Shown one piece after another: positions 1 through 50,519 of a stretch of 50,519 bases of DNA (within the stretch, counting starts at the first letter, position 1; the number at the start of each line of letters is the position of its first letter). The DNA comes from Bryobacteraceae bacterium CoA2 C42 (GTDB lineage: Bacteria; Acidobacteriota; Terriglobia; Bryobacterales; Bryobacteraceae): NCBI GenBank assembly GCA_019931245.1, contig JAINDL010000053.1, positions 1 to 50,519 of the forward strand. The letters are read 5' to 3'. The notes under the pieces were generated by a model. It made no database searches and was not told where the DNA came from. It saw only the letters and a list, made by a program, of their open reading frames with translations. Made by a program: the position numbers and the translations under genes.

Positions 1-379
1 GGTAGCCTTCGAAGGTGTATTCGGGCAGGGGCGGGGCGGTTGGGGGCGGGGCGGTGGCGAGGGGGAGGTCGCTGAGGGCGGGCGGGATGGGGAGGTCGAG
101 GCAGTCTTCGCGGACCCAGGAGCCGGCGGGGAGGGGGCGGGTAGCGTGGCCGATGATCTGGCCGTAGCGGATGACGGGTTGGCCGGGGTCGAGGGCGGCG
201 AGGGCGATTTTGTGCGACTGCGGAATGGCTTCTGACGAAACGAAGCCATCGGCGAAGCGGGCGCCGGGGGGGACGCCTTCGGGGTTGACGATGATGGCGA
301 CGTTGTCGTTGGGGTGGACGCGGATGTAAAGGGGTTCCAAACCGCTCAGTTTATCGCGGTTGGGGGCGGGGGGCGCCAC
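1..379 (-). CDS. garD: Galactarate dehydratase, N-terminal part (runs off the window)
   Basis: The minus strand encodes about 126 residues that match the start of GarD-type galactarate dehydratases (meso-galactarate to 5-dehydro-4-deoxy-glucarate plus water). Recognisable stretches in order are PLYIRVHPNDNVAIIVN, IPQSHKIALAAL, VIRYGQIIGHA, GSWVRED and, at the window edge, YTFEGY, which in E. coli GarD (YTFEGYRNADG) leads into the catalytic core. Only the SAF-like N-terminal domain and the linker are present here. The GTG at 379 gives 17 residues before the conserved LYIRV, close to the length in E. coli. No good ribosome site precedes it, and the upstream DNA is a degenerate repeat, so the start is uncertain. 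The role is hexarate catabolism in the cytoplasm. Confidence 0.8.
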   Translation of the reverse strand, partial: MAPPAPNRDKLSGLEPLYIRVHPNDNVAIIVNPEGVPPGARFADGFVSSEAIPQSHKIALAALDPGQPVIRYGQIIGHATRPLPAGSWVREDCLDLPIPPALSDLPLATAPPPTAPPLPEYTFEGY

Positions 380-397
380 GGTTGACTGGTGGATGGA

Positions 398-620
398 CGG
401 CGGGTTTGGGGCGGGCCTTGGCTCTGGTGTTGCGGGTCGCTGGGCGCGAGGCTCGAGACCCCGTGGTGCATGGGGCTAAGCGGGGCGGGTTGCCGGGCTG
501 GACTCGGGGGAACGGCCGCAGTTTGGCGCGGGGCCTGGCGCAGGCGTCCCGGGTCGCTGTGCCCGGGGCTCGAGCCGCCGTGGAGCAGGGTGGTTGGCGG
601 CGCGGGTTGCCGGGCTGGGC
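398..620. repeat. Degenerate 117-nt tandem repeat, two copies
   Basis: Two tandem copies with a period of 117 nt (about 398-503 and 515-620). The match is easiest to see at 434/551 (GGGTCGCTG), 453/570 and 486/603 (CGGGTTGCCGGGCTGG). Shorter partial matches lie at about 348-364, at the start of garD, and 671-702, at the 3' end of the BON gene. The repeat therefore fills the gap between the two minus-strand genes and brushes both ends. The long open frames across it are Pro/Arg-rich and look like by-products of G+C content. The period is a multiple of three, which leaves a small chance of a coding origin. Confidence 0.6.
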
Positions 621-678
621 TGGGAGTGTTGGCCGGCGCGTCCCACGTGGTCGTTCGGGAGGCTCAAGACGCGGCAGT

Positions 679-1086
679 TTAACGCGGTTGGCTGCGCGGG
701 TCGCCGCGCTTGACCTGGGCGCGGCGGCGGCCGCTGGCGAGTCTCTCACGGGCCTTGGCTCTGGCCTCTTCCGAGATCTGGATGTTGTTGAGCACGCGGG
801 TGGCGCCGGCGGCCTTGGCCATGCGGGTCATGGCGCCTTTGTGCTGGATGACGCCGGCTTTGCCTTCGATGATGGCCGTGCCGTTCGAGACCTTGACGGT
901 GAAGCCGTTGGCGGCCATTTTGGATTTCGCGAGCTTGGCCTTGAGGGCCTGCTCGATGGCGGCATCGGAGAGTTGGGGCGCCGGGGTCTGCACTCGTTTG
1001 TGCTGGGCGGCAGAGGAGGAGGCGCGCGGTGTATTCTCGCCGGCCGCGGCGAGCGTGAGGCAGAGGAGAATGGCGAGGATACGCAT
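679..1086 (-). CDS. Secreted BON-domain protein
   Basis: 135 residues. The N-terminus MRILAILLCLTLAAAGE is a signal peptide, so the protein is exported. Residues about 38-100 form a single BON domain (LSDAAIEQALKAKLAKSK, then VSNGTAIIEGKAGVIQHK and a helix ending VLNNIQIS). BON domains bind phospholipid or accompany outer-membrane proteins and stress proteins such as OsmY. The C-terminal tail is Arg-rich and its codons merge into the degenerate 117-nt repeat downstream, so the end of the gene may have been remodelled by that repeat. It diverges from the PSD1 gene with 54 bp between starts. No enzymatic function is implied. Confidence 0.75.
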   Translation of the reverse strand: MRILAILLCLTLAAAGENTPRASSSAAQHKRVQTPAPQLSDAAIEQALKAKLAKSKMAANGFTVKVSNGTAIIEGKAGVIQHKGAMTRMAKAAGATRVLNNIQISEEARAKARERLASGRRRAQVKRGDPRSQPR

Positions 1087-1140
1087 CTATGGCGGTAGTG
1101 CCACGCTGCGGGCGTTGTTCTCATAGAATGGAGGTGGATT

Positions 1141-4104
1141 ATGCGCGTTCTGCTGGCCGTTTTTGTTCCCGCGATGGTTTTGGCCGCCGAGCCTAAACTG
1201 GAGTTCAATCGCGATGTCCGCCCGATTTTGTCGGATAAGTGCTACCACTGCCACGGGCCGGACGCCAAGACCAAAGGCATTCCGCTGCGGCTCGACGTGG
1301 AGGCGGAGGCGCGGGCGGCGATTGCGGCCGGCAAACTCGTGGCGCGGATTACGACGGACAAGAAAGGCCAGCAGATGCCGCCGCCCTACTCGGGGCTGAC
1401 GTTGACGGCGCGGGAGAAGGAGACGTTGGCGGCGTGGGTGGGGCAGGGCGCCGAGTGGCAGCCGCACTGGAGCTTTGTGCCGCCGAAGGCGCCGGCGGGG
1501 CCGGCGAGTATTGACCATTTCGTCGCGGCGCGGTTGAGCAAAGAGGGGCTGGCGATGCGGCCGCCGGCAAGCCGGGAGACGCAGGCGCGGCGCGTGACGC
1601 TCGACCTGACCGGCCTGCCGCCGACGCCGCAGGAGCTCGACGCCTTTCTGCGGGATACCTCGCCGAAGGCTTATGAGAAGCTGGTGGACCGGCTGCTGGC
1701 TTCGCCGCGCTACGGCGAGCGGATGGCCGCGCGGTGGCTCGACGCGGCGCGGTACGCCGATACGAACGGCTACCAGTACGATGGGGAGCGGGTGATGTGG
1801 CGGTGGCGCGACTACGTCATCGACAGCTTCAATCGCAACAAGCCTTTTGACCGCTTCGTGCTCGAGCAACTGGCCGGGGATATGCTGCCGAATGCGACCT
1901 TCGAGCAGCGGTTGGCGACGGGCTTCAACCGGAACCACCGGGGGAATACGGAAGACGGTATTGTGCCGGAGGAGTATGCCGTTGAGTATGTCGTTGACCG
2001 GGTGGAGACGACCGGGGCGGTGTTTCTGGGGCTGACGCTGGGCTGCGCACGGTGCCATAACCACAAGTACGATCCGCTGACGCAGAAGGAGTTTTACCAG
2101 ATCTTCTCCTACTTCAATAACGTGCCGGAGCTGGGTCGGGCGATGAAGTACGGTAACTCGCCGCCGCTGATGCCGGCGCCGACGGCCGAGCAGCAGGCGG
2201 CGCTGGCGGCGCTCGATGCCAGGATCGCCGGGCAGGAGCGGTGGCTGGCGGCCCGGGCGCCGGCGATTGAGGCGGCGCGGCGGAGCTGGGAGCAGACGAT
2301 GCCGGCGGTGCATTGGGCGCCGGCGAGCATGCGCGACGGGGAGTATTTCACGCAGGGGGCGCCGGAGCGGTTCGACGGCAGCCGCGTGGAGGTGGACGCC
2401 AAGTCGGGCAAATTCGATATTGACGACCGGTGGTCGGTTTCGGCGTGGGTGGATGGCCAGGGGTCGGTGCTGACGCGTATCTCCGGCAACCGGCCGGAGG
2501 GCAAGGGCTACGGGTTGCATGTTCGCGAGGGCAAGGTGTTTTTCCACATCACGAGCAACTGGGTGAACGATGCGTTGCGCGTGGAGACGGTGAAGCCGCT
2601 CGAGCCGGGGCGGGCGCACCATGTGGCCGTGACGTACACGGGCTCGCGGATGGCCGAAGGGGTGCAGGTGTATGTCGACGGCCAGCCGGCCGCAACGACG
2701 ACGATCATGGATACCTTATACCGGCCGTTCCGCAACGCCGGGGGCGTGTACAAGGAGCCGGTGCGGGTGGGCGGCGGCGCGGGTAAGGAGCAGCAGTTCC
2801 GGGGCACGCTCGGCCAGGTTCGGTTGTACGCGCGGGTGTTGACCGGCGAAGAGGTGGCGATGCTGGCCGTGGGGCAGCCGCTGTCGGCGCTGGCGGGGAG
2901 AAAACGAACCCCGCCGGAGCAGCGCCAAGTGGAGCTGTACTACCTTGAAACGGCAGCGGCGCCGGAGGTGCGGGCGGCGTGGCGTACCCTGGCCGGGCTG
3001 CGGGAGCAGCGGGAGAAGCTGGAGCGGACCTTTCCGACGGTGATGGTGATGGCCGAGGCGCCGCAGCGCAAGCCGACCCATCTGCTGCTGCGGGGGCAGT
3101 ACGATAAGCCGGGCGAGGTGGTGGAGCCCGGGCTGCCCGCGTTTCTGCCGCGGCGGGCGGCGGCCGACCGGCTGGGCTTCGCGCAGTGGGTGGTGGACCC
3201 GGCCAATCCGCTGCTGGCGCGGGTGACGGTGAACCGCTTCTGGCAGAGTCTGTTTGGCACGGGAATCGTAAAGACGACCGAGGACTTCGGGCTGCAGGGC
3301 GAGTGGCCGACGCACCCGGAGCTGCTCGACTACCTCGCCACGGAGTTTATCCGCGGCGGGTGGGATACCAAGGCGATGGTGAAGCGGATGGTGATGAGCT
3401 CGGCTTACCGGCAGTCGTCGCAGGCGACGCCGGAGCTGCTGCAGCGCGACCCGGACAACCGGCTGCTTTCGCGCGGACCGCGGCTGCGCATGCCGGCCGA
3501 GATGATTCGCGACGCGGCGCTGCACGCCGCCGGGCTGCTGCACGAGAAGCTGGGCGGGCCATCGGTGAAGCCGTACCAGCCGGAGGGGCTGTGGAAGGAG
3601 GTGATTATGCAGGACTTCGAGTACGATCAGGCCAAGGGGCCGGACCTGTACCGCCGCAGCCTGTACACCTTCTGGAAGCGGACTTCGGCGCCACCGATGA
3701 TGATGAACTTCGATGCCTCGCAGCGGGAGGCCTGCACGGTGCGCGAGAACCGGACGAACACGCCGCTGCAGGCGCTGAACCTGATGAACGATGTGACGTT
3801 TGTCGAGGCGGCGCGTTTCATTGGCCAGCGGATGCTGCTTGAAGGCGGCGCTGAGGCCGACAGCCGGCTGCGGCATGGCTTCCGAATGGCGCTGGGCCGA
3901 CTGCCGAAGCCGGCCGAGTTGGCCGTGCTGCGGGGGAGTCTGAATTATCACCTGGACTATTTCGCCGGCAAGCCGGCCGAGGCCAAGGCGCTGTTGTGGC
4001 AGGGCGAGAGCCGGTCGGCGCAGTTGCCGGAGCGGGACCTGGCGGCTTATCAGGCCGTGGCGAGCCTGCTGCTGAACACCGATGAGTTTGTGACCAAGGA
4101 GTAA
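1141..4104 (+). CDS. PSD1 / DUF1549-DUF1553 protein with cytochrome c and LamG domains
   Basis: 987 residues with a signal peptide (MRVLLAVFVPAMVLAA). A planctomycete-type cytochrome domain has its haem motif C34-Y-H-C37-H38. DUF1549 (PSCyt2) follows from about residue 125 (DHFVAARL, LTGLPPTPQELDAFL), then a LamG-like jelly-roll around residues 430-570 (WSVSAWVDG, HHVAVTYTG, VYVDGQPA), and DUF1553 (PSD1) from about residue 680 to the end (RVTVNRFWQSLFGTGIV, TPLQALNLMND). A GGAGG site sits about 7 nt before the ATG. It is followed 6 nt later by a DUF1501 gene, the standard partner in Planctomycetes and Acidobacteria. Role in extracytoplasmic polysaccharide processing is presumed for the family, not shown. 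Confidence 0.9.
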   Translation: MRVLLAVFVPAMVLAAEPKLEFNRDVRPILSDKCYHCHGPDAKTKGIPLRLDVEAEARAAIAAGKLVARITTDKKGQQMPPPYSGLTLTAREKETLAAWVGQGAEWQPHWSFVPPKAPAGPASIDHFVAARLSKEGLAMRPPASRETQARRVTLDLTGLPPTPQELDAFLRDTSPKAYEKLVDRLLASPRYGERMAARWLDAARYADTNGYQYDGERVMWRWRDYVIDSFNRNKPFDRFVLEQLAGDMLPNATFEQRLATGFNRNHRGNTEDGIVPEEYAVEYVVDRVETTGAVFLGLTLGCARCHNHKYDPLTQKEFYQIFSYFNNVPELGRAMKYGNSPPLMPAPTAEQQAALAALDARIAGQERWLAARAPAIEAARRSWEQTMPAVHWAPASMRDGEYFTQGAPERFDGSRVEVDAKSGKFDIDDRWSVSAWVDGQGSVLTRISGNRPEGKGYGLHVREGKVFFHITSNWVNDALRVETVKPLEPGRAHHVAVTYTGSRMAEGVQVYVDGQPAATTTIMDTLYRPFRNAGGVYKEPVRVGGGAGKEQQFRGTLGQVRLYARVLTGEEVAMLAVGQPLSALAGRKRTPPEQRQVELYYLETAAAPEVRAAWRTLAGLREQREKLERTFPTVMVMAEAPQRKPTHLLLRGQYDKPGEVVEPGLPAFLPRRAAADRLGFAQWVVDPANPLLARVTVNRFWQSLFGTGIVKTTEDFGLQGEWPTHPELLDYLATEFIRGGWDTKAMVKRMVMSSAYRQSSQATPELLQRDPDNRLLSRGPRLRMPAEMIRDAALHAAGLLHEKLGGPSVKPYQPEGLWKEVIMQDFEYDQAKGPDLYRRSLYTFWKRTSAPPMMMNFDASQREACTVRENRTNTPLQALNLMNDVTFVEAARFIGQRMLLEGGAEADSRLRHGFRMALGRLPKPAELAVLRGSLNYHLDYFAGKPAEAKALLWQGESRSAQLPERDLAAYQAVASLLLNTDEFVTKE

Positions 4105-4110
4105 GTGACC

Positions 4111-5478
4111 ATGCAACGCCGCCAGTTTCTCGCCGCCTTAACGACGCTGCTCGCCGAGAACGGCTATGCCGAAGGGCCGGTGGTGCACCATGCGCCGAAG
4201 GCCAAGCGCGTGATTACGCTGTTCCAGCACGGAGGGCCGTCGCAGCTCGATCTGTTCGACTACAAGCCGAATTTGGCCAAAGTGCGGGGCCAGGATCTGC
4301 CGGATTCGATCCGGCGGGGGCAGCGGCTGACCGGGATGACGGCCTACCAGGCGACGTTTCCCACTGCGCCCAGCCTGTTTCAGTTTGCCCAGCACGGGCA
4401 GTCCGGGGCGTGGTTCAGCGAACTGCTGCCGCACATGGCCAAGCACGCCGATCGGTGGACGATCCTGAAGTCGCTGTCGACCGAGCAGATCAACCATGAC
4501 CCGGCCGTGACCTTCTTTCAGACCGGGTTTCAACTGGCGGGCCGGCCGTCGATCGGCTCGTGGGTCTCCTACGGTCTGGGGAGCGAGAATAAGGATCTGC
4601 CCGCGTTTGTGGTGATGATTTCGCAGGGCCGCGGGAACGCGCAGGCGCTGGCGGACCGGATGTGGGGTTCCGGGTTTATTCCGACGAGTCATCAGGGGGT
4701 GAAGTTCCGGGGCGGGAAGGATCCGGTGCTGTACCTGAGTGATCCGGAGGGTTATGACCGGACGGCGCGGCGCCGGTTTCTTGATGATCTCGGGCAACTG
4801 AACCGGTTGAAGCTCGATGAGTATCAGGACCCGGAGATCGCCACGCGGATTGCGCAGTACGAGATGGCGTTCCGGATGCAGGCGTCGGTGCCGGAGCTGG
4901 CGGATTTGTCGAAGGAACCGGAGTCGACCTTTGCGCTCTACGGGCCGGAGAGCCGGAAGCCGGGCAGCTATGCGGCTAACTGCATTCTGGCGCGCCGGCT
5001 GGCGGAGCGGGGCGTCCGTTTTATTCAGCTCTTCCACCGGGGTTGGGACCAGCACGGGAGCCTGCCGAAGCAGATCCGCTGGCAGTGCGAGGATACCGAT
5101 CAGCCCTCGGCGGCGCTGCTGACGGATTTGCAGCAGCGGGGCCTGCTTGAGGACACGCTGGTGCTGTGGGGCGGGGAGTTTGGGCGGACGGTGTATTCGC
5201 AGGGGACGCTGACGGCGACCGACTACGGGCGGGATCATCATCCGCGGTGCTTTACGATGCTGGCGGCGGGGGGTGGGTTCAAGCCGGGGGTCAGTTATGG
5301 GGAGACCGACGACTATAGTTACAACATCGCCCGGGATCCCATGGATGTCCATGATCTGCATGCGACGATGCTGCACTGTTTAGGCGTCGATCACACCAAA
5401 CTGACGTTTAAGTTTCAGGGGCGCCACTACCGGCTAACGGATGTGCATGGGCGGGTGATCCGGCCGCTGCTGGCGTAG
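4111..5478 (+). CDS. DUF1501 (sulfatase-like) protein
   Basis: 455 residues. The N-terminus MQRRQFLAALTTLL is Tat-like. Conserved family motifs are visible: LFQHGGPSQLDLFDYKP near the start, AKHADRWTILKSL, and WGGEFGRTVYSQG with HHPRCFTMLAAGG near the end, matching the alkaline-phosphatase-like DUF1501 fold. The ATG at 4111 is chosen over the GTG at 4105 because AAGGAG at 4096-4101 is 9 nt upstream of it. It is translationally close to the PSD1 gene, and such pairs are presumed to act together outside the cytoplasm. It ends 12 nt from the convergent slipin gene. Substrate unknown. Confidence 0.9.
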   Translation: MQRRQFLAALTTLLAENGYAEGPVVHHAPKAKRVITLFQHGGPSQLDLFDYKPNLAKVRGQDLPDSIRRGQRLTGMTAYQATFPTAPSLFQFAQHGQSGAWFSELLPHMAKHADRWTILKSLSTEQINHDPAVTFFQTGFQLAGRPSIGSWVSYGLGSENKDLPAFVVMISQGRGNAQALADRMWGSGFIPTSHQGVKFRGGKDPVLYLSDPEGYDRTARRRFLDDLGQLNRLKLDEYQDPEIATRIAQYEMAFRMQASVPELADLSKEPESTFALYGPESRKPGSYAANCILARRLAERGVRFIQLFHRGWDQHGSLPKQIRWQCEDTDQPSAALLTDLQQRGLLEDTLVLWGGEFGRTVYSQGTLTATDYGRDHHPRCFTMLAAGGGFKPGVSYGETDDYSYNIARDPMDVHDLHATMLHCLGVDHTKLTFKFQGRHYRLTDVHGRVIRPLLA

Positions 5479-5490
5479 CGGGGGGCACGG

Positions 5491-6579
5491 TCAGGACGGC
5501 AACAGTTTACTGAGCAAACCGTCAAATCCGCCGTGGACGTTGACGGTGCCGACCTTTTCGGTGAGGCGTTCGAGGGTTTCCAACTCCTTCAGGCGAATGA
5601 GGGTCGGGTTGTCTTCCATGAGTTTCGCCGTGTTGAGGAGGGACCGGGTGGCGGCGGTCTCTTCGCGGCGGCGGATGAGGTTGGCCTGCGCCTGCTTTTC
5701 GGCGGCGACGACCTGGTTGAGGATGTTCCGGATTTCGCCGGGCAGGATAATGTCCTTGAGGGCGATGCCGGAGACCTCGACGCCGAGAGCGGCCATCTCG
5801 CGCCGGACGGTGGCAGCGGCGGCGGGTTCGATGTCGACCTTGTCGGCCAACACCTCGTCGAGCGAGCGTTTGCCGAGGGTGGAGCGGACGGCGAGTTGCA
5901 GCAGGCGGTAGAGGGTTTCGCCGTAGTTTTGGACGGCGATGGCGGCGGTGGCGGGGTCGGTGACCCGGTATTCGGCGAGGATGTTGACGCGGAGGGAGAC
6001 CTTGTCGCGGGTGAGGATCTCCTGGCCGGGAACTTCGAGCATCTGCCGGCGCAGGTCGATCAGCGTGATGGCGACCGGGGCGGCCGCCTGCCAGAAGCCG
6101 TAGCGGCCGGGTTCGAGGACGCGGACGAAGCGGCCATCGCGGCAGAGGACGCCAGCCATGCCGGCGGCAACCTCGTAGACGTTGAGGGCGGCGGCGTTGG
6201 TGCGTTCGATGGCAGTGAACAGGGCGGCGGGCACTTCAGGCGCCGCGTCGAGATCGAGGATCTCGGCGGTGGCCGGCTGCCAGAAGAGCTGCCGCTGGCC
6301 GGGGCCGATGACGGCTTCAAGGCGGCCGTGGACGCGGACAAGCGCTAACTGCCGCTCGGCGGTTTCCACCGGGACAAAGTGGCGGGCGACGACATCGGGG
6401 CGGGTGCGCCAAAGGATCTCCGCCCAGGGGGAGGAGAAGGCGGCGCTGAGCGTGGAGTGGGTTTCGACGGTGACGAAGCGCCCGTAGTGGGTGCCCGGTC
6501 CGGCGATGGTGAGAAAGCGTCCGCCGCGCGAGATGACCGCGCGCTCGGCGTCGCCGATGGTGTAGCGAATGGTGGGCAT
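5491..6579 (-). CDS. Slipin-type SPFH/band 7 protein
   Basis: 362 residues from the ATG at 6579, which follows GGAGGA by 7 nt. The next upstream in-frame start (6603) lacks a site. The SPFH core lies at about residues 140-310: YEVAAGMAGVLCRDGRFVRVLEPGRYGFW, IDLRRQMLEVPGQEILTRDKVSLRVNILAEYRV, LYRLLQLAVRSTLGKRSLDEVL. A charged helical stretch rich in Ala/Glu/Gln (VVAAEKQAQANLIRRREETAATRSL) follows, typical of oligomerising slipins. There is no clear N-terminal membrane helix, so this is a soluble or peripherally bound member, unlike stomatin. About the first 120 residues are an extra region repeating an RYxIGDAE/VxxGGRF-like pattern. The gene has a leader of about 310 nt (see 6580-6922). Confidence 0.85.
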   Translation of the reverse strand: MPTIRYTIGDAERAVISRGGRFLTIAGPGTHYGRFVTVETHSTLSAAFSSPWAEILWRTRPDVVARHFVPVETAERQLALVRVHGRLEAVIGPGQRQLFWQPATAEILDLDAAPEVPAALFTAIERTNAAALNVYEVAAGMAGVLCRDGRFVRVLEPGRYGFWQAAAPVAITLIDLRRQMLEVPGQEILTRDKVSLRVNILAEYRVTDPATAAIAVQNYGETLYRLLQLAVRSTLGKRSLDEVLADKVDIEPAAAATVRREMAALGVEVSGIALKDIILPGEIRNILNQVVAAEKQAQANLIRRREETAATRSLLNTAKLMEDNPTLIRLKELETLERLTEKVGTVNVHGGFDGLLSKLLPS

Positions 6580-6699
6580 GGGAGAGTCCTCCAGGACAGA
6601 CAAGATTCCGCTTGCGGTACAACTGGTGTTGCAAGGGCGACCGCCAGAGCCGGCCTCCGCCGTCAGGCAGTTTCGGCAGTCACGCAGGTTGCTTCACTA

Positions 6700-6888
6700 T
6701 CCGCAAGCGGTGGTTGAGTAGACAGCAGAGAGGGGAATCGAACCCAACGGTTTGCACCGTTTCCGAAGAGTCGAGAGCGAGGCGCTGGGCGGAACGCAGG
6801 AGCAGAGACTGTCTGCGCCGTAGACCAGCTTTACGCCACGGGTGAGCGGGGCGCAGGGAGCAATGGCCGTGGGCGCTTGCCGACGACT
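6700..6888 (-). other. Structured transcribed leader or possible small RNA upstream of slipin
   Basis: There is no convincing gene between 6580 and 7069. A promoter-like sequence at 6894-6922 would start minus-strand RNA near 6888. The predicted RNA has complementary ends (GCAAGCG, 6880-6874, with CGCTTGC, 6709-6703), a GNRA-capped hairpin AACGGT-GCAA-ACCGTT, and a tRNA T-arm-like GGGTTCGATTCCCC next to it. A palindromic CCGCTTGCGG at 6608-6617 repeats the motif closer to slipin. The length, about 185 nt, and the end-pairing are reminiscent of 6S-like RNAs, but I could not fit a known family. It may simply be a structured 5' leader. Confidence 0.25.
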
Positions 6889-6893
6889 TCAGT

Positions 6894-6922
6894 AGATTAT
6901 CGAAAGGCTGAATCATTGTCAA
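6894..6922 (-). promoter_or_regulatory. Sigma70-like promoter reading towards slipin
   Basis: On the minus strand TTGACA (6922-6917) is followed after 17 nt by TAATCT (6899-6894). An overlapping GATAAT (6901-6896) is a better -10 hexamer but at 15 nt spacing. Next to the -35 lies an inverted repeat ACCAC-N6-GTGGT (6922-6937), a possible operator. Confidence 0.5.
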
Positions 6923-7069
6923 CCACTTTCTTGTGGTGCGTTAAGAAAAATCGGTGTCTGAGGGGGAGCGGGAAAAGGGGGATGGCCGGCCGTACTCGCT
7001 GGGGAGGCGGTGACGAGCCACGCTGGCGGGCCCTCCGCGTTGGGGCTGTAGTATGATCGGGCCAGATTC

Positions 7070-8134
7070 ATGAACAGACGGGACTTTTTTGAAAAGACAG
7101 GCGCGGGCGCTTTAGCGTTGACGGGATGGAGCGGGCAGGCACAGGGACCGGGGCCGGTGCGGACGGGCATGCTGGGAACGCAGCACAGCCACTTTGGCGG
7201 AAAGCTGGCCGCGCTGCGGAACAATGCGGACTTTGCCGTGGTGGGGATTGCCGAGCCGGACGCGGCGGCGCGGGGGAAGCTGCAGCAGGACGCGGGGCTG
7301 CGGGGGATGCGGTGGATGAGCCAGGAGGAGATGCTGGCGGACGCTTCGCTGCAGTTGATTGTTGTCGAGTGCGCGGCGTGGGAGGCGGTGCCGTGGGGGA
7401 AGAAGGTGATTGCGGCGGGCAAGCATCTGCATTTGGAAAAGCCGCCGGGCAATGAGTGGGCGCCGTTCCGGGAGCTGGTGGAAGAGGCGCGGCGGAAGAA
7501 GCTGCTGCTGCAGACGGGCTATTTGTGGCGGTGGCACAAGGGCGTGATGGCGGGCATCGAGGCGGCACAGAAGGGCTGGCTGGGCGAGGTGTTCATGGTG
7601 CGGGGGAGCATGGACGCCGATCGCGACCAGGGGCAGCGGGACGTGGAGGCCAAGTACAAGGGCGGCGGGCTGTTTGAGCTGGGCGGGCATGTGCTGGACC
7701 GGATGGTGGAGTTGCTGGGGCGGCCGAAGGCGGTGCAGAGCGTGCTGCGGCACCACACGAGCAGCCCGGACAAGCTGGCGGATAACAACGTGGCGGTGCT
7801 CGAGTTTGAGAAGGCGTTGGGGGTGCTGACGCAGTCAGCCAAGATGGCGGGGGCGAGCGACCACCGTTCGTTCGAGATTCTGGGGACGGAGGGGAGCGTG
7901 ATTCTGCATCCGGAGGCGAATCCGCCGCGGATGCGGGTGTTTCTGAAGCAGGCGCGGGGGCCGTACCGGGAGGGTTGGCAGGATGTGGCGATTCCGCCGC
8001 AGCCGCGCTTTGTGCCGGACTTTCGGGAGTTGGGGGCGGCGATCCGCGGCGGCAAGCCGCTGAAGCACTCCTATGATCATGAACTGCTGCTGCAGGAGAC
8101 GCTGTTGCGCGCCTCGGGGGAGTTAAAGGGATGA
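7070..8134 (+). CDS. Tat-exported Gfo/Idh/MocA oxidoreductase
   Basis: 354 residues. MNRRDFFEKTGAGALALTG is a twin-arginine-type leader. The Rossmann start is atypical (VRTGMLGTQHSHFGGKL in place of the usual GxGxxG). The family motif is present as HLHLEKPPG. The C-terminal half has the Gfo/Idh/MocA beta-sheet pattern (YLWRWHKGVMAGIEAAQKGWLG, GGGLFELGGHVLDRMVELLG). It is closely related in plan to the protein at 10909-11946, with the same EKPPG/DKPPG and GW-L-G-V motifs. The stop overlaps the next start by 4 nt (ATGA), so the two oxidoreductases are translationally coupled. The likely role is NAD(P)-linked sugar or polyol oxidation outside the cytoplasm. The substrate cannot be named. Confidence 0.85.
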   Translation: MNRRDFFEKTGAGALALTGWSGQAQGPGPVRTGMLGTQHSHFGGKLAALRNNADFAVVGIAEPDAAARGKLQQDAGLRGMRWMSQEEMLADASLQLIVVECAAWEAVPWGKKVIAAGKHLHLEKPPGNEWAPFRELVEEARRKKLLLQTGYLWRWHKGVMAGIEAAQKGWLGEVFMVRGSMDADRDQGQRDVEAKYKGGGLFELGGHVLDRMVELLGRPKAVQSVLRHHTSSPDKLADNNVAVLEFEKALGVLTQSAKMAGASDHRSFEILGTEGSVILHPEANPPRMRVFLKQARGPYREGWQDVAIPPQPRFVPDFRELGAAIRGGKPLKHSYDHELLLQETLLRASGELKG

Positions 8135-9258
8135 CGAACGGGATTTCGCGCCGGACGGCGCTGGGGGCGATGGTGGCGGCCGGGGCAGTGCGCGGCTCGC
8201 AGGCGAATTCGGCGATCGCGGTGGGGGTGATCGGGACGGGCAACCGGGGGACGTTTGTCGGGTCGATGATGGCCAAGCATACGCCGGCGCGGATTGCGGC
8301 GGTGTGCGACCTGTTTCCCGAAAAGATGGAGCAGGCGCGAAAGGCGATGGGCGCCGAGCAGGCGCAGATGTACAAGGACTTCCGGCAGATGCTCGCGTCG
8401 AAGGACGTGGACGCGGTGTTGATTGCGACGCCGGTGTTTCTGCACGCCGAGCATTTCGAGGCGGCGGTGAAGTCGGGCAAGCACATCTACATTGAGAAGC
8501 CGGCGGCGGCGGACGTGGCGGGCTGTAAGCGGATTATGCGGGCGGCGGATGCGGCGGACCGGAAGGTGAACATCACGTTCGGGTTTCAGCGGCGGTACGC
8601 GCAGACGTATCAGAAGGCCAAGAGCCTGGCCGATTCCGGGGCGGTGGGGGAGATTCATCTGGGGTTCGCGCGGTTTATCAAGAGCGACGGCGACCCGGCG
8701 GGCGAGGCGCGGCGGCCGGCGCCGCGGACCGACCTTGAGAAGGTGCAGCAGTGGGGCGAGTGGAAGGATCTGTCGGGCGATTTGATTGTTGAAAACAACG
8801 TCCACTCGATTGACGTGCTGAACTGGTTTTTGGGCGGGCGACCGGTGAGCGCGATTGGCAGCGGGGGGAGCAAGACGCGCCGGCAGGGGGATATGCGGGA
8901 CCACAACTTTGTGGCGTTCGACTACGGCAACGGGGTGGAGGGGCAACTGTCGGGGATGACGCTGGCGCCGCCGGGATACCGGGATGTGGTGGAGCAGTTT
9001 TTCGGGGCGAAGGGCGTGATCGAGACATCGGAGAACCACTGGCGGCACTTCCGCGGGCGGGGGCAGGAGACGGTGGAGCAGTCGCCGCGGAACATCACGA
9101 TTGATTCGGTGGCGGCGTTTGTGGAGCGGATCCGGACGGGCAAGCCGGAGAACACGGGGGTGCGGGGCGCGGAGAGTTCGCTGACGGCGATTCTGGGGCG
9201 GATGGCGATGGACGCGCGGCGCGTGGTGACGTGGGAGGAGATGATGCGGTCGGCTTAG
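8131..9258 (+). CDS. Tat-exported Gfo/Idh/MocA oxidoreductase
   Basis: 375 residues. ISRRTALGAMVAAGAV is a Tat-type leader, followed by VGVIGTGNRGTFVG, a classic dinucleotide-binding loop, and HIYIEKPAA, the family's catalytic-loop motif. VENNVHSIDVLNWFLGG and the C-terminal end TGVRGAESSLTAILGRMAMDARRVVTWEEMM are shared almost word for word with the protein at 11961-13085, so these two are paralogues of the same subfamily. It overlaps the preceding gene by 4 nt. Its stop also overlaps, by 4 nt, the stop of the convergent isomerase-like gene. The substrate is probably a glycoside or cyclitol; this is inference only. Confidence 0.88.
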   Translation: MTNGISRRTALGAMVAAGAVRGSQANSAIAVGVIGTGNRGTFVGSMMAKHTPARIAAVCDLFPEKMEQARKAMGAEQAQMYKDFRQMLASKDVDAVLIATPVFLHAEHFEAAVKSGKHIYIEKPAAADVAGCKRIMRAADAADRKVNITFGFQRRYAQTYQKAKSLADSGAVGEIHLGFARFIKSDGDPAGEARRPAPRTDLEKVQQWGEWKDLSGDLIVENNVHSIDVLNWFLGGRPVSAIGSGGSKTRRQGDMRDHNFVAFDYGNGVEGQLSGMTLAPPGYRDVVEQFFGAKGVIETSENHWRHFRGRGQETVEQSPRNITIDSVAAFVERIRTGKPENTGVRGAESSLTAILGRMAMDARRVVTWEEMMRSA

Positions 9259-10082
9259 TCGCGGCGGCGGGCGAGGGCTTTGACCTCGGCGAGGGTGCGC
9301 ATGGCGTCGCGCAGGGGGATGTACTCCATGCCGACGAAGCCCTGGTAGGCGGAGTCGCGGATGGCGCGGAAAACGTTGCCGAAGTGGATTTCGCCGGTGC
9401 CGGGTTCGTTGCGTCCGGGGACGTCGGCGATGTGGAGGTGGCCGATGGCGGGGAGGTTTTCGCGGAAGGTGGCGATGAGGTTTCCTTCCATGATCTGGAC
9501 GTGATAGAGGTCGTAGAGGATTTTGACAAAGGGGCTGCCGACTTTGCGGATGATCTCGAAGGCTTCGGGGGTGCGGTCGAGATAGTAGCGGGAGTGGTTG
9601 TCGCCTTTGGGGTTGAGGGGTTCGATTTTGGCGAGGGTGTTGATGACCTCGACGACGATGGTGAGGCCGGCGGGGGCGACGAGATCGTGGGCGCGCTTGA
9701 GGCCTTCGACGATGCTGTCGTGCTGTTCGGGGCGGGAGCGGCCGGGGACGCGGAAGCCGGAGAGGACGACGATTTGGGTGGCTTCAAAGCGTTGGGCGGC
9801 TTCGACAGAGGCGCGGAGTTCGGCGAGGAAGCCAGGGCGTTCGGCCGGGTCGCAGAGGCCCATGCCGACAGGGTTGACGCCTTTGTTGCCGACGAGGCTC
9901 ACGCAGGTGAGGCCGAGGCGGTTTTTGAGCGGGGTGATTTCGGCGGGGTTGGAGGCGCGCCAATCGCCGAACTCAAAGCCCTGGTAGCCGGCGTCGGCGA
10001 CGCGGGCGATCTGGCGGGCGAGGGGGAGGCCGGGAAACAGGGGCTCGACGCGGACCGAGAGTTTGAGTTCCGGAGCAGGCAT
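9255..10082 (-). CDS. Hydroxypyruvate-isomerase-like TIM-barrel protein
   Basis: 275 residues of the AP-endonuclease-2/xylose-isomerase-like fold. Recognisable parts: LKLSVRVEPLFPGLPLARQI at the N-terminus, the metal-binding glutamate region GLTIVVEVIN, LYDLYHVQIMEGNLI (with the Asp-Xaa-Tyr-His motif), and HLHIADVPGRNEPGTGEI followed by GMEYIPL. This pattern is that of Hyi, which interconverts hydroxypyruvate and tartronate semialdehyde. Hexarate catabolism via galactarate also passes through tartronate semialdehyde, so a link to the garD gene at the window start is possible. The start ATG at 10082 follows GATAAT by 7 nt, which suggests a leaderless mRNA. The upstream in-frame extension to 10448 runs through the bicupin gene and is rejected. 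Confidence 0.85.
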   Translation of the reverse strand: MPAPELKLSVRVEPLFPGLPLARQIARVADAGYQGFEFGDWRASNPAEITPLKNRLGLTCVSLVGNKGVNPVGMGLCDPAERPGFLAELRASVEAAQRFEATQIVVLSGFRVPGRSRPEQHDSIVEGLKRAHDLVAPAGLTIVVEVINTLAKIEPLNPKGDNHSRYYLDRTPEAFEIIRKVGSPFVKILYDLYHVQIMEGNLIATFRENLPAIGHLHIADVPGRNEPGTGEIHFGNVFRAIRDSAYQGFVGMEYIPLRDAMRTLAEVKALARRRD

Positions 10083-10089
10083 GGCTCCG

Positions 10090-10120
10090 ATTATCTTCCG
10101 CCGGGAGGCTGCTATACAAT
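10090..10120. promoter_or_regulatory. Back-to-back leaderless promoters
   Basis: The 44-bp gap between two divergent starts holds a -10-like GATAAT on the minus strand (10095-10090), 7 nt before the ATG at 10082, and TACAAT on the plus strand (10115-10120), 6 nt before the GTG at 10127. Neither start has space for a Shine-Dalgarno site. No clear -35 is seen for either, and the two would overlap. Confidence 0.55.
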
Positions 10121-10126
10121 AGCGCC

Positions 10127-10912
10127 GTGATCCGCTTATCGCAGTGTTTCCTGCTGACGCTCGCCGCCTGGGGCGGCCTGTTGCCGGCGCAGAGTATTCG
10201 CGTGGTGAAGTTTTCCGAGAGTGATCCGTTCCGGATGGGGGAGGTGACATCGCGGCGGATTGTTCATCCGGGGCTGGGGGCGAAGAACACGACGTTGAAC
10301 CTTTCGGTGTCGAAGCCGGGGTCGGAGTTTGCGCAGCATGTGCATGACTATTCGGACGATACAATTCTGGTGCTGGAGGGCGAGGTGAACCTGCGGCAGG
10401 GGGATGCGCAGCATCTGTTCCGGGCCGGGGAGTGCGCGTTTGTGCCAACGGGACAGATTCACGGGACGATTACAGCGGGCACGGGGGAGGCGGTGATGAT
10501 CAGCTTTCAGAATCCGCCGGATTTGATTTTGTACACGGGGGCGCGGGACTCGAAGCGGCCGGGGGCGGCGGCGCCGAAGGGCGTGATTACGCCGGGGGCG
10601 GTGAAGTACGTGCCGTTCCGGGCGCGAAAGGCGGGGGCGTTTACGGGCCCGGAGCAGGGGTCGAACCGGGCGGCGGGGATCCGTCGGAAGTTGAAGCCGG
10701 GGACGAAGTTTCGGACGCAGGTGGCGGCGGGAGGCGAGGAGCTGCTGTTTGTGTGGAAGGGGGCGGTGCGGGTGACGGACCAGGCGGGGAAGGTGTATGA
10801 GGCCGGGGAGCGGGACACGGTGTTTATTCAGGGGGCGGCGGATTTGCGGGTGGAGGCGACGGCGCCGGGCGAGTTGATTCAGGTGAAGGCGCCGGGAACG
10901 AAGGCACCGTGA
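10127..10912 (+). CDS. Secreted bicupin protein
   Basis: 261 residues with a signal peptide (LSQCFLLTLAAWGGLLPAQS). Two cupin domains: the first at about residues 45-135 keeps a metal-site pattern (HVHDYSDDTILVLEGEV, then FVPTGQIHG). The second, at about 170-255, has lost the histidines (GGEELLFVWKGAVRV, VFIQGAADL), so it is probably structural. The GTG start is supported by TACAAT exactly 6 nt upstream (leaderless) and by the signal peptide. Its stop overlaps the next gene's GTG by 4 nt, so it is co-translated with a Gfo/Idh/MocA oxidoreductase. It may be a sugar isomerase or dioxygenase-like protein. The activity cannot be named. Confidence 0.8.
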   Translation: MIRLSQCFLLTLAAWGGLLPAQSIRVVKFSESDPFRMGEVTSRRIVHPGLGAKNTTLNLSVSKPGSEFAQHVHDYSDDTILVLEGEVNLRQGDAQHLFRAGECAFVPTGQIHGTITAGTGEAVMISFQNPPDLILYTGARDSKRPGAAAPKGVITPGAVKYVPFRARKAGAFTGPEQGSNRAAGIRRKLKPGTKFRTQVAAGGEELLFVWKGAVRVTDQAGKVYEAGERDTVFIQGAADLRVEATAPGELIQVKAPGTKAP

Positions 10913-11946
10913 GGCGCCGGGAGTTTGCCTTGGCCGCGGCGGCGGGCGGGGTGATGGCGGGGGCGGAGCCGGGGCGGATTCGGGCGGCGATGATCGGCAC
11001 GGGCCATGGCCACGCGCATAGCAAAGTGCTGGCGCTGCGGAGCATGCGGGAGTACGAGTTTGTCGGTGTTTGCCGGCCGGAGGCGGGGGACCCGGCGGTG
11101 GGGCCGGCGTTTGGGGAGGTGCCGCGGCTGGCCGTGGAGCAGGTGCTGGGGGAGGCGGGGATCGGGATGGTGGCGATTGAGTTTGCCGACCCGGATACGA
11201 ATCTGGAGTACGCGCACCGGGCGGTGGCGGCGGGAAAGTTTGTGCATTTGGATAAGCCGCCGGGGTCGAACTGGGAGAGTTTCCGGCGGCTGCTGGCCGA
11301 GGCGAGCAGGCGGGGGCTGGTGGTGCAGATGGGTTACCAGTGGCGCTACCATCCGGCGATGATGGCGGCGATGGAGGCAGCCAAGCAGGGGTGGCTGGGG
11401 CGGGTGTACCGGTTCCGGGCGTCGATAGACAAACCGATTGGGGCGGCCGAGCGGAAGCATCTGGCGAAGTACCGGGGCGGGATGATGTTTTCAGAGGGCT
11501 GCCATTTGATCGACCGGGCGACGTGGCTGCTGGGGGAGCCGAAGAAGGTGACCGGGGTGCTGGCGCGGCACGGCAGCGACGGGCTGGCGGATAACTGCGT
11601 GGCGATTCTTGAGTACGCGGGGGCGCTGGCGGAGATTTCGATGGCGGGGTATCTGCCGCAGGGCAATCAGCAGCGGTACCTGGAGATTCGCGGGACGAAC
11701 GGGTGGGCGCGGGTGCAGCCGTATACGGGGTCGTCGCTCACGGTGGAGTTGCAGGAGGCGGCGGGGCCGTACGCGGCGGGCCGGCAGACGCTGTCGCCGC
11801 CCTACCCGCCGGGGCTGGGCTATACGCCGGACTTTGCCGAGTTGGCGGCGGTGATCGGCAAGCGCGGCGAGCCGGTCTACAGCGCGGCCCATGATTTGAT
11901 GACGCACCGCGTGCTGCTGCAGGCGTGCGATATGCTCACTGTCTAA
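10909..11946 (+). CDS. Tat-exported Gfo/Idh/MocA oxidoreductase
   Basis: 345 residues from a GTG that overlaps the bicupin stop by 4 nt. MRRREFALAAAAGGVMAGAE is a Tat-like leader. The nucleotide-binding loop is IGTGHGHAHSK and the catalytic motif VHLDKPPGSNWE. It shares the arrangement of the 7070-8134 protein (QWRYHPAMMAAMEAAKQGWLGRVY, GGMMFSEGCHLIDRATWLLG, and the end YSAAHDLMTHRVLLQACDM). Both belong to the branch with K-P-P in place of the usual K-P-x. Presumed NAD(P)-dependent sugar oxidation. The substrate is not predictable. Confidence 0.85.
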   Translation: MRRREFALAAAAGGVMAGAEPGRIRAAMIGTGHGHAHSKVLALRSMREYEFVGVCRPEAGDPAVGPAFGEVPRLAVEQVLGEAGIGMVAIEFADPDTNLEYAHRAVAAGKFVHLDKPPGSNWESFRRLLAEASRRGLVVQMGYQWRYHPAMMAAMEAAKQGWLGRVYRFRASIDKPIGAAERKHLAKYRGGMMFSEGCHLIDRATWLLGEPKKVTGVLARHGSDGLADNCVAILEYAGALAEISMAGYLPQGNQQRYLEIRGTNGWARVQPYTGSSLTVELQEAAGPYAAGRQTLSPPYPPGLGYTPDFAELAAVIGKRGEPVYSAAHDLMTHRVLLQACDMLTV

Positions 11947-11960
11947 AAGGAAATTTGCTC

Positions 11961-13085
11961 ATGTCTCCACTCGATAGAAGAACGCTGATCCAGACCGCGG
12001 CGCTGGTGCCGCTGCAGGCGGTGCGCGGCACGGCGCAGAACAGCAAGATCCGGGTGGGATTGATCGGGGCGGGAAACCGGGGGGCCTACACCGGGACGAT
12101 GATGCATAAGCAGGCGGCGGCGCAGATTACGGCGATCTGCGATGTGAATGAAGAGCAGATGGCGAAGGCCAAGGAGCGGATCGGCTCGGCGGGGGCCAAG
12201 AGCTACCGGAACTATCAGGAGTTGCTGGCATCGCCGGAGGTGGACGCGGTGATGATTGCGACGCCGGTGTATCTGCATCCGGAGCATTTCGAGGCGGCCG
12301 TGAAGGCCGGCAAGCATGTCTACATGGAGAAGCCAGCGGGGTTGGACGTGGCCGGGTGTAAGCGGGTGATGCAGATTGCCGACCGGGCGGACCGGAAGCT
12401 GAACATTGCTTTCGGCTTTCAGCAGCGCTACGGCGGGGTGTATGTGAAGGCCAAGCAGATGCTGGATTCCGGCGCGATCGGGAAGGTGCGGGAGGTGCAC
12501 GGCGAGTTTTTGAAATTTGCGCTGAGCGGGAGTGAGCCGCCGGTGGCGCCGCCGCGGAATGAGAAAGAGAAGCTGGAGCAGTGGAAGTTGTGGCGGGCGA
12601 CGTTTGGCGAGGTGATTGTGGAGACGTATGTGCATAACATCGACGCGATCAACTGGTTTGTGGGGGCGCGGCCGCTGAAGGCGATCGGGACGGGGGGAAG
12701 GACGGTGGAGAAGCGGGGGGATCTGCTGGACCATTTGAGCGTGACCTACGACTATCCGGACCGGGTGCAGATGACGTTTATCGGGTCGCAGATGACGCCG
12801 AAGTTTTTCCGTTCGAACCGGGAGCGGTACATTGGGGAGAAGGGCTTTATTGAAACGGCGCGGGAGTACTGGACTTACAGCACGGGCGGGGCGCCGGTGA
12901 CGGAGCGGTCGGGGCAGGACATTACCAACGACGCGATTGCGGAGTTTGTGCGGCGGGTGAGCGAGGGCAAGCCGGAGAACACGGGGGTGCGGGCGGCGGA
13001 GAGCACGCTGACGGCGATTCTGGGGCAGATGGCGATTGACAAGAAGCGCGAGGTGAGCTGGGAGGAGATGATGCGGTCGGCCTGA
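11961..13085 (+). CDS. Tat-exported Gfo/Idh/MocA oxidoreductase
   Basis: 374 residues from the ATG at 11961, which has AAAAGGAAA about 8 nt upstream. The earlier in-frame start lies inside the previous gene. The leader LDRRTLIQTAALVPLQAV is Tat-like. The dinucleotide loop is VGLIGAGNRGAYTG and the catalytic motif VYMEKPAGLD. VETYVHNIDAINWFVGARPLKAIGTGG and the end TGVRAAESTLTAILGQMAIDKKREVSWEEMM closely match the paralogue at 8131-9258. The pattern of one KPP-type and one KPA-type oxidoreductase therefore occurs twice in 6 kb, which suggests an ancient duplication of a two-gene unit. Exported, substrate unknown. Confidence 0.88.
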   Translation: MSPLDRRTLIQTAALVPLQAVRGTAQNSKIRVGLIGAGNRGAYTGTMMHKQAAAQITAICDVNEEQMAKAKERIGSAGAKSYRNYQELLASPEVDAVMIATPVYLHPEHFEAAVKAGKHVYMEKPAGLDVAGCKRVMQIADRADRKLNIAFGFQQRYGGVYVKAKQMLDSGAIGKVREVHGEFLKFALSGSEPPVAPPRNEKEKLEQWKLWRATFGEVIVETYVHNIDAINWFVGARPLKAIGTGGRTVEKRGDLLDHLSVTYDYPDRVQMTFIGSQMTPKFFRSNRERYIGEKGFIETAREYWTYSTGGAPVTERSGQDITNDAIAEFVRRVSEGKPENTGVRAAESTLTAILGQMAIDKKREVSWEEMMRSA

Positions 13086-13099
13086 GCGAGGGGGCGTGA

Positions 13100-13105
13100 T
13101 ATGAT
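13100..13105 (+). promoter_or_regulatory. -10 box of a leaderless promoter
   Basis: TATGAT lies 6 nt before the ATG at 13112, which places the expected transcription start on or next to the start codon. No ribosome site is present. Confidence 0.5.
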
Positions 13106-13111
13106 GCGGCC

Positions 13112-16100
13112 ATGTTTGGCCGCTTGCTTCTTCTTTCTATCTCGCTTAGTTCCGCGGTGCTGGCGCAAAACGTCACCGCTTCGATTACCGGCACCGTGAA
13201 GGACGCCACCGGGGCCGTGGTGCCGAACGCCACGGTGCGGGCGACCAACACGGGGACCCAGACGCAGTTTGACGGGGTTTCCGATGGTACGGGCACTTAC
13301 CTGCTGCGGAATCTGCCGGTGGGCGTGTACACGGTCCGCATTGAGTCGAAGGGCTTTCAAGGCTGGGAGTCGCGGGATGTGCGGCTGCAGGTGAACGAGA
13401 TTGCGCGTATTGACGCAAGCCTGAACGTAGGCGCGACGACGGAGACGGTGACGGTATCGAGCAACGTGATCAACGTCGATACGACTTCGGCGACGCTCAA
13501 GACGGTGGTGGACCAGCGGCGCATTGAGCAGTTGCCGCTCAACGGGCGGAACGCGACGCAGCTGATGCGGCTGGTGGCGGGGGTGGTGGCCGACCCGCGG
13601 GCCGATGTGACGTCGGGGACGACGTATCCGGGGACGACGCCGGTATCGGTGAACGGCGGGCGGGCCAACGCGACCAACTATGTGCTCGACGGGGCGCAGA
13701 ACAACGACCCGTACTCGAACGCGCCGAATCCGTTTCCGAATCCGGATGCGCTGCAGGAGTTCAGCGTGCAGACGAATAACTTCAGCGCGGAGTTTGGCCG
13801 ACAGTCGGGCGGGTTGGTGAACGCGGTGACCAAGTCGGGCACCAACGAACTGCACGGCAGTTTGTTTGAGTTTGTGCGGAACCAGGCGTTCAACGCGACG
13901 GGCTTTTTTGGTCCGGCGGACCCGGCGACGGGGCGGCGGCGGCAGGACGGATTGAAGCGGAACCAGTTCGGGGGGACGATTGGCGGGCCGGTGGTGCTGC
14001 CGAAGATTTATAACGGCAAGGACAAGACGTTCTTTTTTGCTTCCTACCAGGCGACGCTGCTGCGGGTGATTCCGGCCGAGGTGCAGCGGATTGTGCCGAC
14101 GACGCTGCAGCGGGCGGGGAACTTTTCGCAGTTGACGCGGGCGCTGCGGGACCCGCTGGCGAACGCGCCGTTTCCGGGCAACGTGATTCCGGGCAACCGG
14201 ATCCACCCGGTGAGCCGGACGCTGGTGGATACGGCGCTGCCGGATGGCGGGGCTTCGGGGCGCATTTCGACGATTGTGGCCTCGCCGAATAATGACCATC
14301 AGCTGATGCTGCGGGGCGATCATCAGTTTTCGCAGAGTAACCGGATGTCGGGGCGGTATTACAAGAGCTGGTCGGAGTCGGCGGCGTTTCTGAATCCGCG
14401 CAACGTGCTCGAACAGACGAGCGGCGGGCAGTGGTACAACGAGTCGATTGTGCTGACGAATACGCACACGTTTACGCCGACGATCGTGAATCAGGCGCTG
14501 TTCAGCATGAACAGCACGGACGGCAAGTTTGTGCCGCCGCAGCCGGACAAGAGCCTGGCGAGCCTGGGGCTGCGTTACTACAACGACCCGATTATCAAGT
14601 GGGATATCGACATTGCCGGTTACTTCCGGATTAACACGGGCGATACGAACTCGTTTCCGCGGCGGGAGTTTCAGTATCTGGACACGGTGCGCTGGACCAA
14701 GGGCAAGCATAGCCTGACGTTTGGCGGCGAGTACGGACGGGGACGCAACGACATCATCAACAACTTCCGGGCCAACGGGCAGTGGTCGTTCAACGGCGCG
14801 GCGCCGTTTACCACCGATTCGCTCGCGGATTTCATGATTGGTTCGTTCAACAGCCTGACACAGGGCATTGGGGAGTACAAAGAGACGCGGTTCCAGCGTT
14901 TGGGACTGTTTGTGCAGGATTCCTGGAAGGTTTCGCGGCGGCTGACGGTGGACGTGGGGGCGCGGTGGGAGCCGTTCTTCCCGTTCACGGACACGCTGGA
15001 CAAGATTGCGGTGTGGCGGCCTTCCGAGCGTTCGCGGCGGTATGTGAACGCGCCGGCGGGGGTGATCTACGCGGGCGACCCGAATGTGCCGAAGGGGACG
15101 ACGCCGACGGCGTGGGGGAACCTGGGTCCGCGCATGGGTTTTGCGTGGGACGTGTTCGGGGACGGCAAGACGGCGGTGCGGGGCGCCTACGGGATTTTCT
15201 TTGATTCGTTCAACAGCATTGCGACGAACTCGCAGGCCAACCAGGCGCCGTTTGGCACGGTGGTGACGGTGTTCGGATCGAACAGCAACAGCTTCACGGA
15301 CCCGTGGGCGGGGACGACGAACCCCTTCCCTGCCCCGAAGAACCCGCCGTCGACGGCGGTGTTTCCGCAGTTCACGACGCAGTTTCTGAACGCGGCCGAT
15401 TTCCGGAACCCGTATATTCAATCGTGGAACCTGACGATTGAGCGGGAGATGTGGGGTGGCTTCGTTTCGCGAGCGGCGTATGCGGCGTCGAAGGGCACGC
15501 GGCTGATGACGCTGCGGGAGTTGAACGCGGCGGTCTTCACGCCGGGCGCGACGACGGCGACGACGAACCAGCGGCGGCCGTTCGGTCCGGCGATGGGTTC
15601 GTCGACGATTGTGGAGGCGGTGGGCAACTCGACGTTCCACTCTTTCCAATGGACCGTGGAGCGGCGGTTCCGGGATGGGTTCACCATTCTGGCGAACTAT
15701 CAGTTTTCGAAGTCGATCGACGATACGTCGGCGAACAAGGGGACGGGGCAGGTGCGGACGAATCCGAACAACCAGGCTTTTGACAAGGGGCTGTCGGACT
15801 TCAACCGTCCGCAGGTGTTCAACTTCTCGGGACTGTGGGAGTTGCCGATCAAGTTCAAGAGCCGGGCGGCGAACTTCGCGATTGGCGGGTGGAACCTGAA
15901 CGCGATTGTGAATCTGTCGTCGGGTCAGCCGATTACGGTGACGAGCGGGGTGGACAACGCGCGGACGGGAACCGGCGGGCAGCGGGTGGATTACAACGGC
16001 AACCCGTTCTTCAGCGGAGACCGGAGCCGGAACGAGATCGTGACGGAGTATCTGCGCCGGTCGGTGTTTACGCCGAACGCGCTGGGGACGTTTGGCACGA

Positions 16101-16333
16101 TTGGCCGGAACACTTACTATGGGCCGGGCCTGGCGAACGTGGACTTCGGGCTGGCCAAAGACTTCCGCGCGAACGAGCGGCTGGTGACGACCTTCCGGTT
16201 TGAGACGTTCAACGCGCTGAACCGCGTGAATTTCGGCAACCCGACCACGGCGCAGAACAACGGGAACTTCATGCGGATTACGGGTACGAGTTCGCCGCGG
16301 ATTCTGCAGTTGGCGCTGCGGCTGGTGTTCTAG
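13112..16333 (+). CDS. Oar-like TonB-dependent receptor with carboxypeptidase-regulatory domain
   Basis: 1073 residues. Signal peptide LLLLSISLSSAVLAQ, then a CarboxypepD_reg/CnaB-like domain at about 23-105 (ITGTVKDATGAVVPNATV, GTYLLRNLPVGVYTVRI). A plug-like region (VVDQRRIEQLPLNGRNATQLM, VNGGRANATNYVLDGAQNNDP, FSVQTNNFSAEFGRQSGG) leads into a long beta-barrel that ends in LRLVF with the terminal Phe of outer-membrane proteins. This is the expanded acidobacterial Oar/SusC-like family, thought to import or bind large substrates. It follows the oxidoreductase block by 26 bp but has its own leaderless-type promoter. The ligand is unknown. The long open frame on the opposite strand is a composition artefact. 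Confidence 0.9.
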   Translation: MFGRLLLLSISLSSAVLAQNVTASITGTVKDATGAVVPNATVRATNTGTQTQFDGVSDGTGTYLLRNLPVGVYTVRIESKGFQGWESRDVRLQVNEIARIDASLNVGATTETVTVSSNVINVDTTSATLKTVVDQRRIEQLPLNGRNATQLMRLVAGVVADPRADVTSGTTYPGTTPVSVNGGRANATNYVLDGAQNNDPYSNAPNPFPNPDALQEFSVQTNNFSAEFGRQSGGLVNAVTKSGTNELHGSLFEFVRNQAFNATGFFGPADPATGRRRQDGLKRNQFGGTIGGPVVLPKIYNGKDKTFFFASYQATLLRVIPAEVQRIVPTTLQRAGNFSQLTRALRDPLANAPFPGNVIPGNRIHPVSRTLVDTALPDGGASGRISTIVASPNNDHQLMLRGDHQFSQSNRMSGRYYKSWSESAAFLNPRNVLEQTSGGQWYNESIVLTNTHTFTPTIVNQALFSMNSTDGKFVPPQPDKSLASLGLRYYNDPIIKWDIDIAGYFRINTGDTNSFPRREFQYLDTVRWTKGKHSLTFGGEYGRGRNDIINNFRANGQWSFNGAAPFTTDSLADFMIGSFNSLTQGIGEYKETRFQRLGLFVQDSWKVSRRLTVDVGARWEPFFPFTDTLDKIAVWRPSERSRRYVNAPAGVIYAGDPNVPKGTTPTAWGNLGPRMGFAWDVFGDGKTAVRGAYGIFFDSFNSIATNSQANQAPFGTVVTVFGSNSNSFTDPWAGTTNPFPAPKNPPSTAVFPQFTTQFLNAADFRNPYIQSWNLTIEREMWGGFVSRAAYAASKGTRLMTLRELNAAVFTPGATTATTNQRRPFGPAMGSSTIVEAVGNSTFHSFQWTVERRFRDGFTILANYQFSKSIDDTSANKGTGQVRTNPNNQAFDKGLSDFNRPQVFNFSGLWELPIKFKSRAANFAIGGWNLNAIVNLSSGQPITVTSGVDNARTGTGGQRVDYNGNPFFSGDRSRNEIVTEYLRRSVFTPNALGTFGTIGRNTYYGPGLANVDFGLAKDFRANERLVTTFRFETFNALNRVNFGNPTTAQNNGNFMRITGTSSPRILQLALRLVF

Positions 16334-16345
16334 GGGAGGCGCAGC

Positions 16346-18256
16346 GTGGCCACTCCTCCACCGTTCCATTTGGCTTCGCAAGCACCGCCGCCGGCTCGGC
16401 GGCTGCTGCGGGGCTTCGCGTTTGACCCGAGTCTGGCGACGAAGTTAGAGACGGCGCTGGTTTCTGAGATTACTTACAAAGTACCGTGGGAGGATAACTT
16501 ACAGCCCGGGCCGGTGGGGGAGTATATCGAGGTAGTGGACTACGACCCGGCCAGCCAGTGCTTCTACGCGCCGGTGGACCTGAACGGGCCGCACGTACTG
16601 GGGCAGAACGGATTGAGGCCGTCAGAAGGAAATCCGCAGTTTCATCAGCAGATGGTGTATTCGGTGGCGATGACGACGATTGACCGGTTCGAACGGGCGC
16701 TGGGGCGGAAGGCGTTCTGGACGGACCGTTTGGTGACGGCGCCGAACCAGTGGGTGATGAGCGAGTATGTGCAGCGGCTGCGGATCTACCCGCACGGGCT
16801 GCGGATGGCCAACGCCTACTACAGCCGGGCGAAGGGTTCGCTGCTGTTCGGGTATTTTCCGGCGACGGAGGACCTTTCGAGCGGGCAGTTCCCCGGGGGC
16901 ATGGTGTTTACGTGCCTGTCGCACGACGTGATCGCGCACGAGACGACGCACGCGCTGCTCGACGGATTCCACGAGCACTTTTTAGAGGCGACCAATCCGG
17001 ATGTGCTGGCGTTTCACGAGGCGTTTGCGGATATAGTGGCGCTGTTTCAGCACTTCACTTTCCCGGAGGTGCTGCGGCACCAGATTGCGCGGACGCGGGG
17101 CGACCTGCGGAGCGAGAATCTGTTGGCGCAGTTGGCGGCGCAGGTGGGTCTGGCGCGAGGGACGCACGGGGCGCTGCGCGACGCCATTGGCCGCTTTGAC
17201 GCGGAGACGGGCCGCTGGGTGCGGCATACGCCGGACCCGACGGAGCTCGACCGGACGACGCAGGTGCACGCGCGGGGGGCGATTCTGGTGGCGGCGGTGT
17301 TTGACGCGTTTCTGTCGATCTATCAGGACCGTTCGCGGGATCTACTGCGATTGGCGAGCAACGGCACGGGCGTGTTGGCGCAGGGGGAGCTGCATCCGGA
17401 TCTGGTGAACCGGTTGGCGCAGGAGGCGGCCAAGGCGGCGGGGCATGTGCTCAACATGTGCATCCGGGCGCTGGACTACTGTCCGCCGGTGGATTTGACG
17501 TTTGGCGAGTATTTGCGGGCGCTGATTACGGCGGACATGGACCTGATGCAGGAGGACGAGCATCACTACCGGGTGGCCTTTATTGAGGCGTTCCGGCGGC
17601 GGGGGATCTATCCGCGGGATGTGCGGACGCTTTCGGAAGACAGTTTGCGGTGGGCGCGGCCGGGCGAGGTGCAGGACGGTTTGCCGGGCGAGACGGAGCA
17701 GATGCTGGCGATGTTCATTGAGAGCATCGGGCTGCGGGCGCAGGTGGACGGGTTGCGGTATCTAACCACGCGGGAGGAGATCTGGCGAAAGACGCGGGAG
17801 ATCCGGTCGGCGCTGCACACGGCGATACAGGGGCAGGTGGCGAAGGCGGAGTTGCTGCAGCGGTTGACGGGGTTGGCGCTGGCGGAGTTTCAAGCGCCGC
17901 CGAACGTGCGGGTGCGGCGGGACGGGCATCCGGTGTTCCAGGTGCAGGCGGTGCGAGAGGCGCGGCGGTTGGGGGAGGACGGGCGGATGCTGAACCAGCT
18001 ATTCATCACGCTGCTGCAGAAGGAGCAGGTGGAGCATGAAGGGAATGAGCACGTCATCCGGTCGGGGAGCACGCTGGTGCTGGATCTGGACACGCTGCGG
18101 GTTTCGTACGTGATCGGCAAGGGACTGAACGACAAGAAGCGCATTCTGCGGACCATTGCCTACCAGGAGGGTGAGAACGGGATGCGCTCGCTGGCGGCGA
18201 CTTATCTGGCGGACCGGGGCGAGCCGTTTGCGGCTCTGCACCATACGGGGGCATAG
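16346..18256 (+). CDS. Thermolysin-like zinc metallopeptidase (gluzincin)
   Basis: 636 residues from GTG at 16346, 12 nt after the receptor stop and preceded by GGGGAGG. The zinc site is H198-E-T-T-H202 (HETTHALLDG) with the downstream glutamate helix HEAFADIVALF, where E225 is the likely third ligand, the thermolysin-like spacing. There is no signal peptide, so the enzyme is probably cytoplasmic or released by another route. The C-terminal third (from about residue 480) is helical and ends in a compact Arg/Lys-rich domain of unknown type. The next gene, 7 nt downstream, is a metallo-beta-lactamase-fold protein, so the two probably form a functional pair. Physiological substrate unknown. Confidence 0.75.
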   Translation: MATPPPFHLASQAPPPARRLLRGFAFDPSLATKLETALVSEITYKVPWEDNLQPGPVGEYIEVVDYDPASQCFYAPVDLNGPHVLGQNGLRPSEGNPQFHQQMVYSVAMTTIDRFERALGRKAFWTDRLVTAPNQWVMSEYVQRLRIYPHGLRMANAYYSRAKGSLLFGYFPATEDLSSGQFPGGMVFTCLSHDVIAHETTHALLDGFHEHFLEATNPDVLAFHEAFADIVALFQHFTFPEVLRHQIARTRGDLRSENLLAQLAAQVGLARGTHGALRDAIGRFDAETGRWVRHTPDPTELDRTTQVHARGAILVAAVFDAFLSIYQDRSRDLLRLASNGTGVLAQGELHPDLVNRLAQEAAKAAGHVLNMCIRALDYCPPVDLTFGEYLRALITADMDLMQEDEHHYRVAFIEAFRRRGIYPRDVRTLSEDSLRWARPGEVQDGLPGETEQMLAMFIESIGLRAQVDGLRYLTTREEIWRKTREIRSALHTAIQGQVAKAELLQRLTGLALAEFQAPPNVRVRRDGHPVFQVQAVREARRLGEDGRMLNQLFITLLQKEQVEHEGNEHVIRSGSTLVLDLDTLRVSYVIGKGLNDKKRILRTIAYQEGENGMRSLAATYLADRGEPFAALHHTGA

Positions 18257-18263
18257 GAGCAAC

Positions 18264-19733
18264 ATGGCGACGGCGAAGAAGACGGCGGCCAAGAAGGCGG
18301 CGGCCAAGAAGGCGGTGAATAGTTTTCCGGTGGCGCCGGCGACGGCGCCGGGGAGCCCGGCGAAGTACCGGGTGCGGGTGCGGATGTACCGGCACGGGTT
18401 GGGAGACTGTTTTCTGCTCACGTTTCCGCGCAAGGGGAAGGCGGCGCCGCTGCAGATGCTGATCGACTGCGGGGCGTTGGCGCGGGACGGGGCGTTCATG
18501 ACGGGGCTGGTGGAGCATATCCACAAGACCGTAGCGCCGAACGGGGGCAAGGGGCGGCTAGACGTGGTGGCGGCGACGCATGAGCACAAGGATCATCTGT
18601 CGGGTTTTAACCAGGCCAGAGAGGTGTTCAATACCAAGTTTGATTTCGGGGCGGTGTGGCTGGGTTGGACCGAGAACCTGACGAAGCCGGAGATTGAGAA
18701 GATCAAGTCGGCGAAGCGGAAGACGGCGGAGACGCTGCGGGCGGCGCTGCGGTTGCGGGGGATCGGGGCGGCGCTCGGCGGGGTGGAGGAGGTGCTGCAG
18801 TTCAGTGCGGCGGACGATACGACGGGCAGCGGGACGGTGGCCGAGGCGCTTGAGTACTTGAAGTTGCGGGGTACGGAGGCGGGGGCGCTGCGGTATCTGG
18901 AGCCGGGGCAGGCGCCGCTGGCATTGGAGGGCGTTGACGGGGTGCGGGTATATGTGTTGGGGCCGCCGCAGGATCCGATTCTGCTGAAGGGCAGCGAGGT
19001 GACCGGGAAGATGAAGCGGGACGGGGTGATTTATCATCTGGGGGCGACGGGTGCCGTGGGGCTGGAGGCGCTGGGGGCGGCGGCCGGGGTGGAGGAGAAC
19101 GGGGACGGGGAGCGATTTTCGCCTTTTGCGGCCGAGCACCGGATTACGCGGCAGAGTCCCTACTTTGCCAACGTGGCGCCGTTTCTGGGCCGGACTTACG
19201 ACGACCCGGCGCAGGCGTGGCGTCAGATTGAAACAGACTGGATGCAGGCGTTCGGGCAGTTGGCGCTGGACCTTGATAGCGATACGAACAACACGAGCCT
19301 GGTGCTGGCGTTTGAATTTGAGAAGACGGGAGAGGTGCTGTTGTTTGTGGGGGATGCGCAGGTGGGCAACTGGCTGTCGTGGGCAGGGGTGGAGTTTGCG
19401 GTGCCGGGGCGGGAGAAGCCGCTGCCGGCTCATGATTTGCTGAACCGGACGGTGTTCTACAAGGTGGGTCACCACGGGAGCCACAACGCGACGCTGAAGG
19501 CGGGGGGACTGGAGTTGATGAACCGGCCGGGGCTGGTGGCGTTTATCCCGCTGGACCGGGCGACGGCGACGGCCCAGCGATGGGACATGCCGGCGGGGCC
19601 GCTGTTCGGCGCGCTGGCGCAGAAGACGGGAAAGCGGGTGGTGGTATCGGACGCCGAGGAGGCGCTGGGGGAGGAGGCCAAGGCGGCGGGGGTGCGGGCG
19701 ACGGCGGCTTACGTGGATTATTTTCTGGTGTAA
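18264..19733 (+). CDS. ComEC-like metallo-beta-lactamase-fold hydrolase
   Basis: 489 residues. The ATG at 18264 has TAGGAG just upstream, within the preceding stop region. Residues 2-18 are a Lys/Ala tail (KKTAAKKAAAKKA), a pattern seen in histone-like tails. The metal motif is T-H106-E-H108-K-D110-H111, and later parts include LLFVGDAQVGNW (the conserved Asp) and KVGHHGSHNAT (residues 400-409), as in the C-terminal MBL domain of ComEC and related phosphodiesterases. It lacks ComEC membrane segments. The pairing with the gluzincin 7 nt upstream is the main clue to function. It may cleave nucleic acid or a nucleotide, by analogy only. Confidence 0.8.
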   Translation: MATAKKTAAKKAAAKKAVNSFPVAPATAPGSPAKYRVRVRMYRHGLGDCFLLTFPRKGKAAPLQMLIDCGALARDGAFMTGLVEHIHKTVAPNGGKGRLDVVAATHEHKDHLSGFNQAREVFNTKFDFGAVWLGWTENLTKPEIEKIKSAKRKTAETLRAALRLRGIGAALGGVEEVLQFSAADDTTGSGTVAEALEYLKLRGTEAGALRYLEPGQAPLALEGVDGVRVYVLGPPQDPILLKGSEVTGKMKRDGVIYHLGATGAVGLEALGAAAGVEENGDGERFSPFAAEHRITRQSPYFANVAPFLGRTYDDPAQAWRQIETDWMQAFGQLALDLDSDTNNTSLVLAFEFEKTGEVLLFVGDAQVGNWLSWAGVEFAVPGREKPLPAHDLLNRTVFYKVGHHGSHNATLKAGGLELMNRPGLVAFIPLDRATATAQRWDMPAGPLFGALAQKTGKRVVVSDAEEALGEEAKAAGVRATAAYVDYFLV

Positions 19734-19755
19734 CGCGGCGTTCACGAACGGGCGG

Positions 19756-19761
19756 TAGACT
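19756..19761 (+). promoter_or_regulatory. -10 box of a leaderless promoter
   Basis: TAGACT lies exactly 6 nt before the phoD ATG at 19768. The 34-bp gap after the previous gene has room for little else, so phoD probably has its own start of transcription. Confidence 0.45.
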
Positions 19762-19767
19762 GGCAGG

Positions 19768-21306
19768 ATGGTGAATCGCCGTTTGTTTCTGGCCCAATCG
19801 GGCACGCTGATCTCGTCGTTGGCCGCGCTGCGGACGCCGTTGTTTGCGGCGCCGAAGTTTGCGAAAGATCCGTTCCGGCTGGGGGTGGCGTCGGGCGACC
19901 CGACGGCTTCCGGCGTGGTCTTGTGGACGCGTCTGGCGCCGGAGCCGCTGGCTGAAACCGGGACGGGCGGGATGGAGAATGCGGCCGTCGAGGTGGAGTG
20001 GCGGATTGCTGAGGATGAACGGCTGTCGAAGGGTGTGAAGCGGGGCCGGGCGATTGCGACGCCGAATCTGGGCCATTCGGTGCACGTCGAAGTGGAAGGG
20101 CTGCGGCCGGACCGCTGGTATTGGTACCAGTTCAAAGCGGGCAACTACACGAGCCCGGTGGGGCGGACGCGGACGATGCCGGCGGCGGGCGCCAAGGCGG
20201 CCCGGCTGCAGTATACGTTTGCCTCCTGCCAGCACTGGGAGGCGGGGCTGTGGACGGCGTACGAGCACATGGCCAAGGAGGAGCTGGACCTGGTAATCCA
20301 CCTGGGCGACTACATCTACGAGGGGCCGGCGCGGAGCAACGGGGTGCGGAAGCATCAGGGGCCGGAGATTACGACGCTGAGCCATTACCGGAACCGGCAC
20401 GCGTTGTACAAGAGCGACCCGGCGCTGCAGAAGGTGCACCAGATGTTTCCGTGGGTGGTGACGTGGGACGACCACGAGGTGGACAACAACTACGCGGGGG
20501 ACGTGGCAGAAGATAAGCAGACGCGGGCGGAGCTGCTCGAGCGGCGGGCAAACGCCTACCAGGCCTACTACGAGAACATGCCGCTGCGGGCGGCGGCGCT
20601 GCCGAAGGGTTCGGCGATGCTGCTCTACCGGACGGTGGACTTCGGTGATCTGGCGCGTTTCGCGGTGCTCGATACGCGGCAGTACCGGACAGATCAGCCG
20701 TGCGGGGACGGGAACAAAGGGGGATGCCGGGAGGCGTTTGATCCGCAGGCGACGATTCTGGGGGCGGCGCAGCGGGAGTGGCTGTTCGGGACGCTGGGGG
20801 CGTCGCGGGCGCGGTGGAATGTGGTGGCGCAGCAGGTGCTGATGGCGAAGATTGATACCAAGGCGGGCGAGGAGGAGGCGTACTCGATGGACCAGTGGAG
20901 CGGGTACGAGGCGGACCGGAAGAGGGTGCTCGATTTCTTTGCGCAGCGGAAGCCGTCGAACCCGATTGTGATTACGGGCGATATTCATTCCAACTGGGTG
21001 GCGGACTTGAAGACGGACTGGAAGGACGAGCGGTCGGCGACGGTGGGGACGGAGTTTGTGGGGACGTCGATCAGCAGCGGTGGAGACGGGGCGGAGGAGC
21101 GGCCGACGACGCAGGCGCAGTACCGGGAGAACCCGCATTTGAAGTGGTTTAACGGGCAGCGGGGGTATGTGAAGTGTACGGTGACGCCGGCGGAGTACCG
21201 GGCGGATTACCGGGTGGTGCCGTATGTGACGCGGCCGGGGGCGCCGGTGGCGACGCGGAGCAGCTGGACGGTGGAGAGTGGGCGGACGGGGGTGAAGAAG
21301 GGCTAG
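19768..21306 (+). CDS. phoD: PhoD-family alkaline phosphatase/phosphodiesterase
   Basis: 512 residues. [19 protein letters not shown] is a Tat-type leader, as expected for PhoD. The N-terminal Fn3-like domain has [23 protein letters not shown]. Metallophosphatase motifs follow in order: [46 protein letters not shown], and [10 protein letters not shown] near the end, matching the Fe3+/Ca2+ site of PhoD. The enzyme hydrolyses phosphate mono- and diesters outside the cytoplasm to supply phosphate. No Pho box is obvious in the short upstream gap. Confidence 0.92.
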
Positions 21307-21465
21307 GAAACCGGCGAAAGGTGCGTCAGCCGCCAGGCGGTGATACAGAAAGCCCGGTATGGTGTAGCGGCGGCCCGCTACCTACAATCATGTTGTTTGC
21401 AAACGGATACGAACTACTCAAGACCAGATAACACGCCGGGACAGAACCTGCCCCGGCCGCCGGTG

Positions 21466-23145
21466 ATGCCGTGGGAACGATTCTTGATCGCCCTGCTTGT
21501 TGTCGGGCAGCTGGGATTGCTGGTTGTTCTGGCTGCCGAGACGGGAATCACCGTGGATGAGCCCAGTCACTTACTATCGGCACATTTGTATTGGGAGGGG
21601 CGGGACACCCTGCAACCGGGGCATATGCCGCCGCTCATTAACCTTACCGCGGGATGGGTGCCGCGCCTGGTGGGACTCCGTTTACCCGAGGCAACGGACC
21701 CGGTTTGGCGAACGAACCACGAATGGAACATTTCCCAACGAATGATCGACGGGATGAGCAGAGCGGAGCTACAGCGAATTTTTTTCTGGTCACGCCTGCC
21801 GCTGACCCTGTTTCCCCTGCTCTCCACGCTGCTGCTCTGGTGGTGGGGGCGGCAGTTGTTCTCGCCGGCCGGCGGACTGTTCAGCGCCGCGCTGTTCGCC
21901 CTATCGCCAATGGTTCTCGGACATGGCGCTCTGTTCAAGAACGACCTGGCTTCGGCATTTGGATACCTGGCATTCTGGTATTCCGCATGGCGTTACTGGG
22001 AGCGGCCAGACGCGGGAGGCGCGGCGCGGTGGGGGGTGGCGCTGGTTCTGGCTGTTTTGGCGAAGATATCGATGCTTATCCTCATCCCCATGGCGTTTGT
22101 GCTCCTGGCGATTCGGGAACTGACGTGGCGCCCCCTCCGGCCGGCGCTTTCTTTGTCACGGATTTTGTTGGTCGGAGTAGTTTTGTATGGTGGAATTGTC
22201 CTGGCCTGGCAGGCAGACCTAACTCCAATCCCAGCGGCGGAACTCGACTCCTGGCAAACCAGCCCGGCGATTCCCTCCTGGATTTCACAGATCGTGAAGA
22301 CGGCCTCGTGGATACCACTGCCACCCCGGTTCTGGCACGGAGCGGTGGAGATGGTGCGATCAAACGGGGAACACGGAGCGGTATACCTGATGGGACAGAT
22401 TTTCCCCGAAGGCCACCCCCTCTACTTCGTGACGGCGCTGGCTCTTAAAGTACCGGTAGCCATGCAATTGGCGATTGGCTTGGGGCTGTGCGTGTACGCA
22501 TTCCGGGTGGCGCGAAGGCGGGCCGGTGCGCGCGATCTGTTTTGGGCAGTACCGGGACTTTTTTATGTTTCGCTGGCTTCCCTCTCGAACCTGCAACTGG
22601 GGATCCGGCTGATTGCGCCCGCATGGCCGTTCTTACTCCTTTGGGCAGGACCCTTAGCGACCTTGCGGGGGCGCTGGCGGATAGCGGGGATCCTGTTACC
22701 GGCCGCTCTGGTGGCTTGGTCCGGATGGCGCACCGCGGTGCACTATCCGCACTACATTTCCCATTTCAATCTTTGGGCGGGAGGCCCCCAGAATGGCCTG
22801 CGCTACCTGTCGGACAGTAATATCGACTGGGGCCAGGACCTTCGGTTTCTGGCCGAGTATGTAACGCGGAACGACATCCGCAAGATCCGGCTGGCCTATT
22901 TCGGGATGGATGATCCCTACAACTACCTGACGGACGAGCGACTGGAAACCCTCCCAGCACCCTGGAGCGACGACCTGGCAAAAGGTGAGCGTTTTGTGCC
23001 GGAGCGGGGATATTATGCCGTGAGCGCCAATCTATTAACCGGGCAGTATTTTGCCCCCAAGTATCGTAATTACTTCGCCGGTTTTCGGGAGAGTGAGCCG
23101 GTAGGCCGCGCTGGTTACTCGATTTTCATTTATCGAATTCCCTGA
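21466..23145 (+). CDS. Integral-membrane glycosyltransferase (GT39/ArnT-like)
   Basis: 559 residues with about ten hydrophobic segments (for example LIALLVVGQLGLLVVLAAE, LPLTLFPLLSTLLLWWW, ILLVGVVLYGGIVLAW). The first loop has TVDEPSHLLSAHLYWEG; an Asp-Glu in this loop is typical of the catalytic site in lipid-linked GT-C glycosyltransferases (PMT/ArnT). The periplasmic C-terminus has SDSNIDWGQDLRFLAEY, also characteristic of the family. The start is uncertain: ATG at 21466 or GTG at 21463; an earlier GTG at 21340 would add a poor leader. Base use is less G-rich than in the neighbours, with many A/T-ending codons, so it may be an acquired gene. The sugar donor and acceptor are unknown. Confidence 0.75.
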   Translation: MPWERFLIALLVVGQLGLLVVLAAETGITVDEPSHLLSAHLYWEGRDTLQPGHMPPLINLTAGWVPRLVGLRLPEATDPVWRTNHEWNISQRMIDGMSRAELQRIFFWSRLPLTLFPLLSTLLLWWWGRQLFSPAGGLFSAALFALSPMVLGHGALFKNDLASAFGYLAFWYSAWRYWERPDAGGAARWGVALVLAVLAKISMLILIPMAFVLLAIRELTWRPLRPALSLSRILLVGVVLYGGIVLAWQADLTPIPAAELDSWQTSPAIPSWISQIVKTASWIPLPPRFWHGAVEMVRSNGEHGAVYLMGQIFPEGHPLYFVTALALKVPVAMQLAIGLGLCVYAFRVARRRAGARDLFWAVPGLFYVSLASLSNLQLGIRLIAPAWPFLLLWAGPLATLRGRWRIAGILLPAALVAWSGWRTAVHYPHYISHFNLWAGGPQNGLRYLSDSNIDWGQDLRFLAEYVTRNDIRKIRLAYFGMDDPYNYLTDERLETLPAPWSDDLAKGERFVPERGYYAVSANLLTGQYFAPKYRNYFAGFRESEPVGRAGYSIFIYRIP

Positions 23146-23190
23146 CGGCGGTTCGGTCGCGGGGCCGGCGGGACCGGCTCACCCGCCGCG

Positions 23191-26100
23191 TCAGAAGCGG
23201 AAGCGGAGAGCGGCTTGCATAGTGCGGGGTCCACCGATGGTGGAGGCGATGACGCCGGCCGTGCCGGGACCTCCAGCCGCCAGAGTCGAGGCTGGATTCG
23301 TGAAGGTTGGCTGGTTGAAGGCGTTGTAGGTTTCCCAGCGGAACTCCAGTTGGTAGGACTCGCGAATCTTGATGAGCTTACCGAGCATAAAGTCGTACTG
23401 GACCTGGCTCGGTCCGCGGAGGATGTTGCGGCCCGCGTTGCCCCAGGTGTCGAGTGAATCGGTGAAGGCCGAGGGGTTGAAGAAGAGGCTCAGGCGGTCC
23501 TGCGTCCGGCCGTCGCGCCGGGCGTCGGCGATCGTCTTGCCGGGGGCGAAGCTGGGCCGCACACGGCTTGGCTGCGCCCAGCGGGCGTTGGTGGTGGCGT
23601 TTCCTAGCGCCGAGAACGGAGCGCCGCTCTGCAGCGTCATCAGGCCGCTGAGCGACCAGCCGCCGAGTAGCGTCTTGAAGCGGGCGGGGGCCGGGAGCTC
23701 GAGGACATAGACGCCGGTGAAGCGATGGGTGCGGTCGAAGTCCGAAGGGCCGCGGTTGTTCGCCAGATTGAAGCCGTCGTGTTCGATGACCCCGCCATCG
23801 GAGCTGACGTTGTCCATTGACTTGGCCCAGGTGTAGGAGAAGTTGCCGGTGACCCATTTGCCGAGGCGGCGTTTGAAGTTCGCCTGGAGGCTGTGGTAGC
23901 TGGCTTGACCCCAGTTGGAGCGCTGGCGGAAGCCGCCGGCCCGGTTGAGGCCGAGGAACTCGGGCTTGACGAAGAAGTCCGGGGCGATGAGGGCGCCGGT
24001 GGTGGTGAAGATGTTGGTGAAGCCATTGACGGGGGTGACGCGGGGGTCGAGGGGCTGGGCGAGGTTGAGCCGGGCCATGAGACCGACGCCGCGGGAGCCG
24101 ACGTAGCGAACGTCGAGCAGGCTACCAGCCATGGGTTCGTATTGGAGGTTCATCGTCCACTGCTGGACGTAGGGGGTACGGAGCAGGGGGTCGACGAAGG
24201 TGTTGTTTTTGGCGCTGAAGGGGCTGGTGGCGGGGAAGGCGGAGCCGTCGAACTTGCGCCAGGAGGCGGCGCCGGTGGTGGGGTTGCGGAGGATGGTGAC
24301 GTTGAAGGGGATTTGGAAGGGATTGACGTTGAGCTTGGGGTAGGGATCGGCCATGTCGACCGGGGCGGGGACGTTTTGATAGATGAAGAACGGGGCGGAG
24401 AGCTGGAGATCTGTTTTGATGGCGCCGGAGGTGCGTTCGTAGAACATGCCGTAGCCCGAGCGGAGCACGAGTTTCGGGGTGAGTTGCCAGGCCATGCCGA
24501 TGCGGGGGGCGATGTTGTTCCAGTCGGGTTTGATGGTGGAGGCCCAGGGGGCTTTGAAGACATTGTCCAGGCTGAAGGGGGTGCCGGGTTCGACAAGGAT
24601 GCCGAGCTTGAGGGGGTTGAAGTTGGGCTGGAAGAAGGCCGACTTGGGGTCGACGTAGAAGCCGGGTTTGGCGAGGCCGAGGGCGGCGGCGGTGGAGGCG
24701 GTGTAGTAGTTTCCGATGCGGCCTTCGGCGTCGTTGGGGTTGCCGTAGTAGTCGTAGCGGAGGCCGAGGTTGAGGGTGAGGCCGGGGCGGATGCGCCAGT
24801 CGTCCTGGAGGAACAGGCTGAAGTCTTTCATTTTGAAGTGGCGGCGGGTGTCGCCCTGGTCGAGGTCAGAGCCGCCGCCGGCGGCGCCATGGCCGGTGAA
24901 GAAGAGGGCCCAGTTGTCGTAGTCGAGGTCGCCATTGGTACGGGCCATGTACTCGCCTTTGATGGTGGGACGGCGGAATTCGCCACCGAATTGGATGGTG
25001 TGGCGCGCGCGGGTGTAGCTGACGGTTTCCGAGACGTTGATGACACGCTGGCGATCGAAGAAGTCCCAGGCGTTGCCGATGCCGGCGGTGGAGCGCTGGG
25101 TATTGATGTCGATGGTGGGCATGAGCGAGGCGAGGCCGCCGATGGAGGCTTCGAGGGGATTAAGGATGCCAAGGGAGGAGTTAGTAATGTCGCGGAACTT
25201 AGACACGCGAGTGTTAAAGAGTTCGAAGAAGCCGCCACGAAGTTCTGAGACCCATTGGGTGCCAAAGGTTTTGGTGTGTTGGAGACCGGCGGTGTAGGAG
25301 GGGGTGAGGCCGAAGGTGGGCGAAGGCGAGGAGTTGGCCCAGCCGAAGGCCTCTTCGACGTAGGAGGCGGAGCGGATGTAGTTCAGGCGGAGCCGGTTGG
25401 CGGTGGAGAAGTTATGGTCGATGGAGCCGGAGCCGGCCCAGGAGTTGAAGAACGTGGGGAAGGACTGTTGGAGCAGGCCTTCGTCGCCGAAGTTGGCGTT
25501 GCCGGTGAGCGGCAGCATAGACGGGCTATAGGAGGGTAGCAGGAACTTGCCGTCGCGCTTCTGGTTCAAAATGTTGACCGCAATCGGGTGGATATCCTGT
25601 GCCGTTAGGGTACGGAGGGTGACATTACCGGGGGCGGTATTTGTAAAGAACTTGGCTTCGAGGCCCGGGATCTGGTCGGCTGGAAAGGCCCGGATGCGGG
25701 TAAGGGTGTTGTTGGCGAACAGCGGGTTGCCGCGGGCGCCGGACTGCAACCACTGATTGGCAACGGCGGCGATGGATTCGCGGGTGCGAACGTCGCCGAG
25801 GCCAACGGGGACGCCGGTGGCGGCGATGGCGCGCTGCGCGAAGCCGCTGAGGAAGTCCGTGCGTTGAACGGAGGCGAAGAAGAAGGTCTTGTCGCGGACG
25901 ATGCGGCCGCCGAGAGTGGCGCCGGTTTCGTTGCGGCGGAACTTGGGGCGGGGGGTGCCGGCTCGATTGAGAAAGAATTCGTTGGCATTCAACTGCTCAT
26001 TTTGCAGGAAATGATAACCGGAGCCATGGAAGGAGTTGGAGCCGCCGCGGGTAATGAGGGAGACGTTACCACCGCCATTGCGGCCGGTGGAGGCGCTGTA

Positions 26101-26796
26101 GAGGGCCGTCTGCATTTCGACCATTTCGAGGGCGTCGAGCGGGACGCTGATGCTGCTGCCGAGACCGCCGTTGGCGTTCATCATGTTGGTGGCGTCGAGG
26201 CCGTTGATGGCCATGGAGTTATTGGTGGGCCGGGCTCCGTTGACGGAGGGGTTGAGGGATTGGGAGCCATCGTCGGCTTGGCCGCCGGGGGAGGTGGCGA
26301 GGTTCATGCCGCGGCCGGTGCGGTCGGGCAGGGGCGCGGCGACGCCGGCTTCGGCAACGAGGAGGTGGGTGACGTTGCGGGAGGAGGTGGGGATGTTTTG
26401 AATCTGCTGGGCCGAGAGGCTGAAAGATTGCGTGGCGCGAGTGGTTTGGAGGAGGTCGGCGCCTTCGATGACCTGGACCTGTTCGGAGAGGCCGCGGGTG
26501 CGGAGGGTGAGTTTGAGTTGGGCGGGGTTGCGTTCGGCGAGGCGGACAGCGGCGGTGGAGTCTTCAAAGCCGGCGAAGGCGGCGGTGAGCTGGTAGGCCG
26601 CGCAGGGGACGGCGGCGAAACTGGCGATGCCTTCAGCGGAGGTGACGGCGGCGAGGATGCGGCTGGTGGTTTGATCGCGAAGGCGGATGGCCGCGTTGGC
26701 AACGCGGCCGGCCGAAGCGTCTTCGACGACGACCGTGAGGGAGCACTGGGCAAAGAGGGGGAGCGCGGACAGGAGCAAGAGAACGATACGCTGCAT
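23191..26796 (-). CDS. Oar-like TonB-dependent receptor
   Basis: 1201 residues with signal peptide MQRIVLLLLSALPLFAQ. A CarboxypepD_reg-like domain (residues about 22-100: VEDASAGRVANAAIRLRD, GIASFAAVPCAAYQLTA) is followed by plug-like SLSAQQIQNIPTSSRNVTHLL and VNGARPTNNSMAINGLDATN, then a barrel ending in AALRFRF. A -10-like TACTCT 7 nt before the ATG suggests a leaderless transcript of its own. It lies 73 nt downstream of the RidA genes on the same strand. The ligand is unknown, but its position beside sugar isomerase and sialidase-like genes hints at a carbohydrate. Confidence 0.9.
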   Translation of the reverse strand: MQRIVLLLLSALPLFAQCSLTVVVEDASAGRVANAAIRLRDQTTSRILAAVTSAEGIASFAAVPCAAYQLTAAFAGFEDSTAAVRLAERNPAQLKLTLRTRGLSEQVQVIEGADLLQTTRATQSFSLSAQQIQNIPTSSRNVTHLLVAEAGVAAPLPDRTGRGMNLATSPGGQADDGSQSLNPSVNGARPTNNSMAINGLDATNMMNANGGLGSSISVPLDALEMVEMQTALYSASTGRNGGGNVSLITRGGSNSFHGSGYHFLQNEQLNANEFFLNRAGTPRPKFRRNETGATLGGRIVRDKTFFFASVQRTDFLSGFAQRAIAATGVPVGLGDVRTRESIAAVANQWLQSGARGNPLFANNTLTRIRAFPADQIPGLEAKFFTNTAPGNVTLRTLTAQDIHPIAVNILNQKRDGKFLLPSYSPSMLPLTGNANFGDEGLLQQSFPTFFNSWAGSGSIDHNFSTANRLRLNYIRSASYVEEAFGWANSSPSPTFGLTPSYTAGLQHTKTFGTQWVSELRGGFFELFNTRVSKFRDITNSSLGILNPLEASIGGLASLMPTIDINTQRSTAGIGNAWDFFDRQRVINVSETVSYTRARHTIQFGGEFRRPTIKGEYMARTNGDLDYDNWALFFTGHGAAGGGSDLDQGDTRRHFKMKDFSLFLQDDWRIRPGLTLNLGLRYDYYGNPNDAEGRIGNYYTASTAAALGLAKPGFYVDPKSAFFQPNFNPLKLGILVEPGTPFSLDNVFKAPWASTIKPDWNNIAPRIGMAWQLTPKLVLRSGYGMFYERTSGAIKTDLQLSAPFFIYQNVPAPVDMADPYPKLNVNPFQIPFNVTILRNPTTGAASWRKFDGSAFPATSPFSAKNNTFVDPLLRTPYVQQWTMNLQYEPMAGSLLDVRYVGSRGVGLMARLNLAQPLDPRVTPVNGFTNIFTTTGALIAPDFFVKPEFLGLNRAGGFRQRSNWGQASYHSLQANFKRRLGKWVTGNFSYTWAKSMDNVSSDGGVIEHDGFNLANNRGPSDFDRTHRFTGVYVLELPAPARFKTLLGGWSLSGLMTLQSGAPFSALGNATTNARWAQPSRVRPSFAPGKTIADARRDGRTQDRLSLFFNPSAFTDSLDTWGNAGRNILRGPSQVQYDFMLGKLIKIRESYQLEFRWETYNAFNQPTFTNPASTLAAGGPGTAGVIASTIGGPRTMQAALRFRF

Positions 26797-26803
26797 GAGA
26801 AGC

Positions 26804-26809
26804 AGAGTA
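26804..26809 (-). promoter_or_regulatory. -10 box of a leaderless promoter
   Basis: Minus-strand TACTCT sits 7 nt before the receptor ATG at 26796, with no ribosome site between. Confidence 0.4.
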
Positions 26810-26869
26810 GCGAGGGGGCCGTTACCGGCTTATCAATTCCCGGTTACTATTCCGCGAATTACAAAGAAT

Positions 26870-27256
26870 TCATACATTGATCATGGCGATGGCCTGGATT
26901 TCTATCCATGCTCCGTAGTGCAGTTCCGGCACGGGCACAACCGCGCGGGCGGGGGGCACGGGGACGGCGGCGAGGAAGGCGGCATAGGCGGTATTGACGG
27001 CGGACCAATGCTCGATGCCAACGATGTAAATGGTGACCTGCACGAGATGCGTGAGGTCGGCGCCGGCGGCGTGGAGGAGGTGTTGGAGATTGGTGAGGGC
27101 CTGGTTGGTCTGTTCGACGATGCCGCCCGAGACGAGGCGGCCATGAGCATCGAGCGGGAGCTGGCCGGAGAGGAAGAGCAGGTTTCCGGCGCGCACGGCG
27201 GGCGAGTAGAAGCCGCCGGGCGCCGGGAGATGGGGAGAGGAGACCGGGACCTGCAT
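26870..27256 (-). CDS. RidA/YjgF family protein, cytoplasmic
   Basis: 128 residues, the usual family length. AGNLLFLSGQLPLD, IVEQTNQALTNLQHLL, VQVTIYIVGIEHW and VPPARAVVPV cover the trimer-forming fold, including the arginine that binds the enamine/imine carboxylate. The C-terminal signature reads IEIQAIA, where RidA proteins usually read VEIEAIA, so the second glutamate is a glutamine and activity may be changed. RidA hydrolyses reactive enamines to 2-oxoacids. The ATG at 27256 lies 5 nt after the stop of a second, exported RidA gene, so they form an operon. Confidence 0.85.
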   Translation of the reverse strand: MQVPVSSPHLPAPGGFYSPAVRAGNLLFLSGQLPLDAHGRLVSGGIVEQTNQALTNLQHLLHAAGADLTHLVQVTIYIVGIEHWSAVNTAYAAFLAAVPVPPARAVVPVPELHYGAWIEIQAIAMINV

Positions 27257-27261
27257 GGGCG

Positions 27262-27702
27262 TCAGGCTTCGGCGATGACTTCGATTTCGACGAGGCAGCC
27301 AAAGGGGATGGCGGCGACGGCGACCGTGGTGCGGGCGGGGGGATTGTCGCCGAAGCGGCCGCGGAAGGTCTCGTTCATGGGGCCGTAGTTGTTGATGTCC
27401 GAGAGGTAGACGTTGCACTTGACGGCCTTTTCCATGGAGGAGCCGACGTGCTTGAGGTTGGCTTCGATGGAGTCGAGCACGTACTTGGTCTGTTCCTGAA
27501 TAGTGCCACCGTCGATCTTGCCGGTGCCGGAGACGAAGACGAAGCCGTTGCAGGTGACGGCGGGCGAGTAGAGGGGGGCCTTGCCGTCCTTGGGGCGGCC
27601 GTCTTTGAAGTGGGACTTCCGGGATTTGGGCTGCTTGGGGGCCGCGGCGGCGGGAACGGCGAGCGCGGCGGCGGCGAGGAGATTGCGTCGGGAGTTAGCC
27701 AT
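27262..27702 (-). CDS. RidA family protein with Tat-like leader
   Basis: 146 residues from ATG 27702; a GTG at 27714 is an alternative. Unlike most RidA proteins it begins with an export leader (NSRRNLLAAAALAVPAAAA), then a basic linker. The RidA domain follows (SPAVTCNGFVFVSGTGKIDG, IQEQTKYVLDSIEANL, CNVYLSDINNY, NPPARTTVAVAAIP, EIEVIAEA), with both the substrate arginine and the C-terminal glutamates present. It pairs with the cytoplasmic copy 5 nt downstream. An exported RidA would need a substrate outside the cytoplasm, which is unusual. An alternative is that it acts as a binding protein. Confidence 0.8.
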   Translation of the reverse strand: MANSRRNLLAAAALAVPAAAAPKQPKSRKSHFKDGRPKDGKAPLYSPAVTCNGFVFVSGTGKIDGGTIQEQTKYVLDSIEANLKHVGSSMEKAVKCNVYLSDINNYGPMNETFRGRFGDNPPARTTVAVAAIPFGCLVEIEVIAEA

Positions 27703-27734
27703 GGGAATCCCCACATGCTACCAAGGCGGGGGCG

Positions 27735-28613
27735 CTAGAGTCCGGCCTGTTTGAAAATAGCCTCGGCTTTGGACTGGATGGATTTGGCGAGGGTGAAGGG
27801 GTCGGCCTGCTGGAACTGGGGCCAGAAGAGTTCGACGGTGATGGGGCCGGTGTAGCCTCGGCCGACGAGTTTGCGGAGGATGGCGGCGAGGGGGGCGACG
27901 CCGTCGCCGGGGACGACGCGGGATTGCATGTCGAGGAGTTCGCGGGGCAGGGCGGGGGTGTCGTTGAGATGGGCGTGGAGGATGTCGCCGGGGCGGAGGG
28001 CGTCCATGTCTTCGAGATGGTTGGGGCCGGACCAGAAGTGGTAGCAGTCGAAGATGATGCCGAAGTTGGGGTGGGCGGCTTCGCGATGGAGGCGGATGGC
28101 GGTAGGGAGCGAGGCGAGGAAGGTGGAGTTGCGGACGAATTCAGCGCCGACTTTGAGGCGGAACTCGCGGGCTACTTCGGCGACGCGGCGGATGTTGTCG
28201 ATGCTTTTGGCGTAGTCATCGGCGGTGAACCTGGCGGCGGTGACGCAAGGGGAGTAGACGATGGGCGCGCCGAGAGTGGCGAACTGTTCGCAGCGCTGGC
28301 GGAAGGCTTCGAGCCTGGCGGCAAAGGCGGGGTTGGGCTCCCAGAGGTTCATGACGCTAACGGCGCCCGAGACGATGGTGAGGCCGTTGTCGGTGAGGAC
28401 GCGTTTGGCGTTGGCGAGGGTGTCCGTTTTGAGAAAGTCGTCGAGGAGCGGGGCGACGGGTTCGACGTGGCGAATGCCGGCTTTGGCCCAACCTTCGAGA
28501 GAGTGGCGGTAACCGGCGCCGGCGGAGGTGTACTGATGCATGCCGAGGATCATTTTTTTGGGGGGAGCTGCGAGCGCGAGGGGTGTTTGCAGGAGGGTGC
28601 GGCGGGGCAGCAT
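27735..28613 (-). CDS. Sugar phosphate isomerase/epimerase-like TIM barrel
   Basis: 292 residues. LPRRTLLQTPLALAA is a short export leader. The xylose-isomerase-like/AP-endonuclease fold is shown by MILGMHQYTSAGAGYRHSLEGW at the start, VGAEFVRN, NFGIIFDCYHFW (metal ligands), DILHAHLNDTPALPRELL and PITVELFWPQF. A typical 27-30 kDa sugar isomerase or dehydratase of this family. ATG 28613 follows TATCGT by 7 nt (leaderless). The frame continues upstream into the divergent promoter region and is not used. It faces the IclR regulator with a 119-bp shared control region, so it is the likely target of that regulator. Confidence 0.85.
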   Translation of the reverse strand: MLPRRTLLQTPLALAAPPKKMILGMHQYTSAGAGYRHSLEGWAKAGIRHVEPVAPLLDDFLKTDTLANAKRVLTDNGLTIVSGAVSVMNLWEPNPAFAARLEAFRQRCEQFATLGAPIVYSPCVTAARFTADDYAKSIDNIRRVAEVAREFRLKVGAEFVRNSTFLASLPTAIRLHREAAHPNFGIIFDCYHFWSGPNHLEDMDALRPGDILHAHLNDTPALPRELLDMQSRVVPGDGVAPLAAILRKLVGRGYTGPITVELFWPQFQQADPFTLAKSIQSKAEAIFKQAGL

Positions 28614-28620
28614 GAAGCTT

Positions 28621-28626
28621 ACGATA
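28621..28626 (-). promoter_or_regulatory. -10 box of a leaderless promoter
   Basis: Minus-strand TATCGT lies 7 nt before the isomerase ATG at 28613. Confidence 0.4.
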
Positions 28627-28691
28627 CGACGGCGGGTTACCGGCGAACAAGTTGGGCGGGCGGAACGGTGTTCCGAGGGGCTGAACACGGG

Positions 28692-28720
28692 TTGACGCGG
28701 GCGGTCTGTTTTTAGATACT
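28692..28720 (+). promoter_or_regulatory. Promoter of the IclR gene
   Basis: TTGACG (28692-28697), 17 nt, GATACT (28715-28720). The predicted start of transcription is near 28727, only about 6 nt before the GTG at 28733, so the mRNA is almost leaderless. The 119-bp divergent region is the natural operator for the regulator. Confidence 0.6.
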
Positions 28721-28732
28721 GGCGGGCGAATC

Positions 28733-29542
28733 GTGGCGCAGGAATCGACAAGGCGGAGTTCAGCGATACCGAACGGGGGGCACGGCGCCGTTTCGTCGGT
28801 GGAGAAGGCGCTGCGGCTGCTGAGCACGTTTTCGCTGGCGTCGCCGCAGTGGGCGCTGTCGGATCTGGCGCGGGAGCAAGGGATGCCGAAGAGCACGGCG
28901 CACAATTTACTCAAGACGCTGCAGGCGTTTGACCTGGTGCGGCAGGACCCGGAGGATCGCGTTTACCGGCTGGGGCCGCGGGCGCTCGAGATGGGGTTTC
29001 TCTACGCGCGGAGCACGGAACTGCTGGGGCAGGCGCGGCCGCATCTGCGGCGGTTGGCGGAGCGTTCACGGGAGACGGTGAAGCTGGGGATGCTGTCGGA
29101 TAGTCAGGTGCTGATTGTAGCGGCGGTGGAATCGACGCACCAGTTGCATACGCGGGGGGATATTGGAACGCGGTGGCCGCTGCATTCGACGGGGCTGGGT
29201 AAGGCGATTTTGAGCGCGCTGCCGCTGGCCGAGGCCGAGGCGCTGGCGCGGCGGCGGGGGATGGCGGCGTTGACCAAACAGACGGCGACTTCGTGGCCGA
29301 AGCTGCGGGCGGAGTTGGCGGCAACGCGGGAGCGCGGCTATGCGGTGGACCGGGAGGAGAACGAGGCGGGGGTGCGGTGCGTGGCGGCGGCGTTTGTGGA
29401 CCCGCTGCGCGGGGCGGTGGCAGCGGTGAGTGTTTCCGGACCGAGTGTCCGGTTGTCTGATGCCGAACTGGCAACTCTGGGCCAGGAGGCGGTGGCCGTG
29501 GCGCGAGCGATCCGGCCGCATCTACATTGGGAGGAGCTTTGA
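28733..29542 (+). CDS. IclR-family transcriptional regulator
   Basis: 269 residues. The winged helix-turn-helix lies at about residues 23-85 (VSSVEKALRLLSTF, LSDLAREQGMPKSTAHNLLKTL, VYRLGPRALEMGF). The effector domain follows from about 95 to 265 (SRETVKLGMLSD, WPLHSTGLGKAILSALP, YAVDREENEAGVRCVAAAFVD, AAVSVSGPS). IclR members usually control nearby catabolic genes and bind a carboxylate or sugar acid. Here the flanking genes are a sugar isomerase (divergent) and a DHDPS/NAL-family lyase plus sialidase (downstream, overlapping). The start is GTG at 28733, close to the promoter, with no Shine-Dalgarno. Confidence 0.88.
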   Translation: MAQESTRRSSAIPNGGHGAVSSVEKALRLLSTFSLASPQWALSDLAREQGMPKSTAHNLLKTLQAFDLVRQDPEDRVYRLGPRALEMGFLYARSTELLGQARPHLRRLAERSRETVKLGMLSDSQVLIVAAVESTHQLHTRGDIGTRWPLHSTGLGKAILSALPLAEAEALARRRGMAALTKQTATSWPKLRAELAATRERGYAVDREENEAGVRCVAAAFVDPLRGAVAAVSVSGPSVRLSDAELATLGQEAVAVARAIRPHLHWEEL

Positions 29543-30450
29543 GCAGCAATATTGAATGCATTGGTGGAATTATTCCGCCGTTGGTGACGCCGTTCCGCGC
29601 GGACGGCACGATAGACGAGCAAGCGCACCGGGCCGAGGTGCGTCATATGGTGGAGCGGGCCGGGGTGCACGGGCTGGCCGTTTGCGGCAGCACGGGCGAG
29701 GGCCATACGCTTTCTACCGACGAGACGCGCCGCATTGTGGGCTGGACGGTGGAGGAGGTGCGGGGCCGGGTGCCGGTGATTGCCGGGATCATCACGGACA
29801 GCACGCAGTCGACGATTGACCGGGCCAAGGCGCTGGCGGACTTGGGGGTGGCGGCGCTGCAGGTAACGCCGGTGCATTATGTCTTCCGGCCGGATGATGA
29901 GTCGATGGTGCGACATTTCGGGGCGATTGCGGACGGGACGGGGATGCCGGTGATCATCTACAACGTGGTGCCGTGGTCGTATCTGCTGCCGCCGCTGCTC
30001 GTGCGGATTTTGCGGGAGGTGGACGGGGTGATTGGCGTGAAGCAGAGCGCGAGCGATATGAAGGCGCTGGCGGATTTGCTGCTGCTGAGCGAGGAGGCGG
30101 GGATTCGGGACCGGGTGCGAATTCTTTCCGCGGTGGATGCGCTGCTGTATCCCTCGTTTTGTTTGGGATCGGACGGGGCGGTGGCGGCGATTCTGAGCGC
30201 GGCGCCGGAGGCTTGCGTTGCTTTGTGGGAGGCGGTGCGGCGGGGCGACCATGGGGCCTCGATACCGCTGCATAAGAATCTGCTGCGGTTGTGGAACGCG
30301 ATTGATGCGCCGAATCTGCCGGCGAATGTGCGGGTGGCGATGCGGACACAGGGGCGGCAGGGCGGGGTGCCGCGGCCGCCGATGCCGGTGAGTTCGGCGG
30401 GGCAGGCGGAGCGGATTGAGGCCGCGATGGCGGCGGTGCGGAGCGTGTAG
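29539..30450 (+). CDS. DHDPS/N-acetylneuraminate lyase family aldolase
   Basis: 303 residues. The start is the TTG at 29539, which overlaps the IclR stop by 4 nt and has GGGAGGAG just upstream. The DapA/NAL barrel is clear: GIIPPLVTPFRADGTID, then G50-S-T-G-E-G (2-oxoacid carboxylate loop), Y141 in VIIYNVV and the Schiff-base K168 in GVIGVKQSAS. The family includes dihydrodipicolinate synthase, N-acetylneuraminate lyase and several 2-keto-3-deoxy sugar acid aldolases. Its coupling to an IclR regulator and a sialidase-like gene favours a catabolic aldolase over lysine synthesis. The exact substrate is open. Confidence 0.85.
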   Translation: MSSNIECIGGIIPPLVTPFRADGTIDEQAHRAEVRHMVERAGVHGLAVCGSTGEGHTLSTDETRRIVGWTVEEVRGRVPVIAGIITDSTQSTIDRAKALADLGVAALQVTPVHYVFRPDDESMVRHFGAIADGTGMPVIIYNVVPWSYLLPPLLVRILREVDGVIGVKQSASDMKALADLLLLSEEAGIRDRVRILSAVDALLYPSFCLGSDGAVAAILSAAPEACVALWEAVRRGDHGASIPLHKNLLRLWNAIDAPNLPANVRVAMRTQGRQGGVPRPPMPVSSAGQAERIEAAMAAVRSV

Positions 30451-30452
30451 GC

Positions 30453-31619
30453 ATGCGCATGAATCGAAGAGGGCTGCTGGGGGCGCTGGCGGGCGGGGCG
30501 TGGCAACAGGGCGCCGGGGCGGAAACCGGCGCGGAGACGATTTGGGACGCGGGGTGGGCGGTGCCGCGCGCGGCGGAGTTGGCGGAACTGCAGGGCGTGC
30601 GGTTCTCGGTGATCAAGAAGTATGAACCGGAGCAGGACGGCGGCTACGGCTTTCTGCACGGGGTGGGGTTGGCGTGGCACAAGGGCAAGCTGTACGCCTC
30701 GTTCGCCCACAACAAGAACCCGGAGAACACGACGGGCGAAGAGGCGCGGTGGCGCGTGAGCGAAGACGGGGGACGGAGTTGGAGCGCCGTCTTCGACATG
30801 GACAAAGGCACGCCGGAGGTGGCCGTCAGCCACGGCTCGTTTCTCTCGCATCGCGGGAGGCTGTGGGCCTTTCTGGGCGCGTTTTCCGGCGAACGGAAGA
30901 ATGTTCATTGCCGGGCTTATGTACTCGATGAGCAGCGCCGGCAGTGGCAGGCGCGGGGCGTGATTGTCCGGGACGGCTTCTGGCCGATGCAGGAGCCGCT
31001 GCGGATGCGGAACGGGAACTGGATCCTGGCCGGCTTCGACGTGGGCAACGGGGAACCGGCTTCGGTGGCCATCAGCCACGGCGATGACTTCACGCGGTGG
31101 GAGCATGTGGTGATTCCGCGGGATCCATCGCTGGGGACGATGTGGGGCGAATCGACGGTGATTGTGGCGGGGGATGAGGTGTTGAACATCGCCCGCTACG
31201 GCGCCGAGGCGGTGGCGCTGGTTTCGCGCAGCCGCGACGGGGGACGGACGTGGAGCCCGCAGCGCCGGGCAAACCTGCCGATGGCGACTTCGAAACCCTA
31301 CGCCGGGACGCTGAGCACCGGGCAGCGCTATCTGATCGGCACGACGACGGCGGACACCAAGGGGCAGCGGGCGCCGTTGACGATTGCCGTGACGCGGCCC
31401 GGGCAACCGCTGTTCAGCCGGGTGTTCCGGATCCGGAACGCCGAGCACACGGCGGGCGGCGAGTCGCACGCGGGGGCGCGGCTCGCCTATCCGTACGCGG
31501 TGGAGCACCGGGGTTCGCTCTACGTGGGCTACTCGAACAGCGGCGGCCGCCGGGGGAACAACAACAGCGCGGAGCTGGCGGTGATCCCCGTGGCCGCGCT
31601 GCGGGCGCCGGAGGCTTAG
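30453..31619 (+). CDS. Sialidase-like exported protein (BNR/Asp-box repeats)
   Basis: 388 residues. The start ATG is 2 nt after the aldolase stop. NRRGLLGALAGGAWQ is a Tat-like leader. At least two Asp boxes are visible (SEDGGRSW and SRDGGRTW), with further blades of a beta-propeller between them (VAVSHGSFLSHRGRLWAFLG, GNWILAGFDVGNG, MWGESTVIVAGDEVLN, GSLYVGYSNSGG). This is the exo-alpha-sialidase/BNR fold. Whether the catalytic Arg triad is complete cannot be judged from this alone. In an operon with a NAL-family lyase it may release an acid sugar that the lyase then cleaves, but many such acidobacterial proteins act on other glycosides. Confidence 0.75.
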   Translation: MRMNRRGLLGALAGGAWQQGAGAETGAETIWDAGWAVPRAAELAELQGVRFSVIKKYEPEQDGGYGFLHGVGLAWHKGKLYASFAHNKNPENTTGEEARWRVSEDGGRSWSAVFDMDKGTPEVAVSHGSFLSHRGRLWAFLGAFSGERKNVHCRAYVLDEQRRQWQARGVIVRDGFWPMQEPLRMRNGNWILAGFDVGNGEPASVAISHGDDFTRWEHVVIPRDPSLGTMWGESTVIVAGDEVLNIARYGAEAVALVSRSRDGGRTWSPQRRANLPMATSKPYAGTLSTGQRYLIGTTTADTKGQRAPLTIAVTRPGQPLFSRVFRIRNAEHTAGGESHAGARLAYPYAVEHRGSLYVGYSNSGGRRGNNNSAELAVIPVAALRAPEA

Positions 31620-31637
31620 AAGCGCGCAGGCGGCGCA

Positions 31638-31681
31638 GGCCCGGCGCCAACGGGCGAGGAACTCGCTCCTCCTGCCGGGCC
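31638..31681. terminator. Bidirectional hairpin between convergent genes
   Basis: GGCCCGGC (31638-31645) pairs with GCCGGGCC (31674-31681). A second stem inside is GAGGA/TCCTC (31656-31660 with 31667-31671). There is no U-tract on either side, so any termination would not be of the classic intrinsic type. It lies in the 88-bp gap between the sialidase and the receptor stops. Confidence 0.45.
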
Positions 31682-31707
31682 GAAGCGAGTCCGTTGTGCG
31701 CGGTTCC

Positions 31708-34647
31708 TCAGAACGAGAAGCGGAGTTGGAGTTCGATGAGGCGGTTGGCCGCGGCGCCGCCTCCCCCACCGCCGGGGCCGCCACCGCCACCGCCGGGCCG
31801 GGGGCCGAAGCCGCCGCCGAGCTGCGTGGAGATGCCGAACAGGGGCGAGGAGAGGTTGCCGGTGGGTTGCGCCGGGTTGACGTGATTGAGCAGGTTGCGG
31901 GCCTGAACGGAGACAGTAAGGTTGTAGCGTTTGCCGGTGGAGGCGCCGCCGAACATGCCGCCCGGGCCGCCGCGGCCGCCACCGCCGGGACCACCCCGGC
32001 CGCCGCCCATCACCATGCCGGGCGGTGGGCCGCCGCCCCCCGGACCGCGACCGCCACCCATGCCCGGGGGCATGCCGCCGTCGTTGATGCCGGACTCGCC
32101 CGTCTTGCCGAAGCCGAAGGTGCGGCTGGCGCGGAGGTTGATGGTAAACGAGCCGGGGCCGCGGCCGTAGTTGCGCGGGATGATGACGTCACCGGGGCCG
32201 GGCGTGGTGAGGAAGTTGCCGAAGGAGGTGCGGACGACGCCGGGGCCGGTGGCGCCGTTGGCGAACGCCGGACGGTCGTTGAACTGGGTGTCGAGGTTGT
32301 TGTCGCGGCCGGTGGTGATGTTAAACGGCGCGCCGGTGGAGGCGATGATGAAGGGGTTGAAGGAGACGCCCCACTTGGCGGCGGCGCTGCCGCCGAGGAT
32401 GAAGCGGTGGCGGACGTCGAAGGCCGAGTAGCTGTATTCGTTGCGGAGGTTGTAGTTATCGGCCGGGAAGGAGCCGGTGCCGTCGGCGTCGCTGCGGGCG
32501 CGGCCGAGCAGGTAGACGCCGAAGAGGCTGACGCGGGAGCTGAAGCGGGTGTTGAAGTTGGTGATGAGCTGATTCTGCCGGGCGAAGCCGGTGGACTCGT
32601 ATTGGAAGAGATTGCCGACGGGGCCGTAGGGGAAGACGCCGTTGAGCGGGGCGTTAATGTTGCGGGTGCGCAGGGTGTGGACGCCACGGCTGAAGACATA
32701 GTTGACGGCGACGGTGGTATTGCGGGGGAGTTGGCGGTCGATGCCGATGGAGGTTTGGATCTGGTAGGGGGTGCGGATATCGCCGTAGAGGCTGCGGATG
32801 GTCTGTTGGGTCTGGAAGCGGCCGAGGGTGCTGAGAGAGGGAATGGTGGGGAAGAAGTCCGGATTCTGGACGATATAGTTGACCTGGTTCGATCCGTTGA
32901 AGCGGAGGGCCTGCAGGCTGAGGTTTTCGCTCAGGCGATCGTAGAAAATACCGGCGCCGACGCGGAGGACGGACTTGGCGGCCTTGTTGGCGCCGCCGTC
33001 GACGCCCCAGGTGAGGCCGATGCGGGGGGCGAGGTTGTTGTGGTTGGAGATGTTGGTCTGGTCTTCCCAGCGGAGGCCGGCCGAGAAGGTGAGGTTGGGC
33101 CGGATGCGCCAATCGTCGGTGAGGAACAGGCCGATGTCGGTTTGGCGGATGGCGGCGAGCGGGTTGCCGCCGTTGATGGAGAACTGGGTGGCGCCGCCGC
33201 CGCGGGCGCGGATTTCGGCCGGGGAGAGGCCCTGCTGCTGGTAGAGCAGGGTGCGGCGGTAGCGTTCGAGCGAGGTGATCTGCTCGCCGTTGACGAAGCC
33301 GCCGGCGAAGGTGAAGGTGCCGCCGAAGTTGCTGGGCGAGGTGTCGTTATTGGAGCCGGCGCGGAGGCGGCCACCCCACTTGATGCTGTGGCGGCCTTTG
33401 ATGAGCGTAGAGATGTTTTGGAGTTCGGCTCGTTTGGTGATCTGGCTCGAGTTGCCGACCTGGACGCCGCCACCGGAGAAGGATTCGAGGACTTCGAGGG
33501 CGGCCACGGAGTTGTCGCCCAGCTGGCGGGTGTTGGAGTGGTTGTACTGGAAGCGGGTCTCGTTGATCATCGAACTGCTAAGGATGGCGGTTTCGGTGAG
33601 TTGGAGAGTGTGGTCGGTGTCGTTGGTGGAGAAGGCGCGGGTGGGCAGGGTGAACTGGCCGACACCCTGGTTTTTGTTGGTGATGGGGGAGAAGTTGTAG
33701 CGGGCGACCAGGGTGTTTTTGTCGTTGAGGGCGTAGTCGACGCGGCTGCCGATGTTATAGCGGGTCTGCGGGGTGACGACGCCCTGCTGGAGGCGGAAGG
33801 GCTCAAGGGCGGCGTCGAGCAGGGTGGCGTTGATGACGGCGTTTTCGTCGACGTTGCGGGATTCGACGTCAAGGCCGAAGGAGGATTTTTTGTTGATGGG
33901 CCCGCTGATGCGGCCGCCGAAGAGGCGGGACTGGTAGGGCGGCTTGTTGTTCGAGAAGGGGTTGCGGGAGTTGAGGCTTTCGTCGGAGAAGTTGAAGAAG
34001 GCGTCGCCGCGGAACTTGTCGGTGCCGGGTTTGGTGAGGATTTCGATGCGGCCGAAGCCGATGCGATCGAACTCGGCGGAGTAGGGGTTCTGGTTGATGC
34101 GGATTTCGCGGATGGAGGATTTCGGAGGGATGCGGCCGCCGGTGAAGCCGTCGATGAAGATCTGGCCGCCGTTGGGTCCGGCGCCGGGGCCGGCGAGGGC
34201 CTGGAGCTCCTGGGCGAGCTGGTCGGGGTCGTCGGAGAGGCTTTTGAGTTCGGCTTCGCGGAGGACGAGGGCGCCAGCGTTCTGCTGGGCGTCGGTGGTG
34301 ACGGCGTTCTGCTCCTCTTCGACCTTGAGGGTCTGGGCGTCCTTGGCGAGGAGGAGGCGGACGTCGAAGGAGGAGGGTCCGGAGACGGGGAGACCTTCGG
34401 CGGCGTAGACCGCGAAGCCGGGCTTTTGAACGCGGAGGGTGTAGGCGCCGGGCTGGACGTTTTTGAACTCGTAGACGCCCTCTTCGTTGGTGGACTGCCG
34501 CAGTTCGCGAGAGCCGGCTTTGCGGAGGGTGACAACGGCGCCGGGAACAACGGCGTCCGAGGGGTCGGTGACGCGGCCTTTTATGGTGGAGATCTGGGCG
34601 GCGAGCGCCGAAAGGAAGAGTAGAGACACGAAGAGCAGACGAGTCAT
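31708..34647 (-). CDS. Oar-like TonB-dependent receptor with Gly-rich loops
   Basis: 979 residues, signal peptide LLFVSLLFLSALAAQ. The regulatory domain (IKGRVTDPSDAVVPGAVVTLR, VYEFKNVQPGAYTLRV) is followed by a plug with FIDGFTGGRIPP and SIREIRINQNPYSAEFDRIGFG and a barrel ending in LQLRFSF. Near the C-terminus are two low-complexity inserts of Gly/Pro/Met/Arg (for example GGGRGGPGGGGRGG) on either side of KRYNLTVSVQARNLLNHVNPAQ, so they sit in or near extracellular loops. Similar tracts occur in the DUF5666 protein encoded 33 nt upstream on the same strand, so the two are probably co-expressed partners. GAGG lies 6-7 nt before the ATG. Confidence 0.9.
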   Translation of the reverse strand: MTRLLFVSLLFLSALAAQISTIKGRVTDPSDAVVPGAVVTLRKAGSRELRQSTNEEGVYEFKNVQPGAYTLRVQKPGFAVYAAEGLPVSGPSSFDVRLLLAKDAQTLKVEEEQNAVTTDAQQNAGALVLREAELKSLSDDPDQLAQELQALAGPGAGPNGGQIFIDGFTGGRIPPKSSIREIRINQNPYSAEFDRIGFGRIEILTKPGTDKFRGDAFFNFSDESLNSRNPFSNNKPPYQSRLFGGRISGPINKKSSFGLDVESRNVDENAVINATLLDAALEPFRLQQGVVTPQTRYNIGSRVDYALNDKNTLVARYNFSPITNKNQGVGQFTLPTRAFSTNDTDHTLQLTETAILSSSMINETRFQYNHSNTRQLGDNSVAALEVLESFSGGGVQVGNSSQITKRAELQNISTLIKGRHSIKWGGRLRAGSNNDTSPSNFGGTFTFAGGFVNGEQITSLERYRRTLLYQQQGLSPAEIRARGGGATQFSINGGNPLAAIRQTDIGLFLTDDWRIRPNLTFSAGLRWEDQTNISNHNNLAPRIGLTWGVDGGANKAAKSVLRVGAGIFYDRLSENLSLQALRFNGSNQVNYIVQNPDFFPTIPSLSTLGRFQTQQTIRSLYGDIRTPYQIQTSIGIDRQLPRNTTVAVNYVFSRGVHTLRTRNINAPLNGVFPYGPVGNLFQYESTGFARQNQLITNFNTRFSSRVSLFGVYLLGRARSDADGTGSFPADNYNLRNEYSYSAFDVRHRFILGGSAAAKWGVSFNPFIIASTGAPFNITTGRDNNLDTQFNDRPAFANGATGPGVVRTSFGNFLTTPGPGDVIIPRNYGRGPGSFTINLRASRTFGFGKTGESGINDGGMPPGMGGGRGPGGGGPPPGMVMGGGRGGPGGGGRGGPGGMFGGASTGKRYNLTVSVQARNLLNHVNPAQPTGNLSSPLFGISTQLGGGFGPRPGGGGGGPGGGGGGAAANRLIELQLRFSF

Positions 34648-34680
34648 GAAGAGGTCCTCGGGGGTGGTTTCGTTTCGGGG

Positions 34681-35853
34681 CTACTGGATGCCGGGCATGC
34701 CCATGATGGCGTCGAGGCCACCCATGCCGCCGCCCATGCCGCGCATGCCGCCGCCCATGCCGCCGGCGGCGTTGGCCTGGGCCTGCATGGTGAGCATGTT
34801 GAGGATGCGTTCGGCGCCGCCGACGACGGTGATGGCGACGAGTTGGTCGGGCTTGGGGGTGGGGGTGCTGGCGATCATGAGGGTGTCGCCGACGGCGAGA
34901 TCGGCAAAGGAGGAGGCCGGGAGGCGTTCGATCATCTGCGAGGGATCAAAGCCGCCGGGGCGCATGCCGCCCATGCCGGGTCCGCGGCCGGGGCCACCAC
35001 CGGGGGGAGGACCGCCAGGGCCGCCGCCGGGAGGAGGGCCACCCGCGCCGGGGCCGCCCATGCCTGGCGGACGGCCCATGCCCATACCCATGCCACCCAT
35101 GTTGGGCAGCTTTTTCAGCGTGGTTTCCGCGGAGAGTTGGATGAAGACCGGCTTTTCGGTCTGCCAGTCCTTGATGGTGATCGTTTTGGTTTCGGCGTTG
35201 ATGGCGGTGATGACGCCGGCGGCGGATTTGAAGGTGCCGTAGATGACGCGTTCGGCATCGACGGTAGCGCCGTCTTCGCTCTTGACGCCCATAGCGCGGA
35301 GCTGGTCCCCCTTCTTGATCTCGGCGAGGCTGCTGGGCTGGGCGCTGGCGAACTTCACCGAGTCTTTGGCGTAACGCTTGATTTCTGTTTTGGGAGTAAC
35401 GGTGACCTTAACGGGCTTCGGGCCCTCCGGTCCGCGAACCATGACCGTGAGCTGATTGGCGCCGGCGTCGACTTTGTCGACGAGTCCGGAGATACCTCGT
35501 TTGGTCCATTCCGCGGTTTGGGCCTGGTTCTTTTGCGCGATTTCGCGCGAGCTCATGAGGATGATGCTATCGGCGGCAAAGGCAGCGCCATTGAGCGCGC
35601 CGCGGAGCAGGACGCGATCACCCGACGCGAGGTCGTCGATGGAGACGGTTTGCGCTTCGCTGAGGTCTTTAGCGCCGGGCGCGACTTTGCGGACGGTGGC
35701 GTTTGCGTTGAGGGCGACGGCAAGGGTCTGGCCCTGGTCGGTCTTGACCTGCAGGGTCGGCAGGGCGGACTCTACGGTCCCGAGGACGCGGGCCTGTTGC
35801 GCGAAGGCGCTTACAGCAACTAAGAGGAGAAAAAGGAAACGGGGTAAAAGCAT
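34681..35853 (-). CDS. Secreted DUF5666-type protein with Gly/Pro/Met-rich tracts
   Basis: 390 residues with signal peptide RFLFLLLVAVSAFAQQ. Three small OB-like/DUF5666 repeats can be read: RVLGTVESALPTLQVKTDQG, ISGLVDKVDAGANQLTVMVRG and AAGVITAINAETKTITIKD, each ending near a GDxLxxxG pattern (LASGDRVLLRGAL, IKKGDQLRAMG, LAVGDTLMIAS). A Gly/Pro/Met-rich linker (NMGGMGMGMGRPPGMGG) separates the last two, and a second Met/Gly tail ends the protein. AAGGAAG is the ribosome site. DUF5666 domains occur in secreted proteins of unknown function. The shared tracts with the adjacent receptor suggest contact or co-adaptation, for instance copper or other metal binding through the methionines. Confidence 0.75.
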   Translation of the reverse strand: MLLPRFLFLLLVAVSAFAQQARVLGTVESALPTLQVKTDQGQTLAVALNANATVRKVAPGAKDLSEAQTVSIDDLASGDRVLLRGALNGAAFAADSIILMSSREIAQKNQAQTAEWTKRGISGLVDKVDAGANQLTVMVRGPEGPKPVKVTVTPKTEIKRYAKDSVKFASAQPSSLAEIKKGDQLRAMGVKSEDGATVDAERVIYGTFKSAAGVITAINAETKTITIKDWQTEKPVFIQLSAETTLKKLPNMGGMGMGMGRPPGMGGPGAGGPPPGGGPGGPPPGGGPGRGPGMGGMRPGGFDPSQMIERLPASSFADLAVGDTLMIASTPTPKPDQLVAITVVGGAERILNMLTMQAQANAAGGMGGGMRGMGGGMGGLDAIMGMPGIQ

Positions 35854-35921
35854 CAGACTTCCTTACTTAGGATGACGATGCTGCCTCGTCCTGTCAGTTT
35901 AAGTTTTGTTAAACCGGCAAA

Positions 35922-36404
35922 TTACTTGATTTCGTTGCTCGATGCGGTGGCTGCTTCCGGGCCCCAGTTTTCGCGGATCACCATGCTCTGGTCCGAGAAG
36001 AAGCTACGGCGGCCGGTACCGTTGTAAGATTCCGGGGTAACGGTCAGCGTGTAGCCGCCCGGGGTGCCCTGCATCTGGAAGTTGAAGCCGCCTTTGCGGC
36101 CGGTGGCGAGATCGCCGGGGATGAGGTCGGCGGCGGCGGCGCTGGGCTGGCCGCTGGCGGGCGGGCCGAGTTCCTGCAGCGTGACGGCGTAGCGGCCGAA
36201 CTGGCTCTGATACTGGGCCTGCGTCGTGTGAATGGTGCCGATCATGCGGGTGGCCGCCGTTTCGTTCGCCAGCATTTTCGACTGGTTGTACTTCGGCACG
36301 GCGATCGCCAGAATGACGAAGATGATGGCGACGACGATCATCAATTCCATCAGGGTGAAGCCACGGCGGGTGATCCGGCGGTTAGAAGCGGCAGGGTTTG
36401 ACAT
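35922..36404 (-). CDS. Type IV pilin / pseudopilin
   Basis: 160 residues. A short basic leader ends in RRITRRGFTLMELMIVVAIIF, the type III prepilin-peptidase site (cleavage after Gly of RRG, Phe at +1, Glu at +5). The hydrophobic N-terminal helix is followed by a small globular head with two YxxxxF/RY-type stretches (QYQSQFGRYAVTLQELGPP, GGFNFQMQGTPGGYTLTV). ATG 36404 has GAGG 4-5 nt upstream and a GATAAT -10-like hexamer further out. No other pilus or secretion genes are nearby, so it would use assembly machinery encoded elsewhere. Acidobacteria often have such orphan pseudopilins. Confidence 0.85.
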   Translation of the reverse strand: MSNPAASNRRITRRGFTLMELMIVVAIIFVILAIAVPKYNQSKMLANETAATRMIGTIHTTQAQYQSQFGRYAVTLQELGPPASGQPSAAAADLIPGDLATGRKGGFNFQMQGTPGGYTLTVTPESYNGTGRRSFFSDQSMVIRENWGPEAATASSNEIK

Positions 36405-36510
36405 ACGACCTCATTATCGTATGACGGCACAGGGGGCTGTAGCGTGGAGGCATTTCACCACATTTCTCTCAATCGCCGAAGCCGCTGTGTCATCCTGAAA
36501 GGAAGACTTT

Positions 36511-37761
36511 GTGCTTTCTTTCCGTCAAAAACTCTTCACCGCCATCGGCCTGGCTGCCAGTTCGCTCCGGGCGCACAAGCTGCGTACGTTTCTGACGCTG
36601 TTAGGGATCATCATCGGCGTTACGAGCGTGGTGCTGGTGGGCGCCGCCATTGAGGGGCTGGGCAACTATGCCGAGGTAACGACCTCAAAAGCGTTCGGCA
36701 GCGAGACCTACCTGATTGCGCAGATTGCCAACGTCGGCCGGCTGACGCGCAAGGAGCGGGCCGAAAAACTACGGGTGAACAAGCAGATCCGCGGCGATGA
36801 TCTCGACTACCTGCGGCTGACGACGGGCAACCAGATCCTCTACGCACCTTACCGCACGCGGGTCGAAGACATCAAGCGCGCCGAGACAACCTACGAAGGC
36901 GCCGCGATTCTGGGTACGGCGGCGGTGCTACCGAGCATCCGGGACGTCGTCCTCACGGATGGCCGCTTCTTTACCGATCAGGAGGAGCGCACGCGGCAGT
37001 TCGTTTGCGTCATCGGCGACGAGGTGCGCGAGAAGCTGTTTCCCGGCGTTTCGCCGATTGGCGGCAAGATCACGGTACGCGGCTACGAGTTCACGGTGCT
37101 GGGCGTGCAGGAGAAGCTAGGCAACGCGGGCGGCCGCGCGCAGGACAACTCGGTTTACATTCCTTCGCCGGTATTTACGCGCATTATCGGCCCGGCCACC
37201 AACATTACGATCTTCGCCAAGCCCCGGCCCGAGACGGGTTTGACGCTCGACGAGAGCCTGGACATTACGCGCATGGCGCTGCGGACGCGTTTCCGGACGC
37301 GGCCGGGCCAGGCGGACAACTTCGACTTCCTGACGCCGGATTCGATCCGGGCGTTCATTGACCAGGTGCTGGGTTTGATCAAAGTGGTGGTGGTGCCGGT
37401 GACGATGATTTCGCTGGTCGTAGGCGGGATCGTGATCATGAACATCATGCTCGTGAGCGTGACGGAGCGGACGCGGGAGATTGGCGTACGCAAATCGCTC
37501 GGGGCGCGCAAGAGCGATATTCTGCTGCAGTTTCTGGTGGAGTCCCTGATGATGTCGCTGGTAGGCGGGCTGGTGGGACTAGGGTTGGCTTATGTGCTGG
37601 CCGAGGGATTATCCGTTGCCTTCAACGCGCCGCTTGAGATTACGGGCGCCTATATCTTCCTCGCGATCTTCGTATCGAGCGCGGTGGGGGTGATCTCGGG
37701 ATGGTATCCGGCGGCGAAGGCGGCGAGCCTCGATCCGGTGGAAGCGTTGCGGGCGGATTAG
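36511..37761 (+). CDS. MacB-like ABC transporter permease
   Basis: 416 residues, GTG start at 36511 with AAAGGAAG 7-8 nt before it. The first membrane segment is RTFLTLLGIIIGVTSVVLV, followed by a large periplasmic MacB_PCD domain and the C-terminal FtsX domain with three more helices. The cytoplasmic coupling motif VSVTERTREIGVRKSLGAR is strong. No ATPase gene adjoins, so the NBD is provided elsewhere. The next gene encodes a paralogue. MacB-type proteins are mechanotransducers that drive export of peptides, toxins or lipoproteins rather than moving substrate across the inner membrane. The likely partner, an outer-membrane channel or adaptor, is not in the window. Confidence 0.88.
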   Translation: MLSFRQKLFTAIGLAASSLRAHKLRTFLTLLGIIIGVTSVVLVGAAIEGLGNYAEVTTSKAFGSETYLIAQIANVGRLTRKERAEKLRVNKQIRGDDLDYLRLTTGNQILYAPYRTRVEDIKRAETTYEGAAILGTAAVLPSIRDVVLTDGRFFTDQEERTRQFVCVIGDEVREKLFPGVSPIGGKITVRGYEFTVLGVQEKLGNAGGRAQDNSVYIPSPVFTRIIGPATNITIFAKPRPETGLTLDESLDITRMALRTRFRTRPGQADNFDFLTPDSIRAFIDQVLGLIKVVVVPVTMISLVVGGIVIMNIMLVSVTERTREIGVRKSLGARKSDILLQFLVESLMMSLVGGLVGLGLAYVLAEGLSVAFNAPLEITGAYIFLAIFVSSAVGVISGWYPAAKAASLDPVEALRAD

Positions 37762-37770
37762 GGAGAGCGG

Positions 37771-39030
37771 ATGACCGTGGGAACGATATCGCTGACGGAG
37801 ACGATCGGGGTGGCGCTCGATGCGGTGTGGACGAACCGCTTCCGTTCTCTGCTGACGATTCTGGGCATTGTGATCGGCATCACGACGGTGGTGACTGTGT
37901 CGAGTCTGCTGACGGGCCTGCAGCAGGGCATCACGACGTTTTTCGCCGAGTTTGGGCCGGATAACGTCTTTGTGGGCCGCTACTCGGGCGACCCGAACGG
38001 GGAGCCGCGCGTCAAGGAGTTGCGGCGGCGGCCGGTGGGCCCCGAGTACGCGGCGCTGATCAAGCGGCTGGTGCCGTCGGTGCAGGAGACGAGCGTGACG
38101 ATGTTTTTGCCGGGCATCATCGGGCGAAACCCGATTACCGCCAAGGTGCCGGGCTTTGAGTCGGACCAGGTGAGCATGCAGGGGGCCTCGGCCACGGTGT
38201 TCACGACGAACCCGCGGAACTTCATTGCCGGGCGGCCGTTTACGCCGGAAGAGGAGCAGCGGGCGGCGCGGGTATGCATTATTGGCCCGAAACTGGGGCA
38301 GGCCCTGTTTCCGACGGGCGAGGCGCTGGGACAGACGATCACGGTGGCCGGGCAGGAGTATGTCGTCGTCGGGGTGACCGAGGAGGCCAAGGGTGGCTTT
38401 TTCGGCGAGAACCCGCTGGACCGGCAGGTGACGATTCCGCTCTCGGTGGCGCGGCTACGCTACCCGGGCATTGACCGCTTCAGTATTACGGCCAAGGCCT
38501 ACCCGGGCCGGCGCGATGATGCTTATGAGGAGATCCGCGGGGTGCTGCGGCGGTTCCGGAAGACGCCGGCAGGTGCCGACGATGATTTCTCGATCACGAC
38601 GGCCGATCAGATCATCGCGCAGTTCAACTCGATCAACGGCCTTATCATTCTGGTTTCGACGGCGCTCTCCGGTCTTGGTCTGCTGGTGGGCGGCATCGGG
38701 GTGATGAACATCATGCTCGTGAGCGTGACGGAGCGGACCAAGGAGATCGGGACACGGAAGGCGCTGGGGGCGCGGCGGAGCGACATCGTGATTCAGTTTC
38801 TGACCGAGGCGGTGACGTTGACGGGCCTCGGTGGATTGCTGGGCATCGTGATTTCGATTCTGGTGACCTTGCTGGTTGGTGCGCTGGTTCCTTCGTTGCC
38901 GAGCGTGGTGCCGCCGTGGGCGGTGGCGGTTGGCTTTGGCGTGAGCGTGGGCATCGGGCTGTTCTTCGGAGTTTGGCCGGCGTTCAAGGCGGCGCGGCTG
39001 GACCCGGTGGAGGCGCTGCGCTACGAGTAG
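37771..39030 (+). CDS. MacB-like ABC transporter permease
   Basis: 419 residues, 9 nt after the first permease, with GGGAGAG before the ATG. It has the same plan: RFRSLLTILGIVIGITTVVTV, a periplasmic domain, and a C-terminal FtsX domain with VSVTERTKEIGTRKALGAR. A stretch of 35 nt around this coupling motif is identical in the two genes (about 37439-37473 and 38704-38738), pointing to duplication or gene conversion. The two products probably form a heterodimer. The ATPase is missing from this locus. Confidence 0.88.
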   Translation: MTVGTISLTETIGVALDAVWTNRFRSLLTILGIVIGITTVVTVSSLLTGLQQGITTFFAEFGPDNVFVGRYSGDPNGEPRVKELRRRPVGPEYAALIKRLVPSVQETSVTMFLPGIIGRNPITAKVPGFESDQVSMQGASATVFTTNPRNFIAGRPFTPEEEQRAARVCIIGPKLGQALFPTGEALGQTITVAGQEYVVVGVTEEAKGGFFGENPLDRQVTIPLSVARLRYPGIDRFSITAKAYPGRRDDAYEEIRGVLRRFRKTPAGADDDFSITTADQIIAQFNSINGLIILVSTALSGLGLLVGGIGVMNIMLVSVTERTKEIGTRKALGARRSDIVIQFLTEAVTLTGLGGLLGIVISILVTLLVGALVPSLPSVVPPWAVAVGFGVSVGIGLFFGVWPAFKAARLDPVEALRYE

Positions 39031-39069
39031 GCGGGGAGGCGGGCAAACACCGGGCGGCTGAATTACTGC

Positions 39070-39075
39070 GACAAT
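39070..39075 (+). promoter_or_regulatory. -10 box of a leaderless promoter
   Basis: GACAAT lies 6 nt before the AAA ATPase ATG at 39082, with no Shine-Dalgarno sequence. Confidence 0.4.
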
Positions 39076-39081
39076 GGCGGG

Positions 39082-39909
39082 ATGGTCGCTGAAATCGAAG
39101 GCGTGCGCCTGCACCTGGCGCATCCGGACGAATTGAATGGTGAGTGGGTCGGTCAGCCGGAGGTGCTGCGTCAACTGCTAGCCGCCTGGCTCGTGATTAA
39201 TGAGCGGGACCTACCGATGAACCCGCGGCTGGTGGGCAAGCCCGGGGTGGGCAAAACGACGCTTGCCTACGCGGCGGCCAAGCGCTTGGGGCGTGAGGTG
39301 TACATCATGCAGGCGACCTCGGATACGCGACCAGAGGACCTACTGGTGACCCCGGTGATCGAGGGCGAAGGGAAGCTACGGTATGTGGCTTCGGGCCTGG
39401 TGACGGCGATGATCCGGGGCGGCATCTGCATTCTTGATGAGGGCAACCGGATGAGCGAAAAGTCGTGGGCCTCGCTTGCGCCGTTGCTCGATAACCGGCG
39501 GTATGTGGAGTCGGTGATCGCCGGCATCAAGATCAAAGCCCATCCACTATTCCGCATGGTTTCGACGATGAACGATGACAGTTCGACTTTCGATTTGCCC
39601 GAATACATTCATTCGCGGCTGCAGCCGCAGATCCTGATTGACTTCCCGAACTTTGACGAGGAGCTGGCAATTCTGCGGGAAAATCTGCCGTTTGCCGAGG
39701 ACGGGATTCTCGAGTACGTCACCGAATTCCTGCAGCACGCGCACGCCGCCGACGAACGCTACTCGGCGCGCGATGGCATCAACATCGCCCGGTACACGAG
39801 TAAGCTGCGGCACATGGCCAAGGACGGCGCGATGGCCGGTGATGCCATGCGCACGGCGATTCTTGAAACGCTCGGCGAAGAGGCCCTGCGGTATGTTCCC
39901 CGCAGCTGA
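39082..39909 (+). CDS. MoxR-like AAA+ ATPase
   Basis: 275 residues. Walker A G52-K-P-G-V-G-K-T59, Walker B ICILDEGNR near residue 116, sensor region FRMVSTMND, and Arg-containing DLPEYIHSRLQPQILIDFP, followed by a helical lid. The layout is that of the MoxR branch of AAA+ proteins, which work with VWA or other partners to remodel substrate proteins or insert cofactors. The following gene overlaps its 3' end by 17 nt, so the two are translationally coupled. The partner here is not a recognised VWA protein but a large uncharacterised one. Start from the leaderless-type ATG at 39082. Confidence 0.85.
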   Translation: MVAEIEGVRLHLAHPDELNGEWVGQPEVLRQLLAAWLVINERDLPMNPRLVGKPGVGKTTLAYAAAKRLGREVYIMQATSDTRPEDLLVTPVIEGEGKLRYVASGLVTAMIRGGICILDEGNRMSEKSWASLAPLLDNRRYVESVIAGIKIKAHPLFRMVSTMNDDSSTFDLPEYIHSRLQPQILIDFPNFDEELAILRENLPFAEDGILEYVTEFLQHAHAADERYSARDGINIARYTSKLRHMAKDGAMAGDAMRTAILETLGEEALRYVPRS

Positions 39910-41725
39910 CGAAGCGGGCAGCCTGCGGCGCGGCGCGTGGCGCTACTTTCCGGTGGCGCCGGGGCGCATGGAGTTTGCGGTCGAGGTGCGGCGAGCGATT
40001 CTGGCCGCGCCGCCGAAGGTGGTGGCCGTGGAGTTGCCGCACGCCTGCGAGGAGTTTTATCTGCGGGCGATCGACCGGCTGCCGCAGTGCTCGGCGCTGA
40101 TGTATCCAACGCCGGACGCTTTTGACTTGGGCGAAGAGAGCTTCGTGTATGTGACGGTCGAGCCGTGCGACCCGTTTGTCGAAGCCGTGCGGACGGCGCG
40201 CGAGATCGGTGCCGAGGTGCTGTTTATCGAGCCCGCGCTGCAGGACCGGCCGCACGTGGCGGCGCAGTATCCGGACCCGTACGCCGTGCGGCGCCTTGGC
40301 CTTGAAAGGTACATCGAAGCCTACCGGCTGCAGCCGCCGCCCCGGGATGAGGACCTGGAGGCGCACGGCGCGGGGATGGCGTGGCGACTGCAGGGCGCCG
40401 ACCCGCTGGCCGAGACGCTGATCGTCGTCTCGTTCAACCTGCTCGACCCGCTGCTGGACGCCATGCAGATTCCGCAGGACGAGCCGGCCCGGCGCGTGAA
40501 GGCATCGCGCGTCCGCCTGGTCAATCCCGCCCCGGAGTGTCTGGCCGAGATCACCACCGAAATGCCCTACCTGCAGCAGCGCTATGAGCTGTGGCGCATC
40601 ACGGGCAAAGAGGACATCCTGATTGACCGGCAGCGGGCCAACTTCGACCTGCTGCGTGAGGCGGAGGCGCTCTACCACAAGAACACCGGCGACACGGTGA
40701 CGCACTGGCAGCGGCGGCTGCTGGCCAGATATACCCGGAACCTGGCGCGGCTGAGCCACGACCTGGTGGCCGGGCTGTTCGACGTGACCGTGGCCGCGCG
40801 GTCGATTGTCGACGACAACTACGGCTGGGAGGTGTGGGAACTGGCCAACAGGTATCCGGCCCAGAAGATTGCGCCCGACCTCGAGACGATGCGGATTCAG
40901 GCCGAGGATGTCTGGCTGAACACGAAGAAGATCCGCCTGCGGCGGCGCCTGCCGCGCCCCAAACAGCGGCTGATGCCGCGCGGGTTGAAGCAGCGCAAAA
41001 AAGAGAAAGAGCCCGGCGAGTGGAAGCACCGGCTGGACGGCGACTCCATCTGCAGCTATCCGCCCGAGGACCTTGCCATTGAAACCTACGGGCGCTTCTT
41101 GAAAGCGAAGGCCCGGAGCCTGGTGCACGAAGATCGGATGCGGGTGCAGGAGTTCTCCACCTCGCTGCTCGACGGCATCGACCTTCGCGAGACGCTGCGC
41201 AACTGGCACAAGGGCCGGGTCTACGTCCGCGAGGCGAACCGGATCGGCGGCGATGCCGGAGCGCTCTGCGTGATCTTTGACGAGGACGCGGAGGACCGCT
41301 ACAGCTACCTGGCCACCTGGCAGGGCGAACACCAGAACGAGTCCGATATGGCCTTCTACGCTACCAATCCGGCGGCCCACATCGTCGGCCCCGGAATCGG
41401 CCGGGCCGAGTACGGCGGTTTTCTGATGACGCTCCCGGCGCGCCGCATGTCCTACGTCTGGAGCGACCCGGACTACGCGTTCGCCGAATCGAAGTCAGAG
41501 ACGCTGCTGCTGGCGGCGCTCGACTACTCGGTGGAGCGGCACGTTGTCTACGTTGCCGCCAAGCCGCCGCGCAGCGTCTTCCGGTCGATCGCGGCGCGGC
41601 TGAACCGTTCGATCATTTATATCCCGATTGGCGCGCTTTCGAGCGATAAGGTGAAACGATTGCGCATCGTGCATATTCTTGATAGTTATGCACGCCGTAA
41701 GGAGGCCAAGGACTACATATGGTGA
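39893..41725 (+). CDS. Large uncharacterised protein, partner of the MoxR-like ATPase
   Basis: 610 residues starting at ATG 39893, inside the end of the ATPase gene. The N-terminal part ([63 protein letters not shown]) resembles the alternating strand-helix plan of TraB/ChaN/DUF5682-type proteins, which are known beside MoxR ATPases; this is a weak resemblance. The middle is helical and basic ([24 protein letters not shown]). The C-terminal 130 residues form another compact domain with many aromatic residues. No signal peptide or membrane segment is seen. I cannot assign a function. A conflict or stress role is suggested only by the partner. Confidence 0.6.
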
Positions 41726-42381
41726 TCGGACGGCGCTCGCTGCTTTGGACGCTGGCCGCCGGAACGCTTCCGGCGCAGACCGACAAGACCACGCTGGGAT
41801 TGAAGGAGATGCTGACGGTGGGCCTGAACAACGCCGTCAACCTTACGGGCCGCGTGGATGGCTTTTTTCGAAACGAAGCCATTAAAATTCTGATGCCGCC
41901 GAAGCTGCAGCCGCTCGTGCGGGGCTTGCAGATGATCGGCATGGGGGCGAAAATCGACGAGTTTGTTCTGTCGATGAACCGCGCCGCCGAACAGGCCGCG
42001 CCGCTGGCCAAGCCTATCTTCGGAAATGCCATCAAGACCATCAACTTCGACGACGCCCGCGGCCTGCTGACGGGCGGCGAGACGGCGATTACCGACTTTT
42101 TCCGCAAGAAGACCTACGATCCGCTGGCGGTGGCCTTCCGGCCGCCGGTGGGCGAGGCGATGGGACAGGTGGGCGCCACGCGGCAGTACAACGAACTGGT
42201 GGGCCGCTTCCAGAAGATTCCGTTTGCCGCGAAGCTCGAGGTGATGAACATCGAGGAGTACGTGGTGGGCAAGGCGCTCGACGGCCTGTTCTACATGGTG
42301 GCGCAGGAAGAAAAGCAGATCCGGAAGAACCCGGCGGCGCGGGTGACGTCGGTGCTTAAGGACATATTCGGCAGACGGTAA
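41719..42381 (+). CDS. DUF4197 family protein
   Basis: 220 residues. The start ATG overlaps the previous stop by 7 nt. A short export leader ([17 protein letters not shown]) precedes a helical domain: [69 protein letters not shown], and [36 protein letters not shown] at the end. This is the DUF4197 pattern, a periplasmic protein of unknown function often of 220-240 residues. Its 3' end overlaps the convergent methyltransferase gene by 26 nt. Confidence 0.85.
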
Positions 42382-43006
42382 GGCCATCGCCGAGGGGCAG
42401 CAGCGAGAGGTCGATGCGGGGGTCGGCCTGGAGTTTTTTGTTGAGGGCACGGATGGCGAGGGTGTCGGCGTCCTGCTTGGCGGGGTTGATGACGTCGCCG
42501 TGCCAGAGGGTGTTGTCGATGAGGATCAGCCCGCCGGGGCGGACGAGTTCGAGGCAGCGTTCGTAGTAGGCGTCGTAGTTGACCTTGTCGGCGTCGATGA
42601 AGGCGAAATCGAAGGGCCCGGTGAGGGTATTGAGGGTTTCGAGGGCGGGGGCGAGGCGGAGGTCAATCTTGTGGGCGACACCGGCCTCCTGCCAGTACGG
42701 GCGGCCGAGGGAGGTCCACTCGTCGCTGATGTCACAGGCGACGACCTGGCCGTCGGCAGGGAGGGCGAGAGCGGTGATGAGGGCGCTGTAGCCGGTGAAG
42801 ACGCCGATTTCGAGGGTGCGGCGGGCGCCGGTGAGGCGGAGGAGGAGTTGCATGAACTGGCCCTGTTCGGGGGTGATTTGCATGATGGCGCGGGGGTGGG
42901 CGGCGGTTTCGGCGCGGAGTCGGGCGAGGAGGGGGTGGTCGCGGAGGGAGGCTTCTCGGAGGTAGTGGCAGAGGGGGGCGGTCATTTCGATGTGGGCGGA
43001 GGACAT
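42356..43006 (-). CDS. Class I SAM-dependent O-methyltransferase
   Basis: 216 residues of the family-3 O-methyltransferase type (COMT/CCoAOMT-like). SAM-binding motif [27 protein letters not shown], the metal-binding [23 protein letters not shown], and [17 protein letters not shown] are all present. It usually methylates a catechol or another hydroxyl in a metal-dependent way. A leaderless-type start is suggested by TAGCCT 7 nt before the ATG. It converges on the DUF4197 gene with a 26-nt overlap. Confidence 0.92.
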
Positions 43007-43654
43007 GGGAACTAGGCTAGCGCAGTGGGGGCGGGTGGGACACCGGGACTCCCGAAGTCTCAGCGGATCATCACAGCGAACGACTTACATCGCGATCGAA
43101 ACTGATAAGCTCCAGGCTCAATGTCCGTGTCAGACTGCCAAGGCTAAAAAAAGATACATTTGAAGTACATGGTGACAGCTTTGCGAACTGCGCTGACGGT
43201 CACTATTGCGATTGCCATTAATTCCCAGATTGGCTGAGGTTGGGGTGACATAGTCTGAGCCGGAGGGAATCATTGCGGACAAGGACCTCAGCTGAAGTCC
43301 TCTTTGAGAGAGATCCTGACGACCTCCATCGAAGCGAATGCCAAAATCGCCCAGATGGACAGCCGCAGATGCCGAGTCTGCGCTGATCCGTGCGGGTGGG
43401 TGGCGGCGTCAACTGTTTTGTGTAAACGGCCAGAGTGTTGGTCAACTTCTCGTTGGCGCTTCTCGTTGGCGCCGAAGCGGCGGAGGGGGAACCGGACGCA
43501 GCGCGGGGATGCTGATTGAGGGGAGCCAGCGCACATCGGCAGACAGCGATTTGTGGCCGGTCCCCATTTTTCACCGCCGGCCGGCGAAATTCCTGTAACC
43601 GACTGGCCGGCATCGCCGTCCAGGTGACGGTAGGGCGCATGATGGCCCTGCGAA
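43007..43654. other. Intergenic region without a recognised gene
   Basis: Short open frames occur on both strands, but none has a start with a ribosome site, and none resembles a known protein. A 13-nt unit (CTTCTCGTTGGCG) is repeated exactly in tandem at 43446-43458 and 43459-43471. A -10-like TAGCCT at 43019-43014 belongs to the methyltransferase. Base use here is less G-rich than upstream, and the region separates the resident genes from the SAM-riboswitch cassette. Confidence 0.5.
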
Positions 43655-43755
43655 AACATCAAGAGTGGCGCGAGGGTTCTGACCCTTTGACCGCCCGGCA
43701 ACCTGGCCCCCGCAAGCCAAGGTGCCAAGGTCAGCCCGGAAACGGGAACGATGTG
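43655..43755 (+). promoter_or_regulatory. SAM-I (S-box) riboswitch
   Basis: The order and spacing fit the S-box aptamer. P1 pairs ACATC (43656-43660) with GATGT (43750-43754). AAGAG and AGGG follow on the 5' side. P2 pairs CTGACC (43679-43684) with GGTCAG (43729-43734). The core CCCGGCAACC is at 43694-43703, followed by the P3 hairpin and GGTGCCAA (43721-43728). P4 is CCCG-GAAA-CGGG (43735-43746) with a GNRA loop. These match the SAM-I consensus (AUCAAGAG, AGGG, GGCAACC, GGUGCCAA). Known S-box elements turn expression off when SAM is bound. The first gene of the cassette starts about 65 nt downstream. Confidence 0.9.
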
Positions 43756-43803
43756 GCAAGTGGCGGCAATCCCCGCGCCACCCCCTTCTCGTCAGACTTC
43801 GTG

Positions 43804-43825
43804 CCCGAAGGACAACACCCTTGGG
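43804..43825 (+). promoter_or_regulatory. Possible ribosome-site-masking hairpin
   Basis: CCC (43804-43806) and AAGG (43808-43811) can pair with CCTT (43819-43822) and GGG (43823-43825). This would hide the GAAGGA ribosome site and the TTG at 43821. It is a candidate expression platform acting on translation; another stem, GTGGCG/CGCCAC, lies at about 43761-43782 upstream. How the two compete with the aptamer is not determined. Confidence 0.35.
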
Positions 43826-45233
43826 CCGAAAACGTATTGCCCCCCCATCCGCATCCCTTCTCTCCCCGCTCGGCATCGTTGGCATGGGTTCGGTGGAACC
43901 CGCCATCCTCGCCGCACTCATCAACGCCGACCCGCTGCTGCTGATCGGCCCGCACGGCGTCGGCAAGTCCTATCTACTGACCCGGCTGGCCGCCGCGCTG
44001 GGGCTCTCCCATCGGCACTACAACGCCAGTCTGCTGAGCTTCGATGACCTGGTTGGTTACCCGCTCCCCAATGCCAGCGGCTCACTCGAATATGTTCATA
44101 CGCCCTCCTCCATCTGGGGCGCTCAGGCCGTTTTTCTCGACGAGATCTCGCGCTGCCGGCCGGAGGTGCAGAACAAACTGTTCTCCATTGTCCACGAACG
44201 TCGCGTCCAGGGCCTTCCGCTCCCTGGCCTCGAGCACCGGTGGTCGGCCATGAATCCCCCGTCGTCCGGGGAGGATGCGACGCTTTACTCCGGGGCCGAG
44301 GCTCTGGACGCCGCCCTCGCCGACCGCTTCGCGTTCCTGGTCGAAATTCCCGACTGGCAGGAACTCCCCGCCGATCTCCAGGAGCAACTCATCCGTAGCG
44401 AGGACAGCGCGCCACCATCGTCCGATCTTTCCGCCCAAGTTGCCCGCGGACGTACGCTGGCGGCAGCGTTCCGAGCCAGTCACAGCCAATCCCTGGCCGG
44501 TTACATCCGCCTGGTGTGCGCCACGCTCCGCCCGGCCAAGCTCACGCTGAGCCCCCGCCGCGCCGTCATGCTCCTCCGCAACGTGATTGGGGTCCACGCT
44601 GCCCGCGTCCTCCTCGATCCCAACGCCACGATGGAGGGCTCAGCGTGGGTCGCGCTCCGCCACTCCATTCCCCAACGAGCCACGGGGGAGACCGTCCCGG
44701 AGGTCGCCCTCCTCACCGCGCACAAGGAGGCCTGGAAACAGACCCACATCGAGGCGGGCAGTCCGTTGGGGCTTCTGTTGGCCGAACCGGACCCGCTGCG
44801 GCGAGCGCTCCTGGCGGTCCGTCTTGACAAGATCAGCCGTCAGGAGCTTTCTTCCGTGGTGGCGGATTCTCTGGCGGCGCTCCCGCACGGGGCCCGGCAT
44901 GCGCTGGCGACCCATCTGATGGAGTCCGGCGCGGCCGGGCGTCTGGCCGCGGCGGTTGCGCAGCAGTGCGCCGAGTGGTACGCGGTCGTTGCCACGGCCC
45001 AAAACCTCCGTGAGGTGGTCTCCTCCGGCTCGGTTCGACATCGCGTCTGGCATCACATCGTTGGCGTAATCGCCCGGTTCCCCGACGAAGAAGCCGCCCG
45101 CACGAACCTGCTGGTGGGCCTTTTCGCTCAGAACACGATCCAGGTGGAGGGCGATGTTGAGCGTATCCTGAGGCACTGGCAGGAGGCTAACGCACTGATC
45201 GGCGGCGGCGGCATCGATGGCGGTGTTCGATGA
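43821..45233 (+). CDS. MoxR-type AAA+ ATPase of the SAM-riboswitch cassette
   Basis: 470 residues from TTG 43821, which has GAAGGA 9 nt upstream. The ATG at 43884 has no ribosome site and would remove the conserved GIVG region at the start of the fold, but remains possible. Walker A is G43-P-H-G-V-G-K-S50 and Walker B F105-L-D-E108. The loop RHYNASLLSFDDLVGYPLP and PSSGEDATLYSGAEALDAALADRF are typical of MoxR proteins that partner with DUF2201/VWA proteins. The C-terminal half is a helical lid. It is the first gene of the cassette, and its stop overlaps the next start by 4 nt (GATGATG). Probably a hexameric remodelling ATPase acting on, or with, the VWA protein. Confidence 0.85.
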   Translation: MGRKRIAPPSASLLSPLGIVGMGSVEPAILAALINADPLLLIGPHGVGKSYLLTRLAAALGLSHRHYNASLLSFDDLVGYPLPNASGSLEYVHTPSSIWGAQAVFLDEISRCRPEVQNKLFSIVHERRVQGLPLPGLEHRWSAMNPPSSGEDATLYSGAEALDAALADRFAFLVEIPDWQELPADLQEQLIRSEDSAPPSSDLSAQVARGRTLAAAFRASHSQSLAGYIRLVCATLRPAKLTLSPRRAVMLLRNVIGVHAARVLLDPNATMEGSAWVALRHSIPQRATGETVPEVALLTAHKEAWKQTHIEAGSPLGLLLAEPDPLRRALLAVRLDKISRQELSSVVADSLAALPHGARHALATHLMESGAAGRLAAAVAQQCAEWYAVVATAQNLREVVSSGSVRHRVWHHIVGVIARFPDEEAARTNLLVGLFAQNTIQVEGDVERILRHWQEANALIGGGGIDGGVR

Positions 45234-45640
45234 TGCTGCACAACATGTCGGCGCCCCATCGCAGCACCATCAGTCATACGTCCGCCCCTGGCGCGACGCG
45301 CTGCCGCCGGCTGGTTGTGCAGTGGACGCAGACTCCCCGTAAGCCCGCTGCGCAGAGAGTTCTGACGCTGCTCACGGGAGCCGCCTCGCGCCACGCCGCC
45401 GCCGACCTGCGCCGTCTTATCCAGCAGCACGCGCAATCCTTACCCTGGCCCGGCGCTCTGCTCGTCACCAGTCAGGCCGGGCCAGAGGACCCGGTTTGCG
45501 AGGACCTGCTGACCATCTGCACCGTTCTGGCCAAGTCCTCCCCCGTGGTCTATCTCCGCGACCGGGAGCCTGACCTCGACCGGATCGCCCCGAACCTGCG
45601 GGTGGTGCTGCAGATTCCCCTCAACTGGAGCGTCCGATGA
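45230..45640 (+). CDS. Small protein of the SAM-riboswitch cassette, unrecognised
   Basis: 136 residues between the AAA+ and the VWA genes, overlapping each by 4 nt, so it is a real part of the operon. Nothing familiar is seen. The N-terminal third is basic with several His, Ser and Thr (for example APHRSTISHTSAPG). From about residue 40 the sequence alternates helix and strand: QRVLTLLTGAASRHAAADLRR, then GALLVTSQ, CEDLLTICTVLAKSSPVVYL and LRVVLQIPLNWS. This could be a small Rossmann-like domain. There is no signal peptide or membrane segment. It may be an adaptor or substrate for the ATPase. A possible second ATG at 45245 would shorten it by five residues. Confidence 0.65.
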   Translation: MMLHNMSAPHRSTISHTSAPGATRCRRLVVQWTQTPRKPAAQRVLTLLTGAASRHAAADLRRLIQQHAQSLPWPGALLVTSQAGPEDPVCEDLLTICTVLAKSSPVVYLRDREPDLDRIAPNLRVVLQIPLNWSVR

Positions 45641-46971
45641 GCCTCGCCAACCAGATTCTTGACGCCTTTCCGAGCGGCAACTACGGCATCCTCGCTCTTC
45701 TTCGTCTGATGGACATTATCGAATCGACTGACATCGAAACCGCCTCGATCGAATGCCGGGATCTCCCGGTGCTTCGCATCAACCCGCACTTTGTGGCGAC
45801 CTTCGCCAGTACGCCGGGCCGGCTGCTGATGCTCGTGCTCCACGAACTCCATCATGTCTTGCTCGGCCATACCCGTCTGTTCCGGCGCATCACGCCGCTC
45901 GACAATCTTGTGTTCGACGCCGTCATCAACGCACTGCTTTGCCGCATGTTCCCAAGCCGGGAATACACGTCCCTTTTCACAGGCTTCTACAGTGCCCGGC
46001 GTTTCCCCGAGTGTCTGCTGCGCCCGCCGGACCACTGGCGCCCGGCGGTACCGGCGGCCATCCCGGCGGCGCTGCGGGGCAAGGAGCTGGCCGGCCTGCA
46101 ACCGCTTTACCGCGCGCTTTACTCCGAGCAGGGCGCGGATTACCATCAGCTCTACGGCGCCCTTAAAAAAGCGGCGCCGCTACAGGGTGTGGCGTGCCGT
46201 CTTCTCGGTAGCCACGGTGAGGAAATCGGGGAGCTCGATGGTGCGATGCGCGAGGCCGTCCGGGCGATTGTCGAGCACTGGCCCCAGCCCCCCAATCCGA
46301 TCGCCGGTCGCTCGTGGGCGAGTATCCTGCGGGAGGAAGCGATTTCGCTGACCCGGGTTCCCTCTAACCGCGAGCGGCTCAGCGCGCTCTTGCGCCGCAT
46401 TGCCCGCCCCGGCGCGGGGACCGGTACTCGCCGCCAGCCCGCGCCGGCCCCTTCCGTTTCGCCGCTGCCCACGCACGACCGCCGAGCGATCGTCTTGCGC
46501 GCGCTTGGTGTTCCTCCTGTTCTGTACGCGCAGGAGATCCTCTGGCCCGGCCGGCGGGGAATCGAGCCAGTTCACGTGTACGTCGATGTGAGCGGCAGCA
46601 TCGGGGATGTGAAAGGCGCGCTGTACGGGGCGGTCCTGGCCTGCCGTCATCTGGTGTACTCTCGCGTCCATCTCTTCTCGACGACGGTTCACGACATCAG
46701 CCTGGAGGAGCTCCGCCGGGGTGTTTGCCGTTCCACCGGCGGTACGTCGATCGAATGTGTGGCGGCCCACATGCAGGCCCACGCCGTTCGTCGCGCCGTG
46801 ATCCTGACTGACGGCTATGTTGGCGTCCCCGGCGAAACGGCCGGCCGGACTCTCGACGCGGTTCATCTTGGCGTAGCACTGACGCCGGACAGCAGCCATT
46901 GCCCCAGCCACCGCGACGACCTCGGACGCTTCGTCGATGTCTGGACGGAACTCAAGGAATTCTCCGCATGA
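45637..46971 (+). CDS. DUF2201-like protein: HExxH metallopeptidase region and VWA domain
   Basis: 444 residues. Near the N-terminus is H69-E70-L-H-H73 followed by LLGH78, a zincin-like site (HExxH with a later His). The C-terminal third is a von Willebrand A domain with MIDAS D317-V-S-G-S321, STGGTSIE near 367 and ILTDGYVG near 390. These two parts are the known plan of DUF2201 proteins, which pair with MoxR-type AAA+ ATPases. The start overlaps the small gene's stop by 4 nt, and its stop overlaps the next start by 4 nt (ATGA). A Pro/Arg/Thr-rich linker sits around residues 265-285. Likely a metal-dependent platform recruited by the ATPase; the target is unknown. Confidence 0.85.
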   Translation: MSLANQILDAFPSGNYGILALLRLMDIIESTDIETASIECRDLPVLRINPHFVATFASTPGRLLMLVLHELHHVLLGHTRLFRRITPLDNLVFDAVINALLCRMFPSREYTSLFTGFYSARRFPECLLRPPDHWRPAVPAAIPAALRGKELAGLQPLYRALYSEQGADYHQLYGALKKAAPLQGVACRLLGSHGEEIGELDGAMREAVRAIVEHWPQPPNPIAGRSWASILREEAISLTRVPSNRERLSALLRRIARPGAGTGTRRQPAPAPSVSPLPTHDRRAIVLRALGVPPVLYAQEILWPGRRGIEPVHVYVDVSGSIGDVKGALYGAVLACRHLVYSRVHLFSTTVHDISLEELRRGVCRSTGGTSIECVAAHMQAHAVRRAVILTDGYVGVPGETAGRTLDAVHLGVALTPDSSHCPSHRDDLGRFVDVWTELKEFSA

Positions 46972-48071
46972 CAAACTCTCTTTTCCCCGCTGAAGCTGTC
47001 TTCCCTGGCCATCCCGACAAGATCTGCGATGCCATCGCCGATTCCCTCGTCGCGGAGGCCGTCCGCCGCCAGTCCCGGGCTCTCTGTGGCATTGAGGTCG
47101 CGGTGCACCGCGGGAGCGTTTTTGTGACCGGACGGATCGCCTGCGATGAGGCCGCGACGATTCCCGTGGACTCGATTGTCCGCGAGTGTTTTCGAACCGC
47201 CGGTTACAGTCGCGATTGGGGTCCGGCGCCGGAGGACCTTCAGGTTGGCACGGAGCTTTGCCTTGGCCCCCTTTGCGAGAGTGAATCGAGCTTTCGCCGG
47301 TTTTCCGACGATCAGTCGATTGTGACCGGCTACGCGATCGACTCGCCCGGGTCGAACTACCTGCCCCCGGAGCATTGGCTGGTCTGTCGATTGTCCCGGC
47401 GGCTGTGCCGGCTGCGGGAAGAGCATTCGGCCCTGCGACTTGGCCCCGACGGCAAGGTCGTGCTGATCTGGGATTCGATTCGTGGTGCGGTGGCAGGGCT
47501 CAGTGTTTCGCTGCAACAGGCCATCGGAGGGGATGAGATTGCGCTGCACCGGGCGGTGCGCCAAGCGGTTGCTGGCGAACTGGAGGAGGGCGCGCAACAA
47601 CATCCTGGCCTCGATCCGCGACCGCCGGAGGAGATCCACGTCAATGGCGCGGGGAATTTCGAGGTGGGCGGCACGGAAGGGGACAATGGCCTGAGCGGGA
47701 AGAAGCTGGTGGTGGACGCTTACGGGCCACGGGTGCCGATTGGGGGCGGCGCCTTGAGCGGGAAGGACTTCTATAAAGCGGATCGCGCCGGCGCGATCCT
47801 GGCGAGGCGGGTAGCGAAGACCGTCGTGCAGAGCGGTGCGGCCCGGGAGTGTCTGGCGACACTGGCGATCTTCCCGGGCGATACGGATTTCCGTCTCCTC
47901 TCCTTGCAGGCTCCCGGCACGGAGCTGGAACCCGGGCGCTGGGCGAAGCTGATTGATCTCTCGCTCGAATCCGCCGGAGACCGTTATGCCGGGACGGCGG
48001 ATCTGGCGGCGATTGCGCGCTATGGCCATTTCAACAGTGCGGAGCGACCTTGGGAGCCGATTCTGTTTTGA
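46968..48071 (+). CDS. Divergent S-adenosylmethionine synthetase homologue
   Basis: 367 residues, start ATG overlapping the VWA gene by 4 nt. MetK motifs are plain: G14-H15-P-D17-K18-I, E43, D115-D-Q near DDQSIVTGYA, G-P-D161-G-K163, G-G-T-E-G-D239-N-G-L-S-G-K245-K246, G-G-G-A-L-S-G-K266-D, K270 and D272, and the C-terminal YGHFNSAERPWE. These are ATP-, triphosphate-, Mg- and K-binding positions. But the residue aligned without gaps to E. coli Glu55 (GGEIT), which holds methionine, is Arg56 (TGRIA), and the flexible active-site loop after about residue 98 is some nine residues shorter with no clear Gln98. R244 is Lys. It may make SAM from a different amine or sulfur substrate, or another product. 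Confidence 0.85.
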   Translation: MTNSLFPAEAVFPGHPDKICDAIADSLVAEAVRRQSRALCGIEVAVHRGSVFVTGRIACDEAATIPVDSIVRECFRTAGYSRDWGPAPEDLQVGTELCLGPLCESESSFRRFSDDQSIVTGYAIDSPGSNYLPPEHWLVCRLSRRLCRLREEHSALRLGPDGKVVLIWDSIRGAVAGLSVSLQQAIGGDEIALHRAVRQAVAGELEEGAQQHPGLDPRPPEEIHVNGAGNFEVGGTEGDNGLSGKKLVVDAYGPRVPIGGGALSGKDFYKADRAGAILARRVAKTVVQSGAARECLATLAIFPGDTDFRLLSLQAPGTELEPGRWAKLIDLSLESAGDRYAGTADLAAIARYGHFNSAERPWEPILF

Positions 48072-48285
48072 TGGCGCGTGATTTCCGATGATTCCTGTCG
48101 ATTACCCCGTAGGAAGCGACCCGCCGCAGGAACTCTGGAGGCCCGAGAACCTTGCGGGGCAAGCAATGAGTCAGACCCGCTTGTACTTGGAGTGGCGGGG
48201 GGCGGGTGGAATGCTCGAGAGTGCTGTTTGCCCTCGCGCAGCCATGACGCCCACCCGGGCATATTACCTGTTAGGAATCAGTCGT

Positions 48286-48705
48286 ATGAGGCGGCCCCTT
48301 GTGGTCTCCGGGTTGCTTCTGTGTTCCTGCATACAGAGATCTAACTCCGACAAACAGCGGACGAAGTCCAACGAATTTGCCTGCATCGATCGGGCGGCGA
48401 GATTCGCTGCGCCCTCAGACAGCCCAGACCGGCCTGGCCGGCATACGATCGAAAGCCGGGATCCGCACTTTGGCGAAAGCAGTGGCCGCTGTTCCCTGCT
48501 CATCACCCTGCTCATCAAGCACCGCGTTCACGGAATGGACGCCAAGGGCGAATTCTCGAATCCATACGAGAGTTTGATCGACGTGGATACAGGGCAGACG
48601 GTTGCCAGATGTGGAGGTGGGCCGCTGTCTTGCCGAATTGGGCGCCGATATGCCGTTGATTGTGCCCGCTGTGAGGCACTTATTGACAAAGCGATGAAGG
48701 AGTAA
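48286..48705 (+). CDS. Small putative lipoprotein, unrecognised
   Basis: 139 residues, ATG 48286 with AGGA 9 nt upstream. MRRPLVVSGLLLCSC is a lipoprotein-type signal, with Cys15 after Leu-Cys-Ser as the likely lipidation site. The mature part has no recognised domain; it holds several cysteines (CIDRAARF, RCSLLI, CGGGPLSCRI and CARCEAL) that may form disulfides or bind metal. It sits 214 nt after the synthetase homologue on the same strand. Whether it belongs to that cassette is unclear. Upstream frames to 48088 lack a ribosome site. Confidence 0.5.
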   Translation: MRRPLVVSGLLLCSCIQRSNSDKQRTKSNEFACIDRAARFAAPSDSPDRPGRHTIESRDPHFGESSGRCSLLITLLIKHRVHGMDAKGEFSNPYESLIDVDTGQTVARCGGGPLSCRIGRRYAVDCARCEALIDKAMKE

Positions 48706-49292
48706 GCCAGGCCTTGACGCGGGGCGATTTGGGAGATAGATTCTAAAAGTAGTTAGCCGCTGTCTGCTGTGGGTAGAGTCGCCGGTCAATATTCGCCAGA
48801 GAGGGGTTAGTCGGCGTGCTTGGCCCCGAGGTTGGCCGTGGAAATGACGGGCCGTGGAAAGCAACGAATTTTGTATCCGACTCGCAAGGTGCAGTCGATG
48901 TTATGGATGCTGGAGGGGTTGCGACGGCCGGGTTGGTTGCCTTTTCTTGTTCGGCTCAATTCCGGTGCCGCGGTTGAGCGCCGATCGGATGCGCTGCTTG
49001 GCGGACGGAAACTGGATCTTGTTCGAATCGCGGTGGTGATTCCTTACTGCTTCTTCCCTAAGAGCGTGCGGTGAGGGGTTTTTAAGCATTGGCATCGTGG
49101 CGTGCCCCGGAGCCCATCGGCACGATTGCTTCCCCGACGGAAGCGGTGCTCGATGGTGACGCGGTTTGCAGGGGCCCGGCGCCACGAATGGGAGCCGTTG
49201 TTGTTTTCGCCCGCCGGCGTGTAACTTGCGTTGCGCAAATCGCGGGAACATTCCGGTATTCGCCGGGGTCTGAACTGGCGTGGAGGTACAGT
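48706..49292. other. Intergenic region, no recognised gene
   Basis: About 590 nt with short open frames only. One plus-strand frame at about 48820-49074 begins plausibly but shows no domain and has mixed codon use. An AT-richer patch near 48740-48760 could hold promoter elements for the TonB-like gene. No hairpins with U-tracts were seen. Confidence 0.4.
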
Positions 49293-50051
49293 ATGTTTGA
49301 GGATTCCGTATTGGATAACGGCGGCTACGGGCGGAGTCAGTGGCCGTGGATGGGCCTGGTCGCGCAGGCCGGGATAGTTAGCGGGATGTTCCTGGTCCCC
49401 TTGTTGAGTCCGCAGATACTCAGCGTCATGCTCCCCAAGGCGCTGCTCTATATTCCATTGAAGCCCGTTACCCCGGTGGAGGTGGCGGTGCAGCCCAGCC
49501 GGCCGGCGACGGCCGCTACCGCTCACGCCCTGGTGGCGGCGCGCCCCGCGGCGCGTGTTTTTCGGGCTCCGGCTACGATCCAGCCCGTTGCCAACCTCAT
49601 CGATCCCGCCGGCTACGAGCCGCCGGTTTTCTCCTCCGTCCGCACCGATGGCGACAACGCCATTCGCACCGGCGACGGCGGCCCCGGGATCACCGGCATT
49701 GGCGGCGTGCCTACCGCCCCGCCGCCGCGACCCGGAGAGACAGCGAAAACCGATCCGCCGCGGCGGATCCGCGTGGGCGGCGAGGTGCTCGGCGCCAAGA
49801 TACTCAGCCGCGTCAATCCTGTTTACCCGCCCCTCGCCAAACAGGCCCGCATTCAGGGGTTGGTGAAGCTCGAAGGCGTGATCGCCAAAGACGGCACGAT
49901 CGAGCAGCTCCGCCTGCTGAGCGGCCACCCGCTGCTTGCCCCCGCGGCCCTCGCAGCGGTGAGACAGTGGCGCTACCGCCCCACTCACCTCAACGGAGAA
50001 CCGGTTGAAGTGGTCGCCCCGATTGAGGTCCACTTTATCCTGTCCCACTGA
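49293..50051 (+). CDS. TonB-family energy-transducing protein
   Basis: 252 residues. ATG 49293 follows TGGAGG by 6 nt. A short cytoplasmic N-terminus and one hydrophobic segment (WPWMGLVAQAGIVSGMFLVPLL) anchor it in the inner membrane. A Pro/Ala-rich linker reaches across the periplasm, with RPATAATAHALVAARPA and TAPPPRPGE. The C-terminal 80 residues are the TonB_C fold (VNPVYPPLAKQARIQGLVKLEGVIAKDG, LLSGHPLLAPAALAAVRQWRYRP). It could energise the TonB-dependent receptors in this window, though none is adjacent. A 15-bp unit ending the gene is repeated immediately after the stop (see findings). Confidence 0.88.
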   Translation: MFEDSVLDNGGYGRSQWPWMGLVAQAGIVSGMFLVPLLSPQILSVMLPKALLYIPLKPVTPVEVAVQPSRPATAATAHALVAARPAARVFRAPATIQPVANLIDPAGYEPPVFSSVRTDGDNAIRTGDGGPGITGIGGVPTAPPPRPGETAKTDPPRRIRVGGEVLGAKILSRVNPVYPPLAKQARIQGLVKLEGVIAKDGTIEQLRLLSGHPLLAPAALAAVRQWRYRPTHLNGEPVEVVAPIEVHFILSH

Positions 50052-50082
50052 GTCCTGTCCCACTGACCGTTTCCCTGGGGGC

Positions 50083-50122
50083 GGAGTTTGAACTCCTCGC
50101 CGTTCGCCGGGCCCGGCGGACG
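50083..50122. terminator. Inverted repeats downstream of the TonB-like gene
   Basis: GGAGTTTGAACTCC (50083-50096) is a near-perfect palindrome. An 11-bp inverted repeat, CGTTCGCCGGG/CCCGGCGGACG, with no loop, follows at 50101-50122. They may act as a terminator or binding site. No U-tract follows. Confidence 0.35.
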
Positions 50123-50326
50123 AAACATCAGCCGATGCGGCGACGCCGGCTTCCGGAGTGGGAGCGGGGGCGGTGGGACGAGGCGGGGGGCGGCCGAGGA
50201 GAGCGCAGGTTCCTCCGGTTCGCTGTGCTCGAAGAGTTACCCGGAGGGCGCTGCCAAGCGGTTGCCAGTTGCCGGGTTTCGGGTGGGGCTGCTTGGGGGG
50301 CGGGGTGGTGATATCCTCTCAGTCGT

Positions 50327-50519
50327 ATGTGTCCACGAGCATCGAGACGGGCGTGGCTGGCCGGGGCGGCCGGATGGTTGGCGGCCGGGGCCTCAGCGCG
50401 GGCCGAGGTTCCCGCCGTGCGGGAGATACGGCGCGGGGGGATGGTCTACCGGCAGTTGGGGCAGACCGATATCCATGTCTCGCTGTTGTCGTTCGGGTCG
50501 CATACCGATCCGCGCTACA
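50327..50519 (+). CDS. Aldo/keto reductase, N-terminal part (runs off the window)
   Basis: 64 residues are visible. SRRAWLAGAAGWLAAGASARA is a Tat-like leader. The mature start MVYRQLGQTDIHVSLLSFGSH is the typical opening of an aldo/keto reductase TIM barrel. The exported location fits the other Tat-exported oxidoreductases in this window. The rest of the gene, including the catalytic Tyr and Lys, lies outside. The start is ATG 50327; no strong ribosome site is seen. Confidence 0.8.
   Translation, partial: MCPRASRRAWLAGAAGWLAAGASARAEVPAVREIRRGGMVYRQLGQTDIHVSLLSFGSHTDPRY

Follow-up and report, generated by a model that had tools for sequence, protein, structure and literature searches.

A SAM-riboswitch-linked MoxR/VWA cassette, usually with an altered MetK relative, recurs in many bacterial phyla

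The main methyl donor of the cell, SAM, is made by MAT, one of the most conserved enzymes known. What, then, is a SAM riboswitch doing at the head of a run of genes for a MoxR-type ATPase, a small protein, a VWA protein and a divergent relative of MetK? This arrangement lies in a 50,519-nt stretch of DNA from Bryobacteraceae bacterium CoA2 C42, the whole of which is here called the window. An earlier note knew of no described system so composed and saw a candidate for a new one, and our literature searches, which covered open-licence PMC papers, likewise found no described system of this kind. Sequence comparisons lead us to conclude that the cassette is a predicted SAM-switched, ATP-driven machine, usually with an altered MetK relative, that recurs in many bacterial phyla; the altered relative may act on a different substrate.

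The S-box aptamer and the four overlapping genes that the earlier note had read from the letters were both found. The SAM-I (S-box) riboswitch aptamer occupies 43653-43757 on the plus strand, where RF00162 matches over its full model length with 57.2 bits against a gathering cut-off of 44.4, so that the element passes a covariance-model check and SAM binding is predicted. It is the sole Rfam match above cut-off within the window, and no other SAM-I match was found in the 6.07-Mb genome. The leader from the aptamer to the first ATG (43758-43883, plus strand) is a possible expression platform. In MFE folds of the longer leaders, the P1 strand 43656-43660 is left unpaired and 43665-43689 pairs with 43757-43781; the longest fold differs in that part of this pairing is made with 43860-43871. 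No U-tract terminator was found in the leader, and a promoter and terminator scan of the region gave 3 terminator-like sites where 3.1 are expected, none of them inside the leader.

Four plus-strand genes follow, linked by three 4-nt ATGA overlaps and each closed by one stop: a MoxR-type AAA+ ATPase (43884-45233, 449 aa), a small conserved protein (45230-45640, 136 aa), a VWA protein (45637-46971, 444 aa) and a MAT-fold paralogue that we call MetKd (46968-48071, 367 aa). The start of the MoxR gene is uncertain; relatives have similar sequence just 5' of the ATG at 43884, and the next in-frame start, a GTG at 43722, falls within the aptamer. Upstream, DNA synteny between the window and five genomes of the same genus ends at 43024 (43038 in one), which places the left edge of a lineage-specific segment, without strand, at 43024-43652.

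The first and third proteins have the make-up of a MoxR AAA+/VWA pair. The window MoxR matches AAA_5 with 43.9 bits (cut-off 22), and its Walker A and B, sensor and arginine residues are conserved across 65 aligned sequences, obtained from 84 loci tried with the window included. The neighbouring VWA gene encodes MIDAS residues D317, S319, S321 and D392 in all 69 sequences aligned from the 84 loci tried, and T370 in 68 of them. A zincin-type motif, HExxHxxLGH, precedes the VWA domain at residues 69-78 and is present in 69/69. The motif is typical for DUF2201_N, and in the cassette protein it could be structural. The order of HExxH and then a VWA domain is that of DUF2201, and Pfam matches of the window protein to DUF2201_N (14.6 bits, cut-off 23.2), DUF2201 (14.7, cut-off 26.4) and VWA_CoxE all fall below the cut-offs. 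At E<=0.01, 49 aligned VWA sequences gave matches to DUF2201_N in 44 cases, VWA_CoxE in 36 and DUF2201 in 5; a PDB profile search with the VWA alignment gave 0 matches.

The small protein belongs to no known family: none of the Pfam, NCBIfam, PADLOC and PHROG models matches it, and with the family alignment a Pfam search was uninformative and a PDB profile search returned two chance-level matches. Homologues occupy the same place in related cassettes. It has an N-terminal LxHNMSxPP-like motif, the HN motif occurring in 51/62 cassettes with MetKd and 0/7 without, in a count that classed 69 of 77 rows, drew four of the seven negatives from one genus, and scored near-variants such as GNMS and ANMS as absent. 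The small protein is proposed as an adaptor. We rejected the idea that MetKd adenosylates the Met of this motif, because in several MetKd-bearing cassettes, inspected by eye, that residue is replaced by Ser, Ile, Val, Tyr or Leu.

The neighbourhood itself recurs, and neither this check nor the covariance-model one refuted the earlier note. A scan of genome contigs confirmed 184 VWA relatives, and locus statistics were taken from the best 80, among which six duplicate loci that the home-order set had already contributed. Among these best 80 of 184, MoxR is present in 73 and MetKd in 67, of which 66 are on the same strand and <=400 nt behind the VWA match; the record titles span at least six phyla, the organism names being those of contig titles, some of which look wrong. 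Members also occur in records of named strains, including Limnohabitans sp. 2KL-51 and Quisquiliibacterium transsilvanicum DSM 29781, so tests should be practicable. Over 39 loci, the distances for VWA, MoxR and MetKd are strongly correlated (r = 0.89-0.91), with 0/2000 permutations as high for each pair; by this measure the three proteins diverge together. Chance juxtaposition of genes and aptamer was rejected, since synteny and riboswitch are conserved in unrelated phyla. Cassettes of some lineages lack MetKd, and the core is therefore riboswitch, MoxR, small protein and VWA protein; of the composition given in the earlier note, this core is constant, whereas MetKd is usual yet dispensable.

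The aptamer recurs with the genes. Of 59 cassettes with >=600 nt of upstream sequence, 46 have a SAM-I or SAM-I/IV aptamer no more than 1.3 kb upstream of MoxR, 45 of them found on the MoxR strand by two purpose-built models and one more (L105) by Rfam; the 59 are partly dependent, as L110 repeats L039 and one genome (G137) contributes two. In 837 kb the models gave 73 matches at E<0.01, a place matched by both being counted twice, and 72 of these sit <=1.3 kb upstream of MoxR on its strand. Of the aptamers that the two models recover, 11 had served to build R1 and 8 to build R2, and matches at E 0.01-1, three of them off-place (L023, L021 and L063), were left uncounted. Rfam alone found aptamers above cut-offs in 22/40 loci given, plus the window; some planctomycete leaders fall below these cut-offs, and some cassettes carry tandem copies. 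No aptamer was found in 13/59 cassettes, nine searched with Rfam as well and four with the built models only. Eight cassettes without MetKd (L023-L027, L068, L069 and L094) retain the aptamer. In the home order, a SAM-I aptamer was found in 10/200 genomes, nine of which are the cassette genomes, with the aptamer located at the cassette. Exclusivity of SAM-type riboswitches to cassettes was rejected outside this order: among 396 genomes drawn from across the phylum, 34 had an RF01725 match, and 4/39 places lie <=3 kb upstream of a detected VWA gene.

Is MetKd simply a SAM synthetase? The label of divergent MetK is right, because it scores 154 bits against TIGR01034, whose equivalog cut-off is 309.4; its N and C S-AdoMet_synt domains score above cut-off and the M domain below, and PDB MAT structures match most of its length. 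A canonical-type metK, 29% identical to MetKd, lies on another contig of the same genome. For residue comparisons, 70 loci were matched, 55 complete sequences kept and 9 more divergent ones added, giving 64; the comparison set of 24 held 17 canonical, 4 bacterial and 3 phage MetKs, 3 of the 20 fetched canonical stretches having been dropped on a motif filter. Residue numbers are those of the E. coli crystal (UniProt minus 1), with human equivalents by constant offsets of 15 and 20.

Eight core catalytic residues are kept, and most methionine contacts have changed. H14, D16, D118, K165, D238, K245, K265 and D271 are invariant in the 55 complete sequences, and these eight positions are kept in 64/64. 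In contrast, E55, Q98 and S99 are kept by 0/64 MetKd, against 24/24, 24/24 and 22/24 of the comparison set, so that the Glu55/Gln98 methionine-binding pair of canonical MetK is gone. E55 is R in 52/55 complete sequences, and position 302 is P in 64/64 where the comparison set has I in 24/24. The Q98 loop aligns ambiguously, with Cys in 47/55 in one alignment and a gap in the other. A third methionine contact, D238 (human Asp258), is retained in 64/64. Around the nucleotide, R244 is K in 55/55 complete sequences (60/64 overall), R229 occurs in 0/64 MetKd and 19/24 canonical sequences, and position 227 is altered too; as 227 and 229 (human S247 and R249) help place ATP, the nucleotide of MetKd might differ as well. 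Four divergent members have E55G, K269H and F230L.

A branch with 100/100 support separates MetKd from the canonical sequences, in a midpoint-rooted tree that drew long-branch warnings. This branch and the changed pocket led us to reject the view that MetKd arose by a simple, recent duplication of the housekeeping gene metK. Identity of MetKd with the phage-type MetK was rejected as well, because the three fetched phage MetKs, 30-33% identical to MetKd, retain E55 and Q98. Canonical metK was detected in 30/34 cassette genomes, three times as fragments, and in all 9 cassette genomes of the home order; in the other 4/34, MetKd is present and canonical metK was not found, reflecting either MAG gaps or substitution.

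Taken together, these features make us favor, tentatively and at somewhat less than even confidence, a reading in which SAM shortage makes the cassette produce a MoxR/VWA activase for MetKd or the ordinary MAT, with MetKd adenosylating a target other than free methionine. Leaders with SAM-I or SAM-I/IV aptamers normally reduce expression once SAM is bound, so that the cassette should come on as SAM falls. In NorQ/NorD, RavA/ViaA and CbbQ/CbbO, a MoxR ring acts with a VWA partner to remodel a client protein or to activate it. The cassette would be a horizontally moving, SAM-responsive unit in which the aptamer heads an operon-like run of MoxR, small protein, zincin-motif/VWA protein and usually MetKd. 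Where present, MetKd would be the client, tethered through the motif of the small protein; where it is absent, the client would be the ordinary MAT or another SAM-pathway enzyme. The identity of the client is a guess. From its residues, MetKd would still move adenosyl from a nucleotide triphosphate, though not onto free L-methionine posed as usual; with Arg mostly in place of the Glu that grips the methionine amino group, no gating-loop Gln and a Pro facing the S-methyl, its acceptor is probably a thioether without the amino group or one held in another way, and the product would be a SAM-like sulfonium. A more specific version, possible though we would not wager on it, is that MetKd is a natural adenosyltransferase that in many phyla, under SAM shortage, makes an undescribed SAM analogue from a non-methionine thioether, with MoxR, VWA and the small protein loading, activating or policing it.

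The strongest alternative, which we consider rather unlikely, is that MetKd makes ordinary SAM as a backup synthetase with its own activase, MoxR, VWA and the small protein clearing dead-end complexes from MetKd or the housekeeping MAT much as CbbQ/CbbO does for Rubisco. Shut-off by SAM suits a SAM-supply gene, and the intact eight core residues and Asp238, together with the four genomes in which only MetKd was seen, agree with this. On the side of the favored reading, human MAT contacts the methionine N through E70 and its O through Q113, and S114A leaves 2.5% activity (PMC6850014); in mouse MAT2A, Q113N/I117A lowers the methionine kcat 131-fold (PMC11240257). On the side of a backup synthetase, Q113A alone keeps 75.6% of SAM production in human MAT (PMC6850014); given this and the kept Asp258, loss of the Gln by itself proves little. 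The S-methyl is faced by I303 in the E. coli enzyme (crystal 302), where a smaller residue relieves product inhibition (PMC6152220), so the Pro of MetKd could also mark a better SAM synthetase. Against a backup synthetase stand the joint absence of E55, Q98 and S99, the canonical metK detected in most cassette genomes, and the aptamers retained where MetKd is missing.

The earlier note had also suggested defence. A SAM-linked cassette stands, by synteny and aptamer; the defence idea lacks support so far. In such a stress or defence module, loss of SAM, be it to phage enzymes that cleave it or to heavy methylation, would derepress the cassette, the AAA+/VWA/zincin machine would strike an invader or host target, and MetKd would make a signal or poison. 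We judge this improbable. The riboswitch would sense the loss of SAM, and sporadic occurrence (9/200 genomes of the home order) at a variable site, the synteny shared with five relatives ending at 43024-43038, is compatible with defence, though not specific to it; in one cassette (L019) a resolvase gene adjoins. However, the PADLOC-DB 2.0.0 matches for MoxR were weak and confined to the ATPase core (E >= 3.9e-6), with none at E<=1 for the other three proteins, a search of plasmid and phage records gave 0 matches to the VWA protein at E<=1e-5, and the cassette has no recognisable effector. Parts of three of the cassette's four proteins do match phage-protein profiles. Viral origin was rejected: of two viral_contigs matches, L111 is weak and the small protein of L110 is identical to that of bacterial L039.

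Least probable of all is a device in which MoxR, VWA and HExxH act in the manner of NorQ/NorD or a chelatase, inserting a metal or a nucleoside cofactor into an enzyme of the SAM pathway, with MetKd giving adenosyl. NorQ/NorD offers a precedent (PMC9976466), and HExxHxxLGH is present in every aligned VWA protein. Recurring neighbours, however, included no recognised metalloenzyme gene, most clusters being judged by eye, and the motif may have a structural role.

If a widespread MAT paralogue has indeed rebuilt its methionine pocket around an unchanged catalytic core, a natural SAM analogue or a new handling of methionine would be indicated. For MoxR/VWA machines, which are poorly understood, the cassette offers a strong clue to a client, because the riboswitch names the relevant metabolite. 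Like NorQ/NorD, RavA/ViaA and CbbQ/CbbO, it has a MoxR-type ATPase gene closely before a VWA gene with MIDAS residues, and by analogy client remodelling is presumed; unlike them, it adds an intervening small protein, a zincin-motif N-domain and control by a SAM riboswitch, with a MAT paralogue in most cassettes. The DUF2201 proteins (putative metallopeptidase and VWA-like) share the N-terminal HExxH domain and C-terminal VWA, whereas the window member scores below Pfam cut-offs and the cassette comes with a SAM riboswitch and, in most cases, MetKd. The bpMoxR-vWA-beta-propeller ternary systems (PMC7159879) also combine MoxR with VWA, but the window MoxR scores 22.6 against 27 bits for bpMoxR and the four proteins include no beta-propeller; a term search of the main text of PMC7159879 found neither "riboswitch" nor "DUF2201". 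The aptamers qualify by score as RF00162/RF01725 riboswitches in the loci counted above, and the literature searches of open-licence PMC papers found no description of MoxR, small-protein or VWA genes as SAM-riboswitch targets. MetKd shares with TIGR01034 MetK the fold family and eight core residues, and differs in its half-cut-off score, the replaced E55, Q98, S99 and I302, the mostly Lys R244, the lost R229, its place across the 100/100 branch and its usual coexistence with canonical MetK. Finally, MetKd matches phrog_1569 (PHROG 1569, phage-borne MetK) over its length with 163 bits, and a methyltransferase gene lies near metK in two of the three fetched phages, whereas all three phage copies, with E55 and Q98 in place, sit on the canonical side of the tree.

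The window corresponds to contig 49 of a genome of 6.07 Mb, and its cassette opens with a SAM-I aptamer at 43653-43757 on the forward strand (57.2 bits; the cut-off is 44.4), the sole SAM-I match found in that genome. Four ORFs follow on the same strand: a MoxR ORF at 43884-45233 (Pfam AAA_5, 43.9 bits); a small-protein ORF at 45230-45640, for which a Pfam scan gave no match and which has a homologue family in other cassettes; a VWA ORF at 45637-46971, matching VWA_CoxE, DUF2201_N and DUF2201, all below the Pfam cut-off; and an ORF at 46968-48071 matching the N and C domains of Pfam S-AdoMet_synt, here termed MetKd. An earlier note had described an S-box aptamer, four genes joined by three 4-nt overlaps and a divergent MetK. 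The covariance-model score confirms the first, ATGA overlaps at each junction of the run from 43884 to 48071 the second, and the NCBIfam score, 154 bits where true MetK requires 309.4, the third. A second, canonical-type metK lies on another contig of the genome and is 29% identical to MetKd. The phage-protein profiles phrog_1297 and phrog_1314 match the window's MoxR (2.5e-13) and part of its VWA protein (3.7e-12), respectively.

Among 200 genomes of the window's order, the VWA gene was present in nine, at ten loci with the order MoxR, small protein, VWA. MetKd came next at five of the ten (four genomes, one bearing two cassettes). Five genomes of one genus, g11, carry MoxR, small protein and VWA, and their sole MetK match is canonical-type. 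MetKd was found in 4 of the 200 genomes, every one a cassette genome. A SAM-I aptamer, searched for with Infernal's stricter filters, was found in ten; nine of these are the cassette genomes, with each aptamer at its cassette (Fisher p about 9e-15, kinship ignored). The tenth genome, G061, has the only aptamer of the 200 genomes that lies away from a cassette (L132:5017-5116; G061:C22:34016-34115). It precedes a small ORF near what looks, by eye, like a run of SUF-type genes.

Genome contigs were scanned under profile guidance, which yielded 184 confirmed VWA relatives; the best 80 of these were kept as loci. Their titles include Acidobacteria, proteobacteria, Planctomycetota, Gemmatimonadetes, Chloroflexi (including Tepidiforma), Verrucomicrobiales, Polyangiaceae and others. 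The conserved synteny proposed for the four families was found for MoxR in 73 and for MetKd in 67 of these best 80 loci (one MetKd, that of L085, is a fragment only) and did not extend to MetKd in g11. In 66 of the 67, MetKd lies no more than 400 nt behind the VWA match. Seven of the 13 loci lacking MetKd stop within 300 bases past the VWA match (L041, L049, L072, L080, L082, L099 and L102), and in L082 the start of MetKd is visible at the contig end. The L102 genome belongs to g11 and is without MetKd; the genomes of L068, L069 and L094 have only a canonical-type metK match, and a genome-wide search of that of L089 gave neither type. The VWA gene was present in 15 of 396 genomes drawn from the phylum, including divergent cassettes that retain the order MoxR, VWA, MetKd. 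In two cassettes a canonical-type metK stands directly behind MetKd (L101:7461-8564 and L104:4669-5766). Some record titles are doubtful (L102, L046, L071, L108), with a home-family cassette entered as 'Arcobacter sp.' and MAG contigs as 'Bordetella parapertussis'.

The cassette has evolved as one unit and is mobile. Across 39 loci, the pairwise distances measured on VWA, MoxR and MetKd correlate at 0.89-0.91, for each pair above all of 2000 permutations, and a resolvase gene adjoins the cassette in G057. Five genomes of the same genus that lack a VWA match share DNA synteny with the window only up to 43024 (43038 in one), and the window's cassette thus occupies a variable segment. Comparison with the same-genus genomes revealed no right edge of this segment, and its base composition is not unusual. 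At the left border are genes for an O-methyltransferase (Methyltransf_3, 42356-43006) and a DUF4197 protein (41719-42381), a block also kept in relatives without a visible cassette. A family that looks HD-hydrolase-like by eye occurs near five cassettes (L082:1655-2263, L075:9516-10013, L094:9219-9764, L060 and L063); the two members scanned had no Pfam match at E<=0.01.

SAM-I-type leaders normally turn genes off when SAM is plentiful. Two covariance models made from the aptamers of the initial loci, R1 for SAM-I/IV and R2 for SAM-I, were applied to 62 sources, and matches at E<0.01 no more than 1.3 kb upstream of MoxR were scored for the 59 cassettes having at least 600 nt upstream. A match was in place in 45 of the 59, or 46 with L105, which has an Rfam match (66.5 bits). 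Counting a place matched by both models twice, 72 of 73 counted matches lay within this distance; the other is SAM-I/IV-like (L071:7360-7471, 36.4 bits) and far downstream of the cassette. No aptamer was found in 13 of the 59 cassettes; the Rfam scan covered nine of these, likewise without a SAM match, the other four being L041, L060, L097 and L101. By Rfam alone, SAM-type aptamers exceeded the cut-offs in 8/8 home-family loci and in 7/12, 5/11 and 2/9 of other loci (22/40 together). Eight planctomycete leaders score below Rfam's cut-off; alignments of four show the CAUC, AGAG, GCAACC, GGUGC and GAUG blocks kept and one arm diverged. Cassettes lacking MetKd can also retain the aptamer (L023-L027, L068, L069 and L094).

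Genome G137 carries one cassette with a SAM-I aptamer and a second cassette, proteobacterial in type by the MetKd tree, that has two SAM-I/IV aptamers. This points to joint inheritance of cassette and riboswitch, although G137 is a MAG with 4% contamination and the contig of its second cassette could be misbinned. The aptamers are not exclusive to cassettes: SAM-I/IV (RF01725) matches occurred in 34 of the 396 phylum genomes (G000 counted), and only 4 of the 39 places listed lay upstream of, and no more than 3 kb from, a VWA gene found in that draw. In a betaproteobacterial-type cassette, a DUF3293 gene (L083:4136-4567, 65.3 bits) separates a SAM-I/IV aptamer from MoxR; the genes in this position in four further cassettes of that type (L040, L049, L063 and L108) cluster with it, the profile score coming from L083 only.

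MoxR motor motifs are kept across 65 aligned proteins. In 69 VWA proteins, aligned from 84 loci tried, H69, E70, H73, L76, G77, H78, D317, S319, S321 and D392 never vary, and T370 is kept in 68. The small proteins form a genuine family that shares an LxHNMSxPP-like motif at the N-terminus and, at the C-terminus, a block close to LxKxSxxVWLRxKxPxL. Of 62 cassettes that have MetKd, 51 show a strict form of the N-terminal motif, versus none of seven without, a hint rather than proof that it docks MetKd, since four of the seven are from one genus.

In 55 complete MetKd sequences the eight core catalytic residues are invariant; Arg replaces E55 (E. coli crystal numbering) in 52 of them, and Lys replaces R244 in all. 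A wider comparison set 64 MetKd (the 55 plus nine divergent) against 24 canonical and phage MetKs. E55 and Q98 are each present in 24/24 of the latter and 0/64 MetKd, S99 in 22/24 and 0/64, and position 302 is Ile in 24/24 and Pro in 64/64. A shorter stretch, LCLGPLxxGE-like in most sequences printed, replaces the Q98 loop segment. According to the studies cited, human MAT Glu70 (E55) contacts the methionine amino N and Gln113 (Q98) its O, S114A leaves 2.5% of SAM production (PMC6850014; PMC7271947), E. coli I303 (crystal 302) faces the S-methyl group (PMC6152220), and mouse MAT2A Q113N with I117A lowers the methionine kcat 131-fold (PMC11240257). Three points weigh the other way: human Q113A alone retains 75.6% of SAM production (PMC6850014); the third residue in contact with methionine, D238 (human Asp258), is unchanged in 64/64 MetKd; and the nucleotide side is altered. 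R229 is lost in 64/64 and T227 is mostly Ala, so that the nucleotide may differ too.

A 100/100 branch separates the 64 MetKd from the 24 canonical sequences, with long-branch warnings within MetKd. The best profile match of MetKd is the phage family phrog_1569 (163 bits, 1.9e-47, full length). Phage MetKs (n=3) are 30-33% identical to MetKd, yet they retain E55 and Q98. In phages L140 and L141 a metK with canonical methionine-binding residues lies near a DNA methyltransferase gene; that of L140 is annotated as a peptidase. Of 34 cassette genomes tested, 30 gave a canonical metK, fragmentary in three of them; the four with MetKd alone are MAGs.

At the sequence level, then, the cassette is linked to a SAM-sensing RNA, its motor and MIDAS residues are intact, and its MAT core is kept with the methionine pocket changed. 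MoxR/VWA pairs remodel client proteins (PMC9976466). We propose that the MoxR/small-protein/VWA machine would activate MetKd, or the ordinary MAT where MetKd is missing, and that MetKd would adenosylate a substrate other than free methionine. Retention of the aptamer in cassettes lacking MetKd argues that the machine itself probably matters to the SAM economy.

The earlier note knew of no system of this composition, and our search of the open-licence literature likewise found no description of MoxR or VWA with a SAM riboswitch, SAM synthetase or metK. In PMC545781 a MoxR-like/CoxE-like pair appears as iron-controlled, with MetK and S-boxes listed separately. Weinberg et al. 2010 (PMC2864571) defined the SAM-I/IV variants, and its supplements may mention the cassette in passing. 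As far as these searches of the open-licence literature go, the parts are known, and the combination, with its rebuilt MAT pocket, is new.
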